Source: Dokdonia sp. 4H-3-7-5 (lineage in GTDB: Bacteria; Bacteroidota; Bacteroidia; Flavobacteriales; Flavobacteriaceae). Taken from it: 64,000 nucleotides of DNA. Positions within the stretch are counted from its first letter, which is position 1. Every line of letters begins with the position of its first letter. The stretch covers positions 1,178,001-1,242,000 of the forward strand of contig NC_015496.1 in assembly GCF_000212355.1 (NCBI RefSeq), given 5' to 3'. The notes under the pieces are model-generated. The model had not been told where the DNA came from, did no database searches, and was given only the letters and a program-made list of their open reading frames with translations. Positions 1 through 64,000 of the stretch are shown here, piece by piece. Both the position numbers and the translations under genes were made by a program.

Positions 1-856
1 TCTCTATTTTATCTGTCTCAAGATTAGAAACCACATAAGCCGCATCCGGATTATCTGAAGAATAATCAAAACGACTGATACCGAAAGTTTCACCAAAAGG
101 GACTTCCATTATTTTTACAAACTCATCATCAATATTGTAAAGCAACTCCATGTCTACCCCATTGATAATTCTTGAGATTGCACGTAGGTTTCCGTACTTG
201 TCAAAATCATATCCTGCTACCGGTGCATCTCCCTCATGTACGGTATACAACTTCTCGATAGCACCCGTGTTAATGTTTAGTTTGTAAGGCTCCTCCTGTG
301 CAGGATTGTCCTTGTTCATCTGCACGATAACGTGATCCTTGTCTTCTTTAAGAACGGCTAGTACAGCTACGCGCACCTCATCAAAAGGTGTTAACTCTTC
401 ATTACCACTACCGTCTAGATTTACACCAAAGAGATGGTAGTTTTCATTACCTCCTTTATCTTGTGAGTACACAATGCGATCTTCACTTGCCCAGAAGTAG
501 CTACGTATTAAATCTTCCTGCTGTTCTACAAGCTTAACTTCAGTTTGTGTACTTGTGTTTTTAAGAAATAAATCTCTTTTTCCATCTGCTCTACGCTTCA
601 TGTACGACAAGTACTTTCCATCTGGTGAAAGTTTAAACGCATATGCTTCTGGGGTCTGGAAGTAATCTTCTACTTTATATTTAAAATCCCCATCTTCTTG
701 AGCAATGAGCTTTGCAAGCGACTCATTTGATGATGGTAATGTTGTATTTCCTGGGAGTATTTTTTCTGTTTTCATTAATTGTAATGGATAGTCAGTACCT
801 AGCTGTGTGTAGGTTCCTGAGATGTTATCATTTGTAATAATCCCAAGATACCTCAT
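1..856 (-). CDS. S9 family prolyl oligopeptidase-like peptidase, N-terminal part (cut by window edge)
   Basis: This frame is open from the window edge to an ATG at 854-856 and gives about 285 residues of a beta-propeller typical of S9 peptidases (prolyl oligopeptidase/acylaminoacyl peptidase type). Recognisable pieces are SPDGKYLSYMKRR, then FWASEDRIVYSQDKGGNENY, then repeated blade segments. The propeller gates access to a C-terminal alpha/beta-hydrolase domain, which would lie beyond base 1 and is not visible. No signal peptide is seen, so a cytoplasmic peptidase is likely. An alternative start is the ATG at 773-775 (MKTEKILPG). The start is uncertain because there is no clear ribosome binding site. 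The next gene downstream of its promoter side, at 1021-4722, is on the same strand. Confidence 0.75.
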   Translation of the reverse strand, partial: MRYLGIITNDNISGTYTQLGTDYPLQLMKTEKILPGNTTLPSSNESLAKLIAQEDGDFKYKVEDYFQTPEAYAFKLSPDGKYLSYMKRRADGKRDLFLKNTSTQTEVKLVEQQEDLIRSYFWASEDRIVYSQDKGGNENYHLFGVNLDGSGNEELTPFDEVRVAVLAVLKEDKDHVIVQMNKDNPAQEEPYKLNINTGAIEKLYTVHEGDAPVAGYDFDKYGNLRAISRIINGVDMELLYNIDDEFVKIMEVPFGETFGISRFDYSSDNPDAAYVVSNLETDKIE

Positions 857-949
857 TTTTAAATTTACACTTGTTATAGAAATCTTATTTTCTTCAAAAG
901 TGGCGCTGACTGCTCCTTTCTTATAAGCTTTTTTATAGTTCCTCTATTG

Positions 950-965
950 CGCTTTCGCGAAAGCG
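950..965. repeat. Iterated palindrome copy 1
   Basis: Exact 16-bp CGCTTTCGCGAAAGCG, intergenic, between the S9 peptidase start and the stop of the VWA/plug-domain gene. Confidence 0.95.
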
Positions 966-1020
966 TATACCATAATAACGTATAAATTACTTAAAGAAAA
1001 TAAGCATTTATAATAGCAAT

Positions 1021-4000
1021 CTACATTGTGATTTTTTGAACTGTGTATTTTTGATCTAACTGAGAGATAGGTATAATCAAGATTTGTTCTTGCTCATCAA
1101 TACCGCCATAGTTCGATTGTATCGTCATCTTTACGAAGAGAGGTACTCTTGACTTCTTAAAAGTGTTATTTGTGATATTTATAATCCACTCACCTTTATT
1201 AGAGTCATCATCAATTATAAATTCCTTTGATAACAAACCATTAGTGATAACATCAGATTTATCTGGTGTACTTAAATTTTGTGACCAATTGTAGAATTTT
1301 TTTGCAGGGTTTACAAACTGTAAATCAAACTCCATTTGAGGGTCATTCCATTCAATTAAAATCCTTTTATCAATTAATTGTACCGTCTCATAAAATGCCG
1401 AAGGCACTTCATCATAATTTATACGATCTTTATTTTTAGTAAGAAGATGTCTTAATTCTGTGTCAGCTATCTTAATGAGTTCTGGAGAAATATTATAAGT
1501 GGTAGAATCTGCAGAGAGTATCCTTTTGAGAGTTTCAAAACTCTTAACAAATTTACCTTCTCTTTTATACGACTGTGTAATATCGAGGTGTGACTGCGAC
1601 TCTTCTGGAGCTAATTCTAAAACACGCTCATGTATTTTTAAAGCTTGTTTATATAAATTCTGTTCTTCTAAAAAAAAAGCAAGCGACCTTAACACCCTTG
1701 TATTACTGTCTGCTATGTCTAAAATTGTTGTTAATCCTCTAACTGCTTGATTTTTATCTAGTGGTTCTAAAACCCTATAATAAGCTATATAGTTGTTTAC
1801 ATCTAAAGGATCTTCGTCAATTTTATTCAAAAACTGCTGCTGCAATGTTTTTAGATTTTCCGTAGTTGCTGCATTGTATATTCCAGTCTTTCTAGACGAC
1901 GAAAATATTTTTGCACCTTCTTGATAATCATTATTTTTTGCGAGTGCACTTTGTGATTCTTTAGTATCTATAAACTCTCCACCCATAGTTGTAATTTCTA
2001 TAACTCCGTTTCGTCCTAGCGCACCATACTTATTGGTTCCCGCTAGTGTAGACTTAAATGTTATATTTTCAATTCTATTTAAATCAAGAAATGTTGGAGG
2101 TGTTTGAGTCAACACTCCATCTACAGCAAATAGAATCTCATCACCTTGTAGAATTGATGATCGCTTTCTAGTATGATAGGTTGCTTGATCACCTTCTCCT
2201 TTAACGAGAATAGTAAGAAAACGTCCTCTTATTAGGTCTGCTAGAAATGAAAAACCACCTGGATTAAAGTCTTCCTTATCTATCGATTGATATCCTATCC
2301 CGGATCTATCTTTTTGGGCAAGTCTCTTTTCCTTATCAGTTAGGTTTTTATCTTTCTTTTGTTTTGCCTCACCAGTAAGAGCTACTTCATTTAATATCTC
2401 ATACTGAGATTCTAGTTCCACTTTTAAGAACGAGTTATCTAAAATAATGGTTTCCTTTGCCTTAGTGTCTTTATACTCAAAACTTAAAATAGCACCCTCT
2501 TGAGTAGTGATTACAAACTCACCATTACTATCTGTTATCACCTCATTAAGAGATCCCTTTTGAATAACATAGCATCCATAAACAGGTTTGTTATTTAATA
2601 AAACTTTTCCTCTAACTTCAATTTTTTTATCAACACCTATCACCTTGTCAGAAAGTTTTTTCTCAAAACTATTTATTGAGTTAGAATAGTCTAATTGAGA
2701 AAGGTTTCCTTCATAATCATTCCCTTTTACTAAGGCGCTATTTGCTTCTTTATTTACTATTGTATTGATTATGATTGCTCCATTGCTGGCTGCAGATCCA
2801 TATTTAAAGTATGCCATATCACCTGGCATTACATATATGCTAGAAATAGAGCTAGCGTCGAGATATAGTGGCAATGATGTAAAAGGAATATCATCTACAA
2901 TAAAATATCCTATTGGATTAACATTAGTTATAAATTGAGCAAATCGACCAGTTCCTTTTACCGTTAATCCCGGAACAATTTTTAAAACATCTGCTACATA
3001 CTTTGCTCCTGAAGGAAAATCCTCTTTTGACAATATACCATAAGCTTCTTCAACAGAAGATTGCTTATTCTTATTTACAGCACCACTACCCGTTAATACC
3101 ACCTCATTGAGAACATCAAATGATTTAGTTAACCTTATCGAGAGATCTCTTATATTGTCCTCAACAACTACTTGTTTTGAGTCCATACCTAGGAATTCAA
3201 AATTTAATACATCCCCTTGTTTAGCAGAGATTTTAAAACGCCCACTACGATCTGTTCTAACCTCCTTAAAAGTATTATTAATACTTACTAAAACTCCCGA
3301 AAGTGGTTGTTCATCAAAGTACACGGTTCCTGATATCGTATTATTATCATTTTCCGAAATCTCAATAGTCTCAATAAATACACCGTCAGATGTATTCAGT
3401 AAACTTTTGGCTTCTTTTATTTTTCTATTGTACAATGGTATATACTTGCCCTCATTATATTGAGCCCATTCATTGAGAACTATGTGATTAGCACTCTGAG
3501 TACTGCTTACAACTATAAAATCTCCGGATGTATATATAGGATCAAAACTACCCAAATTAACCAGCCCATCAGAAAATAAAAAGGTCACATCAGAATTTTG
3601 AGGTGTTTCTGCCAATTCACTAACATCTGTATTACCAAAATATGATTGATTCGCTAAAAACCGATATACGTCTTCCTGTGATGACCCGTAATTAAAAGAT
3701 TTTTTATCATTTATTGTATTACTAAAAATAATTACATCAACCTCTGCAGGGTTGACATCACCTAAGTACGCTTTTAAGAGTTTTATTTCCTTATCTAAGG
3801 ATCGATCCATCATTGACCTAGATACATCCCAAAGAATAGATACACGATTCACCTTGGTGTTAGTAATCTCAGAATTATTTTGAAGTGATGGCTTTGCTAG
3901 TATAGATAAATCTACACCATTTGAAACTTGTTTGACCCAACCATCTTGACTGACCGACCTTAAAAAAGATCGTTTTGAATTAAGACTTTGGGAGATTGCA

Positions 4001-4722
4001 AGACCTAACTCTTCACCATAAACTTCTAAGAGCTCTATGCTTAGCACAATGTCCTGACTTACAACAATATTAGCTGGTATCAAATCTATAGTTTCAATAC
4101 CACTCCTGGAAGAAATAGTATGGTAGATAGGCTTAGACAGAAATTGCTCTCTTGGGAATCCTTTATCGTAATTATAAATATTCACACGTATTTTTATACT
4201 GTCGGAAATATTTTCAACAACATTGAAGCTAACCTTTGATAATTTATGCCTTCCTTTTGGAATCTTAATGAAACTAGCTATTTCACCTCCTAATCCCTCT
4301 TTATCTTTCCAGTAGGCCAATAATTCATTAGTCCGTTGTTTAGATCCAAAGCGCTCTGCTTTTCCCCATTTTGAAGTCAGCATCACTTCATCTAAACCAT
4401 AGACATCTTTAACGAGTTCAATAGTGTTATCTTTTTGAAATTTACTGACCAATTCTTCAAAAGAATAGCTCTGTGTTTTATAACCTACAACTGAAAATTG
4501 GATGACATCGCTATCTATAATTTTACTTTCATCAAATTGCAAGGACATGAAACCATCTTTATTAGTTACGGTTCCTATTGCTTTATCCACAAAACCCGCA
4601 TTTACATATGGAATACCTAAACGAGTATCGCTGTCAATAATATTAGCCTCTATAGTTATTACATACTGAGCACTACATAGAGAACTAAAAAAAAGGATGA
4701 TTAGAAAAGTAAATTGTTTCAT
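1021..4722 (-). CDS. Large secreted VWA / carboxypeptidase-regulatory / TonB-plug-like protein with TPR segment
   Basis: A 1233-residue protein starting at the ATG at 4720-4722. This start gives a clean signal peptide (MKQFTFLIILFFSSLCSAQ); a longer in-frame start upstream lacks one. Order of parts: carboxypeptidase-regulatory-like domain (~24-115); a von Willebrand A domain (~293-425) with a DxSxS metal site (DVSRSM); a second regulatory-like domain (~463-535) followed by a TonB-plug-like segment (~560-660); a third regulatory-like domain (~700-775) with a second plug-like segment (~800-915); TPR-like helices (~980-1085); and a C-terminal beta region resembling DUF2135 (EWNDPQMEFDLQFVNP). 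No 22-strand beta-barrel is present, so it is not a TonB receptor. It probably works in or at the outer membrane or periplasm, possibly as a scaffold. Function unknown; the domain calls are by eye. Confidence 0.85.
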   Translation of the reverse strand: MKQFTFLIILFFSSLCSAQYVITIEANIIDSDTRLGIPYVNAGFVDKAIGTVTNKDGFMSLQFDESKIIDSDVIQFSVVGYKTQSYSFEELVSKFQKDNTIELVKDVYGLDEVMLTSKWGKAERFGSKQRTNELLAYWKDKEGLGGEIASFIKIPKGRHKLSKVSFNVVENISDSIKIRVNIYNYDKGFPREQFLSKPIYHTISSRSGIETIDLIPANIVVSQDIVLSIELLEVYGEELGLAISQSLNSKRSFLRSVSQDGWVKQVSNGVDLSILAKPSLQNNSEITNTKVNRVSILWDVSRSMMDRSLDKEIKLLKAYLGDVNPAEVDVIIFSNTINDKKSFNYGSSQEDVYRFLANQSYFGNTDVSELAETPQNSDVTFLFSDGLVNLGSFDPIYTSGDFIVVSSTQSANHIVLNEWAQYNEGKYIPLYNRKIKEAKSLLNTSDGVFIETIEISENDNNTISGTVYFDEQPLSGVLVSINNTFKEVRTDRSGRFKISAKQGDVLNFEFLGMDSKQVVVEDNIRDLSIRLTKSFDVLNEVVLTGSGAVNKNKQSSVEEAYGILSKEDFPSGAKYVADVLKIVPGLTVKGTGRFAQFITNVNPIGYFIVDDIPFTSLPLYLDASSISSIYVMPGDMAYFKYGSAASNGAIIINTIVNKEANSALVKGNDYEGNLSQLDYSNSINSFEKKLSDKVIGVDKKIEVRGKVLLNNKPVYGCYVIQKGSLNEVITDSNGEFVITTQEGAILSFEYKDTKAKETIILDNSFLKVELESQYEILNEVALTGEAKQKKDKNLTDKEKRLAQKDRSGIGYQSIDKEDFNPGGFSFLADLIRGRFLTILVKGEGDQATYHTRKRSSILQGDEILFAVDGVLTQTPPTFLDLNRIENITFKSTLAGTNKYGALGRNGVIEITTMGGEFIDTKESQSALAKNNDYQEGAKIFSSSRKTGIYNAATTENLKTLQQQFLNKIDEDPLDVNNYIAYYRVLEPLDKNQAVRGLTTILDIADSNTRVLRSLAFFLEEQNLYKQALKIHERVLELAPEESQSHLDITQSYKREGKFVKSFETLKRILSADSTTYNISPELIKIADTELRHLLTKNKDRINYDEVPSAFYETVQLIDKRILIEWNDPQMEFDLQFVNPAKKFYNWSQNLSTPDKSDVITNGLLSKEFIIDDDSNKGEWIINITNNTFKKSRVPLFVKMTIQSNYGGIDEQEQILIIPISQLDQKYTVQKITM

Positions 4723-5093
4723 AAAAGTGATTTTTGATTGATTGAGATATTTTAACAAAAAGGATGCCAAAACCGCAATAAATTTACATTTAATTGCTCA
4801 TTATCTTTGCTTTACATATAATTGGCATGATATAATTGATCTTAGCAGACACCCACATATCAAACATATAATCTCAAAAAATAATTAGTTTACACCAAGT
4901 GAACTTTCCTATTCACATAATTATTCAAAATACAATTTAACCAACACTGCCAGCGGTATACCACTCACAAAGAATATTTATACTTTTTAAATTATGTATA
5001 TTTTGTACGCTTTCGCGAAAGCGTAATCCACTTACTTAAACTTTAGATTGAGTTGATTTTAATATCTTTAAGAATCAAAAACAATCAATCCTT
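4723..5093. other. 371-bp AT-rich divergent intergenic region
   Basis: Lies between two divergently transcribed genes. It contains a plus-strand TAnnTTTG-type -7 box (TATCTTTG, 4802-4809) without a good -33 box. It also has a 9-bp direct repeat ATATAATTG at 4816-4824 and 4830-4838 (14-bp period) and a 20-bp copy of the iterated palindrome (5006-5025). I see no gene in it. Confidence 0.6.
5006..5025. repeat. Iterated palindrome copy 2 (20 bp)
   Basis: TACGC-TTTCGCGAAA-GCGTA, a perfect 20-bp palindrome, intergenic, 69 bp before the Gfo/Idh/MocA start codon. Confidence 0.95.
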
Positions 5094-6506
5094 ATGAAAC
5101 GTCGTTCCTTTCTTCAAAAAAGTGCTGCAGCTAGTGCAGCTTTTACTATCGTTCCTAGCTTTGTGCTAGGCGGAAATCATGTGCCTCCCTCAGATACTTT
5201 ATATATAGGAGCAATAGGTGTAGGTGGTCGTGGCGGCGGCGTGGTGAATGATCTTACAAACTATGGTAAAGTGAAGTTTGTGGCAATGTGCGACGTAGAT
5301 GATAAGATGGGTGCCGCGAGCTATGCCATGCACCCAAAAGCCAAAACGTATAGAGACTTTAGAAAGTTATACGATAATCATATAAAGGAAATAGATGCGA
5401 TAATGGTAGGAACACCAGATCATACGCATGCTACCATCGCATTACCTTTTATGCGTGAGAATAAACATGCATATGTAGAGAAGCCTCTTACACATAATAT
5501 TTACGAAGCTCGTTTAATGGCAACCGTGGCACGACAGCAAGGAATTGTAACCCAGATGGGAAACCAAGGAGCTTCTGGTGATGGGATTAGAGTAGCCCAG
5601 GAGTGGATTAACTCCGGAGTTATAGGTACAGTTTCTCGTGTAGATTGCTGGACTAATCGACCGGTGTGGCCACAAGGATTTAAACACATAACAGAAGGGC
5701 ATCCAGTACCAAAAAATCTAGATTGGGATTTGTGGTTAGGGCCTGCTTCATACCGTGCTTATAATGAGAATTACCTGCCATTTAAGTGGAGAGGTTTTTG
5801 GGATTTTGGTACAGGAGCCATGGGAGATATGGGTTGTCACATTATGGAAACGCCATTCAAAGCCTTAAATCTAGGCTTCCCTTATGAAGCCGAAGCTAGT
5901 TGTACGAGCATCTGGTCTGGAGATTTTGTGGAGGCAGATTACAGAGAGGCTTGCCCACCAAGTTCTATTGTAAGATTAAAGTTTGACTCACCTACTCAGG
6001 GTGACGTGGGGTTAAACTGGTATGATGGTGGAATTATGCCAGATTTACCTAGCGAATTAGGAGAAGGAGAGAAGCCAGGTGATGGCGGTGGTGGTAGCAT
6101 TTTTTACGGTAGCGATGGGATTATGGTTACAGACACCTATAGTGCAAACCCGCGTTTGCTTCCTAGCGAGCGTATGAAAGATATGACCGCAGTGTCGCAA
6201 ACAATCAAAAGAGTGACCACTGGTCATGCTGGAGAGTGGATTGAGGCGTGTATTAATGGTGGCGCTACATCATCACCATTTTCTTATGGAGGACCTCTTA
6301 CAGAGGCTGTACTTATGGGCAATCTCGCTATTAAAGCTTTCCAATACAAAGAATTGAAAGAAGGTAAAAAATCAGGAGACTGGGATCCATATAACTACCC
6401 TGGTCGTCGTACGATTAAGTGGGACGGAGATAATATGCGTGTAACTAATTATGAGGAAGCAAATGCATGGGTGAAGCGTGACTACCGTAAGGGATGGGAG
6501 TTGTAA
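5094..6506 (+). CDS. Tat-exported Gfo/Idh/MocA family oxidoreductase
   Basis: A 470-residue NAD(P)-dependent sugar-type oxidoreductase. The N-terminus carries a twin-arginine export signal (RRSFLQKS followed by a hydrophobic stretch), so the protein is probably folded with cofactor and exported to the periplasm. The Rossmann motif IGAIGVGGRGGGV lies at about residues 38-50, and the family EKP motif at 129-131 (VEKPLTHN) has the usual catalytic lysine. Substrate cannot be read from sequence. Some exported members act as glycosidases of the GH109 type; others are dehydrogenases for glucose-like or inositol-like substrates. The gene stands alone and ends at a strong bidirectional hairpin before the convergent crotonase gene. 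Confidence 0.88.
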   Translation: MKRRSFLQKSAAASAAFTIVPSFVLGGNHVPPSDTLYIGAIGVGGRGGGVVNDLTNYGKVKFVAMCDVDDKMGAASYAMHPKAKTYRDFRKLYDNHIKEIDAIMVGTPDHTHATIALPFMRENKHAYVEKPLTHNIYEARLMATVARQQGIVTQMGNQGASGDGIRVAQEWINSGVIGTVSRVDCWTNRPVWPQGFKHITEGHPVPKNLDWDLWLGPASYRAYNENYLPFKWRGFWDFGTGAMGDMGCHIMETPFKALNLGFPYEAEASCTSIWSGDFVEADYREACPPSSIVRLKFDSPTQGDVGLNWYDGGIMPDLPSELGEGEKPGDGGGGSIFYGSDGIMVTDTYSANPRLLPSERMKDMTAVSQTIKRVTTGHAGEWIEACINGGATSSPFSYGGPLTEAVLMGNLAIKAFQYKELKEGKKSGDWDPYNYPGRRTIKWDGDNMRVTNYEEANAWVKRDYRKGWEL

Positions 6507-6526
6507 TTATTTTATTTAAAAGCACA

Positions 6527-6560
6527 AAAAAATCCGCAATCATACGATTGCGGATTTTTT
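6527..6560. terminator. Bidirectional intrinsic terminator
   Basis: Perfect 14-bp stem (AAAAAATCCGCAAT / ATTGCGGATTTTTT) with loop CATACG, between convergent genes ending at 6506 (+) and 6579 (-). A-rich and T-rich flanks serve both directions. Confidence 0.9.
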
Positions 6561-6578
6561 TATAAGTCCATTCCGTTA

Positions 6579-7349
6579 TTAAAATTCAGCCTTTCTCTTC
6601 TCGAGAAATGCCGTTGTTCCTTCTATAAACTGGTCAGTTCCAAAACAACCGCCAAATTCTTCAATTTCTGTATCATATCCATCTACACCGTCTTCAAATC
6701 CTGCATTTACTGCATTAATTGCCGCTGCGATTGCCATAGGTGAGTTACGCATGATTTTACCTCCTAGTTTTTCTGCGAGTGGCAACAATTCTTCTTGTGC
6801 TACGATATGGTTGATAAGACCGTACTCTAATGCTGTGTTTGCATCTATCATTCCTGCAGTCATAATCATCTCCATGGCACGTCCTTTACCTACTAGTTGT
6901 GGTAAACGTTGTGTACCACCATATCCTGGGATTACTCCTAAACTTACTTCTGGAAGCCCCATGCGTGCATTATCACTTGCAATTCTAAAATGTGCCGCCA
7001 TCGCAAGTTCTAGTCCGCCACCTAGAGCAAAACCATTAATTGCAGCGATAACTGGAGTTCCCATATCTGCTACATAATCAAATAGAATTTCTTGGCCTTT
7101 ACGAGCAAGTTCTGCTCCTTCAGATTCTGAGAAATTTGCAAACTCGGAGATATCTGCACCTGCTACAAAAGCTTTTTCGCCAGAACCAGTTATGATTGTA
7201 ACGCGTACGGTTGCATCTTCTTCCGCTTTCGCGAAAGCGTTATGAAGTTCTTCAATAGTCTCTTTGTTTAAAGCATTGAGCTTAGAAGGACGATTGATTG
7301 TAATTGTAGTAATACCGTTTTCTGTAGTTGAAAGAATATTATTGTACAT
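6579..7349 (-). CDS. Enoyl-CoA hydratase/isomerase family protein (crotonase)
   Basis: 256 residues, the usual crotonase length. The oxyanion-hole region FVAGADISEF (~61-70) and GFALGGGLELAMAA (~106-119) are intact. Both catalytic glutamates of hydratases are present: Glu114 in GGGLELA and Glu134 in GLPEVSLGVIPGYGGTQRL. It should therefore hydrate trans-2-enoyl-CoA, most likely in fatty-acid or amino-acid breakdown (3-hydroxybutyryl-CoA dehydratase type). Residues NAFAKAEE (37-44) are encoded by a copy of the iterated palindrome (7224-7239). It is transcribed away from the histidine-kinase gene's end, on the same strand, after a 63-bp gap. Confidence 0.9.
   Translation of the reverse strand: MYNNILSTTENGITTITINRPSKLNALNKETIEELHNAFAKAEEDATVRVTIITGSGEKAFVAGADISEFANFSESEGAELARKGQEILFDYVADMGTPVIAAINGFALGGGLELAMAAHFRIASDNARMGLPEVSLGVIPGYGGTQRLPQLVGKGRAMEMIMTAGMIDANTALEYGLINHIVAQEELLPLAEKLGGKIMRNSPMAIAAAINAVNAGFEDGVDGYDTEIEEFGGCFGTDQFIEGTTAFLEKRKAEF
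7224..7239. repeat. Iterated palindrome copy 3 (in crotonase gene)
   Basis: Exact 16-mer inside the coding sequence, read as Ala-Phe-Ala-Lys-Ala on the minus strand. Confidence 0.95.
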
Positions 7350-7412
7350 AGTACTATGTTGGTTTTTAATATTGGTTCTTATATAGCCGTAATAGCCACG
7401 ATTTAAAACTTC

Positions 7413-8861
7413 TTATTTTGGGAAAACAACCTTAAACACAGTTCCTTTTCCTTCTTGAGAAGTAAAGGTAATACTTCCATTATAGGTCTCCATAATATTT
7501 TTTACCATTGCGAGCCCTAGCCCCATTCCGCTAGATTTGGTTGTGAATTTAGGCTCAAAGATTTTTACTTCATTCTCTGCCGAAATTCCTATTCCGTTAT
7601 CTGTTACAGTAATCTCAACCTCTTTTTCTAGTTCTTGTACAGCTACAATAATATTAGGATGCTCTGTAGTCTTAGTTGCTTGTACTGCATTTTTAACCAG
7701 GTTTGTAACCACGCGAATCAGTTGCGTCCTGTCAAAATTTGCATATAACTCTTCCTTTTCACTAGAAAAATAGATGTAACGTTCATTAAATATATCTACA
7801 GAAAGCTTTACTATGTTAGGTACATTGAGAATCTCACTTTGCTGTGCAGGCATATCTGCAAAGTTTGAAAATGCACTCGCGATACTACTCATGGTATCAA
7901 TTTGCTGAATAAGAGTCTTACTATATTCCTTTATTTTATCGTGTACTTCTGGATCTTCTGGGTCAAAACGGCGTTCAAAACTCTGTACAGAGAGTCGCAT
8001 AGGCGTAAGTGGATTTTTAATCTCATGTGCTACCTGCTTTGCCATCTCTCTCCAGGCCGCCTCACGCTCATTCTGGGCAAGCTGCACGGCACTTCCTTCT
8101 AGCTCGTCAATCATACGATTATAAGCATTCACCAATGTAGTGAGCTCAGATGGTAGCGCAATAGTGTCTATCTTCTCGTTGCGTTTGTCTAGTTGAGTAG
8201 CTTTAATATTATCTTCTACCGTTTTTAAAGTTTTAGTAATATACTTAGCTAAGAAATAAGCTAGCAAAATAGCCGTAAACACCATCAATATGTTAACAAT
8301 AACAAGACGCCATAAAATCTCTCGAAGCTCTTTATTAATAAAGGCTTCACTATCTTCATACTGTATCTCAAGTATGGCAAGTGGCTTATATTTTGGGTCG
8401 TTTATATATGAGTAAGAAAGCTGCTGTGATACTTCTCCATCTAGCTGATTTACATATCTCTTTTCTTCAGATTCTTCTAAGTTTTGAAGTGTCTCAAGAC
8501 ACAATTTCTTTTGCTGCGGACTATCAAATAATTGATCTGTAGATGATATTAAAGGTTCTCCTTCTAGATCGTACATGGTGATATTCTCTCCTTGAATACT
8601 CGCAATTTCATATATTTTTTCTTTAAAAATATATGGGATTTTTTCGGTTTTGAGTTCGTAGCTGGTATTATCTAAGACGAAATCTATCGTCTTTCTTATG
8701 GAAGACTCTTTACGCTCTAATCGCTCCTCATTATAATCTCTTATTTGCTCTTTATATTGAAAATAAGTAACTCCTGCTATCATTAAAAAGGCAATCAATA
8801 CCAGCGTGAGCATCGAGGTAAAGATTTTTGTTCCTAGTGAGGTACGATTAAAAGTGAGCAT
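7413..8861 (-). CDS. Sensor histidine kinase, NtrY-like
   Basis: 482 residues. A membrane segment at ~14-34 and another at ~186-206 flank an extracytoplasmic sensor region (~35-185). A HAMP-like linker follows, then the phosphoacceptor helix with His279 (VAHEIKNPLTPMRLS) and a C-terminal HATPase with DNGIGIS and GMGLGLAMVKNI boxes. The HEIKNPLTP form is typical of NtrY-type kinases. No response regulator is adjacent. Its start codon overlaps the hemJ stop by one base (TAATG at 8859-8863), so the two are translationally coupled. This coupling could link the kinase to redox or haem status, but that is inference. Confidence 0.88.
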   Translation of the reverse strand: MLTFNRTSLGTKIFTSMLTLVLIAFLMIAGVTYFQYKEQIRDYNEERLERKESSIRKTIDFVLDNTSYELKTEKIPYIFKEKIYEIASIQGENITMYDLEGEPLISSTDQLFDSPQQKKLCLETLQNLEESEEKRYVNQLDGEVSQQLSYSYINDPKYKPLAILEIQYEDSEAFINKELREILWRLVIVNILMVFTAILLAYFLAKYITKTLKTVEDNIKATQLDKRNEKIDTIALPSELTTLVNAYNRMIDELEGSAVQLAQNEREAAWREMAKQVAHEIKNPLTPMRLSVQSFERRFDPEDPEVHDKIKEYSKTLIQQIDTMSSIASAFSNFADMPAQQSEILNVPNIVKLSVDIFNERYIYFSSEKEELYANFDRTQLIRVVTNLVKNAVQATKTTEHPNIIVAVQELEKEVEITVTDNGIGISAENEVKIFEPKFTTKSSGMGLGLAMVKNIMETYNGSITFTSQEGKGTVFKVVFPK

Positions 8862-9412
8862 TAAGCATTTGGGTTTTTGTCTTGTATTTTCTTATACAAT
8901 TTAATGCCTAACATCAACAATACTGCCAAACCTACTAGGCCTAGCATTCCAAAAATCCAATTGGTTGTGCTTTTTGTAACTGCAAGGAAAACCACTGCAA
9001 ATAAGATAAGCGTTGCGCCTTCATTCCACAGTCTCATCTGGCCGGATGAGTATTTAAAAACTCCCTCTTGTAAACTTCTATGGATACGCCAACTTTTCCA
9101 ATGATATAAAAATAGGAGTACTATGAATGCGAGTTTAATATGCATCCACGGAGCGCTAAAAAGACCGGGGTTTATATAAAACATCAAGCTCCCAAAAATC
9201 ACAGTGAGCACCATAGAAGGGCCCGTAATTATCTTCCAAAGGCGGTGCGCCATTAAGCCAAGTTGCTTGCCTAGTATTTCTTTATCTGGTGACGGTTTTT
9301 CACTAGCTTCTATCTGATATACAAAAAGACGCGGCATGTAAAAAAGTCCCGCAAACCAGGTGACTACAAAGATGATGTGTAGGGATTTGAAATAAGGGTA
9401 GTATTCTGCCAT
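8861..9412 (-). CDS. hemJ: HemJ-type protoporphyrinogen IX oxidase (CopD/UPF0093 family)
   Basis: 183-residue integral membrane protein with about four to five hydrophobic helices. The start is the ATG at 9410-9412 (MAEYYPYFKSLHIIF); a longer in-frame start adds 21 atypical residues. His12 (SLHIIFVVTWFAGLFYMPRL) and Lys93 (APWMHIKL) lie in the family's two signature segments, which carry the His and Lys known to be essential in cyanobacterial HemJ. It would oxidise protoporphyrinogen IX to protoporphyrin IX, the step between HemF and HemH. No hemG or hemY homologue is seen in this window, and six other hem genes lie within 20 kb. A general CopD-family membrane protein is the alternative. Confidence 0.8.
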   Translation of the reverse strand: MAEYYPYFKSLHIIFVVTWFAGLFYMPRLFVYQIEASEKPSPDKEILGKQLGLMAHRLWKIITGPSMVLTVIFGSLMFYINPGLFSAPWMHIKLAFIVLLFLYHWKSWRIHRSLQEGVFKYSSGQMRLWNEGATLILFAVVFLAVTKSTTNWIFGMLGLVGLAVLLMLGIKLYKKIQDKNPNA

Positions 9413-9444
9413 AATGGTAAAGATACGAAGCAAAATAAAACAAT

Positions 9445-9472
9445 AAAGGCGCAGAATTTCTTCTGCGCCTTT
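9445..9472 (-). terminator. Intrinsic terminator after the BNR propeller gene
   Basis: Perfect 12-bp stem AAAGGCGCAGAA / TTCTGCGCCTTT with a 4-nt loop. On the minus strand it is followed by a T-rich run (TATTGTTTTATTTT). It lies 21 bp past the stop at 9494 and just upstream of hemJ, separating the two transcripts. Confidence 0.85.
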
Positions 9473-9493
9473 CAAATAATAAAATTACTTTAC

Positions 9494-12400
9494 CTACTCC
9501 TTTGCATCCTCCACAAAAAGGTAATCTAACTTCAAGCTATTAAACTCGTCATTAAACTTAGTTACCTCTGCATCTAGCATTGTGTCAAATGCATCAAGCT
9601 GTGTATTGATTGCTGCCGTAAGTTCATTTTTCACAGCAATATCTTGATCTGTAGGTCCAAAATCTCCCATACCCACAAGACTGTTTAAATGCCCTAGCTT
9701 ATTTGTTAACTTAATAGGGAAGTTGAGTGGATCTTGTCCTGAGCGATTCTTTGTTTGATATAATTCTTTCTCAATTTTACCAAACTCTTCCTGCATTGTT
9801 TTTGCTTTCTCACGCAAATCTGCAGTACGTTCATCGTCTTTGTATTGTGTGGTAAACGACTTGAGCTGATTATTAATTTTCTTAATCTTTTTGATGCTTT
9901 GGTGCGCTCTGTCTACAGATTTATTTACATCAGAAATAAAGTCGTGTTGCTTTTGCATATCTGCCACTGTAGCTTCTGCATTAGGATTTGCAACTATTTC
10001 AAAAGTTTCTGTTTGCACCTCTCCATTTACATTAAGTGACACCTTATAATTCCCAGGAACTGCTTTAGGTCCATCGAGACTTGCCCACCATAGTATCATT
10101 TTATCAAGCTTTTCGGCGCCGTCTGTACGGGTGTTCCAAGCAAACATATTCCCACCTTTCTTAGCTTTCAGCTTTTCACCTTTTTTCTTAGCTCCTGTGC
10201 TAAACGACTTGAGCGTATCGCCCGCCATCGTCATATAAGATAACGTTACAGTATCTTTCTTAGCATCAAAATCTTTCAAGTTGAAGTAAGTCATTACACC
10301 ACCTGGATGATTAGTTCCAGCTGTAAGGCTTGATTTTCCGCCGTTTCCGCCCATTCTGTAGGTTGGTTTTGGCTTAAATAATTTGTTTGTTCCAGCTTTC
10401 GCGAAAGCGGACTGATGCAACATCCCAAGGTCATCTATAATCCAAAGGCTACGCCCCTGCGTTGCTACAATGAGGTTATCATCCTTAATAGTAAGGTCTG
10501 TAATAGGAACGATAGGTAAGTTAAGTTGGAACGATTTCCAGTTTTTACCATCGTCAAAACTGATGTACATACCCGTTTCTGTACCGGCGTATAATAACCC
10601 TTTTTGCTTAGGATCCTCACGCACTACACGCGTAAAATGCTCTGCAGGAATACCATTTGTGATTTTTTTCCACGACTTTCCGTAATCTGTAGTTTTATAT
10701 AAATAAGGGGCAAAATCACCTAGTTTATAACGTGTTCCTGCCACGTAAGCTGTTCCTTCTTCAAAGGCAGATGGCTCTACGCTGTTTATCATCATATTTT
10801 CTGGCATCCCTTTAGGCGTTACGTTTTCCCAAGATTGCCCTCCATTACGAGTTACATGTACGAGACCATCGTCACTACCTACATATAACAGTCCTTCCTT
10901 CATAGGAGACTCTGCTGCTGCAAATATGGTACAGTAGTACTCCACAGAGGTATTATCTTGTGTGATAGGTCCTCCAGAAGATTTCATTTTTTCTGGATCG
11001 TTAGTCGTAAGATCACCACTTATTACTTCCCAGCTTTGACCTTCATTTTCACTCACGTGCACACTCTGTGAGAATGTGTACAATCTCTTAGGATTGTGCT
11101 TTGAGAAAATAATAGGGAAATTCCACTGGAAGCGGTATTTCATATCCTCCACACCGTGACCCATTGGGTTATCTGGCCATACAGATACGCTACGTACCGT
11201 GTTTTTCTCGTGGTTTACACGCGTTAAGAATCCGTCGTAACTTCCTCCATACACAATCTCATTATTTTCTGGATCTACAGCTATATGTGCAGACTCACCA
11301 CCAGCGGTACTCTCCCAGTCATTTTCTGTAATGCTACCACCTTCTGTACGGTGCGGAATGCGTATCGTGCTGTTATCTTGCTGCGCTACATAAATTCTGT
11401 ACGGAAATGCATTATCTGTAGTCACACGGTAAAACTGAGCTGTAGGCTGATTCATATATGTACTCCAAGAGCGACCACCATCATAAGACACTTGTGCGCC
11501 ACCGTCATCACCTATAATCATACGGTTAGGATCTTCTGGAGCTATCCATAAATCATGGTGATCTCCGTGTGGTGCGTTATGCGTACTAAAAGTTTTACCT
11601 CCATCTGTAGATTTGTGGTAACGCACATTTAAAACATACACTGTATTTTCATCCTTAGTATCTGCATATAGACGTGTGTAATACCAAGCACGCTGGCGCA
11701 ATTTGCGCTCATCGTTTATTTTTTTCCAAGTTGTTCCTGCATCTGTAGATGTGTATAAACCACCTTCTTCTTGGTTTTCTACCATTGCATACAGTCGGTT
11801 ACTATTTGCTGGAGAAACTGTGATTCCCATAATCCCTAGTATACCTTCGGCAAAACCATCGTTTGTAGAAATCTCTTTCCAAGTCTCACCGCTGTCTGTA
11901 CTTTTCCACACAGCAGATCCTTCTCCCCCAGAACTTAAACTATAAGGTGTTCTGCGGGCATTCCAAGTTGTTGCATATAACACACGTGGGTTGTTTGGAT
12001 CAATAATTAAATCTACAACTCCACTATCTGCATTTGAAAATAAGGTTCTTTTCCAAGTCTTCCCTCCGTCTGTACTTTTGTAAACACCGCGCTCTTGCGT
12101 AGGTTTATAGATATTACCTAAAACACCAGCATATACAATATCAGAATTTGTAGGATGCACGCGTATTCTCGGTACGTGACGGCTTTCTTTAAGACCCGAC
12201 TGTATCCATGTTTTTCCTGCATCTTCAGACTTCCAGATTCCGTATCCCGAAGATACGTTCCCTCTTAGTGTTTTCTCACCACCACCTACGTAGATAACGT
12301 TTGGGTCGCTTTTTGAAACCTCAACAGCCCCTATACTTCCTCCAAAAAATCCATCAGAAATATTTTCCCATTCTTTTCCTCCATCATTTGTGCGCCAAAC

Positions 12401-12601
12401 GCCGCCACCAGTGCTTCCCATATAAAATAAATCGGGCTGACCTGGTACTCCAGTAACTGCAGCACTACGCCCACCACGGAAGGGACCAATAAGTCGGTAT
12501 TCTAGTGCTTCATACGAAGTCTCATCTGGGGTTTGTGCAAAGGTGTCAAGTGATATCGCAAAGCATAACGCCAGGAATAGGTAGCATAATTTTGTCTTCA
12601 T
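9494..12601 (-). CDS. Secreted BNR/Asp-box (sortilin/VPS10-like) beta-propeller protein
   Basis: 1035 residues with a signal peptide (MKTKLCYLFLALCFAISLDTFAQ). Many Asp-box motifs of the S-x-D-x-G-x-T-W type recur through the first ~730 residues (STDGGKTW, TNDGGKEW, SEDAGKTW, STDSGETW, TTDYGKSW), which predicts one or two large propellers. The C-terminal ~250 residues hold a beta domain and then a long charged helical stretch. This architecture is common in Bacteroidota and is often annotated as glycosyl hydrolase or VPS10-domain protein, but no catalytic residues can be assigned here. It lacks an obvious T9SS sorting tail. A palindrome copy encodes SAFAKA near residue 733. Confidence 0.88.
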   Translation of the reverse strand: MKTKLCYLFLALCFAISLDTFAQTPDETSYEALEYRLIGPFRGGRSAAVTGVPGQPDLFYMGSTGGGVWRTNDGGKEWENISDGFFGGSIGAVEVSKSDPNVIYVGGGEKTLRGNVSSGYGIWKSEDAGKTWIQSGLKESRHVPRIRVHPTNSDIVYAGVLGNIYKPTQERGVYKSTDGGKTWKRTLFSNADSGVVDLIIDPNNPRVLYATTWNARRTPYSLSSGGEGSAVWKSTDSGETWKEISTNDGFAEGILGIMGITVSPANSNRLYAMVENQEEGGLYTSTDAGTTWKKINDERKLRQRAWYYTRLYADTKDENTVYVLNVRYHKSTDGGKTFSTHNAPHGDHHDLWIAPEDPNRMIIGDDGGAQVSYDGGRSWSTYMNQPTAQFYRVTTDNAFPYRIYVAQQDNSTIRIPHRTEGGSITENDWESTAGGESAHIAVDPENNEIVYGGSYDGFLTRVNHEKNTVRSVSVWPDNPMGHGVEDMKYRFQWNFPIIFSKHNPKRLYTFSQSVHVSENEGQSWEVISGDLTTNDPEKMKSSGGPITQDNTSVEYYCTIFAAAESPMKEGLLYVGSDDGLVHVTRNGGQSWENVTPKGMPENMMINSVEPSAFEEGTAYVAGTRYKLGDFAPYLYKTTDYGKSWKKITNGIPAEHFTRVVREDPKQKGLLYAGTETGMYISFDDGKNWKSFQLNLPIVPITDLTIKDDNLIVATQGRSLWIIDDLGMLHQSAFAKAGTNKLFKPKPTYRMGGNGGKSSLTAGTNHPGGVMTYFNLKDFDAKKDTVTLSYMTMAGDTLKSFSTGAKKKGEKLKAKKGGNMFAWNTRTDGAEKLDKMILWWASLDGPKAVPGNYKVSLNVNGEVQTETFEIVANPNAEATVADMQKQHDFISDVNKSVDRAHQSIKKIKKINNQLKSFTTQYKDDERTADLREKAKTMQEEFGKIEKELYQTKNRSGQDPLNFPIKLTNKLGHLNSLVGMGDFGPTDQDIAVKNELTAAINTQLDAFDTMLDAEVTKFNDEFNSLKLDYLFVEDAKE
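10395..10408. repeat. Iterated palindrome copy 4 (in BNR gene)
   Basis: Perfect 14-bp GCTTTCGCGAAAGC within coding sequence, read as Ala-Phe-Ala-Lys-Ala on the minus strand. Confidence 0.93.
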
Positions 12602-12674
12602 TTTGATTGTGTTGGTTTTAGCTAAGAAAATTACACAATTCTCTATGAAGTAAGAAGCTAGGATGAATTTTTAA

Positions 12675-12687
12675 CGCTTTCGCGAAA
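12675..12687. repeat. Iterated palindrome copy 5 (one arm decayed)
   Basis: CGCTTTCGCGAAA followed by AAC instead of GCG. Intergenic, 74 bp upstream of the BNR gene start. Confidence 0.8.
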
Positions 12688-12702
12688 AACTGATTAATCT
12701 AA

Positions 12703-12726
12703 GACCTTGGTCCTGATACTAAGGTC
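12703..12726. promoter_or_regulatory. Dyad upstream of the BNR gene
   Basis: GACCTTGGT and ACTAAGGTC form a 9-bp inverted repeat with one mismatch and a 6-nt spacer. It has no T-run, so an operator is more likely than a terminator. Target regulator unknown. Confidence 0.3.
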
Positions 12727-12836
12727 ATGTTAATTTCTATAATTTTATTTTTCTAACTAAAAAAAATGATATTTATATCAAAAAGATAATTGAAAAGCAA
12801 AAGAATAAGTGGGAGCGAAAAATCTTTTGAATTAAA

Positions 12837-13436
12837 CTATGATTTCATTTCAATAAAATCTTTGAGAAATTCTATCTCATTTAATTCTCTGTTAGGTGTT
12901 TTTTTAAGTTTTTTGAGAAGGATTGCATTATCTTTTACTAACTTTTTCAAAAACTTCTTACTTAAAATACTTAATTTTCCAGTATTCATATCTAGAATGC
13001 CATTGTATTCGTAGGTGTTACCATTCCCAATATTATAACCTCTATAAATAGCATATTCGTTACTTAAAAAAGTTAATTCAAAATAATTAACATAATTAAA
13101 AAAAAGATAATTCTCTCGAGGTATATATACTTTACCATTCTTGCAGACTGCAAAAAGAGATTTATGCTTTTTACCCAAACGAGACTTTTCTTTTTTTGAA
13201 TTAAATACAAATTTTGCAGCTGGTATTCTTAGAGTTTTCCACAAAGCCAATTTGACTTTTACAGTGTCTCTTTTAAATTCTCCTAAAATTGGCAGACTAG
13301 GTTCATTTAATTTGAGTTCGGAGAATGTTTTGAACATACCTTCTTTCCATTCCCTGTTTACATAGCCAGGGTTCTGTGCAATTGTTATTAGTGGTAGCAA
13401 AAAAAGAAAGCATAGAGTAACAAGTAAATTTCTCAT
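12837..13436 (-). CDS. Secreted hypothetical protein, 199 aa
   Basis: I do not recognise the family. The product has a clear signal peptide (MRNLLVTLCFLFLLPLITIAQ). It then has a soluble part rich in Lys, Asn and Phe with short beta-like segments (GKVYIPRENYLFFNYVNYFELTFLSNEYAIYRG) and a basic C-terminal end. Coding AT content is high, higher than its neighbours, which together with its lone position could mean a recently acquired or fast-evolving gene. It is probably periplasmic or surface-exposed. No operon partner: the BNR gene downstream starts 236 bp away. Confidence 0.65.
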   Translation of the reverse strand: MRNLLVTLCFLFLLPLITIAQNPGYVNREWKEGMFKTFSELKLNEPSLPILGEFKRDTVKVKLALWKTLRIPAAKFVFNSKKEKSRLGKKHKSLFAVCKNGKVYIPRENYLFFNYVNYFELTFLSNEYAIYRGYNIGNGNTYEYNGILDMNTGKLSILSKKFLKKLVKDNAILLKKLKKTPNRELNEIEFLKDFIEMKS

Positions 13437-13601
13437 AATTTAATCTAGTAAGTTTACAAGCAATACAGATATTATAATATTTCAAGACCTTTGCGCTAAT
13501 TTACAGAGTTTGTTTAGCTATGACAACGATCTGCAATGTTATAATTGAACTTTCACGACCCACCCATCTCGAACAGAGAAATTCTGGCAGTAAGCGTAAC
13601 A

Positions 13602-14984
13602 TCAATTAGTTACTACAACTAGATTTTTCTTCACATCTCTCCTCAGATAATAACCCGTAACCACTGTAGATAGTACATCTGCAATAGGAAATGCAATCCA
13701 AACGCCAAAAACCCCTAAGTAACTAGGTAATATCAATACAAGCGGAATTAAGAAAAAACCTTGTTTTGTAAGACTGAGCAATAGCGCAGGAACAGCCTTA
13801 CCAATCGCTTGAAAATAGACAGCACCTATTAATTGAATCACAATTACCGGAGTGGCAGCAAAAACCCATCTTAAGGCATCTGGTGTGCGATCCATAAGTA
13901 TATTGTTATCTGCAATGGCCTGAGCATCTGCATGGCTATCACTTATAAACCACGAGACAAAGAAATCTGGAACCACCATAATAATGATAAAAATGGCGAG
14001 CGCTAATCCTCCTGCGTAAATGATAGATGTTTTTATGGTTTCTCGTACTCTGTCATATTGGTCTGCCCCATAATTATAACTAGCAATAGGCATAAAACCT
14101 TGTGTAACTCCTATCACAGGAAACAGTGCAAACATTAACATCCTGCTTATAATCCCATAACTTGCGACATCTAGGGCGTCTCCATAATTGATAAGGACAT
14201 TATTAAGTAAAATAGTAAGCACAGATATCACTCCTTGACGTGCAAGGGTTACTGCGCTAAGTCCTGAAATTTCTGAAACGACTTTGCGTTTTAGCTTCAA
14301 ACATTCGGCTACGATTCTTAGTTCGCTCTTGAAAATGAAAAACCAAACGATAAACGCAAAACAAATGGCATAGCTAACAAAAGTTGCCCAGGCGGCACCT
14401 TCCATCCCATAACCAAGGACATTTATGAGTACATAGTCCATCCCTATATTACCTATAGCAGGAAGAATCATGGCATACATGGCAAATTTGGGTTTACCCT
14501 CTGCTCGTATCACATTGTTACCCATCATACACATTGCGAGCATTACAATACCATAAAGGACAATGCGATAATAGGTAAGCGCCATATCTTTAAAGGAGTC
14601 ATCTGCTCCAAAAAACTCAATGAGCGTATCTTGAAATACGAGCCCTAAAACGGCTAGAAGTCCAGACACCAGAAAAGTAAGGGTAATTTGGTTTCCGAAA
14701 ACGCGTAGCGCCTTATCATCATCACCAGATCCTAGCGCTCTTGACAGTACAGAACTTCCTCCAATACCTACGGCTAAACCTATGGCTGCAATAAAAAAGG
14801 TGACCGGTATAACAACTGTAATCGCACTAATGGCAAGAGGACCTATCCACCTACCTACAAAGATGGTATCTACAATCATATTAAGCGACATCACAAGTAT
14901 CCCTATAGATGCAGGAACGGCTTGCTTAACCAATAGTTTTGAAATGGGCTCTGTGCCTAATGCTGTAGAATTTTTATTTGCCAA
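13602..14984 (-). CDS. MATE family multidrug/sodium antiporter
   Basis: 460 residues, the normal length for a MATE exporter with twelve membrane helices in two homologous halves. The N-terminal half shows the typical VPASIGILVMSLNMIVDTIFVGRWIGPLAISA opening, and the second half repeats the pattern around GVTQGFMPIASYNYGA. It would export cationic drugs or metabolites by Na+ or H+ exchange across the inner membrane. The substrate cannot be told. It stands alone, with 158 bp to the divergent hypothetical gene at 15143. Confidence 0.9.
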   Translation of the reverse strand: MANKNSTALGTEPISKLLVKQAVPASIGILVMSLNMIVDTIFVGRWIGPLAISAITVVIPVTFFIAAIGLAVGIGGSSVLSRALGSGDDDKALRVFGNQITLTFLVSGLLAVLGLVFQDTLIEFFGADDSFKDMALTYYRIVLYGIVMLAMCMMGNNVIRAEGKPKFAMYAMILPAIGNIGMDYVLINVLGYGMEGAAWATFVSYAICFAFIVWFFIFKSELRIVAECLKLKRKVVSEISGLSAVTLARQGVISVLTILLNNVLINYGDALDVASYGIISRMLMFALFPVIGVTQGFMPIASYNYGADQYDRVRETIKTSIIYAGGLALAIFIIIMVVPDFFVSWFISDSHADAQAIADNNILMDRTPDALRWVFAATPVIVIQLIGAVYFQAIGKAVPALLLSLTKQGFFLIPLVLILPSYLGVFGVWIAFPIADVLSTVVTGYYLRRDVKKNLVVVTN

Positions 14985-15142
14985 GTTAATATTGCGTTTT
15001 AATACTAGTTGCTATGATACAATTAAGATATTATTTAGTCGGTAGTTACCTGTTAATCAAATATATAATGCTTAAATTACATGATATCCCTATTTAAACT
15101 GATGTTTTTCAATACATTGAAACCTCCCAAACAAGTGCAATT

Positions 15143-15553
15143 ATGGATGATTTCTCACATACTAAGGATCTTTACTTTGCTACAATAGAGTTTTACAAAA
15201 CCTACGTGGTCTGCAAAATGAATGAAGGAATCGTTCTAGATATCCCGAAAGCACTCGCTCTTCATGAACAATCTCGCTCTTTCTACAACGGTTTAAAATA
15301 TGGATTCATATTTGACAGAACGATTGATTATACTATTGACCCTATTGTCTATATACAATGCCCTTATTATGCAGATATTAATGCAATGTTTATAGTTGCA
15401 GAAAAAAATGCTACAAAACAAATTGTACAGTTTGAGCAAAACTTCTCAAAGTACAAACTCACTGTTTTTAATACCCTCGAGGAGGCACAAAAAGAAATAA
15501 AGAAAGTGAAATTTGGTGAAAAATCACCACTCACAGAAGAACCGTTAGGTTAA
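15143..15553 (+). CDS. Conserved hypothetical protein, STAS/SpoIIAA-like fold possible
   Basis: 136 residues, no signal peptide or membrane helix. The pattern of a short N-terminal strand region, ICKMNEGIVLDIPKALALHE-like segment, a central YGFIFDR strand and a C-terminal helix with KLTVFNTLEEAQKEI recalls small flavobacterial proteins with a STAS/SEC14-type fold. I base this on the shape and the closing 'F.tleeA..wi'-like helix only. It sits between a MATE gene (divergent) and hemH (convergent), so it has no evident operon partner. Function unknown. Confidence 0.65.
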   Translation: MDDFSHTKDLYFATIEFYKTYVVCKMNEGIVLDIPKALALHEQSRSFYNGLKYGFIFDRTIDYTIDPIVYIQCPYYADINAMFIVAEKNATKQIVQFEQNFSKYKLTVFNTLEEAQKEIKKVKFGEKSPLTEEPLG

Positions 15554-15609
15554 TTATATCAAGCAAAATTCACTTTCTATTACTTTAAATGATGTATTTG
15601 TAGCTTTTA

Positions 15610-16650
15610 TTAAGCAATAGCTTTCCCACTTTCTACAAGTGCCCACTCATTTGCCCATTTGGCAATAAGCGCAGCCCAGTCATCACGATCGTTTATACAA
15701 GGAATGGTGTGAAAATCCTTTCCTCCAGCTTCGTGAAAAATTTCTTCACCCTCCATTGCAATTTCTTCTAGCGTCTCTAAGCAGTCAGACACAAAAGCTG
15801 GTGTAGCAATGGCCATTTTCTTAAATCCTTCTTTTCCCATACGCTCTACAGTGCGGTCTGTATATGGCTGTAACCATGGATCAAATCCTAAACGAGACTG
15901 GAAACTAGTAGAAAACTTTAAAGGCTCCCATCCTAGATATTCTCCTACCATTCGGGTAGTTTCATAGCACTGGTGTCTATAACAAAATTCATGCGCTGCA
16001 GACTCAGACATACAACATGAACCATCAATTTTACAGTGCACCTTAGTTACATCACTTTTACGTATGTGACGCTCAGGAACTCCGTGATATGAAAATAATA
16101 CATGCTCATAATCTACACCTTCAAGACTCTCTGCAATAGAATCTCCTAATACTTTGATGTAATCTGCATCCTTGTAAAATGGTTTTACGTCAGTAATTTT
16201 CATCTTCGGAAAAAACTCAGATCTTAGCTCCTCTGCAAGTACGGTAATTGTTTCTGTGGTTGCCATGGCATAATGAGGGTAAAGCGGTAATAACATTACC
16301 TCATCTACTCCTTGATCATGCAATTTCTGAAGCCCTTCTTTGATAGATAAAGAACCATAGCGCATCGCAATCTCAACAGGAAGTTTAGTATGTTGTTGTA
16401 CTTTTTTCTGAAGGCGCTGTGTAAGAACAATTAATGGTGATCCTTCGTCCCACCATATTTTACTATAAGCCTCTGCACTCTTCTTAGGACGTGTATTTAA
16501 TATGATTCCTTTTACTAGCAATGCGCGTGCTGCATAAGGAACATCAATTACGCGTTCGTCCATTAAGAACTCGCCTAAATATTTTTTTACGTCTTTTGGA
16601 TCTGTACTATCTGGTGATCCCAGATTTACCATTAAAACTCCTTTGTTCAT
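15610..16650 (-). CDS. hemH: Ferrochelatase
   Basis: 346 residues. It inserts Fe2+ into protoporphyrin IX as the last step of protohaem synthesis. The metal-binding catalytic histidine is His189 in LFSYHGVPERH. The conserved acidic C-terminal helix SDCLETLEEIAMEG (~288-301) is present, and the N-terminus GVLMVNLGSPDS is canonical. The stretch around residues 206-228 has five cysteines (HCKIDGSCC, EFCYRHQC), more than needed for catalysis and possibly an iron-sulphur or thiol sensor; this is not proven. A plausible -7 box lies just upstream. It converges on the hypothetical at 15553 and runs in the same direction as the AraC gene. Confidence 0.95.
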   Translation of the reverse strand: MNKGVLMVNLGSPDSTDPKDVKKYLGEFLMDERVIDVPYAARALLVKGIILNTRPKKSAEAYSKIWWDEGSPLIVLTQRLQKKVQQHTKLPVEIAMRYGSLSIKEGLQKLHDQGVDEVMLLPLYPHYAMATTETITVLAEELRSEFFPKMKITDVKPFYKDADYIKVLGDSIAESLEGVDYEHVLFSYHGVPERHIRKSDVTKVHCKIDGSCCMSESAAHEFCYRHQCYETTRMVGEYLGWEPLKFSTSFQSRLGFDPWLQPYTDRTVERMGKEGFKKMAIATPAFVSDCLETLEEIAMEGEEIFHEAGGKDFHTIPCINDRDDWAALIAKWANEWALVESGKAIA

Positions 16651-16671
16651 TTATTCTCAGTTTTTCCTTAA

Positions 16672-16679
16672 CAAAAATA
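16672..16679 (-). promoter_or_regulatory. Candidate -7 box for hemH
   Basis: Minus-strand TATTTTTG matches the Bacteroidetes TAnnTTTG element 21 bp before the hemH start. No matching -33 TTTG at 19-bp spacing. Confidence 0.45.
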
Positions 16680-16747
16680 CAGTATATCAATCGTATCATC
16701 CTCATGTTATCTATAAGACTTTATGATACTGGTATTGTCTTTTTTAT

Positions 16748-16761
16748 GCTTTCGCGAAAGC
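16748..16761. repeat. Iterated palindrome copy 6
   Basis: Perfect 14-bp GCTTTCGCGAAAGC, intergenic between the AraC gene stop and hemH. Confidence 0.93.
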
Positions 16762-16771
16762 GTGATAACTT

Positions 16772-17662
16772 TTACCCTAAGCTCATTAAATATTTTTTTG
16801 GCGTAGTACCAAATTTCTTCTTGAATGCCGTAATAAAATGACTTGCTGTGCTATAGCCTACCTTTAGCCCTACTTCGTTCACATTGTGAGAGCCTGTCTC
16901 TAGCAACTGGCGTGCAACTTCCATCTTATAGTCAAACAGAAAACTAAACACAGAATCTCCATAAATTTGCTTAAAGCCTTCTTTGAGCTTATTAAGTGAT
17001 AAGCCTATTTCATCTGATAGTTCGCTTAGAGTGGGTGGCGCGTCCATTCTCGCAATGATAATTTGCTTAGCACGTTTTATTTTTTGCACATTATCTTCAT
17101 CTACAAGGAAAGGACATTGCTCAATATCTGCATCTGCTGGACGATTAAAATATAGACTAAGCAGCTCATAAGCCTTTCCCTTAAAATATAGTTTCTGGAT
17201 AGAAGGATGCAGGCTGTAATTCATTAACTGATTAAGTACAATTGCCATACTGGGAGAAATACTACCATCCTTATAGTATTTACGATCTTTATTTTCATCA
17301 CTCAAGAAGTGTATAAAACTCGCCTCGTTTGAAAATAAATTGTGAAACTTTTTAATAGATATCAAGAGTGTAACGACCCAAGTTTCTGGGGCTAGCTCTA
17401 AATTCATAGGTAAATCCCGCTGCGGATTGTAGAGTAATAATGAGTTTTCTTCTTGTATAGGTAGCTGATAAGCGCCATCATTAAAATTAAAAATAGCTGC
17501 CCCTTTCAAGCAAAAGTGAAACTGGATGTAACTACTATTTACCGTACGCTCAACTTGCTGTTTTTGAGCAGATTCATTATCAAATCTTAATATAAAAAAG
17601 CCATCTTCTATGAGGGTTTCATTAGTTAGGCTTTCAGCGTTGTTTTTTTGTGATACATCCAT
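16772..17662 (-). CDS. AraC family transcriptional regulator
   Basis: 296 residues starting at the ATG at 17660-17662 (MDVSQKNN); the longer frame upstream is unlikely. The N-terminal ~170 residues form a predicted effector-binding beta domain. The C-terminal ~100 residues contain two helix-turn-helix motifs of the AraC/XylS type (LSELSDEIGLSLNKLKEGFKQIYG and VNEVGLKVGYSTASHFITAFKKKFGTTPKKYL). The overall form is PchR-like, a group often tied to iron or siderophore control. It is divergent from hemA across 210 bp and precedes hemH, so control of haem synthesis is a fair guess from position only. Confidence 0.88.
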   Translation of the reverse strand: MDVSQKNNAESLTNETLIEDGFFILRFDNESAQKQQVERTVNSSYIQFHFCLKGAAIFNFNDGAYQLPIQEENSLLLYNPQRDLPMNLELAPETWVVTLLISIKKFHNLFSNEASFIHFLSDENKDRKYYKDGSISPSMAIVLNQLMNYSLHPSIQKLYFKGKAYELLSLYFNRPADADIEQCPFLVDEDNVQKIKRAKQIIIARMDAPPTLSELSDEIGLSLNKLKEGFKQIYGDSVFSFLFDYKMEVARQLLETGSHNVNEVGLKVGYSTASHFITAFKKKFGTTPKKYLMSLG

Positions 17663-17833
17663 AGCAAAAGTAATTATTTTATTTAGAATCGCTCTAAATA
17701 AACAAAATAGCAAGGGCATCTACTTTACCGTAAACACTGTGCTTCATGTAAAATTACGTCTTCTATCGTTCATTTTACACCTTGTACGATATAAATGATA
17801 CCGCTAGCGTTATTTTTTTAAGAAAGTGACTAT

Positions 17834-17841
17834 TACTTTTG
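17834..17841 (+). promoter_or_regulatory. Candidate -7 box for the hemACDE operon
   Basis: TACTTTTG fits TAnnTTTG and lies 31 bp before the hemA TTG start. A T-rich tract near 17811-17819 stands where a -33 TTTG would be, but is not an exact match. Confidence 0.5.
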
Positions 17842-17872
17842 CGTCCCTGATAGCATCAGATGAAATGAATAT

Positions 17873-19117
17873 TTGCTTTTGAAAAGACAACGATTTTACG
17901 CCATAGGTATTAGTTACAAAAAAGCCGACGCAACCACGCGCGGTCATTTTGCAATATCTGAAACTGCTCAAGAGGCAATTCTAAAAGGTGCCAAAAATGA
18001 AGGAGTAACTGCTCTTACTGTTATTTCTACCTGCAACAGAACAGAGTTATACGGCTTTGCGCCAGACGCAATGACGCTCGTTAAAATTCTCTGCGAGCAC
18101 ACCCACGGAACCATAGAAGAGTTTCTAGACGTAGCATATTTACACAAAGGCGATGACGCGATTGCTCATCTCTTTAAAGTAGGGACTGGCCTTGATAGTC
18201 AGATTCTAGGTGACTTTGAAATCATTGGCCAACTCAAAATTGGTTTTAAGCGTGCTAAAAAATTACAGCTTATCAATCCATTTATGGAACGATTAGTAAA
18301 TGCTGTTATCCAAGCAAGTAAACGTATTAAGAACGAGACAGAAATCTCAAGTGGTGCTACCTCAGTGAGCTTTGCCGCAGTACAATACATCATGGCCCGC
18401 GTGCCTTATGTCTCAGACAAGAATATCCTTCTTTTTGGAACTGGAAAAATAGGCCGTAATACTTGCGAGAATTTAGTAAAGCATACTAAAAATGAGCATA
18501 TCACGCTTATTAATAGAACTAAAGAAAAGGCAGAAAAAATTGCAGGTAAATTTAATTTACTCGTAAAGGAATATGCAGATATACAAAGTGAGATTGCACA
18601 AACGGACATCCTTGTAGTTGCTACAGGTGCTCAGAAACCTACCATAAGTAAAGAATTACTACACAGTAAAAAGCCTTTACTTATTCTTGATCTCTCTATT
18701 CCTAAAAATGTGTCTAATGATGTAGAAGAGCTTGAGAATGTCACGCTCCTCCACTTAGACGAATTATCAAAAATGACAGACGCGACCTTAAAACGTCGCC
18801 AGGGTTATATTCCTCAAGCAGAAGCAATCATTGCAGAAATTACAGACGAGTTTAATGTGTGGTTACAAACTAGAAAGTTTGCTCCTACCATGAAAGCTCT
18901 CAAAGTGAGACTTCAAGAAGTACAAGCTGCAGAGATTGAAAATGTACGTAAGAAAACGCCAGATTTTAGTGAGGCGAGTGCAACGGCTATGAGTGACAAG
19001 ATTATTCAAAAAATTACAAATCAGTTTGCTCACCATTTACGCAACGCAAACGGATCTACAGATCAAAGCATAGCACTTATACAATCTATATTTCAACTCG
19101 AAAACGACAATGAGTAA
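17873..19117 (+). CDS. hemA: Glutamyl-tRNA reductase
   Basis: About 414 residues. It reduces Glu-tRNA(Glu) to glutamate-1-semialdehyde with NADPH, the first committed step of the C5 haem route. The catalytic cysteine is Cys54 in STCNRTELYG. The NADPH domain shows LLFGTGKIGRNT near 186-197, and a C-terminal dimerisation helix region ends at NDNE. No in-frame ATG exists between the preceding in-frame stop (17861-17863) and conserved sequence; only TTG codons at 17873 and 17879 can serve as starts. Two tiny ATG frames overlap the same spot. The stop overlaps hemC by 8 bases. Confidence 0.92.
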   Translation: MLLKRQRFYAIGISYKKADATTRGHFAISETAQEAILKGAKNEGVTALTVISTCNRTELYGFAPDAMTLVKILCEHTHGTIEEFLDVAYLHKGDDAIAHLFKVGTGLDSQILGDFEIIGQLKIGFKRAKKLQLINPFMERLVNAVIQASKRIKNETEISSGATSVSFAAVQYIMARVPYVSDKNILLFGTGKIGRNTCENLVKHTKNEHITLINRTKEKAEKIAGKFNLLVKEYADIQSEIAQTDILVVATGAQKPTISKELLHSKKPLLILDLSIPKNVSNDVEELENVTLLHLDELSKMTDATLKRRQGYIPQAEAIIAEITDEFNVWLQTRKFAPTMKALKVRLQEVQAAEIENVRKKTPDFSEASATAMSDKIIQKITNQFAHHLRNANGSTDQSIALIQSIFQLENDNE

Positions 19118-20024
19118 AACCATACGAATTGGTACTCGAGATAGCGAGCTAGCACTCTGGCAAGCTAAAACCGTGCAATCACAACTAGAAGCAAACGGAT
19201 ACAAAACTGAACTTGTACCGGTAAAATCTACTGGAGATCTTATCTTAGATAAGCCACTCTACGAGTTAGGAATTACAGGTATTTTTACAAAAACGCTAGA
19301 TGTTGCAATGCTTAACGGCATCGTCGATATTGCTGTACACAGCATGAAAGATGTTCCAACCGCCTTACCTATAGGGATTGTGCAAGCTGCAGTATTACCT
19401 AGAGCAGAGACTGAAGATATTTTAGTACACAAAGGCGCGCCAGATTATAAGCAAGCCTGCACCATCGCGACAGGTAGTTTAAGAAGGCAAGCCCAGTGGC
19501 TCAATCGCTACCCTAACCACAAAACCACAGACATACGTGGTAACGTAAATACACGCTTACAAAAGCTAGAAGAAAGTGACTGGACGGGCGCCATTTTTGC
19601 AAAGGCAGGCCTTAAACGCATCAATGTACTTCCAGAAAATTATGAAGTACTTGACTGGATGATTCCTGCGCCGGCACAAGGAGCCATGCTCATTGTCGCG
19701 ATGGAAGAGGATCAGTTTTGTCTAGAAGCATGCGCTACACTAAACCACAAGCCTACGGCTTTGTGTACTTATATAGAACGTGAGTTTTTAAAAACTCTTG
19801 AAGGCGGTTGTACCGCTCCTATAGGAGCTCTCGCAGAAGAAATAGGAGACGACATACGATTTAGAGGGGTATTATTTTCTCTCGATGGTGCCACAAAAAT
19901 TGAAGTAGAGCAGGTTGTTTCAAAAGCAAATGCTGTTGGTTTTGGAACAGATTGTGCCCTTGATATTCTTGATGATGGCGGACGAGAGTTGATGAAGGAG
20001 ATTAAGAGTAATTTAAAAAAATGA
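19110..20024 (+). CDS. hemC: Hydroxymethylbilane synthase (porphobilinogen deaminase)
   Basis: 304 residues. It polymerises four porphobilinogen molecules to hydroxymethylbilane. Cys234 in LEGGCTAPIGA is the attachment site of the dipyrromethane cofactor. The arginine-rich substrate region TGSLRRQAQWLNRYP and DIRGNVNTRLQKL is intact, as is the HSMKDVPT motif near residue 77-84. Its ATG lies within the last codons of hemA (8-base overlap) and its stop shares ATGA with hemD, so hemA-hemC-hemD are translationally coupled. Confidence 0.96.
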   Translation: MSKTIRIGTRDSELALWQAKTVQSQLEANGYKTELVPVKSTGDLILDKPLYELGITGIFTKTLDVAMLNGIVDIAVHSMKDVPTALPIGIVQAAVLPRAETEDILVHKGAPDYKQACTIATGSLRRQAQWLNRYPNHKTTDIRGNVNTRLQKLEESDWTGAIFAKAGLKRINVLPENYEVLDWMIPAPAQGAMLIVAMEEDQFCLEACATLNHKPTALCTYIEREFLKTLEGGCTAPIGALAEEIGDDIRFRGVLFSLDGATKIEVEQVVSKANAVGFGTDCALDILDDGGRELMKEIKSNLKK

Positions 20025-20701
20025 CCGTACTATCCACAAAAAAATTAAAGCCTAACCAACGAGAGCTACTTCTCAATGCAGGTTTACAATTTGTGGAATA
20101 TGATGCGATACGCACACAAGAGGTTGCTTTTACGCTTTCGCGAAAGCTTAAAAATGTAATCATCACTAGTCAAAATGGAGTACGCGCTTTACTTAATAAT
20201 CTTTCTAGTGAGCAATTAGAAAGTATAAAAAGTTGTTTTACTGTTGGCACAAAAACAACAGCACTTTTAGCCGAAAATGGGATAAAAGTGACAAAAACAG
20301 CTCAAAATGGAGAAGAATTGGCTCGTTTTATAGCAGAAAACTACAAAATCGAATCATTCACTTACTTCTGCGGGAGACAGCGCAGAGATGAGTTACCTAC
20401 ATTACTCAAAGAAAATAATGTAGCGTGTGAAGAAGTGGTGGTTTATGAAACTCATCAAATAACACAGTCTTTTGACCGTACATTTGATGGTATATTATTT
20501 TTTAGTCCGAGTGGTGTTAACGCTTTCGCGAAAGCGAACAAAAACACACGAGCAATAGACAGCATTGCGTTTTGCATAGGCGAAACCACTGCCACAACGG
20601 CAAGAATACGCTTTAAAAAGGTAATCGTGTCTAATTCAACAACTATAGAAAGCACCATTGCTAAGGCGGTGAAAATATTGAAAGAAGAATCTAGAACTTA
20701 A
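20021..20701 (+). CDS. hemD: Uroporphyrinogen-III synthase
   Basis: 226 residues. HemD proteins are poorly conserved; the call rests on length, the two-domain pattern ([14 protein letters not shown] in the first half, [17 protein letters not shown] in the second), and position right after hemC with a 4-base ATGA overlap. It closes and inverts ring D of hydroxymethylbilane. Two palindrome copies lie inside this one short gene, in two different codon phases (TLSRKL at 20134 and NAFAKAN at 20521), which shows how tolerant the protein is at those points. Confidence 0.9.
20134..20147. repeat. Iterated palindrome copy 7 (in hemD)
   Basis: Perfect 14-bp palindrome read as Leu-Ser-Arg-Lys-Leu, a different phase from copy 8 in the same gene. 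Confidence 0.93.
20521..20536. repeat. Iterated palindrome copy 8 (in hemD)
   Basis: Exact 16-mer, read as Ala-Phe-Ala-Lys-Ala. Confidence 0.95.
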
Positions 20702-20729
20702 CTGTCTAGAAAAACATAAAATCGTCCCC

Positions 20730-20787
20730 TCGAGCGCAGTCGAGAGGTTCATTATAAGAGTACAATTAAGTTCTCGACTGCGCTCGA
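20730..20787. repeat. Long inverted repeat between hemD and hemE (REP-like)
   Basis: Two perfect 16-bp arms, TCGAGCGCAGTCGAGA (20730-20745) and TCTCGACTGCGCTCGA (20772-20787), separated by 26 bp. It lies inside the haem operon, so the RNA would fold into a strong hairpin between hemD and hemE. The CTCGACTGCGCTCGA word is, to my knowledge, a widespread flavobacterial repeat of REP type. No T-run follows, so it is not a standard terminator. Confidence 0.9.
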
Positions 20788-20801
20788 ACAGACCTAGAGA
20801 T

Positions 20802-21830
20802 ATGAGCATAAAAAACGACCTATTTTTAAGAGCACTTAAAGGAGAAACTGTAGACCGTCCACCAGTATGGATGATGCGTCAGGCTGGAAGATACCTTCCA
20901 GAATTTATGGAAATCAAAGCAAAGTATGACTTCTTTACACGCTGCCAGACTCCTGAGCTTGCGAGTGAGATTACCGTACAACCTATACGTCGTTATGGGA
21001 TGGATGCTGCTATTTTATTTTCTGACATCTTAGTGATCCCTCAGGCAATGAATATTGATGTAGAAATGAAGCCTAATGTAGGGCCGTGGTTGCCTAACCC
21101 TATACGATCTGCAAAGGATGTGGAGCAAGTAATTGTCCCAGATATCGATGAGACGCTAGGCTATGTGATGGATGCCATTAAGATGACTAAGGAAAAACTC
21201 AATGACGAGATTCCGCTTATAGGTTTTGCAGGATCACCGTGGACGATACTTTGTTACTGTGTGCAAGGTCAAGGGTCAAAAAACTTTGACAAGGCAAAGG
21301 AGTTTTGTTTTACACAACCACTAGCCGCGCACGCTTTACTTCAAAAAATCACAGATACTACCATTGCTTACCTTAAGAAAAAGGTAGAAGCAGGTGTAAA
21401 TGCTGTACAGGTTTTTGATAGCTGGGGAGGAATGCTCTCGCCAGTAGATTATCAAGAATTCTCTTGGCAATATATAAAGCAAATTATTGACGCACTTAAA
21501 GATGAGGCGCCAGTAATTGCTTTTGGGAAAGGATGCTGGTTTGCACTTGATAAAATGGCTAAGTCTGGAGCATCTGCACTAGGTGTAGACTGGACGTGCT
21601 CTGCACGCAACGCTCGCTACCTTACTGGTGGTAATATCACGCTGCAAGGTAACTTTGACCCTACTCGTTTATTCTCACCTCCTAGGGAAATCAAGAGAAT
21701 GGTGCACGAGATGATTAATGAATTTGGCAAAGACAAATACATTGTAAATCTTGGTCACGGTATTTTACCTAACATTCCTATAGAAAATGCAGGTGCATTT
21801 ATAGAAGCTGTAAAAGAGTACAAAGCATAA
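20802..21830 (+). CDS. hemE: Uroporphyrinogen decarboxylase
   Basis: 342 residues, the usual length. It removes four carboxyl groups from uroporphyrinogen III to give coproporphyrinogen III. The signature [15 protein letters not shown] carries the conserved Arg26 and Arg30, and Asp75 in [12 protein letters not shown] corresponds to the key active-site aspartate. [12 protein letters not shown] and [13 protein letters not shown] near the C-terminus are canonical. It follows hemD after 100 bp that hold the long inverted repeat. The stop codon overlaps the next start by one base (TAATG). Confidence 0.96.
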
Positions 21831-22315
21831 TGAACGTCTGGGCTGTTGTCAAATCTATGGATTTTAAACAGCTGTGGAGCCTTTTTTGGCTCAGTGCACG
21901 CCATCCTAGGTTTGTGATTCCTACCATAAGGGGGACTCGCAAAACGGTTGCTATATGTAATAAACATTATGGCAAAAAACAGCACCTCAACGGCCCAGAA
22001 AATGCTTTTAGACACGCCCTGTGGAATATGCTTATCGTACACCTTAGTGTGCGACGAGGCTTGCCACTGCAGCGCTCGCTGGCGTGGGCAAAACGGTTTA
22101 CAGACTTGCACGAAGATTTTTCTCCTAACGCACCTTTAGAACGTGCGATGGACTTGCATAACAACCGCGTGGGGCGCGACCTCATCACTAGTCTTTGCGG
22201 GCAAGACGAAGAACAACTGGTGACACAACTACTAGAGATGGTCCCGCTTTCGCGAAAGCGTACTAGCCTAAAAGAAATCCAGCCTTGTGATACGATACTG
22301 GTTCACTTAGAGTGA
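21830..22315 (+). CDS. DUF6973-like protein coupled to hemE
   Basis: 161 residues, no signal peptide. The core ENAFRHALWNMLI ... AKRFTDLHEDF ... AMDLHNNRVGR carries several invariant-looking His, Asp, Glu and Asn residues, a pattern I associate with the DUF6973 group; a metal- or phosphate-binding site is possible. It is translationally coupled to hemE (TAATG at 21828-21832), so a role linked to porphyrin synthesis or to the membrane proteins downstream is worth testing. A palindrome copy encodes PLSRKR near the C-terminus, outside the conserved core. Function unknown. Confidence 0.75.
   Translation: MNVWAVVKSMDFKQLWSLFWLSARHPRFVIPTIRGTRKTVAICNKHYGKKQHLNGPENAFRHALWNMLIVHLSVRRGLPLQRSLAWAKRFTDLHEDFSPNAPLERAMDLHNNRVGRDLITSLCGQDEEQLVTQLLEMVPLSRKRTSLKEIQPCDTILVHLE
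22245..22260. repeat. Iterated palindrome copy 9 (in DUF6973-like gene)
   Basis: Exact 16-mer read as Leu-Ser-Arg-Lys-Arg. Confidence 0.95.
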
Positions 22316-22381
22316 TAATTTAACCATATGTAAACAGGCTATGGAGGGCAAAACAAATACTTTTGAGTATAATTTCTAGCT

Positions 22382-23737
22382 ATGAGAACATTCTACAATA
22401 AGCTGAGTTTACGATACACCGCACTTAAAAGGAGCTGGACGCCGCAGCAAAATTTATTTTATGGTTTTCTCACGTATGTTTTAGTAGGAACTTTACTCCT
22501 AAGCTTGCCTTGGTTACAAAAGACGAGTGCCTCCATACTAGATCATCTATTTATTGCAACCTCTGCAGTGAGTACTACGGGGCTGGTTACGATGTCTATT
22601 TTTGACTCATATAACGTAGGAGGACAATTTGTTATAATGGCACTTTTCCAGCTGGGAGGTATAGGTTACTTGACCTTTACTACATTTATGCTGCTATCTA
22701 CTACCCATAAAATAACACCCTGGCATAAAAGTATTCTCAATACAGAGTTTACATTACCCGTTACTATACGTATCAAAGACTTTTTAAAATCTGTAGTACT
22801 GTATACGGTAATAATGGAAGTTCTAGGCGCCATATTATTCTTTATTGCTTTTAAGTCAGATGGTATGGGAACGGGAGAGGCAATCTGGTCATCTATTTTT
22901 CATAGTATAAGTGCCTTTTGTACCGCTGGTTTTAGTCTTTTTAATAGTGGATTTACACCTTACGTAGATAATGGACTCATAAACTTTACCATATCAATGC
23001 TCGCTATTTGCGGTTCCCTAGGTTTTATAGTGATTACAGACGTGGGCTTATGGATAAAAAACAGAACACACTCGCTTAGCTTTACAACAAAGATTGTCAC
23101 AATAGGTTCGCTTATACTTCTAGCTTTTGGATACTTGTTTTTTTACTTCTTAGAGCCGTCCATCTCAAGTTTGAGTGGATCAGCTCGAGTGAGTGCTGCA
23201 TTTTTTCAATCTATGACCGCGATGACTACAGTAGGTTTTAATACTGTTGACTTTGGCACTTTTATATTACCTATGCTGCTAGTAACTATATTTTTGATGT
23301 ACATAGGCGCCTCTCCTTCTGGTACAGCTGGAGGTATGAAAATTACGACATTAACTGCCGTATTTGCCATAATGAAAAGCCGACTCAAAGGATCTAAAAA
23401 CATCACCTTCTTAGGAAAACGCATTCCTTATGAGCGACTATACGTAGCAACATCATCTTTTATATTTTATACAACACTTATTTTTGTAGGAACGTTTGTA
23501 CTCACCTTCTCAGAAGATTTTGATTTTGAAAATATTTTATTTGAAGTGGCCTCTGCACTTGGTACTGTGGGTGTGAGTACAGGGATTACTGGAGATTTAA
23601 GCAGTATAGGTAAGATTATTATCATAATCCTTATGTTTATAGGTCGACTAGGTGTACTTACCTTTGGCCTCGCTATTTGGTCAAAAAGTATTACAAACGA
23701 AGACAGAGAAATTCTCAAAGAAGATATAGCAGTATAA
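22382..23737 (+). CDS. TrkH/KtrB family potassium transporter subunit
   Basis: 451 residues, about ten hydrophobic helices with the four repeated M1-P-M2 pore units of the Trk/Ktr family. Filter-like loops are visible as ATSAVSTTGLVT, ISAFCTAGFSLFN, SMTAMTTVGFNTV and ASALGTVGVSTGI, each with the typical T-x-G core. It conducts K+ (or Na+) across the inner membrane, normally with a cytoplasmic TrkA/KtrA regulator; none is encoded next to it. It sits inside the haem gene row, 66 bp after the DUF6973-like gene and one base before the EI24-like gene. Confidence 0.92.
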   Translation: MRTFYNKLSLRYTALKRSWTPQQNLFYGFLTYVLVGTLLLSLPWLQKTSASILDHLFIATSAVSTTGLVTMSIFDSYNVGGQFVIMALFQLGGIGYLTFTTFMLLSTTHKITPWHKSILNTEFTLPVTIRIKDFLKSVVLYTVIMEVLGAILFFIAFKSDGMGTGEAIWSSIFHSISAFCTAGFSLFNSGFTPYVDNGLINFTISMLAICGSLGFIVITDVGLWIKNRTHSLSFTTKIVTIGSLILLAFGYLFFYFLEPSISSLSGSARVSAAFFQSMTAMTTVGFNTVDFGTFILPMLLVTIFLMYIGASPSGTAGGMKITTLTAVFAIMKSRLKGSKNITFLGKRIPYERLYVATSSFIFYTTLIFVGTFVLTFSEDFDFENILFEVASALGTVGVSTGITGDLSSIGKIIIIILMFIGRLGVLTFGLAIWSKSITNEDREILKEDIAV

Positions 23738-23738
23738 T

Positions 23739-24497
23739 ATGATAAAAGGCATCTTAAACGGACTACAAACGTATAAATCATCATTTGGGTTGATTTCAAA
23801 GTTGGGGCTTTGGAAGTATTTTGCCATCCCAATGGCTATAAGTCTTATTACTGCCTCAATGATTGCAGCATCTGCCTGGGGTTTTTCTGATAATATAGGT
23901 CACTGGGTAGAGCAAATCTGGCCTTGGGAAACGGGAAGACACGCCTTTTTTATATTTGCAGAGATAGTAAGCGCACTACTCATTATCGCCATAGGCCTTA
24001 TCTTGTATAAGCACATTATTATGGCACTGAGCGCGCCATTTATGAGTCCTGTGTCAGAAAAAATAGAGGCTCACCTTAAAGGAGAAAATCACACCCACAG
24101 AGATACTTCAAATACTGAACAACTTATACGAGGTATACGCATAAACGTGCGTAATTTGGGACTAGAATTGCTTATCACACTGCCTATCTTACTCCTCAAT
24201 TTTATCCCAATAATAGGAAGTATTGCCGCCACTATTTTACTATTTCTTACACAAGCTTACTACGCAGGTTTTGGTAATATGGACTATACTCTAGAACGTC
24301 ATTTTAAGTATAGAGAAAGCGTAGATTTTGTAAAAAGAAATAAGGGTCAAGCCATAGGTAACGGTATTGTATTTATGCTGTTTCTTATCATCCCACTTGT
24401 GGGAATTATACTCGTTTTACCCATCTCTGTAACTGCAGCGACGGTACAAACCATAAAATTACTTGACAAGGATCATCACACTAGCTTGACTGCATAG
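23739..24497 (+). CDS. EI24/CysZ-like membrane protein
   Basis: 252 residues with about four to six membrane segments (for example IPMAISLITASMIAASAWGF, FAEIVSALLIIAIGLILY, ELLITLPILLLNFIPIIG and GIVFMLFLIIPLVGIILVLP). The middle SAPFMSPVSEKIEAHLKG stretch is characteristic of the EI24 domain family, whose CysZ members import sulphate. There is no cysteine-synthesis gene nearby, so sulphate transport is not assured. It begins one base after the TrkH-type gene and is 22 bp before hemF, so it belongs to the same transcript. Confidence 0.85.
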   Translation: MIKGILNGLQTYKSSFGLISKLGLWKYFAIPMAISLITASMIAASAWGFSDNIGHWVEQIWPWETGRHAFFIFAEIVSALLIIAIGLILYKHIIMALSAPFMSPVSEKIEAHLKGENHTHRDTSNTEQLIRGIRINVRNLGLELLITLPILLLNFIPIIGSIAATILLFLTQAYYAGFGNMDYTLERHFKYRESVDFVKRNKGQAIGNGIVFMLFLIIPLVGIILVLPISVTAATVQTIKLLDKDHHTSLTA

Positions 24498-24519
24498 GTC
24501 ACCACCTAAAAAACATATA

Positions 24520-25425
24520 ATGAAAGAACAATTTGTAAACTACATGCTCAATCTTCAAGATCAAATTACTAGCACACTAGAGCAACTAGATGGTAAGGCC
24601 AGCTTTCAAGAAGATAACTGGAAACGCCCAGAAGGTGGTGGTGGTCGCACACGCGTGATTGAAAACGGAAATATCTTTGAAAAAGGAGGTGTAAACACAT
24701 CACAAGTGCACGGCGAGTTACCAGAGGCAATGCAAAAATACTTTGGTGTGAAAGATGCAAATTTCTTTGCCTGCGGTCTCTCACTGGTCCTTCATCCTAG
24801 CAGTCCTATGGTACCCACGGTACACGCAAACTGGCGTTATTTTGAGATGTACGACAGCGAAGGTAACATTGTAGATCAGTGGTTTGGCGGAGGTCAAGAC
24901 CTCACACCTTATTACCTTTTTGATGAAGATGCCACTCATTTTCATCAGACGTGCAAAACCGCTTGTGATGCACACGATGCTGACTTTTACCCAAAATATA
25001 AAGCACGTTGTGATGAGTATTTTTACAATGCACACCGCAATGAAGGTCGCGGTATAGGCGGTCTGTTCTTTGATTATTGCAAAGCTACCGAAGAGCGTTC
25101 TATGCAAGACTGGTACAATTTTGTGACCACTGTGGGCGACAGTTTCTTAGAGGCATATGCCCCTATTGTGGAGCGTAGAAAAGACACCGCTTTCGCGAAA
25201 GAACAAAAAGACTGGCAAGAAGTACGCCGTGGTCGTTACGTAGAATTTAACCTCGTACACGATAAAGGAACCCTTTTTGGTCTAAAAACAAATGGCCGTA
25301 TTGAAAGTATCTTAATGAGCCTTCCTCCCGTAGTACAGTGGAAATATGATCACCACCCAGCACCAGGAAGTGAAGAAGAACGATTAATAAAAGTGCTGCA
25401 GGAGCCAAAGGAGTGGGTTTCTTAA
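24520..25425 (+). CDS. hemF: Oxygen-dependent coproporphyrinogen III oxidase
   Basis: 301 residues. It converts coproporphyrinogen III to protoporphyrinogen IX using O2. The conserved block WFGGGQDLTPYYLFDEDATHFH, the HPSSPMVPTVHANWRYFE segment and the C-terminal GRYVEFNLVHDKGTLFGLKTNGRIESILMSLPP motif are all intact. It is the aerobic form, so this organism makes haem with oxygen, though an anaerobic HemN elsewhere is not excluded. Palindrome copy 10 encodes TAFAKEQ at a loop between conserved blocks. Confidence 0.96.
   Translation: MKEQFVNYMLNLQDQITSTLEQLDGKASFQEDNWKRPEGGGGRTRVIENGNIFEKGGVNTSQVHGELPEAMQKYFGVKDANFFACGLSLVLHPSSPMVPTVHANWRYFEMYDSEGNIVDQWFGGGQDLTPYYLFDEDATHFHQTCKTACDAHDADFYPKYKARCDEYFYNAHRNEGRGIGGLFFDYCKATEERSMQDWYNFVTTVGDSFLEAYAPIVERRKDTAFAKEQKDWQEVRRGRYVEFNLVHDKGTLFGLKTNGRIESILMSLPPVVQWKYDHHPAPGSEEERLIKVLQEPKEWVS
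25190..25201. repeat. Iterated palindrome copy 10 (in hemF)
   Basis: Perfect 12-bp CTTTCGCGAAAG inside a 14-bp match to the consensus (25188-25201). Read as Thr-Ala-Phe-Ala-Lys. Confidence 0.9.
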
Positions 25426-25440
25426 AAACCAAAACTACTT

Positions 25441-25479
25441 ATTGGTCATAAATTACTGTGTGTGCGACTGATGACCAAT
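25441..25479. other. Inverted repeat after hemF
   Basis: ATTGGTCAT (25441-25449) and ATGACCAAT (25471-25479), a perfect 9-bp stem with a 21-nt loop, between convergent hemF and helicase genes. It lacks a T-run. Confidence 0.5.
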
Positions 25480-25489
25480 GAGTCTTCAC

Positions 25490-25509
25490 TTTTTCGCGAA
25501 AGCGAAAAA
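25490..25509. repeat. Iterated palindrome copy 11, remodelled as a stem with GAAA loop
   Basis: TTTTTCGC-GAAA-GCGAAAAA: the core TTTCGCGAAA is kept, but the flank gives an 8-bp stem with a GAAA tetraloop. It lies between convergent genes. Confidence 0.85.
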
Positions 25510-25513
25510 CCTC

Positions 25514-28177
25514 TTACCTCCAGATAGCAGACGTTTTTGTCTTGAGGCCATTCTCGGTATTCAAATAATGAAAACGTGCTTTAAGTAATTGCTTCCTGCC
25601 GTCTCGTGTTCTTGTAAAAGTCAGTCGTGCTTCATCACTCACAAAAATCTTCCAATATCTATAAAATAGGGAGGCATCTTTCTTATTTGTTGTAAATATC
25701 GAGGGTACGCTGTAGTAATTTGCAAGTCCAAATTTCTCTTGAAACCAACCGGACTGCTCAATCATATAGCGTGCATTATCTACGGGTTCTAGAAGTTCTT
25801 GCAGGCACGTTACAAAGAGTATTTCCTCCTTTGCCGTGGCGCCTGTGAGAAAACAAGCAATCTCCCCGTTAGGTAAATACTCTACGCCGAGCTTCATTTG
25901 CTGTAGTTGGGTGGTGATTAATAATTGCTCACGCAGTGACTTTAATACCACTTGTCCCATTTTATACACTTGCTTATCGATGCGACCAAATTTAATATAC
26001 TTGACAATCGCCTTGTAGGTTTTAGGCGCTAACGCGAGAACAATAGAGCCAATGGTAGCGTATATAAAAAACAACATTCCCTTAGAAAAATAGCTTCCTA
26101 CATTATTAATTATTATCTCTGGGATAGTCATAGTAATAACAGCTCCTAGCTGCATAAAACTATACTTTACAGCATCTTTATAATAGACCTTGTGCGTTTC
26201 GGCTTCTTTCTTCTTGCTACTTGGGCTAAAATCAAACTTTAGTTCTCGTACAAGTAACTTTCCAGTCCCTATAGCTTTATTCCAGCGCTCTTTAATATGG
26301 CTTCTGTTTGCTGCTAGCTGGAGCATTTTTTCATTAATCGTCTCCTTGTTAATTGTGGTTGTAGGCAGTGCAAACCGGTCGGCGCCATTTTCTATAAAAG
26401 GATCATTTTCAAGGGAGACTCCGCAAAAGGCGTCAAAACGTTTTACAAGTTTTGCCACATCTTCACCACCGTCATCAATGGTAGGATCTATACACGCGAG
26501 GTGCCAGATGGAAGCCACTTTATCTGGATTACCAGATTGCACGCGTATAGCACGACCACGCATCTGATTAGACATTACAAAAGAGCTTACGTAGGAACCA
26601 AGTACTAAAGTATTAATAGCAGGAGCATCCCATCCTTCTCCTAGCAAGGCAGCGGTGCCTACCAGAATTTGTATGTGACCATCTGTAAATAACTGTGTAA
26701 TGACACTCACAATAATACTCTTTGCTCGTTCCTTTGTTTTTACAATGATAAAATCCGTTCCATCAAGAGGCGTGATGGTATAATCATCATTTGAAAGTAC
26801 TTTGACGATTTCTCTTTCTAAGTGTTTATGTACAATGACAAGTGTACCCGTGAGAACAGCTAGTTTTTCTAATTTGTTTATTCCGTGAGAGCGTTCTACT
26901 ACTTGTGCAAGCGAGTGTCGTAGGTGATGAAAAATAGGAACAACACCAAGTTTATTTATATCTGCTAGGTCATCGTTTACGCTTTCTAAGAATTCCTTGC
27001 GTACATAATCCGTGAGGATTACTGCGCGTAAATCTTCACCCATTCCTTGGGATTCAAAATTTATGATCTCGCAAATACTTTTAAGTTTATTTGGACTTTG
27101 CGCAAGTGATTTATAGAGCTGGCGCTCTCCTTTAAAGTTCACCCGTTTATTATCAAAGGCACCTACCCTACGCAACTGCTTTTCTACATCCAGCAGCATC
27201 TCCTCATCTTCTAGAAAAAGCTCTCTGTCTGTAACAAGTATAAGTTGTAATAATCGCTCTACCCATTCTTGATTAAAAAGTGGTAATTGTGCCTTCTCGG
27301 TATCTACTCCAAGGACCTCTATTTTCTCTTTTGGGATCTCATGACCACGTGCTTGAAGATACACGAGAATGGCAACGTAAAAATCTGGTTTCTCGTAGAT
27401 AGGATCAAGTAATCCATCTGTCAATGTGTACAAAGTATGTTTTAGAACGAACGTTCCAAAATTTTCGTTTTCAACTAGAGAATCAATGAAACCCTTTGAT
27501 TTTACTCGGTATTTAAGAATATATTGAATTTGAGCTTCGTCTGGTTCGGAGAAATAAATGTAATCTTGATGCGCGCATAGATTTCCTTCTTTCACTAATT
27601 CTGGAACGCTTATTTCAATATCTATCGGACCGCATAATTGGAAGTATTTGGCTATTTCTCGTTGCTCACTATCATAAGGTGGTGTGGCGGTCAATGCGGT
27701 GAGCGTTCCTTCCAATTTTTTGAGGGCAAAAAGAGGTTTCCACCACTCATTTTTAAGGTGATGTGCTTCGTCTAATACAATGTGTTTGATGCCCGCTTCC
27801 GCGAAAAAAGCTACCAAACGATCCATGTCACCTTCCATTTCATTTTTTGAAAAAGCGTGTAGTGATTGGTAAGTAGCAAAAGTGATGTGTGCAGGCTCTT
27901 TTATATTTCGCGAAAGCGGAATAGTACAATCTTCCTCGCTCACAAAACACTCAAACATACGTTGCTCCCATTGATTACGTATCGTAATTGTAGGTGCAAG
28001 CACAAGCGTTTTCTCGTTTACACGACGCATCATCTCGAGTCCAAGTACTGTTTTACCCGACCCTGGAGGTGCGACTACATGTAAATGATCATCTGAAGCA
28101 TGGCTTTTAAAATCCTTTAAAAATCGCTCTTGATAGGTGCGCCACGGGTATATGAAATGAAAGGCTTCTTTAAGCAA
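25514..28177 (-). CDS. SF2 DEAH-box helicase with C-terminal membrane segments
   Basis: 887 residues. Motif I APPGSGKT (36-43), motif II DEAH (136-139), motif III TAT (163-165), motif V-like GTAALLGEGWDAPAINTLVLG (~507-527) and motif VI QMRGRAIR (538-545) form a complete two-lobe helicase core of the XPB/restriction-helicase kind. After residue 645 come two hydrophobic segments (~674-694 and ~700-718) and a ~165-residue domain I do not recognise. A membrane-attached helicase is unusual. It stands alone between convergent hemF and divergent hemB, with no nuclease or methylase neighbour. A defence role is possible but unproven. Confidence 0.85.
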   Translation of the reverse strand: MLKEAFHFIYPWRTYQERFLKDFKSHASDDHLHVVAPPGSGKTVLGLEMMRRVNEKTLVLAPTITIRNQWEQRMFECFVSEEDCTIPLSRNIKEPAHITFATYQSLHAFSKNEMEGDMDRLVAFFAEAGIKHIVLDEAHHLKNEWWKPLFALKKLEGTLTALTATPPYDSEQREIAKYFQLCGPIDIEISVPELVKEGNLCAHQDYIYFSEPDEAQIQYILKYRVKSKGFIDSLVENENFGTFVLKHTLYTLTDGLLDPIYEKPDFYVAILVYLQARGHEIPKEKIEVLGVDTEKAQLPLFNQEWVERLLQLILVTDRELFLEDEEMLLDVEKQLRRVGAFDNKRVNFKGERQLYKSLAQSPNKLKSICEIINFESQGMGEDLRAVILTDYVRKEFLESVNDDLADINKLGVVPIFHHLRHSLAQVVERSHGINKLEKLAVLTGTLVIVHKHLEREIVKVLSNDDYTITPLDGTDFIIVKTKERAKSIIVSVITQLFTDGHIQILVGTAALLGEGWDAPAINTLVLGSYVSSFVMSNQMRGRAIRVQSGNPDKVASIWHLACIDPTIDDGGEDVAKLVKRFDAFCGVSLENDPFIENGADRFALPTTTINKETINEKMLQLAANRSHIKERWNKAIGTGKLLVRELKFDFSPSSKKKEAETHKVYYKDAVKYSFMQLGAVITMTIPEIIINNVGSYFSKGMLFFIYATIGSIVLALAPKTYKAIVKYIKFGRIDKQVYKMGQVVLKSLREQLLITTQLQQMKLGVEYLPNGEIACFLTGATAKEEILFVTCLQELLEPVDNARYMIEQSGWFQEKFGLANYYSVPSIFTTNKKDASLFYRYWKIFVSDEARLTFTRTRDGRKQLLKARFHYLNTENGLKTKTSAIWR
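27794..27806. repeat. Degenerate palindrome variant (in helicase gene)
   Basis: CGCTTCCGCGAAA, one mismatch in the core; read as Phe-Ala-Glu-Ala on the minus strand. Confidence 0.55.
27906..27918. repeat. Iterated palindrome copy 12 (in helicase gene)
   Basis: TTTCGCGAAAGCG, full core with one consensus arm; read as Pro-Leu-Ser-Arg-Asn. Confidence 0.85.
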
Positions 28178-28303
28178 AGGGAGTGGTAAATTAATTGGTA
28201 AATTTGTTTAAATATAAGGCACACAATTCGATGTACGAACGACTATTTGTAAAAGAGTTGTGGTCACCTAACTAGACGATTATAAATCTATACACCTCTT
28301 TTT

Positions 28304-29287
28304 ATGCTACGCAGAAATCGCAGACTACGCACCTCAGAAGCTATACGTTCTATCGTGCGCGAGACATACATCACTCCTAATGATTTTATTGTTCCACTTT
28401 TTGTGGTGGAAGGCAAGGGTGTGAAAGAAGAAATAAACTCTATGCCTGGATATTACAGGTATAGCTTAGAGCTCATAGCCAAAGAGGTAAAAGAGTTGTG
28501 GTCAATGGGATTAAAATCTGTTTTGCTTTTTGTAAAAGTGCCAGATAACCTTAAAGACAACTCTGGAACAGAGGCTCTTAATAGTGACGGACTTATGCAG
28601 CGTGCAATTAGGACGGTTAAGGATGCATGTCCAGAAATGGTTGTGATGACAGATGTGGCATTAGATCCGTATTCTTCTTTTGGCCACGATGGAATTGTAG
28701 GTAACGGAGAGATTGTAAATGACGATACAGCCGCTGTTCTTGCCGAAATGGGACTGAGCCACGCTCGCGCTGGTGCAGATATTCTTGCACCAAGTGATAT
28801 GATGGACGGTCGTATTTTTGAAATGCGTAGCCTTCTTGAAGACGAAGGTTTTTATAACACTGGCATTATGAGCTATAGCGCAAAGTATGCGAGCTCTTTT
28901 TATGGCCCTTTCCGCGATGCACTAGATAGTGCTCCTGTAGACCTTAAGGATGTACCAAAGGACAAGAAAACATATCAGATGGATTTTGCAAATCGTGATG
29001 AGGCGATTAAAGAAACACTCATGGACATAGAGGAAGGAGCAGATATCGTGATGGTAAAACCAGGACTATGTTACCTAGATATTGTGCGTGACCTACGAGA
29101 AGCAGTAAATGTACCTATTGCTGTATATCAAGTGAGTGGCGAGTATGCAATGCTTAAAGCCGCTGCGGAAAAAGGATGGCTAGATCACGATAGCGTGATG
29201 ATGGAGCAAGTAATTGCCATTAAACGTGCTGGAGCAACCATGATGGCGAGTTACTTTGCAAAGGATGTCGTGAAGTTGATTAGTTAA
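28304..29287 (+). CDS. hemB: Porphobilinogen synthase (delta-aminolaevulinate dehydratase)
   Basis: 327 residues. It condenses two 5-aminolaevulinate molecules to porphobilinogen. Both active-site lysines are in place: Lys194 in GIMSYSAKYASSFYGPFR and Lys252 in ADIVMVKPGLCYLD. The usual zinc-binding cysteine triad is replaced (VALDPYSSFGHDG, ~118-130), so this is a metal-site variant of the Mg2+-dependent kind. The gene is divergent from the helicase and followed 23 bp later by a DUF3291 gene, likely in the same transcript. Confidence 0.96.
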   Translation: MLRRNRRLRTSEAIRSIVRETYITPNDFIVPLFVVEGKGVKEEINSMPGYYRYSLELIAKEVKELWSMGLKSVLLFVKVPDNLKDNSGTEALNSDGLMQRAIRTVKDACPEMVVMTDVALDPYSSFGHDGIVGNGEIVNDDTAAVLAEMGLSHARAGADILAPSDMMDGRIFEMRSLLEDEGFYNTGIMSYSAKYASSFYGPFRDALDSAPVDLKDVPKDKKTYQMDFANRDEAIKETLMDIEEGADIVMVKPGLCYLDIVRDLREAVNVPIAVYQVSGEYAMLKAAAEKGWLDHDSVMMEQVIAIKRAGATMMASYFAKDVVKLIS

Positions 29288-29310
29288 TTGACACAACTAG
29301 ACGCAATTAT

Positions 29311-29760
29311 ATGAACTACCATCTCGCTCAAGTAAATGTTGCCCGAATGAAAGGGGTCTCTATAAATGATCCCGAGATGAAGGACTTTAGAGATCATACA
29401 AATGAGGTAAACGCGCTTGCAGAACAATCTAAAGGTTTTGTGTGGCGGGATGTTTTTGATGAGAACGCAGATCCTAAACCTAATGCGCTAGCAGATGAGC
29501 AGGTACTTATAAATTTCTCTGTGTGGGAGGATGTACAGTCGCTTAGAGCATATACCTATACGACGTTCCACACGGCTATTATGAAACGGCAGAGGGAATG
29601 GTTTAAAAAGTATGGTGAAGCACATTATGCCTTATGGTGGATAAAAGCCGGAACCACTCCCACAGAAAAAGAGGCGATTGAAAGACTTGCTTATCTCCAA
29701 AAAAATGGTGCTAGTCAACAAGCATTTACTTTTAAGGAAGTCTTTGAAAAGCCTGAGTAA
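29311..29760 (+). CDS. DUF3291 domain-containing protein
   Basis: 149 residues, soluble. The opening YHLAQVNVARMKG, the middle LINFSVWEDVQSLRAYTYTTFHTAIMKRQREWF and AHYALWWIKAGTTPTEKEAIERLAYL match the pattern of DUF3291 proteins, a dimeric alpha/beta-barrel-like fold related to small monooxygenases. The reaction is unknown. It follows hemB by 23 bp, so co-transcription is likely. Some relatives with this fold bind haem or quinones, so a link to the haem region is a possibility and no more. Confidence 0.82.
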   Translation: MNYHLAQVNVARMKGVSINDPEMKDFRDHTNEVNALAEQSKGFVWRDVFDENADPKPNALADEQVLINFSVWEDVQSLRAYTYTTFHTAIMKRQREWFKKYGEAHYALWWIKAGTTPTEKEAIERLAYLQKNGASQQAFTFKEVFEKPE

Positions 29761-29766
29761 AGTTTC

Positions 29767-29779
29767 CGCTTTCGCGAAA
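29767..29779. repeat. Iterated palindrome copy 13 (one arm decayed)
   Basis: CGCTTTCGCGAAA then AAAT in place of GCG; 6 bp past the DUF3291 stop, between convergent genes. Confidence 0.8.
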
Positions 29780-29789
29780 AAATGAGTTT

Positions 29790-30461
29790 CTAGAAAGAAA
29801 AACGCGCTTCAATATGTGCTCGTGCTTCTCTTAAATCTGTGTAGAGTGCATCTGCTTTTTGTAGTCTTTTATGTTGTGCGGTGTCATGTTGTACTATTAA
29901 ACACTGCAATCCTGCGTCTTTTGCAGAAGTCATACCGCTGTGTGTATCTTCTATAGCGATACAATTTTCTGGCTGGAGACCTAGATCACCAAGTGCTTTG
30001 AGGTAAGATTCTGGATTAGGTTTTGTATCCTTTACATCTGAGGAAGTCACTGTAATCTCAAAAAAGTGTGCGAGATCTTCCTTACCAAAAATAATGTCTA
30101 CCATCTCACGATCACTTCCTGTGACAAGCGCTAGGGTGATTCCCTTATCTTTATAATAATTGAGCGTCTCTATTGCATGAGGCATAAATGTAACTGGTGA
30201 GTTACGAAGATTTTTATAAGACAACGCTTCCTTTCTCTTAAGCGTTTCTTCAAATGGAACATCAAGATTATGTTCCTTGATAATTTGTTCTAATGCATAG
30301 TATGCTGGCTTTCCAGCCATAGTCGCTGCATATTCCTCCCAAGAATACTCGATATTAAACGGCTCAAGCAACTCATTAAATGCATCAAAATGCAATGATT
30401 CGGAGTTTACTAGAGTTCCGTCAAAATCAAAAAGTACTGCCTTTAATTCTTGCTTTTTCAT
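29790..30461 (-). CDS. HAD superfamily phosphatase (beta-phosphoglucomutase-like)
   Basis: 223 residues. HAD motif I FDFDGTLVNSE gives nucleophile Asp12 and Asp14. Motif II is LALVTGSD, the motif III lysine lies near VKDTKPNPESYLKA, and motif IV is IEDTHSGMTSAKDAG. The helical cap between motifs I and II is of the subfamily I (beta-PGM/phosphoglycolate phosphatase) kind. It probably dephosphorylates a sugar phosphate or related metabolite; the substrate cannot be assigned. Convergent with the DUF3291 gene, no operon partner. Confidence 0.88.
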   Translation of the reverse strand: MKKQELKAVLFDFDGTLVNSESLHFDAFNELLEPFNIEYSWEEYAATMAGKPAYYALEQIIKEHNLDVPFEETLKRKEALSYKNLRNSPVTFMPHAIETLNYYKDKGITLALVTGSDREMVDIIFGKEDLAHFFEITVTSSDVKDTKPNPESYLKALGDLGLQPENCIAIEDTHSGMTSAKDAGLQCLIVQHDTAQHKRLQKADALYTDLREARAHIEARFSF

Positions 30462-30548
30462 ATCTAATTATAAGAGATGCGAACCTACCCAAAAATCAAG
30501 TGTTTGGTCTTAAATTATTGTTATGATTTAGCAATGATGTGATTAATT

Positions 30549-30566
30549 ACGCTTTCGCGAAAGCGT
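30549..30566. repeat. Iterated palindrome copy 14 (18 bp)
   Basis: ACGCTTTCGCGAAAGCGT, perfect, intergenic between divergent HAD and CNNM genes. Confidence 0.95.
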
Positions 30567-30645
30567 GCCTACATATAAAGTACGTCTAACACCGCTAAAG
30601 TATCGTCGCTTTTTCCATACATTTACATAAAACAATCACTTTATT

Positions 30646-31761
30646 ATGGGTCAATTACTGTTGTGGGCAACTATATCAATCTTTTTTTCATTCTTGTGTT
30701 CTATACTTGAAGCTGTACTTCTGAGTGTGACACCTACGTTTATAAACATCAAGAAAAACGAGGGAAAAGCCTATGCCGAAACTCTTGAAGAGCTTAAAAA
30801 AGATGTAGATAAACCACTTATCGCAATCCTTACCCTAAATACGCTTGCCCATACTGTGGGTGCAATGATGGTGGGTACTGTCGCTGCAGATTTATACCCA
30901 GAATTTGTTATTAACCTTGGATTTACAGAGATCAACTTTCTTGGTTTTGTATCTGCACTTATGACGTTACTTATTTTAATTGCTAGTGAGATTATACCAA
31001 AAACTATAGGTGCAAAATTCTGGAAGTCTCTTGCAAATTTTTCGGCTAAGACGCTCACAATTATGGTGGCCAGTTTAAAGTACACAGGTATTTTATGGTT
31101 ACTACAGCTTTTTACGCGTATGGTAGGTGGCGGTGGTCATCACGAGAGTGTATTGAGCCGTGAAGACTTTACTGCAATGGCACAAATGGCGGGTGAAGAT
31201 GGTGTTTTTGAAGAAAGTGAATCAAAAATTCTTAATAACCTTCTTACCTTTAAAGAGGTGCTTACTAAAGATATCATGACGCCTCGCACCGTGATAAAAA
31301 TGGCAGACGCATCAACCACCGTTGCCGACTTTTTTGCTGAGAATCAATCATTACGTTTTTCTCGTATTCCTATTTTTGAAGGAACAAGAGATCATATCAC
31401 AGGTATTGTTTTAAAAAGCGAAGTGTATCGCGAGATGGCTTTAGACAAACATTCAACTACCTTAAAAGAGATAGAACGTCCTATTCTTGTTACGAAGCGC
31501 AATTTGCCTATTCCAGATCTATTTGATCAGCTTATTTCTACTAAAAACCATGTCGCGCTAGTAGTGGATGAGTATGGAACTATGAGTGGTCTCGTTACCA
31601 TGGAAGACGTTATTGAAACTTTACTAGGACTAGAAATTATGGATGAAAGCGACAGCGTTGCCGACTTGCAAACCCTAGCTAGAAAAAACTGGCAAAAGCG
31701 CGCAAAGACCTTAGGTCTTTATGATGACAGCAATCCAGAAAATAAGCCTTCTGATGTATAA
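30646..31761 (+). CDS. CNNM/CorB (hemolysin-type) membrane protein with CBS domains
   Basis: 371 residues. An N-terminal CNNM transmembrane domain (~1-160) has three to four helices. A CBS pair follows (~205-330), recognisable from LTKDIMTPRTVIKMAD and HVALVVDEYGTMSGLVTMEDVIETLLGLEIMDE. Such proteins export or exchange Mg2+ and other divalent ions, and are annotated as hemolysin-like for historical reasons. The C-terminal corC/HlyC transporter-associated domain seems absent, which makes this a short version close to CorB/CNNM. Convergent with the hybrid kinase, whose stop lies 1 bp away. Confidence 0.88.
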   Translation: MGQLLLWATISIFFSFLCSILEAVLLSVTPTFINIKKNEGKAYAETLEELKKDVDKPLIAILTLNTLAHTVGAMMVGTVAADLYPEFVINLGFTEINFLGFVSALMTLLILIASEIIPKTIGAKFWKSLANFSAKTLTIMVASLKYTGILWLLQLFTRMVGGGGHHESVLSREDFTAMAQMAGEDGVFEESESKILNNLLTFKEVLTKDIMTPRTVIKMADASTTVADFFAENQSLRFSRIPIFEGTRDHITGIVLKSEVYREMALDKHSTTLKEIERPILVTKRNLPIPDLFDQLISTKNHVALVVDEYGTMSGLVTMEDVIETLLGLEIMDESDSVADLQTLARKNWQKRAKTLGLYDDSNPENKPSDV

Positions 31762-31762
31762 A

Positions 31763-34009
31763 TCAATTTAGAAGCTCTTCTCCAGTAGGTAAAATTGTTT
31801 GTGCCTTTTTGTTTTTTATGTTACGAAGTATCACACTTAAGAATAGAGATACATCATAAGGCTTTACTAGTATGTCATCCATACCGGCTTTGTAGATTTT
31901 ATGGCGTATTTCATCTATCTCTACGGCTGTAAGTGCGACTATTGGTATACTCGTATTAAATTTTCTAATATCCTTAGTTGCCTCAATACCATCTTTTTTA
32001 GGCATGTGAATGTCCATAAGAATTAAGTCATACATTCCGTTTTGAGCCATCCTTACTGCCTCTATACCATCGCTAGCGAGATCGCATGAAAACCCTTTAT
32101 TTTCAAGTAGTTTTTGAGTAATCTTTTGATTAATACGGTTATCATCTACCACTAAGAGATGTGTTCCCTGAAGTGTGTGTATACTCTCTATTGTATCAAT
32201 TTGTTGTTGCCCTACAGAAGCTATTCCCGTGGCTTTCTCTAGGTTAATTACAAATGAGAAAGTTGCTCCATTTCCTTCTTCGCTTACTAACGTAATATCG
32301 CTATCGTAAAGCGCTAGTAGTTTCTTCACAATAGGTAAACCTAAACCAGTACCTTGATAATTGTAGTTTTTATTTTCTACCTGAGAGAACTCTTCAAAAA
32401 TACTTTGCTGGCTATTTTTTGGAATTCCCATCCCATCATCTTCTATGTTAAATGCTGTTCTATATAGCCCATCTGCGGTAATAGACTCCTTTTTTATACG
32501 AACCCATATATTTCCATTTTCATTAAATTTAATGGCATTCCCTATGAGATTCATTAAAATTTGAGAAAGCCTTACTGAGTCTCCTACAAGTTGGTTAGGA
32601 AGGTCTTTATCAATCTCTAAATGTAATTTATTATTATTTTGCTCTAGACTAAATTCAAATGAATGCGTGATACTCCTTAAAAGTGTATTAAGTTTAAAAG
32701 GTGTATGCTCGAGCTTAATATTTTTTGCTTCCATTTTACTCATAAGAAGCACATCGTTAATGAGTGCGAGCAGATAATCTGCCGAGAATTTAAGCGATCT
32801 CAAATCATGCCTATGCTTGTTTACCTCTGTATCTTCAAGTAGGATTGAGGCAATCCCTATCACTCCATAAAGCGGTGTACGCAGCTCATGGCTAATTGTT
32901 GAGAAGAATTGAGTTTTAAGTTTAGAAAGTTCTTCGGCGTCATTCTTTGCTTTTTCTAGTTGCTTATTTTTTTCGCGTAAGCGTAATAAGTTTTGCTTGC
33001 GTGCTCGATACAATGTGAAAATTATAAAAAGCGCCACAAGTAGTATGGATGAAGCAAAAAGAAGCGCCGTTGTAGTTTTAAGCGAACTCTCGGCTACTTG
33101 ATCCAATAATTCTTTTTCTTTTGTGGCTATCTCAAGGTCACGTTCATTTTCTCGAGAGTAAAACTGTGCGCTTGCAACCTGCAATTCCTTCTGGCTTTCA
33201 TTTTTAAAAACCTCATTTGCTAGCTGTAACTGTCGTTGTGAGTGGTAGTATGCCGCCTCAAAATTTTTATTGCTTTCATAAAATTTTGCAAGTTGCTTTT
33301 GAGCTTCCTCCTCTTCGGCAACTAGGCCTTCTGAAAAACTGATTTCTATCGCTTCCATAAAAGCGTCTTCGGCGAGCGTTTCTTGTTTACTACTAGTGTA
33401 ATATCTTCCTAGTAATGTGAGCACTCTTGCGCGGCTTTTACGGTCTAAGGAATCTCTTAAACTTGCAAATTTAGCTTGCATTAAAGCAGGGTATGCTTCG
33501 TCAAAATTTTCTTGCTTTAAATACAGTGTAGCGAGGTTTATGCGCGCGCCAAGTGACTTATCTGAGCCATCAAATTTTTCTATTAACTGGATATTTTTCT
33601 GCAAGTAGTTAATCGCCTTGTCTTGATACCCCTCAGAAGATGCGTATAACTTTCCTAAATCATTGTAAGAAGATGCTAGTAGTGTATCATTTTTAAGTTC
33701 TTGTGCTATCACAAGTGCTTTTTCAAAAACATCTCGTGATTTTACCGTGTCTTGCAATGACAAATACACGTTGCCTAGAATGGAGTAACCACTATACTGC
33801 TTGTTTTTATCATCTTGTTTTTGTGCTCTTTTTAGAACATCATCTAGGGTCTGGATAGCGCTTTTATACTCCTGATTCTGCAATTGGATAGCAGCGAGAT
33901 CTAATGTAATGCTCTGATAATTTTCTATGTCTTGAGACGGCGTTTGTGCCATCATTATTAAAGAAAATAAGCTAAAAACCAGATAAGTAAGGTGTTGCGC
34001 GAGCCGCAT
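31763..34009 (-). CDS. TPR-containing hybrid sensor histidine kinase/response regulator
   Basis: 748 residues. A signal peptide (to ~residue 21) leads into about six TPR repeats (30-270) outside the inner membrane. A coiled linker follows, then one membrane helix (313-334), a second coiled coil, the phosphoacceptor His374 in FFSTISHELRTPLYG, HATPase motifs (NAIKF, DDGMGIP, GTGLGLPIV) and a receiver domain with Asp622/Asp623, phosphoacceptor Asp666 (LILMDIHMPKKDG) and Lys716. The layout is a common Bacteroidota stress sensor. No DNA-binding partner is adjacent, so output probably passes to a regulator elsewhere. A degenerate palindrome (32971) lies in the coiled linker. Confidence 0.92.
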   Translation of the reverse strand: MRLAQHLTYLVFSLFSLIMMAQTPSQDIENYQSITLDLAAIQLQNQEYKSAIQTLDDVLKRAQKQDDKNKQYSGYSILGNVYLSLQDTVKSRDVFEKALVIAQELKNDTLLASSYNDLGKLYASSEGYQDKAINYLQKNIQLIEKFDGSDKSLGARINLATLYLKQENFDEAYPALMQAKFASLRDSLDRKSRARVLTLLGRYYTSSKQETLAEDAFMEAIEISFSEGLVAEEEEAQKQLAKFYESNKNFEAAYYHSQRQLQLANEVFKNESQKELQVASAQFYSRENERDLEIATKEKELLDQVAESSLKTTTALLFASSILLVALFIIFTLYRARKQNLLRLREKNKQLEKAKNDAEELSKLKTQFFSTISHELRTPLYGVIGIASILLEDTEVNKHRHDLRSLKFSADYLLALINDVLLMSKMEAKNIKLEHTPFKLNTLLRSITHSFEFSLEQNNNKLHLEIDKDLPNQLVGDSVRLSQILMNLIGNAIKFNENGNIWVRIKKESITADGLYRTAFNIEDDGMGIPKNSQQSIFEEFSQVENKNYNYQGTGLGLPIVKKLLALYDSDITLVSEEGNGATFSFVINLEKATGIASVGQQQIDTIESIHTLQGTHLLVVDDNRINQKITQKLLENKGFSCDLASDGIEAVRMAQNGMYDLILMDIHMPKKDGIEATKDIRKFNTSIPIVALTAVEIDEIRHKIYKAGMDDILVKPYDVSLFLSVILRNIKNKKAQTILPTGEELLN
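32971..32983. repeat. Degenerate palindrome variant (in hybrid kinase gene)
   Basis: TTTCGCGTAAGCG, one substitution in the right arm of the core. Confidence 0.5.
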
Positions 34010-34071
34010 ATGTAGATATTATAATCCATAAAAGTACTGATTGGCAGTAAGATAAACAACACCTTAATTGG

Positions 34072-34079
34072 TATATTTG
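34072..34079 (+). promoter_or_regulatory. Candidate -7 box of the Ogt-type methyltransferase gene, nearly leaderless
   Basis: TATATTTG matches the -7 consensus exactly. The ATG follows after only 5 bp, so the transcript would start at or very near the start codon. Confidence 0.55.
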
Positions 34080-34084
34080 AGATA

Positions 34085-34558
34085 ATGGAACACGCAATTA
34101 TAGCCACACCTATAGGATTATTAGAGTTAAAAGCCTCTAGCGATGGCCTGAGTTCTGTATTATTTATAGAAACAGATGCGTTACCCACTACGATAATTCC
34201 AAAAGTACTTGATGATGCTGTAGCCCAACTTCTAGAATACTTTGCTGGAGAACGCACTACTTTTTCCCTCAAGCTCGATCCGTCAGGTACAGATTTTCAA
34301 CGTCGAGTTTGGAGAGAGTTAGAGGCTATACCATTTGGAAAAACAACCTCGTATCTAGCGATGGCAAAACAGCTAGGCGACCCTAAAGTAATACGTGCAG
34401 CAGCAAGCGCAAATGGTAAGAACCCCATTTCTATAATCATTCCTTGTCATCGCGTGATAGGCAGCGATGGCTCTCTAACGGGTTATGCTGGCGGATTACA
34501 TCGTAAAAAATGGCTGCTTGAACATGAAAGTCCCGTTACTCAGGGTTCGTTGTTTTGA
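34085..34558 (+). CDS. ogt: Methylated-DNA-protein-cysteine methyltransferase
   Basis: 157 residues. It repairs O6-alkylguanine in DNA by moving the alkyl group to its own cysteine, here Cys121 in the PCHRVIG motif. The helix-turn-helix region FGKTTSYLAMAKQLGDPKVIRAAASANGKNP and the arginine finger context are present. The short N-terminal domain is of the Ogt type without an added AdaA activator domain. The start is the ATG at 34085-34087. It is divergent from the hybrid kinase and stops 65 bp before the serine hydrolase. Confidence 0.93.
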   Translation: MEHAIIATPIGLLELKASSDGLSSVLFIETDALPTTIIPKVLDDAVAQLLEYFAGERTTFSLKLDPSGTDFQRRVWRELEAIPFGKTTSYLAMAKQLGDPKVIRAAASANGKNPISIIIPCHRVIGSDGSLTGYAGGLHRKKWLLEHESPVTQGSLF

Positions 34559-34576
34559 GGTAAAGGTTTCAATCTC

Positions 34577-34590
34577 GCTTTCGCGAAAGC
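34577..34590. repeat. Iterated palindrome copy 15
   Basis: Perfect 14-bp GCTTTCGCGAAAGC between ogt and the serine hydrolase gene. Confidence 0.93.
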
Positions 34591-34622
34591 AAAAAATCAT
34601 TTTCCCATCCCTATATAACATT

Positions 34623-35771
34623 ATGAAATATTTAAAGAAAACAATTAAAGGTCTCGTCCTAATATTCGCACTTATCGTGGCTGGCTTATATATTACTGAT
34701 TATGATTACATCCTAAAAGGGGTACGAGTGGTATATATGACAGGCCACACAACTGCTTATATAGATGATTATCCTAGTTTTGAAAATGACATTATACAAA
34801 ATGGTACTGTACAACCATGGGAGCAGCATGATGCCTATAACACCATAAATGCTACTAGCGAGCTTACTGAAATTAATGATGAGTTAGGTACAGTTGCTTT
34901 CCTTATCATTAAAAATGACAGCATCGTATATGAAAAATACGAAGAAGATTATAGCCCTAGCTCTCAAACAAATTCCTTCTCAATGGCAAAAAGTATTACA
35001 AGTGCTATGCTGGGAAAGGCAATAAAAGATGGCTTTATAAAAGATCTTAATCAACCAGTGGGTGATTTTTTTCCTCAATTTTCAGATAGCGCAATGACAG
35101 TGGGTGACCTATCTTCCATGGCCTCTGGTCTTAACTGGAATGAAAGTTATACAAGCCCATTCAGTCTTACTGCAAGGTCTTATTATGATGATAATCTCGC
35201 CGAAACAATTCTTAATCTTAAAGTCACTGAAACCCCAGGTCAGTCTGTAAAATATTTAAGTGGCAATACACAATTACTTGGGATGGTTATTCAGGAAGCT
35301 ATAGGGCAGCCACTAGCTCAGTATCTCTCTCAAAATTTCTGGAAACCTATGGGAATGGAACAAAACGCGCTATGGCAAGTAGATGATAAAAACAATAGAC
35401 TTGCAAAAACATATTGCTGTATAGCCAGTAATGCGCGAGATTTTGCTCGTTTTGGAAAATTATATATGAATCAAGGAAAATGGAATGGCAAACAAATATT
35501 AGACCCAAAGTTTGTATCTACTAGTATAACCCCACGATTTCAAGAGGATGATCATTATGGTTATGGATTTTGGCTAAGTAATTACAGGGATAAAAAAATA
35601 TTTGCAATGCGTGGGATTTTAGGTCAATATGTAATCACGATTCCCGAAGACAACCTAATCATTGTAAGATTAGGGCATAAGCGAGGAGCATTTACCCCTA
35701 GGGCATCATTTACGCAAGACTTTTATGATTACATTGATGCTACTTATGAGATGACTCAAAGCTTACAGTAA
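34623..35771 (+). CDS. Serine hydrolase, beta-lactamase/DD-peptidase family (class C-like)
   Basis: 382 residues. The ATG at 34623-34625 is preferred because it opens a signal-anchor (MKYLKKTIKGLVLIFALIVAGLYI); a longer in-frame start overlaps ogt. The nucleophile motif S-x-x-K is Ser120-Met-Ala-Lys123 (NSFSMAKSITSAML). A later YLSGNTQLLGMVIQE segment matches the second motif region. The enzyme probably sits on the periplasmic face of the inner membrane and acts on an ester, amide or D-Ala-type substrate; true beta-lactamase activity is not implied. Confidence 0.88.
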   Translation: MKYLKKTIKGLVLIFALIVAGLYITDYDYILKGVRVVYMTGHTTAYIDDYPSFENDIIQNGTVQPWEQHDAYNTINATSELTEINDELGTVAFLIIKNDSIVYEKYEEDYSPSSQTNSFSMAKSITSAMLGKAIKDGFIKDLNQPVGDFFPQFSDSAMTVGDLSSMASGLNWNESYTSPFSLTARSYYDDNLAETILNLKVTETPGQSVKYLSGNTQLLGMVIQEAIGQPLAQYLSQNFWKPMGMEQNALWQVDDKNNRLAKTYCCIASNARDFARFGKLYMNQGKWNGKQILDPKFVSTSITPRFQEDDHYGYGFWLSNYRDKKIFAMRGILGQYVITIPEDNLIIVRLGHKRGAFTPRASFTQDFYDYIDATYEMTQSLQ

Positions 35772-35892
35772 TATATACATTCAAATTTTATTGTATCTTA
35801 ACTTACTGATTTTCAATAAATAGTTAATTTTTATAGCTTTATCAGTTTAAATAAATATCTATGAGGCTTCACACAAATTACTTTAAATATAA

Positions 35893-36609
35893 ATGATAGA
35901 TACGCTACAACTAGAACATATTCTTTTTCTTGATATTGAGACTGTACCTCAGCATGCTTCTTATGATGATCTTGATGAAACTGAAAAGTTCCTTTATGCA
36001 GATAAAACAAAGTATTTGCGCAAAGATGAGCACACTCCAGAGACTTTTTATGAACGCGCTGGGATATGGGCAGAGTTTGGAAAAATCGTGTGTATTTCTG
36101 TAGGTTATTTTAACGCTAGTGTAGCAGGCAAGAGATTTAGAACCACCTCTTTTGCCGGAGATGATGAAGCAATTCTCCTCAATGATTTTAAAACCTTACT
36201 AGAAACGCATTTTAATGGCAAGCATCACCTTCTTTGCGCCCATAATGGTAAGGAGTTTGACTTTCCATATATCGCTCGTAGGATGATTATAAATGGCGTT
36301 ACATTGCCTCATAAGCTTAACCTCTTTGGGAAAAAACCTTGGGAGATACCTCACATTGACACCTTAGATTTATGGAAGTTTGGAGATTATAAACACTACA
36401 CTTCTTTAAAACTGCTCACAAAAATTCTCGGTATTCCTTCTCCCAAGGATGACATAGATGGCAGCCAGGTAAGGGCAGTTTATTACGAAGAAAAGGATAT
36501 CAAACGTATTGTAGTATATTGTGAAAAAGATACCGTTGCTGTTGCTCAAATTGTATTGAGGCTGCGCAACGAGAAACTACTCGAAGAGAGTGAAATCATT
36601 TCTGTATAA
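35893..36609 (+). CDS. Predicted 3'-5' exonuclease, PolB-like DEDD family
   Basis: 238 residues. Exo I is LFLDIETVP with Asp14 and Glu16; Exo II is LLCAHNGKEFDFPYIARRM; Exo III is YCEKDTVAVAQIVLRL with the tyrosine of the DEDDy class. A conserved segment LWKFGDYKHYTSLKLLTKILGIPSPKDDIDG precedes Exo III, as in proofreading-type domains. It is a stand-alone enzyme with no polymerase domain, common in Bacteroidota; it may trim DNA or RNA 3' ends. The small membrane gene starts 16 bp downstream. Confidence 0.88.
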   Translation: MIDTLQLEHILFLDIETVPQHASYDDLDETEKFLYADKTKYLRKDEHTPETFYERAGIWAEFGKIVCISVGYFNASVAGKRFRTTSFAGDDEAILLNDFKTLLETHFNGKHHLLCAHNGKEFDFPYIARRMIINGVTLPHKLNLFGKKPWEIPHIDTLDLWKFGDYKHYTSLKLLTKILGIPSPKDDIDGSQVRAVYYEEKDIKRIVVYCEKDTVAVAQIVLRLRNEKLLEESEIISV

Positions 36610-36625
36610 CTAATTACTACTCATC

Positions 36626-36823
36626 ATGAAGGTAAAACACATTTTAACCATATTTATTCTAGGGCTCATTTGCACTGTATTAGGTGCTCTATTTAAGGTT
36701 ATGCACTGGCCATTAGCACCAGGATTATTAAGTGGCGGTACGTTTTTACAGGTCATTGCAGGAATACTAGGTATCTGGAAAATATACACCACAGAAGCAT
36801 TTAAGAAATTTCTCAATAAGTGA
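36626..36823 (+). CDS. Small GldL-like membrane protein, 65 aa
   Basis: Two hydrophobic helices (ILTIFILGLICTVLGALFKV and LSGGTFLQVIAGILGIWKIY) flank the motif ALFKVMHWPLAPG, which resembles the start of the gliding motor subunit GldL and related small Bacteroidota membrane proteins (the LGAxFKxMHWPG pattern). It lacks the long cytoplasmic tail of GldL, so it is not the motor protein itself. It is 16 bp after the exonuclease gene and probably co-transcribed. Function unknown. Confidence 0.8.
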   Translation: MKVKHILTIFILGLICTVLGALFKVMHWPLAPGLLSGGTFLQVIAGILGIWKIYTTEAFKKFLNK

Positions 36824-36846
36824 TAATGTTGTTTTATTAAGTTGAG

Positions 36847-36866
36847 TACGCTTTCGCGAAAGCGTA
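36847..36866. repeat. Iterated palindrome copy 16 (20 bp)
   Basis: TACGC-TTTCGCGAAA-GCGTA, perfect, immediately before the bidirectional terminator. Confidence 0.95.
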
Positions 36867-36880
36867 ATTATTCACATAGA

Positions 36881-36913
36881 AAAAGCCCGATATCAATTTG
36901 ATATCGGGCTTTT
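36881..36913. terminator. Bidirectional intrinsic terminator
   Basis: 16-nt arms AAAAGCCCGATATCAA (36881-36896) and TTGATATCGGGCTTTT (36898-36913), perfect complement, T-run following. Between convergent genes ending at 36823 (+) and 36945 (-). Confidence 0.9.
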
Positions 36914-36944
36914 CTTTATAGTCTACTACACTAAGAAATGAATA

Positions 36945-39900
36945 CTATTTCTTAATAAAACGTTTTACCATTTTTGTAGTTGCAGTTTCCACTTCAAGAA
37001 TATAAACACCAGTCTCTAATCTTGAAACATCAAGTGTGTTTTCAAAATTACCTTTGTGTACTACCTGCCCTAATAGATTATAGATAGTCACAGCAGTTGC
37101 TTCTGTGCCGTTTAAGTTAATTGAAAGCTCTCCGCGAGTTACAGGATTAGGGAATATAGAGAATTCTCCACTTCCTGCTGCTTCGGTTAGACTGCTCTGA
37201 GCATCATTTGCTCCAAATCCAGCACTACTCACCACATTTACAATATAATCCTCTACTTCTCCATACTGGAAACTCTCACAAGCTGTAGGGATCCCGTTAT
37301 ACTTCATAGAAACTCTCATTCTCGTTGCTCCTTGAGATGCTCCAGAAGGCACGCTAAATGTTCCTGTTATTGGAGTAGCAGATGTTGCTGCTCTAGTGTA
37401 TACAATCTCTCCTGCATCTGTAAAATCTCCATCACGGTTCCAGTCTACAAATACTGCATACCCTTCATTATATACAGTTCCCGTCCATCTTGGAGTAATT
37501 GTGATTGTATTACTACTTCCTAATGTTGTAGAAAGGCTTGTAAAATCTCCGTAACCGCCAGCAGATGCTCCGGTTGCATTATTAATACTTCCTATTTGTA
37601 CACGTTGTATATACTCATCATTGGTATTATTTCCATTTGATGCACAGTATCCAGATGGCGCACCTGTGTCACCTCCTCCACCTCCGGCAGATAGTACTAC
37701 ATTATCAATAGCAACGTCAGATTGCCATGTACTTCCAGTAATACGGTTGAAACGTAATTGCACTGTTCCGCCAGTGTATCCATCAAGATTGATTGTTACA
37801 GCATTCCACTGGTTACCTTGGTTTCCAGTTTGGTTCCAAAGGCTTGTCCATGTCGTACCTCCATCTGCACTTGCTTCAAGATCTATACGACCACCGTCTG
37901 TTGATCCAAACATGTGATAATCAAATGTAAAGTTTGCTTCTGTTTCTCCTGTTAGATCAAAACAAGGTGAGTTTATAATCGCTCTTTTGTTAGGGAAACC
38001 TGTTCCGTTACCAGAAGCTTCTACATATAAATAGAAAGACCCATCAGCTCCAGATGCTGGCCCTGTTCCACTTGAAGGGGTTCCTGAAGCATCGCGTGTC
38101 CAGTTTATATCATCTCCTGTAGCTTGTGACCACTGACCTAGTCCTGACTCAAAACTCTCACTATATGGAGCACTTGCTGTACCTACACATCCACTAGGTG
38201 GTGCAGTAGTATCAGTTGTCGCACTTACGGTGTTACTATTTCCTGAGATATTACCTGCTTCATCTTTGGCGCGAACCGTAAATTGATACGTAGTTCCTTC
38301 TACTAATCCAGTTATGTTTGCAGAAGTAGCTGTTACTTCTCCTAGGTTATTAGTTCCTTGGAAGACATCATATGCCGTTACTGCCACATTATCTGTAGCT
38401 GCTGTCCATGATAAAGCTACAGATGTTGTAGTAACATCTGTTACTGCAAGATTAGTAGGCGCAGTAGGTGCTTGAGTATCTGCCGGAGCAGTACCATCAA
38501 TAGCAAAGCCATCAATAGCAATATCACCCTGCCATGAAGTTCCAGTAGTAGCACGGAAACGTAATTGTGTGGCTCCATCATAAGATGCAAGACTTACGGT
38601 TGCATCTAGCCAAGCCGCTCCTTTATCTCCAGATTGCACCCATAATTCATCCCATGTTTGCGTTGCATCATCTCTTCCTTCAAGACGTACAGTCCCAACA
38701 GCACTACCTGTCATCTGGTAACTAAATGTTACTTCTGCTCCGTTTACTCCTGTAAGATCAAAACAAGGAGAATTTAAAGTTGCTGTCTTAGTTGGAAATC
38801 CTGCACCGTCACCAGATGCTTCTACATAGATGTAAAATGATCCCTCATTTGCAGCTGCTGGTCCTGTACCAGAAGATGGCGTGCCAGATGAGTTTACTGT
38901 CCAGTCAATATTATCTGATGTGTCTTGAGACCAAGCTCCAATTGTGTTTTCAAAACCTTCAGCATACGGGAACGACGCTACGGTACTAGTACAAGATACT
39001 GGCGCTGGTGGTCCAGAACATCCACTTGTAAATGATACTACCTGATCTGAATTTGTGTTTGTTCCTCCGTTGCTATTTTCTACGGCATCTACACCTACTC
39101 CGCGTCTAGCAAAAGCATCCCATATTAAACAGTTGAACTGACCTCCGTAAAGATCTTGGTCTGCTTGTAGGATTCCATTACGACCAGAAACATATCCTGG
39201 ATTATTTGCAGTGTTTTTAAGTCCTTCTATTACAAGTGACATTGCGATGTTATTACCTCCATTACCACTATATTGATTAGGGTCATATCCTTCTTGATCA
39301 ATAAGATCCCAAGTCATGTCCCAAAGAATAGTTGCAAAACCATATCCCACTCCGTGTGGTGCTACTAATCCCGGAACGTCACTGTATGTTGTTCCATTAA
39401 CAGCAAAGTCTGTAGCATACCTCGTAGGACGTATTCCTGCCCCTGTTGTAGGCTGTCCTATTGCATAGGTTCCTACTCCTCTAGCGGTATCTCTCGTATC
39501 TCCTGGACGTATAGTCATTACCATACCTAACCAGTCTGACCATCCTTCACCCATTTGTTCAGAACCTCCTAATGCGTTTGTACCAGGTCCTCCTACGAGA
39601 CGTGTAGAAATACCATGACCGTACTCATGTGCAATAATTACGTTGTCAAAATCACCATCACGGGTAGGATTTGTGAATAAAAACATTTGCATTCTAGGGT
39701 TTTGACCATCTGGTGGTGTTGCAAAGTTTGCATTGTTAGTCCCACTGCCGTCTTGAGCATCTGCATTTACAGAATCACTTCCTGCTCCGCCTTTACCATA
39801 GTTATTTTCTTGAAAATTACCTGCCGCCTCTGTAAAACCATATTGGTACCATACATCATGCATGATATTATTCCAGTAAAATAAGTTTGTAGTAGCTGCT

Positions 39901-40910
39901 GGTAAGAAAGTAGATGGAGTGTTATTTAAATTAAGGCTAAAATCAAAGTTAAGAGCACTTCCTCCATTAGGACTTGTACCTGTTCCATTATTACCATTAG
40001 TATCATCTTGCGCGAGTACATTATTACCACGCGTTGTTGTAAACTCTGCACCAGCAGATCCGTTTGTGTCGTGCCATCCATAAGGAGATGCATTAGCATT
40101 TGCTGGATCTGTAACTACCACACGGTTACCGTGACTAGGGCTTTCAATCCCTAGCGGAAATACGTTATAAGAACCACCACCTACTGCAGCTGCGGTATAG
40201 CTCGCTTCAGTAGCACTGCGCGGCCCATAATTTACTACTGGCTCTTCTGTAGTTGTATGACCATGCTCTGTGTGATTAGGATCTTCAAAAGAACAAGAAA
40301 TCACCCAGTCTGTGGTTTTAAGGATTTCTCCTGTAGATGCATCTACATTTACATTCCACCAGTGTTGCGCGTCAAGTTGGTAAAGAGATACATTCCAAGT
40401 AAGGTGCATTTTATCACCTATTGCTAGGTATGTTTTTTCTACTTTAATAGGCTCTAAGCTTATTCCAGAATTTGCATATTCAAGAAGATTACCAGAAGAT
40501 TTTGTAACTCCTAGATTGCTTGGTGTCTTAAGACTATGAGCATTCACAACCTTTAAGATTGCGTTTTCTGGAGACAGTGAAAGTGATGCTCCAGCAGCTT
40601 TTTGAGCAACATCTTTTGCAAACTGGTTTATCTCGTAGGTAACTTTACCATCTCTTACGGTGAGTTTGTATGTTCCGTTTTGTACTGGAATACCTTGATA
40701 CATTTGTTTTACATAAACGTGCTGTATTTCAGGATTGAGAGAAGGAACAATATCAGTAATTTTCCATTGAGCAACGTCTGTAGACTTCAAGCCAACTTCT
40801 TCTGCATTGCTACTTAGATAATTTTGGACGATTCCGTCCACACTGGTCTGTGCATAAACGGCGGTTCCTAATAGAATAGTCATTAGGAAAAAGGAGTAGA
40901 TTTTCTTCAT
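36945..40910 (-). CDS. Secreted M36 (fungalysin) metalloprotease with T9SS sorting tail
   Basis: 1321 residues. Signal peptide (to ~21), an FTP-type propeptide (~25-200), then an M36 catalytic domain with zinc motif HEYGH (428-432) and the downstream glutamate in QMGEGWSDW (~455). Two MAM-like beta-sandwich domains follow (each opening PYAEGFE.. / PYSESFE.. and closing on IAIDGF / VAIDNV), separated by a fibronectin type III repeat. A GEVED domain (FVDWNRDGDFTDAGE ... QYGEVEDYIVNV) precedes the C-terminal T9SS sorting domain (FSIFPNPVTRGELSI ... GVYILEVETATTKMVKRFIKK). It is a protease exported to the cell surface or medium to break down proteins. Full-length and intact. Confidence 0.95.
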   Translation of the reverse strand: MKKIYSFFLMTILLGTAVYAQTSVDGIVQNYLSSNAEEVGLKSTDVAQWKITDIVPSLNPEIQHVYVKQMYQGIPVQNGTYKLTVRDGKVTYEINQFAKDVAQKAAGASLSLSPENAILKVVNAHSLKTPSNLGVTKSSGNLLEYANSGISLEPIKVEKTYLAIGDKMHLTWNVSLYQLDAQHWWNVNVDASTGEILKTTDWVISCSFEDPNHTEHGHTTTEEPVVNYGPRSATEASYTAAAVGGGSYNVFPLGIESPSHGNRVVVTDPANANASPYGWHDTNGSAGAEFTTTRGNNVLAQDDTNGNNGTGTSPNGGSALNFDFSLNLNNTPSTFLPAATTNLFYWNNIMHDVWYQYGFTEAAGNFQENNYGKGGAGSDSVNADAQDGSGTNNANFATPPDGQNPRMQMFLFTNPTRDGDFDNVIIAHEYGHGISTRLVGGPGTNALGGSEQMGEGWSDWLGMVMTIRPGDTRDTARGVGTYAIGQPTTGAGIRPTRYATDFAVNGTTYSDVPGLVAPHGVGYGFATILWDMTWDLIDQEGYDPNQYSGNGGNNIAMSLVIEGLKNTANNPGYVSGRNGILQADQDLYGGQFNCLIWDAFARRGVGVDAVENSNGGTNTNSDQVVSFTSGCSGPPAPVSCTSTVASFPYAEGFENTIGAWSQDTSDNIDWTVNSSGTPSSGTGPAAANEGSFYIYVEASGDGAGFPTKTATLNSPCFDLTGVNGAEVTFSYQMTGSAVGTVRLEGRDDATQTWDELWVQSGDKGAAWLDATVSLASYDGATQLRFRATTGTSWQGDIAIDGFAIDGTAPADTQAPTAPTNLAVTDVTTTSVALSWTAATDNVAVTAYDVFQGTNNLGEVTATSANITGLVEGTTYQFTVRAKDEAGNISGNSNTVSATTDTTAPPSGCVGTASAPYSESFESGLGQWSQATGDDINWTRDASGTPSSGTGPASGADGSFYLYVEASGNGTGFPNKRAIINSPCFDLTGETEANFTFDYHMFGSTDGGRIDLEASADGGTTWTSLWNQTGNQGNQWNAVTINLDGYTGGTVQLRFNRITGSTWQSDVAIDNVVLSAGGGGGDTGAPSGYCASNGNNTNDEYIQRVQIGSINNATGASAGGYGDFTSLSTTLGSSNTITITPRWTGTVYNEGYAVFVDWNRDGDFTDAGEIVYTRAATSATPITGTFSVPSGASQGATRMRVSMKYNGIPTACESFQYGEVEDYIVNVVSSAGFGANDAQSSLTEAAGSGEFSIFPNPVTRGELSINLNGTEATAVTIYNLLGQVVHKGNFENTLDVSRLETGVYILEVETATTKMVKRFIKK

Positions 40911-40996
40911 ACTGTAGTTCTAAATTAATTATAGGGAAATCTTAATAAAACACATTATTTAGCATTTATTTTGCTAAAATTATATGCTTACCCAGT

Positions 40997-41010
40997 AAAT
41001 GACGTCATTT
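40997..41010. promoter_or_regulatory. Candidate operator, palindrome AAATGACGTCATTT
   Basis: Perfect 14-bp palindrome about 90 bp upstream of the M36 protease start, in the divergent control region. A dimeric regulator site is likely; the regulator is unknown. Confidence 0.4.
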
Positions 41011-41249
41011 CAGTAAAGAAATCATAATTTTTTCGACGAACTACACAAAAATTTTTAAGGTTTTTTTAAGAAATACGATTTGTGTGAAGAACTGGATGAA
41101 TCCCTAAACAAGAACTACTCATTTTCTATAGCTGAATACATTTAATGATGTTTTGAAATATTATGATAACTATAAAAAGTCTCAAATCAAGCTCGTTTTT
41201 GTGTTACAAATTGCGATGTATCCTTTTAAAAACAGACCGTAAGAAATCG

Positions 41250-41257
41250 TATTTTTG
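41250..41257 (+). promoter_or_regulatory. Candidate -7 box of the ABC gene, nearly leaderless
   Basis: TATTTTTG fits TAnnTTTG and ends 4 bp before the ATG at 41262; a TTTT stretch lies at 41224-41227. Confidence 0.45.
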
Positions 41258-41261
41258 AAGT

Positions 41262-42950
41262 ATGCAGCCACAAAAAATCCTTACTGTAGACCAACTATCT
41301 ATATCCTTTAAACAGCAAGGGGAAGTACAAGAAGTAATACATAACATTTCATTTGATCTTTATAAAAATGAAATTCTTGCTATTGTGGGTGAATCAGGGT
41401 CTGGAAAGAGTGTGTCATCACTCGCCATTCTAGGGCTTTTACCTAAGAAAAACACGCTTATTGAAGGCACCATAGTTTTTGAAAATCAATCATTACTAGA
41501 TACTAGTGAAAAGGATTTTCAGAAAATACGAGGTAATGAAATCTCCATGATTTTTCAAGAACCTATGAGTAGTCTCAATCCGTCAATGCGTTGCGGTGAG
41601 CAAGTGGTAGAAATTCTTTTACAACATACTTCGCTCAACCGAAAATCTGCAAAGGAAGAAACCCTACGCTTATTTGAAAAGGTAAAGCTGCCCGCTGTAG
41701 AAAAGATTTATAGCGCCTATCCTCATGAGATTTCGGGAGGTCAAAAACAACGTGTAATGATTGCGATGGCTATCGCTTGTAAGCCTAAAATCCTTATTGC
41801 AGATGAGCCTACTACTGCCCTAGATGTTACCGTTCAGCAAGAGATTATAGTATTACTTAAGGAATTGCAGTTAGAAAATCAGATGAGTATTATTTTCATC
41901 TCTCATGACCTTTCCTTAGTGAGCGAGATTGCAGACAGGGTTGCTGTGATGTATAAAGGAGATATTGTTGAGTACGCTTTCGCGAAAGCGTTATTTTCAA
42001 ACCCACAACATGAGTACACAAAAGCATTATTAAGTGCAAGACCGTCTCTAGATGAACGACTGAAAAAGTTACCAACGATAAAAGATTACCTAGATAAAAA
42101 ACCACTTTCTAAAGCCGAAACAAAATCTGAAAGAGCCGAACATTTAAGAAATCTGTATGCACAACCACCTTTACTAGAGGTGATTAATGTAGAAAAAGCA
42201 TACTTTTCTAGTGCCGGCATCTTCGCTGAAGATATTGCCTTTAAAGCGGTGGATGATGTTTCATTCTCTATTTATGAGGGAGAAACCTTAGGACTTGTAG
42301 GCGAGTCTGGTTGTGGTAAATCTACCCTGGGAAATGCCATCTTGCAATTAGATAAAGCTACTGCAGGAACCATTTTGTACAAAGGAATGGCTATTAATGA
42401 AATGCGTGGAGCAGCGCTGAGAAGTTTAAGAAAGGAAATACAAATCATTTTTCAAGATCCTTTTGCCTCTCTTAACCCCAGGCTCACTGTAGGTCAAGCC
42501 ATTATAGAGCCTATGGAAGTCCATAAACTTTACGATTCTAAATCTATGAGAAAGCAGCGCGTGCTAGAGTTGCTAGAACGAGTGGGACTAGAAGCATCAC
42601 ATTATGATCGTTATCCTCATGAGTTTTCTGGAGGGCAGCGACAACGCATAGGGATTGCTCGTACTATTGCTGTAAATCCTAAATTAATTATTTGTGATGA
42701 GTCTGTAAGTGCGCTAGATATATCCGTACAAGCACAAGTGCTTAACCTTCTTAATGAACTTAAAACAGATTTTGGCTTTACCTATATTTTTATATCGCAT
42801 GATCTCGCCGTAGTAAAATACATGTCTGACCAGCTAGTGGTTATGAATAAAGGTAAAATAGAAGAAATAGGGGATGCAGATCATATTTATGAACAACCCG
42901 AAAAAGAGTACACTCAAAAACTCATTCATGCTATTCCCAAAGGAATGTAA
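41262..42950 (+). CDS. Fused double-ATPase ABC protein (DppD-DppF/OppD-OppF type)
   Basis: 562 residues, two nucleotide-binding domains in one chain. NBD1: Walker A GESGSGKS (43-50), signature ISGGQKQR, Walker B ILIADEPTTALD. NBD2: Walker A GESGCGKS (347-354), signature FSGGQRQR, Walker B LIICDESVSALD. The fusion is common for peptide/nickel importers, and such proteins power oligopeptide uptake. No permease or binding-protein gene is adjacent, so partners must be encoded elsewhere. NBD1 ends with EYAFAKALFSNPQHEYT; AFAKA there is encoded by a palindrome copy. Confidence 0.92.
   Translation: MQPQKILTVDQLSISFKQQGEVQEVIHNISFDLYKNEILAIVGESGSGKSVSSLAILGLLPKKNTLIEGTIVFENQSLLDTSEKDFQKIRGNEISMIFQEPMSSLNPSMRCGEQVVEILLQHTSLNRKSAKEETLRLFEKVKLPAVEKIYSAYPHEISGGQKQRVMIAMAIACKPKILIADEPTTALDVTVQQEIIVLLKELQLENQMSIIFISHDLSLVSEIADRVAVMYKGDIVEYAFAKALFSNPQHEYTKALLSARPSLDERLKKLPTIKDYLDKKPLSKAETKSERAEHLRNLYAQPPLLEVINVEKAYFSSAGIFAEDIAFKAVDDVSFSIYEGETLGLVGESGCGKSTLGNAILQLDKATAGTILYKGMAINEMRGAALRSLRKEIQIIFQDPFASLNPRLTVGQAIIEPMEVHKLYDSKSMRKQRVLELLERVGLEASHYDRYPHEFSGGQRQRIGIARTIAVNPKLIICDESVSALDISVQAQVLNLLNELKTDFGFTYIFISHDLAVVKYMSDQLVVMNKGKIEEIGDADHIYEQPEKEYTQKLIHAIPKGM
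41974..41991. repeat. Iterated palindrome copy 17 (18 bp, in ABC gene)
   Basis: ACGCTTTCGCGAAAGCGT, perfect, the longest copy inside a gene; read as Tyr-Ala-Phe-Ala-Lys-Ala. Confidence 0.95.
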
Positions 42951-42956
42951 GAGTTA

Positions 42957-43070
42957 CTAGATCATAAATAGAAATACTTTCTTTGCTAGCCTAGCACAAT
43001 TTGTTGTAAAATCTGCAGCATGTTTTACGCCAGAGACAAATGATCGCGTAGAGTTTGTTATTTTTTCCAT
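42957..43070 (-). CDS. Possible small protein, 37 aa
   Basis: An ATG frame on the minus strand encoding MEKITNSTRSFVSGVKHAAD and a further 17 residues ending KKVFLFMI. The product is basic with an amphipathic look. There is no recognised family, ribosome binding site or neighbour support. It sits just past the convergent ABC gene stop. Chance ORFs of this size are common, so this is only a candidate. Confidence 0.2.
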   Translation of the reverse strand: MEKITNSTRSFVSGVKHAADFTTNCARLAKKVFLFMI

Positions 43071-43103
43071 AGTAGGGATGAAAGACAAATGAGGTTTAAA
43101 ACA

Positions 43104-43131
43104 AAATCCGCAGGGCTCCCCCCGCGGATTT
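43104..43131. terminator. GC-rich hairpin, terminator-like on the minus strand
   Basis: AAATCCGCAGGG / CCCCGCGGATTT, 12-bp stem with one mismatch and a short loop. On the minus strand it runs into TTTTGTTTT, the usual terminator form, yet no annotated minus-strand gene ends nearby. It may also end the ABC transcript in the plus direction. Confidence 0.65.
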
Positions 43132-43687
43132 CTAACAAATCATAACTTAAAACACTCTTATACGTTTAAGTCATACTATAAAACTAAATTACTTCGCTCA
43201 TTAACGAACTTACTTAGCATTTAATCGAAATCAATTACTTGATTTGGGGGACTGCTAAAATACTATAAAATTAGACATCTGCAAGGATTTTGATTAAGAA
43301 AATATTTTGAAATGTTAAAATATTGTGTATTTCATCGAATTATTGAGTTTTTAAACGTGGTTTGAGCGCAATTTTAAATTATAGTAAAGCAAAGCCTCTT
43401 TTGAATTTCATGATTAAGCGATAGCACTTTTTGTAAGAATATTCTCTATTTTAATGAAATCAAAATGTAAGTACCCTCTATTTTTGACACCTATTGAATA
43501 GAGATATAAGACTTATTAAAACTATTTCTAGACTAGCGTTGTAAATCGAGTCAATTAATCACTAGAGCCTCTATATCCTCAACTACAAGACTAAGGATTG
43601 CTACTTATTTATGAATGGAAATTAGCTCGCAAGAAGCATAAAATCTGTGTGATCTTAAGAAGAGAATACGACCACAAAGTTTCTCTA

Positions 43688-43745
43688 ATAAAAAATCTCC
43701 AACTATCTCAAAACCACTTTTAATGGTTTATAAGATAATCGGAGA
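43688..43745 (-). terminator. Terminator of the CoA-transferase operon
   Basis: Two ~22-nt arms (43696-43717 and 43724-43745) pair with several G-U pairs around TCTCC/GGAGA and AACCAC/GTGGTT-like blocks. The minus strand then has a T-run (43695-43688). It lies 25 bp after the stop at 43771. Confidence 0.75.
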
Positions 43746-43770
43746 CTATGTTTTACTAGATTGAAGTATA

Positions 43771-44427
43771 TTAAAACTTCATTTCTGGAATATCGCCATC
43801 TACAATTAATGCTCCCTCGGTTGCTGCCTGAATCTCTTCTACAGACACTCCTGGAGCTCTCTCGAGCAGTTTAAACCCTGCTTCAGTGACTTCTAACACT
43901 GCAAGGTTACTCACAATCTTTTTCACGCATCCTACACCAGTTAGTGGCAGGCTACATTTTTTTAAAAGTTTTGATTCTCCTGCACGGTTAGTATGCATCA
44001 TGGCTACAATAATATTTTCTGCACTTGCCACGAGATCCATTGCACCTCCCATACCTTTTACCATTTTACCTGGTATTTTCCAGTTTGCGATATCACCATT
44101 TTCTGCAACTTCCATAGCACCTAGAATGGTAAGGTCTACGTGTTTACCACGTATCATACTAAAACTAGTAGCACTATCAAAAAAGCTTGCCCCAGGCAAG
44201 GTGGTAATAGTCTGCTTTCCAGCATTTATAATATCTGCATCCTCTTCTCCATCATACGGAAAAGGCCCCATCCCTAAAACTCCATTCTCACTTTGAAACT
44301 CTACGTCAATGTCTTCACGTACATAGTTTGCAACAAGTGTAGGAATACCGATACCTAGGTTTACATAATACCCATCTTGTACTTCTCTTGCAATGCGTTG
44401 TGCAATTTGATTTTTATCTAAAGCCAT
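43771..44427 (-). CDS. scoB: 3-oxoacid CoA-transferase subunit B
   Basis: 218 residues. It carries the catalytic glutamate, Glu47, in the QSENGVLGMGPFP motif, which forms the enzyme-CoA thioester. The opening NQIAQRIAREVQDGYYVNLGIGIPTL is canonical for beta subunits. With subunit A it transfers CoA between succinyl-CoA and acetoacetate or a similar 3-oxoacid, for ketone-body or branched-chain use. It follows scoA by 2 bp in one operon. Confidence 0.93.
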   Translation of the reverse strand: MALDKNQIAQRIAREVQDGYYVNLGIGIPTLVANYVREDIDVEFQSENGVLGMGPFPYDGEEDADIINAGKQTITTLPGASFFDSATSFSMIRGKHVDLTILGAMEVAENGDIANWKIPGKMVKGMGGAMDLVASAENIIVAMMHTNRAGESKLLKKCSLPLTGVGCVKKIVSNLAVLEVTEAGFKLLERAPGVSVEEIQAATEGALIVDGDIPEMKF

Positions 44428-44429
44428 AA

Positions 44430-45131
44430 TTAGTCTCTTGTTCTAACGGTGCGTTGTTCTATTCTCTTTTCAAAGGTTTCTCCTTGGAAAATACGTTGTA
44501 CAAAAATCCCTGGGATGTGTATTTGATTAGGATCTAGTGTCCCTACCGGCACAAGCTCTTCCACCTCTGCAACAGTTATAGTAGCTGCCCCACACATATT
44601 AGGATTAAAGTTTCTTGCAGTCCCTTTAAATATTAAGTTACCTGCAGCGTCACCTTTCCATGCCTTTACAAAAGCAAAATCTGCTTTAAAAGCATGTTCT
44701 AGCACATACATTTTCCCGTCAAATTCTCTTGTTTCTTTTCCTTCGGCTACTTCTGTTCCGTATCCTGCTGGTGTATATATTGCTGGAAATCCTGCTTGCG
44801 CTGCTCTACATCGCTCTGCAAGGGTTCCTTGTGGTATAAGCTCTACATCAAGCTCACCGCTAAGCATCTGGCGTTCAAACTCGGCGTTTTCACCCACATA
44901 GCTAGAAACCATTTTCTTTATTTGCTTTTTCTGTAACAACAGCCCTAGTCCAAAATCATCCACTCCGGCATTATTAGAAATACAGGTGAGATTATTGACA
45001 TCAAGAGCTACTAGTTTAGCTATAGAATTTTCTGGAATACCGCTGAGACCAAAACCTCCAAGCATCAATGTCATTCCACTTTCAACACCTTCTAGTGCGG
45101 CGTCTACTCCAGTCACTTTCTTTGTTATCAT
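44430..45131 (-). CDS. scoA: 3-oxoacid CoA-transferase subunit A
   Basis: 233 residues. The glycine-rich CoA-binding loop [17 protein letters not shown] (~19-35), the [13 protein letters not shown] segment and [44 protein letters not shown] are typical of SCOT-type alpha subunits. It forms the heteromeric transferase with the product of the next gene. Start ATG at 45129-45131; no strong promoter match upstream, but TACTTTTA on the minus strand near 45155 is close to a -7 box. Confidence 0.93.
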
Positions 45132-45172
45132 ATTCTTAGTTTATAAGTACTAAAAGTACGGATTTTGTATTG

Positions 45173-45198
45173 AATTACGCTTTCGCGAAAGCGTAATT
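45173..45198. repeat. Iterated palindrome copy 18, longest (26 bp)
   Basis: The 16-mer core extends perfectly by AATTA on the left and TAATT on the right, giving a 26-bp perfect palindrome between the PBP1A stop and the scoA start. Confidence 0.97.
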
Positions 45199-45213
45199 GA
45201 ACATCTAAAAATG

Positions 45214-45249
45214 AATCCAAAAAAAAGAGCGCGATTGCTCGCACTCTTT
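45214..45249 (-). terminator. Terminator of the RicT-gldH-PBP1A operon
   Basis: Stem AAAGAGTGCGA / TCGCGCTCTTT on the minus strand (one mismatch, loop GCAA), followed by a run of Ts; 24 bp past the PBP1A stop. Confidence 0.85.
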
Positions 45250-45272
45250 ATAATTATGTATGTATTATACTA

Positions 45273-47603
45273 TTAAAAATCCAGCTCATCTGGAAGCTCG
45301 TCGCTTACACCAGAACTCTTATAATCATCACAATTAGTTGTGATTGTTAAGTTACTAGGTTTTGAAAATTCGCTTTTAGAAATCTCTAGATCCTCATTTT
45401 TGTATACCTCTTTCATATACATTCCCCAGATAGGTAATGCCATTGTTGCTCCCTGACCATAACCTATGCCTGGGAAGTGAACTGCGCGATCATCACCACC
45501 TACCCAAACTCCAGTCACAAGATTAGGCACAATACCCATAAACCATCCGTCACTTTGATTTTGTGTAGTACCTGTTTTACCAGCTATTGCATTATCAAAA
45601 CCGTATGGATAACCCGTAACGGCATTACGATATATTGCATCTTTACGCCATGTGTGACGTAATCTTGCTCCAGAACCTGAGCGCGTCACTCCTTCCATTA
45701 ACTGTAGTGTCACGTAAGCACTCTCTGCACTTAAAACATCTCGAGTTTCTGGAACATGCTGATACAAAACTGTTCCATTTTTATCCTGTATGGTACTTAC
45801 AATCTGTGGTTTTACATATACCCCTTGATTTGCAAAAGCTCCGTATGCAGATACCATTTCATACACACTTAAATCTGCTGTTCCCAGCGCGATAGAAGGT
45901 ACTACTGGAATATCCTTCGTATCTATCCCTAGCTTGCTTACTAAGTCTAATACAGGCTGTGGCCCTACTTTATCCATGAGCCTAGCAGAAATTGTATTTA
46001 CAGATTGAGCAAGTGCCTCTTTCATTGTAATCATACCACCCATCTCACCTCCAGAGTTTTCTGGAGTCCAGTTCTTTGTATTTCCGTGCGCTCCCGCAGG
46101 TATAGTATAAAGTGTGTTTGGCAATGTATCACATGGAGATAAATGCAATTGATCTACTGCTGTTGCATATAAGAAAGGTTTGAAGGTAGATCCTACCTGG
46201 CGTTTTCCTAATTGTACGTGATCGTATTGGAAGTGGTTCATATTAATACCACCTACCCACGCGCGCACTTCTCCAGTTTGAGGTACCATAGACATCATCC
46301 CTGTACGTAAAAACTTCTTGTAATAACGTATAGAATCACGCGGAGTCATTAATGTATCTACATCTCCTGCCCATGTAAAAATGGTCATATCTGTTTTTAC
46401 ATCAAATGATTTTCTAATTGCAGCATCTGTTTTTCCTTGCGCTTTGAGTTTTCGCCAGCGAGATGAGCTTTTTATAGCATTATTAAAAATGCGCTCCACA
46501 TCCTCCTCTTCGATATCTCTAAAAGGCGCTGTTTTGTTTTTCTCGTTTTGTCTATCAAACTCGGCTTGTAATCTTGGCATATGCGCAGCAACAGCATCTT
46601 CTGCCATTTTCTGCATACGAGAATCTATAGTTGTCGTTATTGTAAGACCATCACGGTAAATATTATAATATGTGGTATTACCCTCTGCGTCTTCTCCTTT
46701 AGGATTCTCTTTAATCCATGAAGCCATGAATTTCTTAAGATTTTCTCTAAAGTACGTTGCCGTTCCATCTGCATGTCCTTCTGGAGTAAACTTTACTTCC
46801 ATAGGTAATGCTGTGAGGGAATCTTTTTCGGCAGTTGTGATCATTCCGTTTACTTCCATCTGCTTGAAGACTTGATTGCGCCTTCTTAGTGATTTCTCCT
46901 TAGATATCTCACGGTATGGATTATACTGTCTTGGATTCTTAAGCATTGCTACAAAAACAGCGCTTTCATGCAAATCAAGATCTTTTACATCTTTATTAAA
47001 GTAAATACGAGCGGCAGAGCTTATACCAATAGCATTAAAAAGAAAGTCAAATTTATTAAGATACATCGCAATGATTTCTTGCTTTGTATACTGGCGCTCC
47101 AGCCTTGTTGCAATTACATATTCCTTTGCCTTCTGCAGAAGCCGCTCTAGCGTGGAGCTAGGAGGATTTGAAAATAACAACTTAGAAAGCTGTTGTGTTA
47201 CTGTACTTGCACCACCGTTTTTACCAAGATAAGCCATCGCTCTGGCCGTACCTCTAAAGTCTATACCAGAGTGCTCATAATAACGCTCATCTTCTGTTGC
47301 AACTAGTGCATCGACAAGGTTCTGTGGTAATTGATCATATTTAATAGGAGTCCTATTTTCATTGTAATAAGTACCTAGCTGCTTTCCATCAACAGAGATG
47401 ATTTTTGTAGCAAGGTTACTTTCTGGGTTTTCAAGTTCTTCAAAGGTGGGGAGTGTTCCAAAAACATTCCAACTCGCTAGTAAAAATAATAGTACTGCCA
47501 GTGTGACTCCTCCTGCAAATAGTCGCCAAAACCAAGAAATATATTTACTGTAATCTCCGTCGCTTTTTTTTGCAACTTTTTTTGGAGGTGTTTGTTTTGC
47601 CAT
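45273..47603 (-). CDS. mrcA: Class A penicillin-binding protein (PBP1A)
   Basis: 776 residues from the ATG at 47601-47603 (MAKQTPPKKVAKK), preferred over a start 9 codons upstream that overlaps gldH. A cytoplasmic basic tail and membrane anchor (~25-45) precede a GT51 glycosyltransferase with catalytic Glu104 in ATEDERYYEHSGIDFRG. A transpeptidase domain follows with nucleophile Ser472 (GSTFKPF), SVN and KTGTT motifs. It polymerises and cross-links peptidoglycan at the outer face of the inner membrane. The C-terminus ends in a short acidic tail. It starts 10 bp after gldH. Confidence 0.94.
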   Translation of the reverse strand: MAKQTPPKKVAKKSDGDYSKYISWFWRLFAGGVTLAVLLFLLASWNVFGTLPTFEELENPESNLATKIISVDGKQLGTYYNENRTPIKYDQLPQNLVDALVATEDERYYEHSGIDFRGTARAMAYLGKNGGASTVTQQLSKLLFSNPPSSTLERLLQKAKEYVIATRLERQYTKQEIIAMYLNKFDFLFNAIGISSAARIYFNKDVKDLDLHESAVFVAMLKNPRQYNPYREISKEKSLRRRNQVFKQMEVNGMITTAEKDSLTALPMEVKFTPEGHADGTATYFRENLKKFMASWIKENPKGEDAEGNTTYYNIYRDGLTITTTIDSRMQKMAEDAVAAHMPRLQAEFDRQNEKNKTAPFRDIEEEDVERIFNNAIKSSSRWRKLKAQGKTDAAIRKSFDVKTDMTIFTWAGDVDTLMTPRDSIRYYKKFLRTGMMSMVPQTGEVRAWVGGINMNHFQYDHVQLGKRQVGSTFKPFLYATAVDQLHLSPCDTLPNTLYTIPAGAHGNTKNWTPENSGGEMGGMITMKEALAQSVNTISARLMDKVGPQPVLDLVSKLGIDTKDIPVVPSIALGTADLSVYEMVSAYGAFANQGVYVKPQIVSTIQDKNGTVLYQHVPETRDVLSAESAYVTLQLMEGVTRSGSGARLRHTWRKDAIYRNAVTGYPYGFDNAIAGKTGTTQNQSDGWFMGIVPNLVTGVWVGGDDRAVHFPGIGYGQGATMALPIWGMYMKEVYKNEDLEISKSEFSKPSNLTITTNCDDYKSSGVSDELPDELDF

Positions 47604-47613
47604 TATGATGTGT

Positions 47614-48090
47614 TTATTCTTGCTTTTCAATACGTAATCCTACTTCGGTAATTCCTTCTAGATAGGCATCTCCAGCGATGTTTCCGTTTTTTCTTACTGC
47701 GTGCTCTATAGTAAATGTGTAGGTTCCGCTTTCGCGAAAGCGTACTCCTTCTCTATACAACAATTTACTTTCTTTAATATCTCCAAAACCAGTACCCATC
47801 CACGTTCCATCTGGATTTGCCATTTCATACTCGAGGGTATCGGTATACGTACGCCCTTGCGGAAACTGCATCTCTGTAATCAAAAAAAGATTACTGTATG
47901 GGTATTGATTATTATTACGAACGGTAATGAATGCATTATATAATGGCACGCTATCAAGCTCGTTTACTTCTAACACCACAGGTTCATTAATATTCCATGA
48001 GCTACCTAACGACGTGTATGAATGATACACTTGTTTTGAATCACATGAAACACATAAAATAATGAGTATCAATAGTAATACGTTACGCAT
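47614..48090 (-). CDS. gldH: Gliding motility lipoprotein GldH
   Basis: 158 residues from the ATG at 48088-48090. This start gives a lipoprotein signal, MRNVLLLILIILCVSC, with the lipidated Cys16. A much longer open frame upstream is only the shadow of the RicT tail. The body (VYHSYTSLGSSWNINEPVVLEV ... GTWMGTGFGDIKESKLLYREGVRF) matches GldH, a periplasm-facing lipoprotein needed for gliding and T9SS function in Flavobacterium. It overlaps the RicT-like gene by 8 bases. A palindrome copy encodes VRFRESG, the only copy read in that phase. Confidence 0.93.
   Translation of the reverse strand: MRNVLLLILIILCVSCDSKQVYHSYTSLGSSWNINEPVVLEVNELDSVPLYNAFITVRNNNQYPYSNLFLITEMQFPQGRTYTDTLEYEMANPDGTWMGTGFGDIKESKLLYREGVRFRESGTYTFTIEHAVRKNGNIAGDAYLEGITEVGLRIEKQE
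47727..47742. repeat. Iterated palindrome copy 19 (in gldH)
   Basis: Exact 16-mer read as Arg-Phe-Arg-Glu-Ser, the third codon phase. Confidence 0.95.
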
Positions 48091-49570
48091 TAGGTTTTGG
48101 TTTTTGAGGACGCCTTTTATTTTTATTTGCAGGCTTTGATCCTCCAGACTTTTGACCTTCTTGAGTTGGATTTTGGCTCGTTGCATCTTTAGCTTTTCCT
48201 CCCTGAGCTTTCGGCTTTGGGCCTCTGCTTTTAGGTCTAGGTCCTTTACCCTCAGGTCTTGGGCCTTTTGCTTGAGGCTTTGGGCCTTTACCTTCTGGTC
48301 TAGGTCCCTTTGCTTGAGGTTTTGGTCCTTTCTTTGCTGCAGGTCTTGGACCTTTTGCACCATCTTGATTGGGTTTTCTGGGAGTTCTATCCTTAGCTTT
48401 TGGTCTATCTCCTTGAGGCTTGTTTCCGTTACCCGCAGGTTTTCTCTTACGACTATTGCGTCGCTTGTTTGTAGTTTTAGGCTTGTCAAAACGAGTAAGA
48501 CTATCTTGACCTACCACATTACCAAAATCTATTACTGTTTCTTCTATAAGTTCGGCAGCAAATTCTTCTAGGCTTGCAACCGGTTCTTTCTTCTTATTTG
48601 CAGCTATAATTTCATTTGCATGATCTGTCGTAAGCTTATGCCAGTTCATCCATTCTCCCTCGTAAGCATACCACAAGTGCCCTTGAAAAATGTCAATTTT
48701 CTGGCAAACTGCAGTTCCTTTTTGAGTGTATAATTTTGTCTCACTTTTTGGAAAACTTTTGAGCGCATCCATATAAGCATCTAGCTCATAATTAAGACAG
48801 CACTTCAATTTCCCACATTGTCCAGCAAGCTTTTGCGGGTTAAGTGATAATTGCTGGTATCTAGCAGCACTCGTAGTTACAGACCTAAAATCTGTTAACC
48901 ATGTAGAACAACAAAGTTCGCGACCACAAGAACCTATACCACCCAGACGTGCCGCTTCCTGACGAAGACCTATCTGTCTCATCTCAATACGAGTGCGAAA
49001 ATCTTGAGCAAATTCTTTTATGAGTTGGCGAAAATCTACACGATCTTCTGCCGTATAATAAAATGTCGCTTTAGAACCGTCTCCTTGAAACTCAATATCT
49101 GATATTTTCATTTGGAGATCTAGACGTATCGCTATCTGTCTAGCACGCACCTTCATACTTTCTTCCCTCTCACGAGCAGTAGTCCAGATATCTATATCTC
49201 TCTGTGATGCCTTGCGATAGATTTTAAGTGTTTCTGGAGTGTCTTGCCTTACTTTCTTGCGCTTCATTTGCACTCGCACAAGCTCACCAGTAAGGGTTAC
49301 CATTCCAATATCGTGGCCAGACTCTGCTTGAGTCGCTACAATATCACCTATACTTAGGGTAACTTTTTCTTCGTTTTTATAGTAATCTTTACGTCCATTT
49401 TTAAAACGTACTTCTACGTAGTTAAAAGCTTCTTGTCCATCAGGAAGGGACATATTAGAAAGCCAGTCAAAGACTGTAAGTTTATTACATCCGTCGGTTC
49501 CGCAGGTTCCATTGTTTTTACAACCTTTAGGAGATCCGTCTTCACCTGTGCCACAACTGCCACATGCCAT
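48083..49570 (-). CDS. PSP1/RicT (YaaT)-like protein with basic repeat tail
   Basis: 495 residues from the ATG at 49568-49570 (MACGSCGTG). A Cys-rich start (Cys 3, 6, 17, 23 and 28) is followed by the PSP1 core with the family cysteines: 215, 220 and 221 in GSCGRELCC, and 252, 257 and 258 in GQCGKLKCC. In Bacillus RicT/YaaT these cysteines help hold iron-sulphur clusters in a complex that tunes RNase Y. From ~368 the tail is a low-complexity Lys/Pro/Gly/Arg array of KGPRPEGKGPKPQA-type units, probably nucleic-acid binding. It leads the operon RicT-gldH-PBP1A. Confidence 0.88.
   Translation of the reverse strand: MACGSCGTGEDGSPKGCKNNGTCGTDGCNKLTVFDWLSNMSLPDGQEAFNYVEVRFKNGRKDYYKNEEKVTLSIGDIVATQAESGHDIGMVTLTGELVRVQMKRKKVRQDTPETLKIYRKASQRDIDIWTTAREREESMKVRARQIAIRLDLQMKISDIEFQGDGSKATFYYTAEDRVDFRQLIKEFAQDFRTRIEMRQIGLRQEAARLGGIGSCGRELCCSTWLTDFRSVTTSAARYQQLSLNPQKLAGQCGKLKCCLNYELDAYMDALKSFPKSETKLYTQKGTAVCQKIDIFQGHLWYAYEGEWMNWHKLTTDHANEIIAANKKKEPVASLEEFAAELIEETVIDFGNVVGQDSLTRFDKPKTTNKRRNSRKRKPAGNGNKPQGDRPKAKDRTPRKPNQDGAKGPRPAAKKGPKPQAKGPRPEGKGPKPQAKGPRPEGKGPRPKSRGPKPKAQGGKAKDATSQNPTQEGQKSGGSKPANKNKRRPQKPKPNA
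48220..48360. repeat. In-gene tandem repeats coding the KGPRP/KGPKP tail
   Basis: Imperfect 21- to 24-bp units alternate between GPRPEGK and GPKPQAK at the end of the RicT-like gene. The number of units is likely to vary between strains. Confidence 0.75.
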
Positions 49571-49729
49571 ATTTTGTATATTTAAATGTACACCGCTCCA
49601 TATCAATCGTTAAGAGAGTAACAGATGCGTGTACGCGTTATATTTATGTTCAAAATGAACTATCGATAAAGATAGGTAATCTATAGCGCCTTTTCCAAAA
49701 TCAAAATCAACAGATTCTTTTTCTATTGA

Positions 49730-50761
49730 TTACTTCTTAAAAGCCAGCTTTTCTGATCTACCTTTCTTAAAAATCTTATTACTATTTCCTTTACCAGAAC
49801 GTAATTTCTTTTGCTCTTCGTATGGCAGTGCATTAATCTCTGCACACTCCGTAGAGCAGCAGTTTTCATTAGCCTTTGCACATTCCTCACATTGTATAAA
49901 AAGTAAGTGGCAAGCTTCATTTGCACAGTTTACATGCTCATCGCAAGGAGTACCACACTGGTGACAATTTGAGATAACATCGTCTGAGATACGCTCTCCA
50001 CGACGGTGATCAAACACAAAATTCTTACCCTTGAACTTATTATCAAGCTTCTCTGCTTCTACCTGGCGAGCATACTCAATGATTCCTCCTTCTAGCTGGA
50101 AAACATTTTTAAAACCTTTGTGCTTAAAATAAGCACTTGCTTTCTCACAACGTATACCACCCGTACAGTACATCACAAGTTTTTTATCCTCCTTATGATC
50201 TTTTAGATCTTCTTCAATGATGTCAAGACTATCTCTAAAGGTATCTACATCTGGAGTGACTGCATTTTTAAAATGCCCTATCTCACTCTCATAGTGATTA
50301 CGCATATCAACGAGTACTGTATTCTCGTCTTCTATAAGTTCATTAAAAGTAGAAGCGTCTACATGAACTCCTTTGTTTGTTACATCAAAAGTTTCATCTA
50401 CTAGTCCATCTGCAACAATCTTATTACGCACTTTTACTTTGAGTTTTAAGAATGATTTATCGTCTTGCTCTCTCGCAATATTAAGACGTACATTCTCTAG
50501 GAAGTTTATTCCGTCAAGAAAGGCTTTAAATGTTGTGAATTTTTTGGCTGGAACAGACATCTGGGCATTTATTCCCTCGTTTGCCACATAAATACGTCCC
50601 AAGGCTTCCATCTCATCCCAAGCCACAAAAAGGTGGTTTCTGAAAAGTTCTGGGTTTCCAATCTTATGATACTGGTAAAAAGAGAGTGTAAGGCGTTCTT
50701 CTCCCGCCTCTTCTATAAGCTGTGCTCTCTCTTTTGCGCTTAATTTGTTGTACAGTTGCAT
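49730..50761 (-). CDS. trhO: tRNA uridine-5-hydroxylase, rhodanese-type (TrhO/YceA)
   Basis: 343 residues. An N-terminal ferredoxin-like domain (~30-110) is followed by a rhodanese domain whose catalytic Cys199 lies in YCTGGIRCEKA. A C-terminal Cys-rich region (CHQCGTPCDEHVNCANEACHLLFIQCEECAKANENCCSTEC) probably binds zinc. TrhO makes 5-hydroxyuridine at tRNA position 34 using O2. The family is long established as YceA/UPF0176; the length and order fit. It has its own strong promoter and is divergent from recA. Confidence 0.92.
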   Translation of the reverse strand: MQLYNKLSAKERAQLIEEAGEERLTLSFYQYHKIGNPELFRNHLFVAWDEMEALGRIYVANEGINAQMSVPAKKFTTFKAFLDGINFLENVRLNIAREQDDKSFLKLKVKVRNKIVADGLVDETFDVTNKGVHVDASTFNELIEDENTVLVDMRNHYESEIGHFKNAVTPDVDTFRDSLDIIEEDLKDHKEDKKLVMYCTGGIRCEKASAYFKHKGFKNVFQLEGGIIEYARQVEAEKLDNKFKGKNFVFDHRRGERISDDVISNCHQCGTPCDEHVNCANEACHLLFIQCEECAKANENCCSTECAEINALPYEEQKKLRSGKGNSNKIFKKGRSEKLAFKK

Positions 50762-50801
50762 GCTATACCTTCGTTTTAAGTTAAAAGAATTATTTCTTCG
50801 G

Positions 50802-50832
50802 CAAATATAAGTCTTTGAATTAAGGGTACAAA
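50802..50832 (-). promoter_or_regulatory. trhO promoter, exact Bacteroidetes consensus
   Basis: Minus strand TTTG (50832-50829), 19-bp spacer, TATATTTG (50809-50802), a perfect fit to TTTG-N19-TAnnTTTG. Transcription should start near 50795, some 35 bp before the ATG. The -33 box lies in the base of the hairpin at 50830-50866. Confidence 0.85.
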
Positions 50833-50866
50833 AAATGCCCGGAGGTCTATCCTGCGGGCATTTTTT
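50830..50866. terminator. Terminator-like hairpin in a divergent gap
   Basis: Arms AAAAAATGCCCG (50830-50841) and CGGGCATTTTTT (50855-50866), perfect 12-bp stem, T-runs on both strands. It lies between two genes that diverge, so no annotated gene ends at it. Confidence 0.75.
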
Positions 50867-50947
50867 TGTGAATTTTGGCTAATTCAGGTTTACATTTTAT
50901 TTAATGTCGTCGTAATTTGTTTAATACTTTGTAGCTGTGGCCTTCCT

Positions 50948-50982
50948 AATTTTAGTAAAGATTCCAAATTTTAGTATCTTTG
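50948..50982 (+). promoter_or_regulatory. recA promoter with direct repeats
   Basis: A -7 box TATCTTTG (50975-50982) lies 184 bp before the recA ATG. A 10-bp direct repeat AATTTTAGTA occurs at 50948-50957 and 50967-50976, period 19 bp, covering the -33 region and running into the -7 box. This fits a regulator site or a -33/-7 spacing feature. Confidence 0.6.
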
Positions 50983-51023
50983 GCAAAACGTCGGGAATAA
51001 TGTGTTTGGTATGCGTTAGACTT

Positions 51024-51080
51024 ATTCTCATTGCGAAGATGCAATAATAATTAAATGGTTGCGTCTTCATCGATAAGAAT
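51024..51080 (+). promoter_or_regulatory. Hairpin in the long recA 5' leader
   Basis: An imperfect inverted repeat, about 51024-51044 against 51059-51080, pairs ATTCT with AGAAT and GAAGATGCAA with TTGCGTCTTC. It lies inside the predicted ~175-nt recA leader. Regulatory role unproven. Confidence 0.45.
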
Positions 51081-51096
51081 TATGTTAAAAATATTT

Positions 51097-51112
51097 CGCT
51101 TTCGCGAAAGCG
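51097..51112. repeat. Iterated palindrome copy 20 (recA leader)
   Basis: Exact 16-mer 54 bp before the recA ATG, downstream of the promoter, so transcribed with recA. Confidence 0.95.
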
Positions 51113-51165
51113 TACCTTGTTTACCCATTATTTAACAATTAAATTTACAATACAAAACTGAAGAT

Positions 51166-52173
51166 ATGAGTAGTGAAAAAGATGCAAAATTAAAAGCCCT
51201 TAAACTCACCCTAGACAAGCTAGACAAGACTTACGGTAAAGGAGCCGTGATGAAAATGGGAGATCAAGCTATCGTGGATGTAGAGTCTATACCAACGGGT
51301 TCTCTAGGGCTAGATGTTGCTTTAGGTGTAGGAGGATATCCTAGAGGTCGTGTGATTGAAATCTATGGACCAGAATCTTCTGGTAAAACCACCTTAACAC
51401 TACATGCCATCGCTCAGGCTCAGAAAGCTGGAGGAATTGCGGCATTTATTGACGCAGAGCACGCTTTTGATCGTTTCTATGCAGAAAAGCTAGGGGTGGA
51501 TATTGATAACTTGATCATATCACAACCAGATAACGGAGAGCAAGCACTTGAAATCGCAGACAATCTTATACGCTCTGGAGCTATTGATATCGTTGTAGTC
51601 GATTCTGTTGCTGCACTTACTCCTAAAAGTGAGATTGAAGGAGAAATGGGAGATTCAAAAATGGGACTTCACGCTCGTTTAATGTCTCAAGCACTTCGTA
51701 AACTTACTGGTTCCATTAGCAAGACTAATTGTACAGTAATCTTTATTAACCAACTTCGTGAGAAAATTGGTGTAATGTTTGGAAATCCAGAAACTACAAC
51801 TGGTGGTAACGCACTTAAGTTTTATGCATCTGTACGTCTTGACATACGTCGTTCTACACAGATTAAGGATAGTAATGCTAATGTAATGGGTAATAAGACC
51901 CGTGTTAAAGTTGTAAAAAACAAAGTTGCACCACCTTTCCGTATGGCAGAATTTGATATCATGTATGGTGAAGGAATCTCAAAAGTAGGAGAGATTATTG
52001 ATATAGGTGTAAACTATGAGATTGTAAAGAAAGCTGGATCATGGTTTAGCTATCAAGATACTAAGTTAGGTCAAGGTCGTGATGCTGTAAAAGCATTGTT
52101 ACTAGATAATCCAGACCTTATGGATGAGCTAGAAACAAAAATTCACGAAGCAATCAAATTATCTAACGAGTAA
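51166..52173 (+). CDS. recA: Recombinase RecA
   Basis: 335 residues. Walker A is GPESSGKT (68-75), and Walker [12 protein letters not shown] and the L1/L2 loop regions ([44 protein letters not shown]) are intact. It catalyses strand exchange in recombination and triggers LexA cleavage in the SOS response. The acidic C-terminal tail is short. The gene is monocistronic, with its own promoter, a long structured leader and a terminator 22 bp after the stop. Confidence 0.98.
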
Positions 52174-52195
52174 GCAATTATATCATATTGATAAT

Positions 52196-52221
52196 AAAAA
52201 CCTCCCATAAGGGAGGTTTTT
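52196..52221 (+). terminator. recA terminator
   Basis: AAAAACCTCCC-ATAA-GGGAGGTTTTT, perfect 11-bp stem with T-run. Confidence 0.92.
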
Positions 52222-52370
52222 GTATTTTAAACGCAACCTTTTTATTTTTTTAGCATCTACGTAGTGTTAACCAGGTAAAATTTTATAGAAAGTATACGAG
52301 TAGACGTCCATAAATGATATCACAATGTAGCTCATGAGCACTTTTAATAGATATCTGTTCTTATCTTGTT

Positions 52371-52946
52371 ATGAGAACATTAAAACCAAACAACCGGTTG
52401 AGTCAAGACCAACTTATAAAGAACTGTAAGAAGAAGCTCCCTAAAGCTCAAGCAGAATTATACAACCGCTACTCGAGCGTCTTGTTTTCTGTATGCTTAA
52501 AGTATGCTCCTAATTATGCAGAAGCAGAAGATATTCTGCAAGATGCCTTTATGACCATTTTTGACAAAGTAAGTCAGTACAAAAACAAAGGTTCGTTTGA
52601 AGGGTGGCTCAAAAGAGTTGTTATAAATACTGCGCTACAGCGCTACCGTAAGTCTGGTGTCTTTAATCTAGTTAACGAAGAAAATATAAAGGAAGTAGAA
52701 GTTGAGATAGAAGAAGAAAGTATTCCTCTCGATTTCCTACTTAAGATTATACAAGAGCTTCCAGATAGATACAGAATGGTTTTTAACCTTTATGTAATGG
52801 ATGGGCACTCACACAAAGAAATATCAACATTGCTTACCATTTCTCAGGGTACTTCAAAATCAAACCTTGCACGCGCCCGGGGAATATTGAAAGAAAAAAT
52901 AGAGATGAGCCAGTTTAACCCCAGAAGCAAATCTCACATACAATAA
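52371..52946 (+). CDS. ECF-type RNA polymerase sigma factor
   Basis: 191 residues. Region 2 reads LYNRYSSVLFSVCLKYAPNYAEAEDILQDAFMTIFDKVSQYKNKGSFEGWLKRVVINTALQRYRK (promoter melting and -10 contact). Region 4 with a helix-turn-helix is at ~130-175 (LPDRYRMVFNLYVMDGHSHKEISTLLTISQGTSKSNLARARGIL). It is a member of the ECF/sigma-70 group common in Bacteroidota. The stop overlaps the next start by one base (TAATG at 52944-52948), so it is coupled to its presumed antagonist. Confidence 0.93.
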   Translation: MRTLKPNNRLSQDQLIKNCKKKLPKAQAELYNRYSSVLFSVCLKYAPNYAEAEDILQDAFMTIFDKVSQYKNKGSFEGWLKRVVINTALQRYRKSGVFNLVNEENIKEVEVEIEEESIPLDFLLKIIQELPDRYRMVFNLYVMDGHSHKEISTLLTISQGTSKSNLARARGILKEKIEMSQFNPRSKSHIQ

Positions 52947-54403
52947 TGAAGGAGAAGAAGAACATAGATAGATTATTCCAAGAGAAATTCAAAGATTTTG
53001 AATCGCATCCTAGTGACCGTGTGTGGAATAATATTCTTGCAGCACAAAAAGAAAAAGAAGATAAAAAGGTCATCCCATTATGGTGGAAGTTGGGCGGTAT
53101 AGCTGCAGCACTTCTTTTACTTTTTGGTTTAGGTAGTTTATTTATCAACTCTTCTAGTCAAAATAATATACAGATTGTAGATACTCCAATCAGAAATGAT
53201 GAAAATGCAGTCTTAGAAGAGAACACAGCTACAACATCAATTACTCCTCAAGTATCAAAAAATAATGAAGAAGGCAATAAGTTTGTAACTGCTGATGAAT
53301 CTCAAATTACTTCAAGTATAAAAAACAACACGACCTCAAGAAATCCAAAAAGCGCTAACCCAGCATCTAGAAGAGACGACAATAACTCTAGAAATGGATC
53401 TCAAAACAGTCCAAATAAAGCAAAACTCGCAACATCTGAGCAAAACGCTGGGGTAATTGCTTATCAAGCAAATTCACCTCAACTAAACACAGGAAACACA
53501 AACAGCCAGCTTAATGTTAATAAAGCTGAGGTTGAAAATAATGTGTCTCCTCAAGAAGATAATAATTCAGTTGCTCAAGTAACCATATTAGAAGAGGAAA
53601 ACAACCCTAATAAAAACCTCATAGACGAAGCTCAGAAAATAGAAACCCTACAAGAAGACAAACTTGCTCAAGTAGATAATAATACTAAAATGAAGCGCTG
53701 GGACGTTGGAGCCGTAGCCGCACCTGTTTATTATGGAGATTTTGGTGGTTCTGGATTAGACAAACAGTTTGCAGATAATGATAAATCTGGTGATGTGAAT
53801 TTAAGTTATGGAGTTCAAGTGAGCTATGCTATAAGTCCAAAATTTAAGATACGTACTGGGGTGAGCAACGTAGACTTAAGTTACAATACTAATGAAATAT
53901 CATTTTCGACAAATGGATTAGGTCGTAGTGTGCGAGGCATTTCTTTTACTGATAACGCAAAAGTGTTAGCAATTCTAGACAATCCCGCTACTCAACATAG
54001 TTTTACTGCAGATAATGCGATATCGAGAATAGGTGTATCTTCAAATGGCTCCTTACAACAGCAACTTAGCTACGTAGAAGTGCCGCTAGAAGCTATTTAT
54101 GTGATCTCAGATAAACGTGTAGGACTATCTCTTATAGGTGGAGTAAGCACTTTATTTCTCAATGAGAATGACGTTGTCTTAAAGTCATCACAACTCACTA
54201 CAAGTTTAGGAACAGCAAATGGTGTAAATGAAGTAAGTTTTACAACAAACCTAGGTGTAGGTTTAGACTATAAATTCACAAAAAAAGTCATATTTAATAT
54301 AGAACCTTCACTTAAATATCAACTCAATAGTTTTGATAATAAGGTGGTAGATTTTCAGCCATATTACATAGGTGTATATACTGGCGTAAGCTATAAGTTC
54401 TAG
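52946..54403 (+). CDS. Anti-sigma-like inner-membrane / beta-barrel fusion protein
   Basis: 485 residues. The N-terminal ~45 residues (DRLFQEKFKDFESHPSDRVWNNI) look like the cytoplasmic segment of small Bacteroidota anti-sigma-like proteins. A single membrane helix follows (~47-67, LGGIAAALLLLFGLGSLF), then a long Asn/Gln/Ser-rich linker (~70-245). The C-terminus is outer-membrane beta-barrel-like (~250-485, KRWDVGAVAAPVYYGDFGGSG ... YIGVYTGVSYKF). It is coupled to the ECF sigma gene. A single protein spanning inner membrane, periplasm and outer membrane would be a novel signal route; if the barrel is instead a periplasmic sensor, the topology differs. Confidence 0.85.
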   Translation: MKEKKNIDRLFQEKFKDFESHPSDRVWNNILAAQKEKEDKKVIPLWWKLGGIAAALLLLFGLGSLFINSSSQNNIQIVDTPIRNDENAVLEENTATTSITPQVSKNNEEGNKFVTADESQITSSIKNNTTSRNPKSANPASRRDDNNSRNGSQNSPNKAKLATSEQNAGVIAYQANSPQLNTGNTNSQLNVNKAEVENNVSPQEDNNSVAQVTILEEENNPNKNLIDEAQKIETLQEDKLAQVDNNTKMKRWDVGAVAAPVYYGDFGGSGLDKQFADNDKSGDVNLSYGVQVSYAISPKFKIRTGVSNVDLSYNTNEISFSTNGLGRSVRGISFTDNAKVLAILDNPATQHSFTADNAISRIGVSSNGSLQQQLSYVEVPLEAIYVISDKRVGLSLIGGVSTLFLNENDVVLKSSQLTTSLGTANGVNEVSFTTNLGVGLDYKFTKKVIFNIEPSLKYQLNSFDNKVVDFQPYYIGVYTGVSYKF

Positions 54404-54413
54404 TAAAGAAGCT

Positions 54414-54438
54414 ATACCAAGTGTAGTTTACTTGGTAT
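54414..54438 (+). terminator. First hairpin after the sigma/anti-sigma pair
   Basis: ATACCAAGT / ACTTGGTAT, perfect 9-bp stem with a 7-nt loop, 10 bp past the stop at 54403. No strong T-run. Confidence 0.5.
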
Positions 54439-54491
54439 TAGGTTAGTTTTTTAGTTGGTTAGGTAATCGTTGCTCTTGCAATGATAACAAG

Positions 54492-54518
54492 AAAGGCTCC
54501 GCTGGTTACGGAGCCTTT
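54492..54518 (+). terminator. Main terminator after the sigma/anti-sigma pair
   Basis: AAAGGCTCCG / CGGAGCCTTT, perfect 10-bp stem with a 7-nt loop, followed by a T-rich run. Confidence 0.88.
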
Positions 54519-54539
54519 TGTTTTTTATTTGTTTTATAA

Positions 54540-54555
54540 CGCTTTCGCGAAAGCG
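54540..54555. repeat. Iterated palindrome copy 21
   Basis: Exact 16-mer between the terminator and the convergent plsC stop. Confidence 0.95.
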
Positions 54556-54563
54556 ATCTCATC

Positions 54564-55295
54564 CTACTTAGTTAATTCATGTAAGATAACCTCGCGTGTT
54601 TGCTCTCTCAAAGCTCTCTTATCATCTTGCGTCATCTCTATCGTAGAAATAAAATGATGCACCTTTGCTCTCATCACTCCTGGAACTCCTTTGAAAAATG
54701 AGTAAGGAAATCGCTTCTTATTATCATAAAAGGTAATAGGCACTATAGGAAGATGATGGTCTATTGCGAGTCTAAAAGCTCCATCTTTAAAAATATCTAG
54801 CACTAGTGACAAATCGTTAGGAACGCCACCTTCTGGAAAAATACAGATACTAAAACCCTGACTAAGGCGTCGCTGCGCTTGATCAAATACTTGCTTACGA
54901 CTGCGTGCATTACCTCTATCTACTAAGATACAAGTGCGCTTATAAAAGAACCCAAACAATGGCAGCTTTGCCAGCTCTGCTTTACCTACAAATACAAAAG
55001 GACTTTTTGCAAGATGAAGCATTAACAGAATATCCATCATAGAGGTGTGGTTACTCACCAGCATATACCCTTTGCCTCGCTCAAATTTCTCTTCACGAGT
55101 CACCTTTGGAAACAAGCCCATGAGTAACATAATAGTACGAGCCCATATTTGCGCTAGACGGAAAAACATTCCGTACCACGTTTCTTTGAGGATACTTATA
55201 ATGAGAAGTGGCGATAAAATAAGTATCACCACAAGCATTAAAAAGTAAAACCATACTTTCCAAACAGCAACCGCTATGTTTCTTAAAAAATGCAT
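54564..55295 (-). CDS. plsC: 1-acyl-sn-glycerol-3-phosphate acyltransferase
   Basis: 243 residues with an N-terminal membrane helix region (~8-35). Motif I HX4D is His83 to Asp88 (VSNHTSMMDILLML), and motif III is FPEGG (ICIFPEGGVPNDL). It acylates lysophosphatidate to phosphatidate in phospholipid synthesis, or a close relative such as an aminolipid acyltransferase. A plausible -7 box (TATTTTTG, minus strand 55308-55301) lies just upstream, giving an almost leaderless transcript. Divergent from trpS. Confidence 0.92.
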   Translation of the reverse strand: MHFLRNIAVAVWKVWFYFLMLVVILILSPLLIISILKETWYGMFFRLAQIWARTIMLLMGLFPKVTREEKFERGKGYMLVSNHTSMMDILLMLHLAKSPFVFVGKAELAKLPLFGFFYKRTCILVDRGNARSRKQVFDQAQRRLSQGFSICIFPEGGVPNDLSLVLDIFKDGAFRLAIDHHLPIVPITFYDNKKRFPYSFFKGVPGVMRAKVHHFISTIEMTQDDKRALREQTREVILHELTK

Positions 55296-55341
55296 GGTGC
55301 CAAAAATAGGTAATTCGCCCTAGCCAATGCGTAGAAAAAGT

Positions 55342-55349
55342 TAACTTTG
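55342..55349 (+). promoter_or_regulatory. Candidate trpS -7 box
   Basis: TAACTTTG fits TAnnTTTG and lies 16 bp before the trpS ATG. No -33 TTTG at 19-bp spacing. Confidence 0.5.
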
Positions 55350-55365
55350 CTTTTTACTTAATTTT

Positions 55366-56337
55366 ATGTCAAGAATACTTACTGGTGTACAAAGTACAGG
55401 TACACCCCACTTAGGAAATTTATTAGGAGCGATTATCCCTGCCATCGAGATGGCAAATAATCCTGCAAACGAGGCGTTTCTCTTCATTGCAGATATGCAC
55501 TCGCTTACTCAGATAAAAGACGGTGCACAACTACGTCACAACACCTACAGTACAGCAGCAACGTGGCTTGCCTTTGGTCTTGATATTAATAAAACGGTTT
55601 TTTACAGACAGAGTGACGTACCACAAACGGCAGAGCTTACTTGGTATTTGAGCTGTTTCTTCCCGTACCAGCGACTTACACTTGCTCACAGTTTTAAGGA
55701 TAAAGCAGACCGTCTAGAAGATGTAAACGCAGGTTTATTTACCTACCCTATGCTTATGGCCGCAGATATATTACTGTATGATGCAGAGATTGTACCCGTG
55801 GGGAAAGATCAAGCGCAGCATATAGAAATGACTCGTGATGTTGCTAGCCGTTTTCATGCAGCTACTGGCAAGGAAGTTTTTGTACTACCAGAAGCTAGTC
55901 ATAATGAAGAAACCATGTATATTCCAGGTACAGACGGTGCAAAGATGTCTAAGTCTAAAGGAAATATTATTGATATCTTCTTGACAGATAAGAAGCTACG
56001 CAAGCAAATTATGGGAATTAAAACAGACAGCACTCCTATGGAAGAACCTATGGAAACAGAGGGCTGTAATGTGTTCAACCTTTATAAATTACTAGCATCA
56101 CCAGAACAAATAGACCGCTTACGCGAAAATTATAAACGCACAGACTTTGGCTATGGTCACGCAAAGCAGGCTGTTTATGAGGTGATTTTAGAGAGATATG
56201 CGACACAGCGTGAGAAATATCATTATTATATGGACAACCTCAACGAGATAGATGCTGCACTAAAAGTAGGAGCAGAAAAAGCAACCAAGGTAGCAAATGG
56301 AGTGCTTGATCGTGTGCGTAAAGTGGTTGGTTATTAA
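55366..56337 (+). CDS. trpS: Tryptophanyl-tRNA synthetase
   Basis: 323 residues, the bacterial class Ic length. The N-terminal GVQSTGTPHLGNLLGA stretch contains the HIGH-like motif (HLGN) and DGAKMSKSKGN is the KMSKS loop. The tryptophan-recognition region DMHSLTQIKDGAQLRHNTY is intact. It charges tRNA(Trp). Followed by the 33-residue membrane protein after 20 bp and by queD and the LpxH-like gene. Confidence 0.96.
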   Translation: MSRILTGVQSTGTPHLGNLLGAIIPAIEMANNPANEAFLFIADMHSLTQIKDGAQLRHNTYSTAATWLAFGLDINKTVFYRQSDVPQTAELTWYLSCFFPYQRLTLAHSFKDKADRLEDVNAGLFTYPMLMAADILLYDAEIVPVGKDQAQHIEMTRDVASRFHAATGKEVFVLPEASHNEETMYIPGTDGAKMSKSKGNIIDIFLTDKKLRKQIMGIKTDSTPMEEPMETEGCNVFNLYKLLASPEQIDRLRENYKRTDFGYGHAKQAVYEVILERYATQREKYHYYMDNLNEIDAALKVGAEKATKVANGVLDRVRKVVGY

Positions 56338-56357
56338 TAATCTAAAATTGAAATAGT

Positions 56358-56459
56358 ATGGACTTCATGAGCTTTTTAAGCGGTAACGGTTTGTTCCTCA
56401 TCTTGGGACTTGTATTGATTATCGTAGTTTTGTACAACAAATTTAAAAGAAGACGTTAA
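56358..56459 (+). CDS. Small membrane protein, 33 aa
   Basis: Starting at an ATG 20 bp after the trpS stop, the frame gives MDFMSFLSGNGLFLILGLVL, then IIVVLYNKFKRRR. It has a short polar N-terminus, one 17- to 18-residue membrane helix (~11-26) and a strongly basic C-terminus, so the tail should face the cytoplasm. The well-formed hydrophobic/basic layout makes a chance frame unlikely. I do not recognise a family. Confidence 0.6.
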   Translation: MDFMSFLSGNGLFLILGLVLIIVVLYNKFKRRR

Positions 56460-56473
56460 TTACGGTATTCATA

Positions 56474-56491
56474 TTTTCGCGAAAGCGAAAA
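56474..56491. repeat. Iterated palindrome copy 22, remodelled as a stem with GAAA loop
   Basis: TTTTCGC-GAAA-GCGAAAA between the small protein stop and queD; the same shape as copy 11. Confidence 0.85.
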
Positions 56492-56504
56492 CCAATAATA
56501 TAGT

Positions 56505-56957
56505 ATGTCAAAAATTAGAATTACAAAACAATTTACATTTGAAACTGGTCATGCACTTTACGGCTATGATGGGAAGTGTAAGAATGTGCACGGTCATAGT
56601 TACAAACTAAGTGTGACGGTGATAGGACAGCCTATTTCTGATACAGGTAACGCAAAACTGGGGATGGTTATCGATTTTGGCGATTTAAAGAAAATTGTAA
56701 ATCGTGAGATTGTAAATGTCTTTGATCACGCTACCGTTTTTAATAAAAACACGCCTCACGTAGAGCTTGCAAAAGAGCTTTCTGACCGTGGTCATGATGT
56801 GCTTTTAGTAGACTATCAACCTACAAGTGAGATGATGGTGATAGACTTTGCTGCAAAAATTCAATCATTTTTACCAGATAGTATAAAATTACACTCATTA
56901 CGCCTGTCTGAAACGGCAACCAGCTATGCCGAATGGCACGCTGCAGATCAAGATTAA
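56505..56957 (+). CDS. queD: 6-carboxytetrahydropterin synthase
   Basis: 150 residues. Zinc ligands are His16 in FETGHALYG and His29/His31 in NVHGHSYKL; the catalytic Cys25 in DGKCKNVHG and a conserved Glu/His region ATSYAEWHA complete the QueD pattern. It converts 7,8-dihydroneopterin triphosphate to 6-carboxy-5,6,7,8-tetrahydropterin on the path to queuosine. A tetrahydrobiopterin-type PTPS is the alternative. The LpxH-like gene begins at the very next base. Confidence 0.93.
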   Translation: MSKIRITKQFTFETGHALYGYDGKCKNVHGHSYKLSVTVIGQPISDTGNAKLGMVIDFGDLKKIVNREIVNVFDHATVFNKNTPHVELAKELSDRGHDVLLVDYQPTSEMMVIDFAAKIQSFLPDSIKLHSLRLSETATSYAEWHAADQD

Positions 56958-57725
56958 ATGAAGATAACACTCCCAAAAGGAAAGAAAATCTATTTCTCAA
57001 GTGACAATCACTTGGGCGCTCCTACTATGGAAGAAAGTCGTCCTCGTGAACGTAAATTCTTGCGATGGCTAGAGATGGCACGCAAGGATGCACAGGCTAT
57101 TTTCTTAATGGGAGACCTCTTTGATTTTTGGTTTGAGTACAAGACTGTAGTACCTAAAGGATTTGTTCGCACACTAGGCAAACTAGCCGAGATGCGTGAC
57201 GAAGGTATTGAGATTTACTTTTTTGTGGGTAACCACGACCTCTGGATGAATGGCTATTTTCAAGATGAGCTAGGCATCCCTGTGTATCATGATCCAAAAA
57301 TTTTCACTATAAATGATAAAAAGTTCTTTTTAGGTCACGGAGATGGCTTGGGTCCTGGAGACATGGGTTACAAACGCATGAAAAAAGTGTTTAGAGGGAA
57401 GTTTTTTCAATGGCTTTTTCGCTGGGGACATCCAGACATTGGGATGAAAATTGCTCAATACATGTCTGTAAAAAATAAACTCATTTCTGGTGATGATGAT
57501 TACGTGTTTCTAGGCGAAAATCAAGAGTGGCTGGCTACCTATGCCAAGCGTAAGCTAGAAACGGAGCATTTTGACTTTTTTATTTTTGGACATCGTCATT
57601 TACCTATGACTATCCAAGTGGGCGAGCGCTCCACATATTATAATCTAGGTGACTGGATACATCATTATACCTATGGAGTATATGATGAGCATGGCTTCGA
57701 ATTAAAGGAGTTTCTTGAGAAGTAA
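56958..57725 (+). CDS. lpxH: UDP-2,3-diacylglucosamine diphosphatase-like metallophosphoesterase
   Basis: 255 residues. Calcineurin-type metal motifs are in order: SSDNHLGAP (D-x-H), GDLFDFWFE (GD), GNHDLWM (GNHD), GHGDGLGPGD and FGHRHLP (GHxH). The set matches LpxH, which removes UMP from UDP-2,3-diacylglucosamine in lipid A synthesis at the inner-membrane face. The lpxH symbol is by resemblance; Bacteroidota relatives keep this form. Directly follows queD without a gap. Confidence 0.85.
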   Translation: MKITLPKGKKIYFSSDNHLGAPTMEESRPRERKFLRWLEMARKDAQAIFLMGDLFDFWFEYKTVVPKGFVRTLGKLAEMRDEGIEIYFFVGNHDLWMNGYFQDELGIPVYHDPKIFTINDKKFFLGHGDGLGPGDMGYKRMKKVFRGKFFQWLFRWGHPDIGMKIAQYMSVKNKLISGDDDYVFLGENQEWLATYAKRKLETEHFDFFIFGHRHLPMTIQVGERSTYYNLGDWIHHYTYGVYDEHGFELKEFLEK

Positions 57726-57794
57726 AGTATCTGAGAAAGTTTTCAATATTTAACCTTTTAAGAGAATCCTGCTTCTAGACTAAAATACCCAAAT

Positions 57795-59486
57795 TTATTG
57801 TATATCCTTAAGTCTTAACTGCAAACTCACATTCCCGTTCCATTCATTTTCATCAAGGGAATATGCCGCTTTAAAGATTTTTTTATCTTCAATGAGCTCG
57901 TATTTATCTCCTAGATTAAAACCTATACATCCTATACGTTGCCCTCGATTGTTTTGTATTACAGTGGCCTTTAAGTGTGTTTGATCTGCTCCTACTTTTT
58001 TACCATAACCTGTGTCTATTAGGTTTTGAGTCATAAATGTAGGTGACATATTCTGAGGTCCAAAAGGAGCAAACTGTTTTAAAATACGGTGAAATTTAGG
58101 CGTAATATCTGCAAGGTCTATCTCTGAATCAATAGCAATTTCTGGAACTAGCAATCGCTCATCACAACTAGCAGCAACTACCTGTTCAAATTTTTCTTTA
58201 AATGCTTCATACTGCTCTGGAGCCAATGTAAGTCCTGCGGCATATTTATGCCCACCAAATTGCTCTATATGCTCAGCACATTCATGCAAGGCGTTATACA
58301 CGTCAAAACCTTTTACAGATCTTGCAGAGGCTGCATATTTATCTCCGCTTCTCGTAAACACTAAGGTAGGACGGTAATATGTTTCTATTAATCTTGAAGC
58401 CACAATGCCTATCACTCCTTTATGCCAGTCTTCTTGAAAAACAACGGTGGTTTTATTTCCCTCTTCTTTGCTCTCTATAATTTGATCTAGGGCTTGCTGA
58501 GTGATACTCTTATCTGCTTCCTTTCGGTCGGAGTTATATTGCTCTATTTCTGATGCAAATTTGATGGCTGCATCAAGGTTTGTCTCCCGCAATAAGGTTA
58601 CAGCATGGTTACCGTGTACCATTCTTCCCGCAGCGTTTATACGCGGTCCTATGATAAAAACCACATCTGTAATAGTAAGCGTTTGCTTTTTGACTTGTTT
58701 TATAATGGCTTCAAAACCTGCTCGAGGCGCATGATTTATTACATTAAGCCCGTGGTAAGCAAGGATTCTATTTTCTCCTGTGATAGGTACGATATCTGCA
58801 CCTATTGCCGTAGCAACAAGATCTAAGTAAGGAAGAAGCTCTTCAAAGTTTTGCTTTCGCGAAAGCGCAATTGCACTTATTAATTTAAATCCTACACCAC
58901 AGCCGCATAACTCATCATAAGGGTATGAGCAATCTTCTCTTTTTGGATCTAAAATTGCAACCGCATCTGGTAGCTGATCACCTGGTCTGTGGTGATCACA
59001 AATAATAAAGTCGATTCCTTTTTCTTTTGCATAAGCCACCTTTTCAATCGCTTTTACACCACAATCTAATGCGATGATAAGTGTCATATCATTATCTGCA
59101 GCAAAGTCTATTCCCATATAAGAAACACCATAACCCTCTGCATAGCGGTCTGGAATGTAGGTCGCCACTTGTGGGTGGATAGTGTCGAGATAAGAACTCA
59201 TTAAGGCAACACTTGTGGTCCCGTCTACATCATAATCACCAAAGACAAGAATATTTTCGCCTTGAGCTATTGCTTGCTCAATACGTGCTACCGCAACATC
59301 CATATCTTTCATTAAGAATGGATCATATAAGTCATCTAGAGACGGACGGAAAAATTGTTTTGCTTTTTCAAACGTGTCTATGTCACGCTGTATGAGTAAA
59401 CGAGAAATAGGCTCCTCTACTCCAAGTTCTTTGGCGAGGTTTGTAACTTTTTGTGCTTCTGGTTTTGGTTTTAAAGTCCAACGCAT
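57795..59486 (-). CDS. recJ: Single-stranded-DNA-specific exonuclease RecJ
   Basis: 563 residues. The DHH phosphoesterase motifs are in place: VFGDYDVDGTTS (~81-92), CGVKA-type acid at ~141 and the DHH triad Asp164-His165-His166 (IICDHHRPGD). The DHHA1 domain follows with FGGHKYAAGLTL, then the OB-like C-terminal domain. It degrades ssDNA 5' to 3' in recombination and mismatch repair. Translation is coupled to the SPOR gene by a TAATG overlap. A palindrome copy encodes ALSRKQN at residues ~208-214, on a surface loop. Confidence 0.95.
   Translation of the reverse strand: MRWTLKPKPEAQKVTNLAKELGVEEPISRLLIQRDIDTFEKAKQFFRPSLDDLYDPFLMKDMDVAVARIEQAIAQGENILVFGDYDVDGTTSVALMSSYLDTIHPQVATYIPDRYAEGYGVSYMGIDFAADNDMTLIIALDCGVKAIEKVAYAKEKGIDFIICDHHRPGDQLPDAVAILDPKREDCSYPYDELCGCGVGFKLISAIALSRKQNFEELLPYLDLVATAIGADIVPITGENRILAYHGLNVINHAPRAGFEAIIKQVKKQTLTITDVVFIIGPRINAAGRMVHGNHAVTLLRETNLDAAIKFASEIEQYNSDRKEADKSITQQALDQIIESKEEGNKTTVVFQEDWHKGVIGIVASRLIETYYRPTLVFTRSGDKYAASARSVKGFDVYNALHECAEHIEQFGGHKYAAGLTLAPEQYEAFKEKFEQVVAASCDERLLVPEIAIDSEIDLADITPKFHRILKQFAPFGPQNMSPTFMTQNLIDTGYGKKVGADQTHLKATVIQNNRGQRIGCIGFNLGDKYELIEDKKIFKAAYSLDENEWNGNVSLQLRLKDIQ
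58853..58866. repeat. Iterated palindrome copy 23 (in recJ)
   Basis: Perfect 14-bp palindrome within coding sequence, read as Ala-Leu-Ser-Arg-Lys. Confidence 0.93.
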
Positions 59487-61021
59487 TAATCAAGATTAAT
59501 TTTGAGCATCCATGATTCTTTTAAATCGGGCATTGTTCTTACTTCTTCTAGTTTTTTATAGAGTGCGGCTGCATTCATTCCAGCATCTACAAACACATAA
59601 AAGTAATTATTATCTGGGCGGAAAAACATTTGTGGCTCGAGACCTTTTGTAGCAAGAATAGCCATCCAGTTTTCGGCATTTGTAGCGTTTGAAAATACGT
59701 TAGTCACTACGTAGTATCCCGCTCCTATATTTTCAACCTTAAGCGATGGTTTTTCAAGTAGCGAGGCAAGTTCTTTGTTTACCACTTCTGGTGCCACATA
59801 TACTGGCTTAGGCTCGTCTGGATCTGGAGGTACCGCGATAGCTACCTGCTGGTTTGTCATCATCTTATTAGGTAATTGCTCAGTTACCACTTGCTCAGTA
59901 GAAGCAACGCTGGTGTTATTTTTCTCTTTATAATAACGCTCACTTATCGTCGTTTGGAATGCAGTAAAAAATAAGAAAAAACGGTCTGATCTTGTTTTAA
60001 ATCTCATTTTTACTCCTCCCGTACTATTTGCTATAATTGTATTCTGAGCAGTTGGTATTTTAATTTTAGCAAGGTCAAAGCCTAGTGTGTTTAAACTATT
60101 TGGAACTCTATTTGTGGCTCTTTTGTCATTTATTGTAATGGTACTATTAAAGAAATTACTTGATGCTCTCACGCTATTATCTAGCGTAACAAAAACCTTC
60201 GTTTTAGGATCAAAAATACCAATCTCATCACGACCTAAAGTCACGTCACCCTCTAAAGCTCCAATGGTAATCGCTGTTTCTAACTCTCCCTTTTCTGAAG
60301 ATTGAAAATTGCCAAAATCTACTTCGACAGCTTTTTTATTTACAAATTCAAATCCGTGAAAGGTAGTCACATATTGTAATGGCTGTGTCTCATCTTCGTA
60401 CACCACATATAATAACCACCCAGCAGAACTTCCTCCTATAATTTCACCTTGAGACGCACTTACATTTGCTACAGTCACTTGGCCATTAATACTGCCCTGC
60501 ATTAAGGCTGTAACGTCTGCCATACATGCATAAGGCGCTCGAGAGCTTATAGAATTATGTGTTGCATCCTCGCCATCATAAATGAGTGAGCCTTGTATAT
60601 TTTCATAAGTTCCACTAGGTAGTTTTAACTTTACGGTTCTTATGTCATGAGCACGGTCATCTAGTTTTTTATGATAAACCTGACCGTCTTTTAAACGTTT
60701 TCCACTACGCTCACCATGATAGGTTCCAGACCAGTACAATCCAGCATACACAACCTTTGCTCCTTCTCTCAACGCTAAGTGAGCGCTGCTTGAACTCCAT
60801 GTGCTTTGATCATCATCGATGTCTACATAGCGCATTTTAAACTCATCGTTTATTTTCTCGAGATCATTAAATGGTTTTTCTGAGTCTTTGCTTAATATAT
60901 TATTACCCACCACGGCAGTGTTGCCGCGTATGTAAAATTCTTTATCTCTAGTAAAAGTTTTTGAATCCTGAGCAGTTGCTATTATAGGAAGCATGCAAAG
61001 AAAGCTCAATAGTTTTTTCAT
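59486..61021 (-). CDS. Secreted SPOR-domain protein with adhesin-like beta region
   Basis: 511 residues from the ATG at 61019-61021, which opens a signal peptide (MKKLLSFLCMLPIIATAQ). A long beta-rich region (~25-350) contains AGLYWSGTYHGERSG, AYACMADVTALMQG-like and GWLLYVVYEDETQPL motifs, seen in surface proteins with DUF3344-type folds. A short Pro-rich linker (~390-410) leads to a C-terminal SPOR-like domain (~425-500, VENIGAGYYVVTNVFSNATNAENW ... MFFRPDNNYFYVFVDAG), which binds peptidoglycan stripped of stem peptides. It likely links an outer surface or periplasmic part to septal or cell-wall peptidoglycan. Ends coupled to recJ. Confidence 0.8.
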   Translation of the reverse strand: MKKLLSFLCMLPIIATAQDSKTFTRDKEFYIRGNTAVVGNNILSKDSEKPFNDLEKINDEFKMRYVDIDDDQSTWSSSSAHLALREGAKVVYAGLYWSGTYHGERSGKRLKDGQVYHKKLDDRAHDIRTVKLKLPSGTYENIQGSLIYDGEDATHNSISSRAPYACMADVTALMQGSINGQVTVANVSASQGEIIGGSSAGWLLYVVYEDETQPLQYVTTFHGFEFVNKKAVEVDFGNFQSSEKGELETAITIGALEGDVTLGRDEIGIFDPKTKVFVTLDNSVRASSNFFNSTITINDKRATNRVPNSLNTLGFDLAKIKIPTAQNTIIANSTGGVKMRFKTRSDRFFLFFTAFQTTISERYYKEKNNTSVASTEQVVTEQLPNKMMTNQQVAIAVPPDPDEPKPVYVAPEVVNKELASLLEKPSLKVENIGAGYYVVTNVFSNATNAENWMAILATKGLEPQMFFRPDNNYFYVFVDAGMNAAALYKKLEEVRTMPDLKESWMLKINLD

Positions 61022-61025
61022 TATT

Positions 61026-61478
61026 CTAGTTTTCGCTCTCTTCATTTAATGCAGAAAGCGCGTGATAGTGTACGCCTACTTTCAAATCGGCAAATTTTCT
61101 AAACATTTCCATAACCCCACAATATTGCTCTTCAGAGAGTGTTACTGCTTTTTGTATTTTTTCTTCATTTAAGTCATCACCATAAAAGTGATAATCTAGC
61201 CATACGGTGTGATATGTTTTAGGGTGCTCCTCTGTAAGTTCTCCTTTTACGACCATTTTAAATTTAGGTACATCTACCCTCATCTTGTTGAGTACAAACA
61301 CCACATCTAGACCAGTACATCCCGCAAGACCAGAAAGCATCATCGCCTTAGGACCCATCCCGTCATTATTACCTCCATTTTCTGGAGAAGTATCTATGAG
61401 TACTTTATAACCCGTAGGGCTATCTGTCTCAAATTGCATTCCTTGTTTATAAATTGTAGTTACTGTATGTCCAGCCAT
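61026..61478 (-). CDS. OsmC family peroxiredoxin-like protein
   Basis: 150 residues from the ATG at 61476-61478. A longer in-frame extension upstream has no support. The two redox cysteines are Cys54 (SGLAGCTGLDVV) and Cys120 (SEEQYCGVMEMF), the usual pair for organic hydroperoxide removal. The start is 4 bp before the SPOR gene, so osmC-SPOR-recJ look like one transcript. It is divergent from the AhpD-like gene, which suggests shared oxidative-stress control. Confidence 0.92.
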   Translation of the reverse strand: MAGHTVTTIYKQGMQFETDSPTGYKVLIDTSPENGGNNDGMGPKAMMLSGLAGCTGLDVVFVLNKMRVDVPKFKMVVKGELTEEHPKTYHTVWLDYHFYGDDLNEEKIQKAVTLSEEQYCGVMEMFRKFADLKVGVHYHALSALNEESEN

Positions 61479-61537
61479 TTTAAGTATGTTTTGCTTGAAA
61501 TATGAAGGTACAAAATTGGTAGATAAAATGCCTATAT

Positions 61538-61553
61538 TGCTTTCGCGAAAGCA
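61538..61553. repeat. Iterated palindrome copy 24
   Basis: TGCTTTCGCGAAAGCA, a perfect 16-bp palindrome with changed outer base pair, between divergent osmC-type and AhpD-like genes. Confidence 0.92.
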
Positions 61554-61585
61554 TAAAATCAACACTAACCTTCTTAAAAAATAGT

Positions 61586-62176
61586 ATGCCATTAGTAACA
61601 CCACTCTCTGCCGAACACGACGAAACAACCAAAGAACTTGCCCTATTTTTTAATGAAACACTAGGCTTTTGTCCTAACTCGGTACTTACCATGCAGCGTC
61701 GTCCTGATATCTCGCGGGCATTTATAAATCTTAACAAAGCCGTGATGGCAAACCAAGGCCGAGTGACTTCTGCCTTAAAACGTATGATTGCGTGGGTGTC
61801 TAGTAATGCTACTGGATGTCGTTACTGCCAGGCGCACGCTATACGTGCTGCAGAGCGTTATGGAGCAGAACAAGAGCAACTAGATAACATCTGGGAGTAT
61901 CGCACACACGATGCCTTTTCTGATGCAGAGCGTGCTGCGCTTGATTTCTCACTAGCAGCAAGTCAAGTACCAAATGCCGTAGACGCAAAAATCAAGGAGA
62001 AATTATACAAATACTGGGATGAAGGTGAGATTGTAGAAATGCTGGGAGTGATATCGCTCTTTGGATACCTTAATCGCTGGAATGACTCTATGGGAACTAC
62101 ACTGGAGGAAGATGCCATAGATTCTGGAAATCAATACCTCGGAAAGCACGGTTTTGAAGTAGGAAAACACGTGTAA
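61586..62176 (+). CDS. Carboxymuconolactone decarboxylase/AhpD-like protein
   Basis: 196 residues. The CxxC motif is Cys78-Arg-Tyr-Cys81 followed by His84 (GCRYCQAHAIRAAERYG), as in alkylhydroperoxidase D proteins that reduce peroxides with disulphide chemistry. N-terminal LALFFNETLGFCPNSVLTMQRRPDI and C-terminal WDEGEIVEMLGVISLFGYLNRWND are typical of the helical fold. It is divergent from the OsmC-type gene. It is single-domain and longer than the smallest AhpD proteins. Confidence 0.92.
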   Translation: MPLVTPLSAEHDETTKELALFFNETLGFCPNSVLTMQRRPDISRAFINLNKAVMANQGRVTSALKRMIAWVSSNATGCRYCQAHAIRAAERYGAEQEQLDNIWEYRTHDAFSDAERAALDFSLAASQVPNAVDAKIKEKLYKYWDEGEIVEMLGVISLFGYLNRWNDSMGTTLEEDAIDSGNQYLGKHGFEVGKHV

Positions 62177-62179
62177 GTT

Positions 62180-62187
62180 TATATTTG
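62180..62187 (+). promoter_or_regulatory. Candidate -7 box for the barrel protein gene
   Basis: TATATTTG, 17 bp before the ATG at 62205. A TTTG occurs upstream at 62153-62156 but with 23-bp spacing. Confidence 0.5.
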
Positions 62188-62204
62188 AAATTTAATTTAA
62201 AAGA

Positions 62205-62840
62205 ATGAAAAAAATAATTTTCTCATTAACAATTTGCCTTTTTATAGCTGCAGTTTCTTATGCTCAAAATGATATAAGTTATGGTATAAAAGGTGGACTC
62301 AATTACGCTAATCTCGTTTATGAATTTGAAGATTCAAACAATGATTTTTTAGATTTTAATGCCAAGGTTGGCTTTTATGCAGGTGGTTTTATAAACATTA
62401 GCCTCAGTGATAAGTTCTCGCTACAACCAGAATTACTTTATAGTAGTCAAGGAGCTAAACTAGACATAGATTATAGTCAGGTTCTAGTATTTGATCAAAA
62501 CGACCCTACATTTTTTGCGAATGAAGAAGATGTAAATGTAAAACAGAGTAAGCTTCTGCTGCCTATACTATTACAATATAAGATTGGTAGTGACTTTAGC
62601 TTATTTCTTGGTCCGCAAATTACCTACACACTAAATTTCGAAACGGAAGTGAAGAATGGTGATGAACTAGTAGTTTCTAGATTTCAAGATGATGATAAAA
62701 TTGGAGTTGATGCAAGCGCAAGAATAGGCTATAAAGCTTCAGAGAATATGATGATTGAATTGGGCTACTTTAGAGGCCTTACCAATCAAAATTCTGTGAA
62801 GGCTTCAGTGTTTCAACTGGGGCTTGCTTACAAACTTTAG
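62205..62840 (+). CDS. Outer-membrane beta-barrel protein (PorT-like family)
   Basis: 211 residues with a signal peptide (MKKIIFSLTICLFIAAVSYAQ). Alternating hydrophobic/polar beta strands follow: ISYGIKGGLNYANLVY, VGFYAGGFINISLSDKFSLQPELLY, KLLLPILLQYKIGSDFSLFLGPQITYTL and FQLGLAYKL at the C-terminus. The pattern is that of small 8-stranded barrels annotated as porin family/PorT-like. Function unknown. Ends at a perfect 19-bp terminator. Confidence 0.9.
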   Translation: MKKIIFSLTICLFIAAVSYAQNDISYGIKGGLNYANLVYEFEDSNNDFLDFNAKVGFYAGGFINISLSDKFSLQPELLYSSQGAKLDIDYSQVLVFDQNDPTFFANEEDVNVKQSKLLLPILLQYKIGSDFSLFLGPQITYTLNFETEVKNGDELVVSRFQDDDKIGVDASARIGYKASENMMIELGYFRGLTNQNSVKASVFQLGLAYKL

Positions 62841-62855
62841 TCATTAATAAATTTC

Positions 62856-62897
62856 AAAGAAGTGCCTCAAGATGTTATCATCTTGAGGCACTTCTTT
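62856..62897 (+). terminator. Strong terminator after the barrel gene
   Basis: Perfect 19-bp stem (62856-62874 and 62879-62897; core AAGTGCCTCAAGATG) with loop TTAT. Confidence 0.92.
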
Positions 62898-62946
62898 ATT
62901 GCCTAAAAATCTCGTAAATTCGCGCACAACATTTAAAGACTACAAA

Positions 62947-64000
62947 ATGAGCGCTAAGTTCACTGAATATAAAGGATTAGACCTTCCTAACATCGCTAGC
63001 GAGGTACTTGCCTACTGGAAAGAAAATGACGTTTTTGAGAAGTCGGTTACTTCTCGAGAAGGAGCAAAACCGTATGTGTTTTTTGAAGGACCACCTTCGG
63101 CAAACGGACTACCGGGTGTACACCACGTACTAGCGCGTGCGATTAAAGATATTTTTCCTCGTTACAAAACGATGAAAGGCTTTCAGGTAAAGCGTAAAGC
63201 GGGATGGGACACACACGGACTTCCTGTAGAACTTGGTGTTGAAAAAGAACTTGGTATTACCAAAGAAGATATCGGCACAAAAATCACTGTAGAAGAGTAT
63301 AATGAAGCTTGTAAAAAAGCCGTGATGCGCTACACAGATATCTGGAACGACCTTACAGAAAAAATGGGCTACTGGGTAGATATGGAAGATCCATACATCA
63401 CCTACAAGGCTAAGTATATGGAAACCGTATGGTGGCTACTTAAGCAAATCTATAACAAAGATTTACTATACAAAGGGTACACCATCCAGCCGTATTCTCC
63501 TAAGGCGGGAACGGGATTAAGCTCTCACGAACTTAACCAGCCTGGCTGTTACCGCGATGTGACAGATACTACGGTGGTGGCACAATTTAAAATCACAGAT
63601 CAAGGTGAAAACCCACTTGCAAAAGAACTTGCAGACGGGAATACTTACTTTATCGCCTGGACGACGACTCCTTGGACACTACCTTCAAACACGGCACTTA
63701 CCGTAGGGAAAAAGATAGATTATGTTCTCGTTGAGACATTTAACCAGTACACATTTGAGCCAGTAAAAGTTATCCTTGCTAAGAATTTAATCTCTAAGCA
63801 GTTTGATAAGAAATTTGTTTCCGCTTCCGCGAAAGAAGAGCTGGACGCATATACTGCTGGAGATAAAAAAATACCATACTACGTAGCTAGAGAATTTAAA
63901 GGAGCAGACCTTCTTGAACTTCGCTACGAGCAACTATTTGACTTTGTACAACCTAATGATAATCCTCAAGATGCCTTCCGTGTAATAGCTGGAGACTTTG
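62947..64000 (+). CDS. ileS: Isoleucyl-tRNA synthetase, N-terminal part (cut by window edge)
   Basis: 351 residues are visible and the frame is open to the window end. The N-terminus is of the longer eukaryote-like (type 2) form: FFEGPPSANGLPGVHHVLARAIKD, where the usual HIGH reads GVHH, followed by WDTHGLPVELGVEKELGI. The editing domain begins with AWTTTPWTLPSNTALTVG. Type 2 enzymes are often less sensitive to mupirocin, a general point not tested here. A TAAATTCG -7-like box lies at 62915-62922. A palindrome variant encodes SASAKEE near residue 293. Confidence 0.95.
   Translation, partial: MSAKFTEYKGLDLPNIASEVLAYWKENDVFEKSVTSREGAKPYVFFEGPPSANGLPGVHHVLARAIKDIFPRYKTMKGFQVKRKAGWDTHGLPVELGVEKELGITKEDIGTKITVEEYNEACKKAVMRYTDIWNDLTEKMGYWVDMEDPYITYKAKYMETVWWLLKQIYNKDLLYKGYTIQPYSPKAGTGLSSHELNQPGCYRDVTDTTVVAQFKITDQGENPLAKELADGNTYFIAWTTTPWTLPSNTALTVGKKIDYVLVETFNQYTFEPVKVILAKNLISKQFDKKFVSASAKEELDAYTAGDKKIPYYVAREFKGADLLELRYEQLFDFVQPNDNPQDAFRVIAGDF
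63822..63835. repeat. Degenerate palindrome variant (in ileS)
   Basis: CGCTTCCGCGAAAG, one change in the core (T to C), read as Ser-Ala-Lys. Confidence 0.55.

What the first reader, a model, noticed from the sequence alone, without database searches (positions are those of the whole stretch)
25514..28177. SF2 DEAH helicase with two membrane segments and an unknown C-terminal domain
All core helicase motifs are intact, yet residues ~674-718 look like two membrane helices followed by a domain I cannot place. Membrane-tethered helicases are rare, and several phage-defence systems use such architecture. The gene is solitary, so it could be a single-gene defence or a DNA/RNA handling factor at the membrane.
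Basis: partly seen in the sequence, partly recalled or inferred. Interest (0 to 1): 0.65.

Follow-up and report, generated by a model that had tools for sequence, protein, structure and literature searches.

The report
Lone membrane-linked helicase beside heme genes
This marine bacterium carries an undescribed DNA/RNA motor protein that is probably anchored in the membrane and ends in a domain of unknown type; relatives of the gene hop between bacteria as single mobile cassettes, which suggests an optional protective function, but what it does is not yet tested.

Summary
An 887-aa SF2 DEAH helicase lies on the minus strand at 25514-28177 (TTG start), alone between hemF and hemB. Its ATPase motifs are invariant in 55 of 55 aligned members. 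A hydrophobic helical pair (672-690, 700-718) follows, then a confidently predicted C-terminal domain (pLDDT 89) with no Pfam or PDB counterpart found. The segments are plausible, not certain, membrane helices.

It is not a universal housekeeping gene: 20 of 149 sampled genera of the family (one a remnant), 10 of 296 sampled genomes of the phylum. Two modes exist. In Flavobacteriaceae one lineage sits at hemF|hemB, broadly tracks the HemB+HemF tree, is under purifying selection, and is absent from most genomes. A second lineage crosses Bacteroidota classes; in four loci it has integron-cassette ends, and the arrays of one such genome also hold methylase-, Fic- and PD-Lambda-2-like genes. No attC was found at the window copy. 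Best reading: a self-sufficient, membrane-tethered nucleic-acid-sensing ATPase, most likely single-gene defence against invaders (inferred; no assay). The core is closest to XPB/Hef/RIG-I-type helicases; membership in XPB or Pbe fails, and none is shown for Hna or Hachiman.

The parts
25514..28177 (-). SF2 DEAH helicase gene, 887 aa, TTG start, convergent with hemF and divergent from hemB
   Evidence: ORF; Pfam; start context; purifying selection (dN/dS 0.07-0.08 overall against two congeners)
27563..28177 (-). RecA-like domain 1 (residues 1-205), motifs I GSGKT (39-43), II DEAH (136-139), III TAT (163-165)
27107..27562 (-). helical insert (residues about 206-357) between RecA1 and RecA2, at the place of the XPB thumb / Hef-RIG-I Hel2i (inference from the model; those names recalled)
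   Evidence: AlphaFold model; fold matches
26363..27106 (-). RecA-like domain 2 (residues about 358-605), GEGWDAP and motif VI QMRGRAIR (538-545)
26108..26164 (-). first hydrophobic segment, residues 672-690, possible membrane helix 1
   Evidence: helix 665-691 in model
26024..26080 (-). second hydrophobic segment, residues 700-718, probable membrane helix 2
   Evidence: helix 701-730 in model
25517..25987 (-). C-terminal domain, residues 731-887, alpha-beta fold for which no known counterpart was found; conserved K735 E794 R803 Y804 K832 W842 R856 R861 R868 W886 (each in 50 or more of 55)
   Evidence: alignment, conservation, model, searches
24520..25425 (+). hemF (coproporphyrinogen oxidase), one flank of the conserved site (name recalled from its sequence, not scanned)
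28304..29287 (+). hemB (porphobilinogen synthase), other flank of the conserved site (name recalled from its sequence, not scanned)

Best explanation
It is an accessory, self-sufficient SF2 nucleic-acid motor. Shown: an intact DEAH ATPase core with a large helical insert (in the predicted model), a hydrophobic helical hairpin in most sampled members, a conserved C-terminal domain for which no known fold was found, single-gene organisation, and two modes of inheritance (a resident at hemF|hemB in Flavobacteriaceae and a mobile form that includes integron-type cassettes). Inferred: the hairpin holds the protein on the inner face of the inner membrane with both the motor and the C-terminal domain in the cytoplasm. 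The motor loads on double-stranded or forked nucleic acid, and the basic C-terminal domain reads a feature of invading DNA or RNA. ATP-driven movement then blocks it near its point of entry, or clusters the hairpins and damages the membrane. The most likely benefit is single-gene defence against phages or other invaders.
For: Motifs invariant in 55 of 55. Purifying selection on every part (dN/dS 0.02-0.17 by part against two congeners; hairpin 0.06, C-terminal domain 0.07-0.10). Core folds like XPB, Hef, FANCM, INO80 and RIG-I (VIA Z 19.4 to 16). Accessory: 12 of 18 genomes of the genus, own included, 20 of 149 sampled genera; decayed remnant still between hemB and hemF in G091, broken copy in G004. 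Second lineage with copies up to 91.6% identical in DNA between different classes (L074, L079) and, where long flanks can be compared, likeness mostly limited to the gene and up to about 175 bp. Cassette ends: a start box complementary over 10 bp to a box about 10 nt after the stop in L014, L071, L076 and L087; 0 of 48 resident copies reach 10, and 23 of 1219 other ORFs do, some of them in the same arrays. attC model hits just upstream of the helicase in L014, L071, L079 (training sites) and L074 (independent, E 2.6e-4). Among 35 genes of the G031 arrays, one member each matches type II methylase, SoFic and PD-Lambda-2 A and B families. A review passage (PMC12409362) reports that at least 16 of 179 V. 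cholerae integron cassettes gave anti-phage activity.
Against: No functional assay. The window copy is in a mostly vertical lineage, beside housekeeping genes, with no attC found, unlike a typical defence gene. No PADLOC family matches beyond the generic helicase core. Neighbours of non-hem copies carry only scattered defence-family hits (214 proteins, no matched background run, the list capped at 25 of 50 families). No control was run for either. No recognisable nuclease or other effector. Hydropathy is not decisive. No full-length relative among 24 confirmed hits in viral contigs; the two near-full-length 'phage' records are unannotated gut contigs of 6 and 9 kb.
Confidence: 0.5

Rival explanations
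1. A membrane-associated DNA or RNA handling factor of the cell itself, such as DNA uptake, repair of DNA at the membrane, or handling of membrane-bound transcripts. It is kept where useful and lost elsewhere, with no immune role.
For: Old fixed place between housekeeping genes, tree broadly concordant with HemB+HemF, purifying selection, XPB-like repair-helicase core.
Against: Absent from most sampled genera; the other lineage moves alone, with cassette ends in several loci.
Confidence: 0.3
2. A soluble XPB/RadD-type repair helicase whose hydrophobic hairpin packs inside the protein or at a dimer interface and never enters the membrane.
For: First segment weak (KD 1.39 in the window; a charged residue in 52 of 55 members); an alphaproteobacterial relative lacks the pair yet keeps the rest.
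Against: Flanks more positive than the loop in 48 of 55 members and long predicted helices; second segment mean KD 1.90.
Confidence: 0.15
3. A selfish or neutral cassette passenger without benefit to the host, occasionally fixed by chance.
For: Solitary, mobile in one lineage, lost or broken in some genomes.
Against: dN/dS about 0.08 overall and retained motifs in 55 of 55 members.
Confidence: 0.05

Closest known systems
XPB / Rad25 DNA-repair helicase (archaeal XPB, TFIIH XPB)
   Same: Closest core by sequence (NF045503 E 5.5e-16 over residues 12-200; A2 profile to 2fz4 E 1.2e-15) and by fold (Z 19.4, 378 residues, rmsd 4.8 A).
   Different: Far below the family cut-off (58 of 610 bits); has a hydrophobic hairpin and an unplaced C-terminal domain.
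RIG-I / MDA5 / Dicer / FANCM / Hef helicases
   Same: Large helical insert between the RecA lobes and similar overall helicase fold (RIG-I rank 1, and Dicer, FANCM, Hef and MDA5 among the first 20; RIG-I, FANCM and Hef Z 16.1-17.4).
   Different: C-terminal domain has only one well-conserved cysteine (C775 in 49 of 55), so no conserved four-cysteine zinc site like that of RIG-I (recalled).
PbeA of the archaeal PbeABCD phosphorothioate-linked defence system
   Same: PADLOC match for part of the family (28 and 30 of 55 members for two PbeA models at E <= 1), e.g. 2e-12 for L014, over the helicase core.
   Different: Partial match of the core only; the window protein itself is not among the matches.
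Hna single-gene anti-phage helicase
   Same: Single protein of similar length (845 aa) with an SF2 core and a C-terminal domain (passages of PMC13381803).
   Different: Hna is DinG/XPD-like with a PD-(D/E)XK nuclease; here the core is XPB-like and no nuclease motif or domain was recognised.
Integron gene cassettes, including those with anti-phage genes
   Same: Relatives L014, L071, L076 and L087 have cassette ends; attC-like sites lie beside L014, L071, L079 and L074. Integrons are already reported from Bacteroidota (one passage of PMC8618304).
   Different: About 2.7 kb for one gene; the window copy shows no attC.

Membership tests
SF2 DEAH helicase | Motifs I, II, III and VI intact | tested here: met
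   55 of 55 rows
XPB / Rad25 | Score above the curated NCBIfam cut-off | tested here: not met
   58.2 bits against 610
PbeA / PbeABCD | Full-length PbeA match | tested here: not met
   Core-only partial matches in relatives, none listed for the window protein at E <= 1
PbeA / PbeABCD | Linked partner genes PbeB-D | tested here: inconclusive
   Window flanks are hemF and hemB and no widely recurrent neighbour was seen, but PbeB-D were not searched for by name
Hna | C-terminal PD-(D/E)XK nuclease | tested here: inconclusive
   No Pfam nuclease, E794 the only acidic residue in 90% or more of rows, no PDB fold match; a missing fold match does not exclude it
Hachiman (HamB) | Paired HamA (DUF1837) gene and Ski2-like core | tested here: inconclusive
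   No widely recurrent neighbour and nearest core by profile is XPB, but HamA was not searched for by name. HamB features from passages of PMC12278908
RIG-I-like receptors | Helical insert between the RecA lobes | tested here: met
   Seen in the predicted model only, with fold matches to RIG-I and Hef
RIG-I-like receptors | Zinc-binding four-cysteine C-terminal domain (recalled) | tested here: not met
   One conserved cysteine only
Integron gene cassette (relatives) | Cassette start box complementary to the box after the stop, with attC site | tested here: met
   10-bp boxes in 4 of 40 non-hem copies (a fifth, L086, 8 bp in similar geometry); attC folds and hits
Integron gene cassette (window copy) | Same | tested here: not met
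   0 of 48 resident copies tested reach 10 bp; no attC model hit in the window at E <= 1
Integral membrane protein | Experimentally shown membrane insertion | not testable with these tools
   Only hydropathy and charge evidence

The most novel reading that the evidence does not exclude
A single-protein bacterial immune sensor with RIG-I/Hef-like layout: a membrane-anchored SF2 motor whose new type of C-terminal domain recognises invading nucleic acid at the inner membrane. It spreads as an unusually large integron cassette and was once fixed as a long-term resident between two heme genes in Flavobacteriaceae.
Probability: 0.25. Interest if true: 0.85.

Novelty: new variant of a known kind. Interest (0 to 1): 0.6.

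Why it matters
Membrane-anchored SF2 helicases seem little described: a full-text search of the held library for four such phrases returned 17 papers, and none of the 17 titles names a bacterial membrane helicase (listing only). If the defence reading holds, this would be a one-gene system combining motor, membrane anchor and an unplaced sensor domain, sitting outside defence islands at a fixed chromosomal site and so easily missed by neighbourhood-based discovery. The contrast between a mobile cassette form and a long-term resident form at one site would give a natural case for asking how accessory immune genes become permanent.

Tried and rejected
Universal housekeeping gene: rejected by distribution. 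Defence island at hemF-hemB: rejected; 54 of 103 helicase-free intervals are under 160 bp, and 15 of the wider ones opened hold ordinary-looking genes (TPR, PhzF-like, YchJ-like, antiporter-like and unknown lipoproteins, judged by eye). Constant partner: none; the most frequent neighbour family is histidine kinases in 5 of 42 loci, and several three-locus families come from shared surroundings of L097, L103 and L079 or L064. Nuclease in the C-terminal domain: not recognised. Known fold for the C-terminal domain: none found in PDB or viral libraries; absence does not prove novelty, and no library of predicted cellular proteins was at hand. Phage-carried copies: 24 viral-contig hits, the longest spanning about 180 of 887 residues. 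Canonical integron integrase: no hit above the TIGR02249 cut-off in 5 genomes, and all 14 control genomes also ring below it, so sub-cut-off hits alone mean little. A first attC model over 12 sites had no common base pair and was not used; a model of 7 similar sites was used instead, so its hits favour that type and its training sites match by construction. A weak 27% match over 125 residues (E 5e-5) to a helicase in the 495-bp hemF-hemB gap of G017 (L152) may be a remnant or chance and is not counted. Paper searches for membrane helicases, RIG-I-like antiphage helicases and the hemB context listed no paper that I recognised as being on this family; they are limited to the held open-access library.

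Rows dropped before counts: A2 holds 54 of the 80 genome loci plus the window (near-duplicates and some short contigs left out). PADLOC neighbour scans used 214 of 231 listed neighbours (all 8 of L103, 4 of L065 and 5 of L095 left out as near-copies of L097, L064 and L085) with no matched background, so no enrichment is claimed; L023, L024, L027 and L070 were left out of that list beforehand. L087 (Tissierellales) is a 3.2-kb MAG contig and may be a binning error. L074, L076 and L077 are contigs of 3-6 kb, so how far likeness extends beyond the gene cannot be judged there. Four loci fetched (L147-L150) were not analysed.

Full report
What is there. The ORF is real: 887 codons on the minus strand, 25514-28177, starting with TTG. 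No ATG lies between the upstream stop and the conserved PWR motif, and the frame opens at the same TTG in four of five other congeners checked. It lies alone between hemF (24520-25425, +) and hemB (28304-29287, +), in the opposite direction to both; those gene names are recalled from the sequences. Pfam's hits above cut-off are ResIII, DEAD, SNF2-rel_dom and Helicase_C, all in the helicase core. NCBIfam's best match is XPB, far below its cut-off. PADLOC gives only weak helicase-core hits.

Anatomy. A 55-row alignment (A2) shows motifs I, II, III and VI kept in 55 of 55 rows. The AlphaFold model (mean pLDDT 82, pTM 0.74) has two RecA-like domains with a large helical insert, a hydrophobic helical hairpin at low confidence, and a C-terminal alpha-beta domain. 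Folded alone, that last domain is confident (pLDDT 89, pTM 0.84). The core resembles XPB (Z 19.4), Hef, FANCM, INO80 and RIG-I. The C-terminal domain finds no solved relative by profile (one hit, E 0.63), no Pfam family for the window, and no convincing fold in PDB (best Z 4.1) or viral models. Its conserved charged residues are mainly basic, with one acidic residue in 90% or more of rows, which suggests ligand or nucleic-acid binding rather than a metal nuclease (inference).

Membrane question. The two segments have mean KD 1.57 and 1.90 over 55 members, and flanks are on average more positive than the loop in 48 of 55; the first segment holds a charged residue in 52 of 55. Two segments of KD 1.6 or more occur in the region in 26 of 55 members, one in 22, none in 7; but segments of that hydropathy occur elsewhere in the protein in 38 of 55. 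The alphaproteobacterial relative L023 lacks the pair but keeps the C-terminal domain. I rate a membrane hairpin as probable, not shown.

Distribution. The gene is found in 12 of 18 genomes of the genus (own included), one copy broken (G004), and in 15 of 59 genomes searched overall, one of those (G027) being only a weak core hit. It is found in 20 of 149 genomes of the family, each of a different genus, one a remnant, and in 10 of 296 genomes of the phylum at E <= 1e-20. By contrast hemF is in 127 and hemB in 136 of the same 149. Plasmid and gut-contig relatives at 29-34% identity occur in Paenibacillus, Tritonibacter, Rhodovulum (two pieces, 63% covered) and human-gut records.

The hemF|hemB resident. 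hemF and hemB lie in order on one strand within 20 kb in 117 of 127 genomes holding both. The helicase or its remnant lies between them in 14, and in 103 it does not (four of these carry it elsewhere); 54 of the 103 gaps are under 160 bp. In the genus, of six genomes without the gene, four have hemF and hemB 2-95 bp apart, one has a 495-bp gap with a doubtful remnant, and one has a changed order. G091 keeps a decayed N-terminal fragment in place, so loss from this site is directly seen. The helicase tree of 46 copies largely agrees with the HemB+HemF tree; for example the same 14-row clade of the window's genus with Aequorivita, Ulvibacter, Marinirhabdus, Patiriisocius and Leeuwenhoekiella is starred in both, while some rows, such as two Maribacter copies, disagree; no formal test of agreement was run. 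In the 90-row tree all 49 hem-site copies need one change of label, against a shuffled mean of 30. dN/dS is about 0.08 overall against close congeners, 0.02-0.17 by part.

The mobile lineage. Other copies mix families and classes of Bacteroidota; for example the Cyclobacterium and Profundicola copies are 91.6% identical in DNA over the gene. Between long loci of this lineage the likeness at the gene mostly ends within about 175 bp of it; the within-genus pairs L081/L092 and L097/L103 are alike further out, and some separate matches occur away from the gene (for example L075/L088, L079 with L097 and L103, L093/L102). A repeat of about 130 bp recurs between same-strand genes in L014 and L071. 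Read closely, these are attC-like: a GTTRRRY box about 32 nt before the start is complementary over 10 bp to a box about 10 nt after the stop in L014, L071 and L076; a similar 10-bp pair bounds L087, and L086 shows 8 bp. That is 4 of 40 non-hem copies at 10 bp; of 1219 control ORFs 23 reach 10 bp (some lie in the same arrays), and 0 of 48 resident helicases do. The bottom strands fold into long imperfect hairpins. A covariance model of seven sites from L014, L071 and L079 finds further sites in L014 (four), L079 and L074, and none at E <= 0.01 in the window or in any hem-site locus searched; two hem-site loci have hits at E 0.08 and 0.56. In whole genomes, with at most 150 candidates scored per genome, it reports 95 hits in G031, mostly in two arrays, 22 in G477, 7 in G476, 7 in the window's own genome G000 and none in G478. 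Of 35 genes taken from the G031 arrays, one member each matches type II methylase (2.9e-122), SoFic (9e-50) and PD-Lambda-2 A and B (2.1e-41, 8.8e-46) families, with no control set.

How it most likely works. Shown: intact motor, hairpin in most members, conserved C-terminal domain, autonomy, dispensability, mobility in one lineage. Inferred: membrane tether, nucleic-acid recognition by the C-terminal domain, ATP-driven blocking or membrane damage, and a protective benefit. I put defence at about one half, because integron cassettes are known to include many anti-phage genes (passages of PMC12409362), the gene stands alone, and it is gained and lost. Against it stand the mostly vertical, housekeeping-like setting of the window copy and the lack of any direct test.

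Comparison with known systems. Hna is the nearest in concept, but it is DinG-like with a nuclease (passages of PMC13381803). HamB works with HamA (passages of PMC12278908). PbeA shares only the core with some relatives. None was shown to be a family to which this protein belongs. It should be treated as an unassigned SF2 group with an orphan C-terminal domain.

Noticed in passing
window, 23 sites of the 13-base core, e.g. 950-965, 25492-25504, 27906-27918 (inside the helicase gene): The palindrome CGCTTTCGCGAAAGCG (13-base core: 35 strand matches in the window, 0 expected) occurs 505 times in the window's genome and 138-711 times in each of 14 other genomes of the genus, 0 times in 9 genomes of other families. 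Of 40 other genera of the family one (G027) has 495 copies, four have 1-4 and 35 have none. A highly iterated palindrome of unknown role, frequent in two genera.
   Followed up: partly
L175 (own genome C1:2535000-2554500): The window's own genome holds an attC-like array (4 strong and 3 weaker model hits) with a tyrosine recombinase ORF (274 aa, L175:16336-17160) beside it, and two copies of a 422-aa ORF that looks by eye like a group II intron reverse transcriptase.
   Followed up: partly
L175 16336-17160, L176 17123-18295, L177 5325-6506, L178 8283-9125: Recombinases beside the attC-like arrays of four genomes: three score 182-197 bits to integron integrase TIGR02249, below the 265-bit cut-off, in pieces that skip roughly model positions 180-238; the fourth is broken into two ORFs. 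They may be integron integrases without the usual insert; all 14 control genomes also ring below the cut-off, so this is a lead only.
   Followed up: partly
G031:C1 2.215-2.263 Mb and 2.723-2.792 Mb (L014, L176, L179 are parts): Two very large cassette-like arrays (most of the 95 attC-model hits in this genome) in an unnamed Flavobacteriaceae genome, with many unknown genes and some defence-like ones.
   Followed up: partly
L014:13788-16679 (-): A second SF2 helicase (963 aa) sits in the same array as the helicase cassette and matches PbeA at 1.9e-15 over its core.
   Followed up: no
L013, L036, L037, L039-L042, L048, L090 and others, between helicase and hemF: A recurrent small lipoprotein-like ORF (about 200 aa, motif like VGYTYWWxESGPF) and, in many loci, a YchJ-like ORF lie between the helicase and hemF; both are also seen in hemF-hemB intervals without the helicase.
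   Followed up: no
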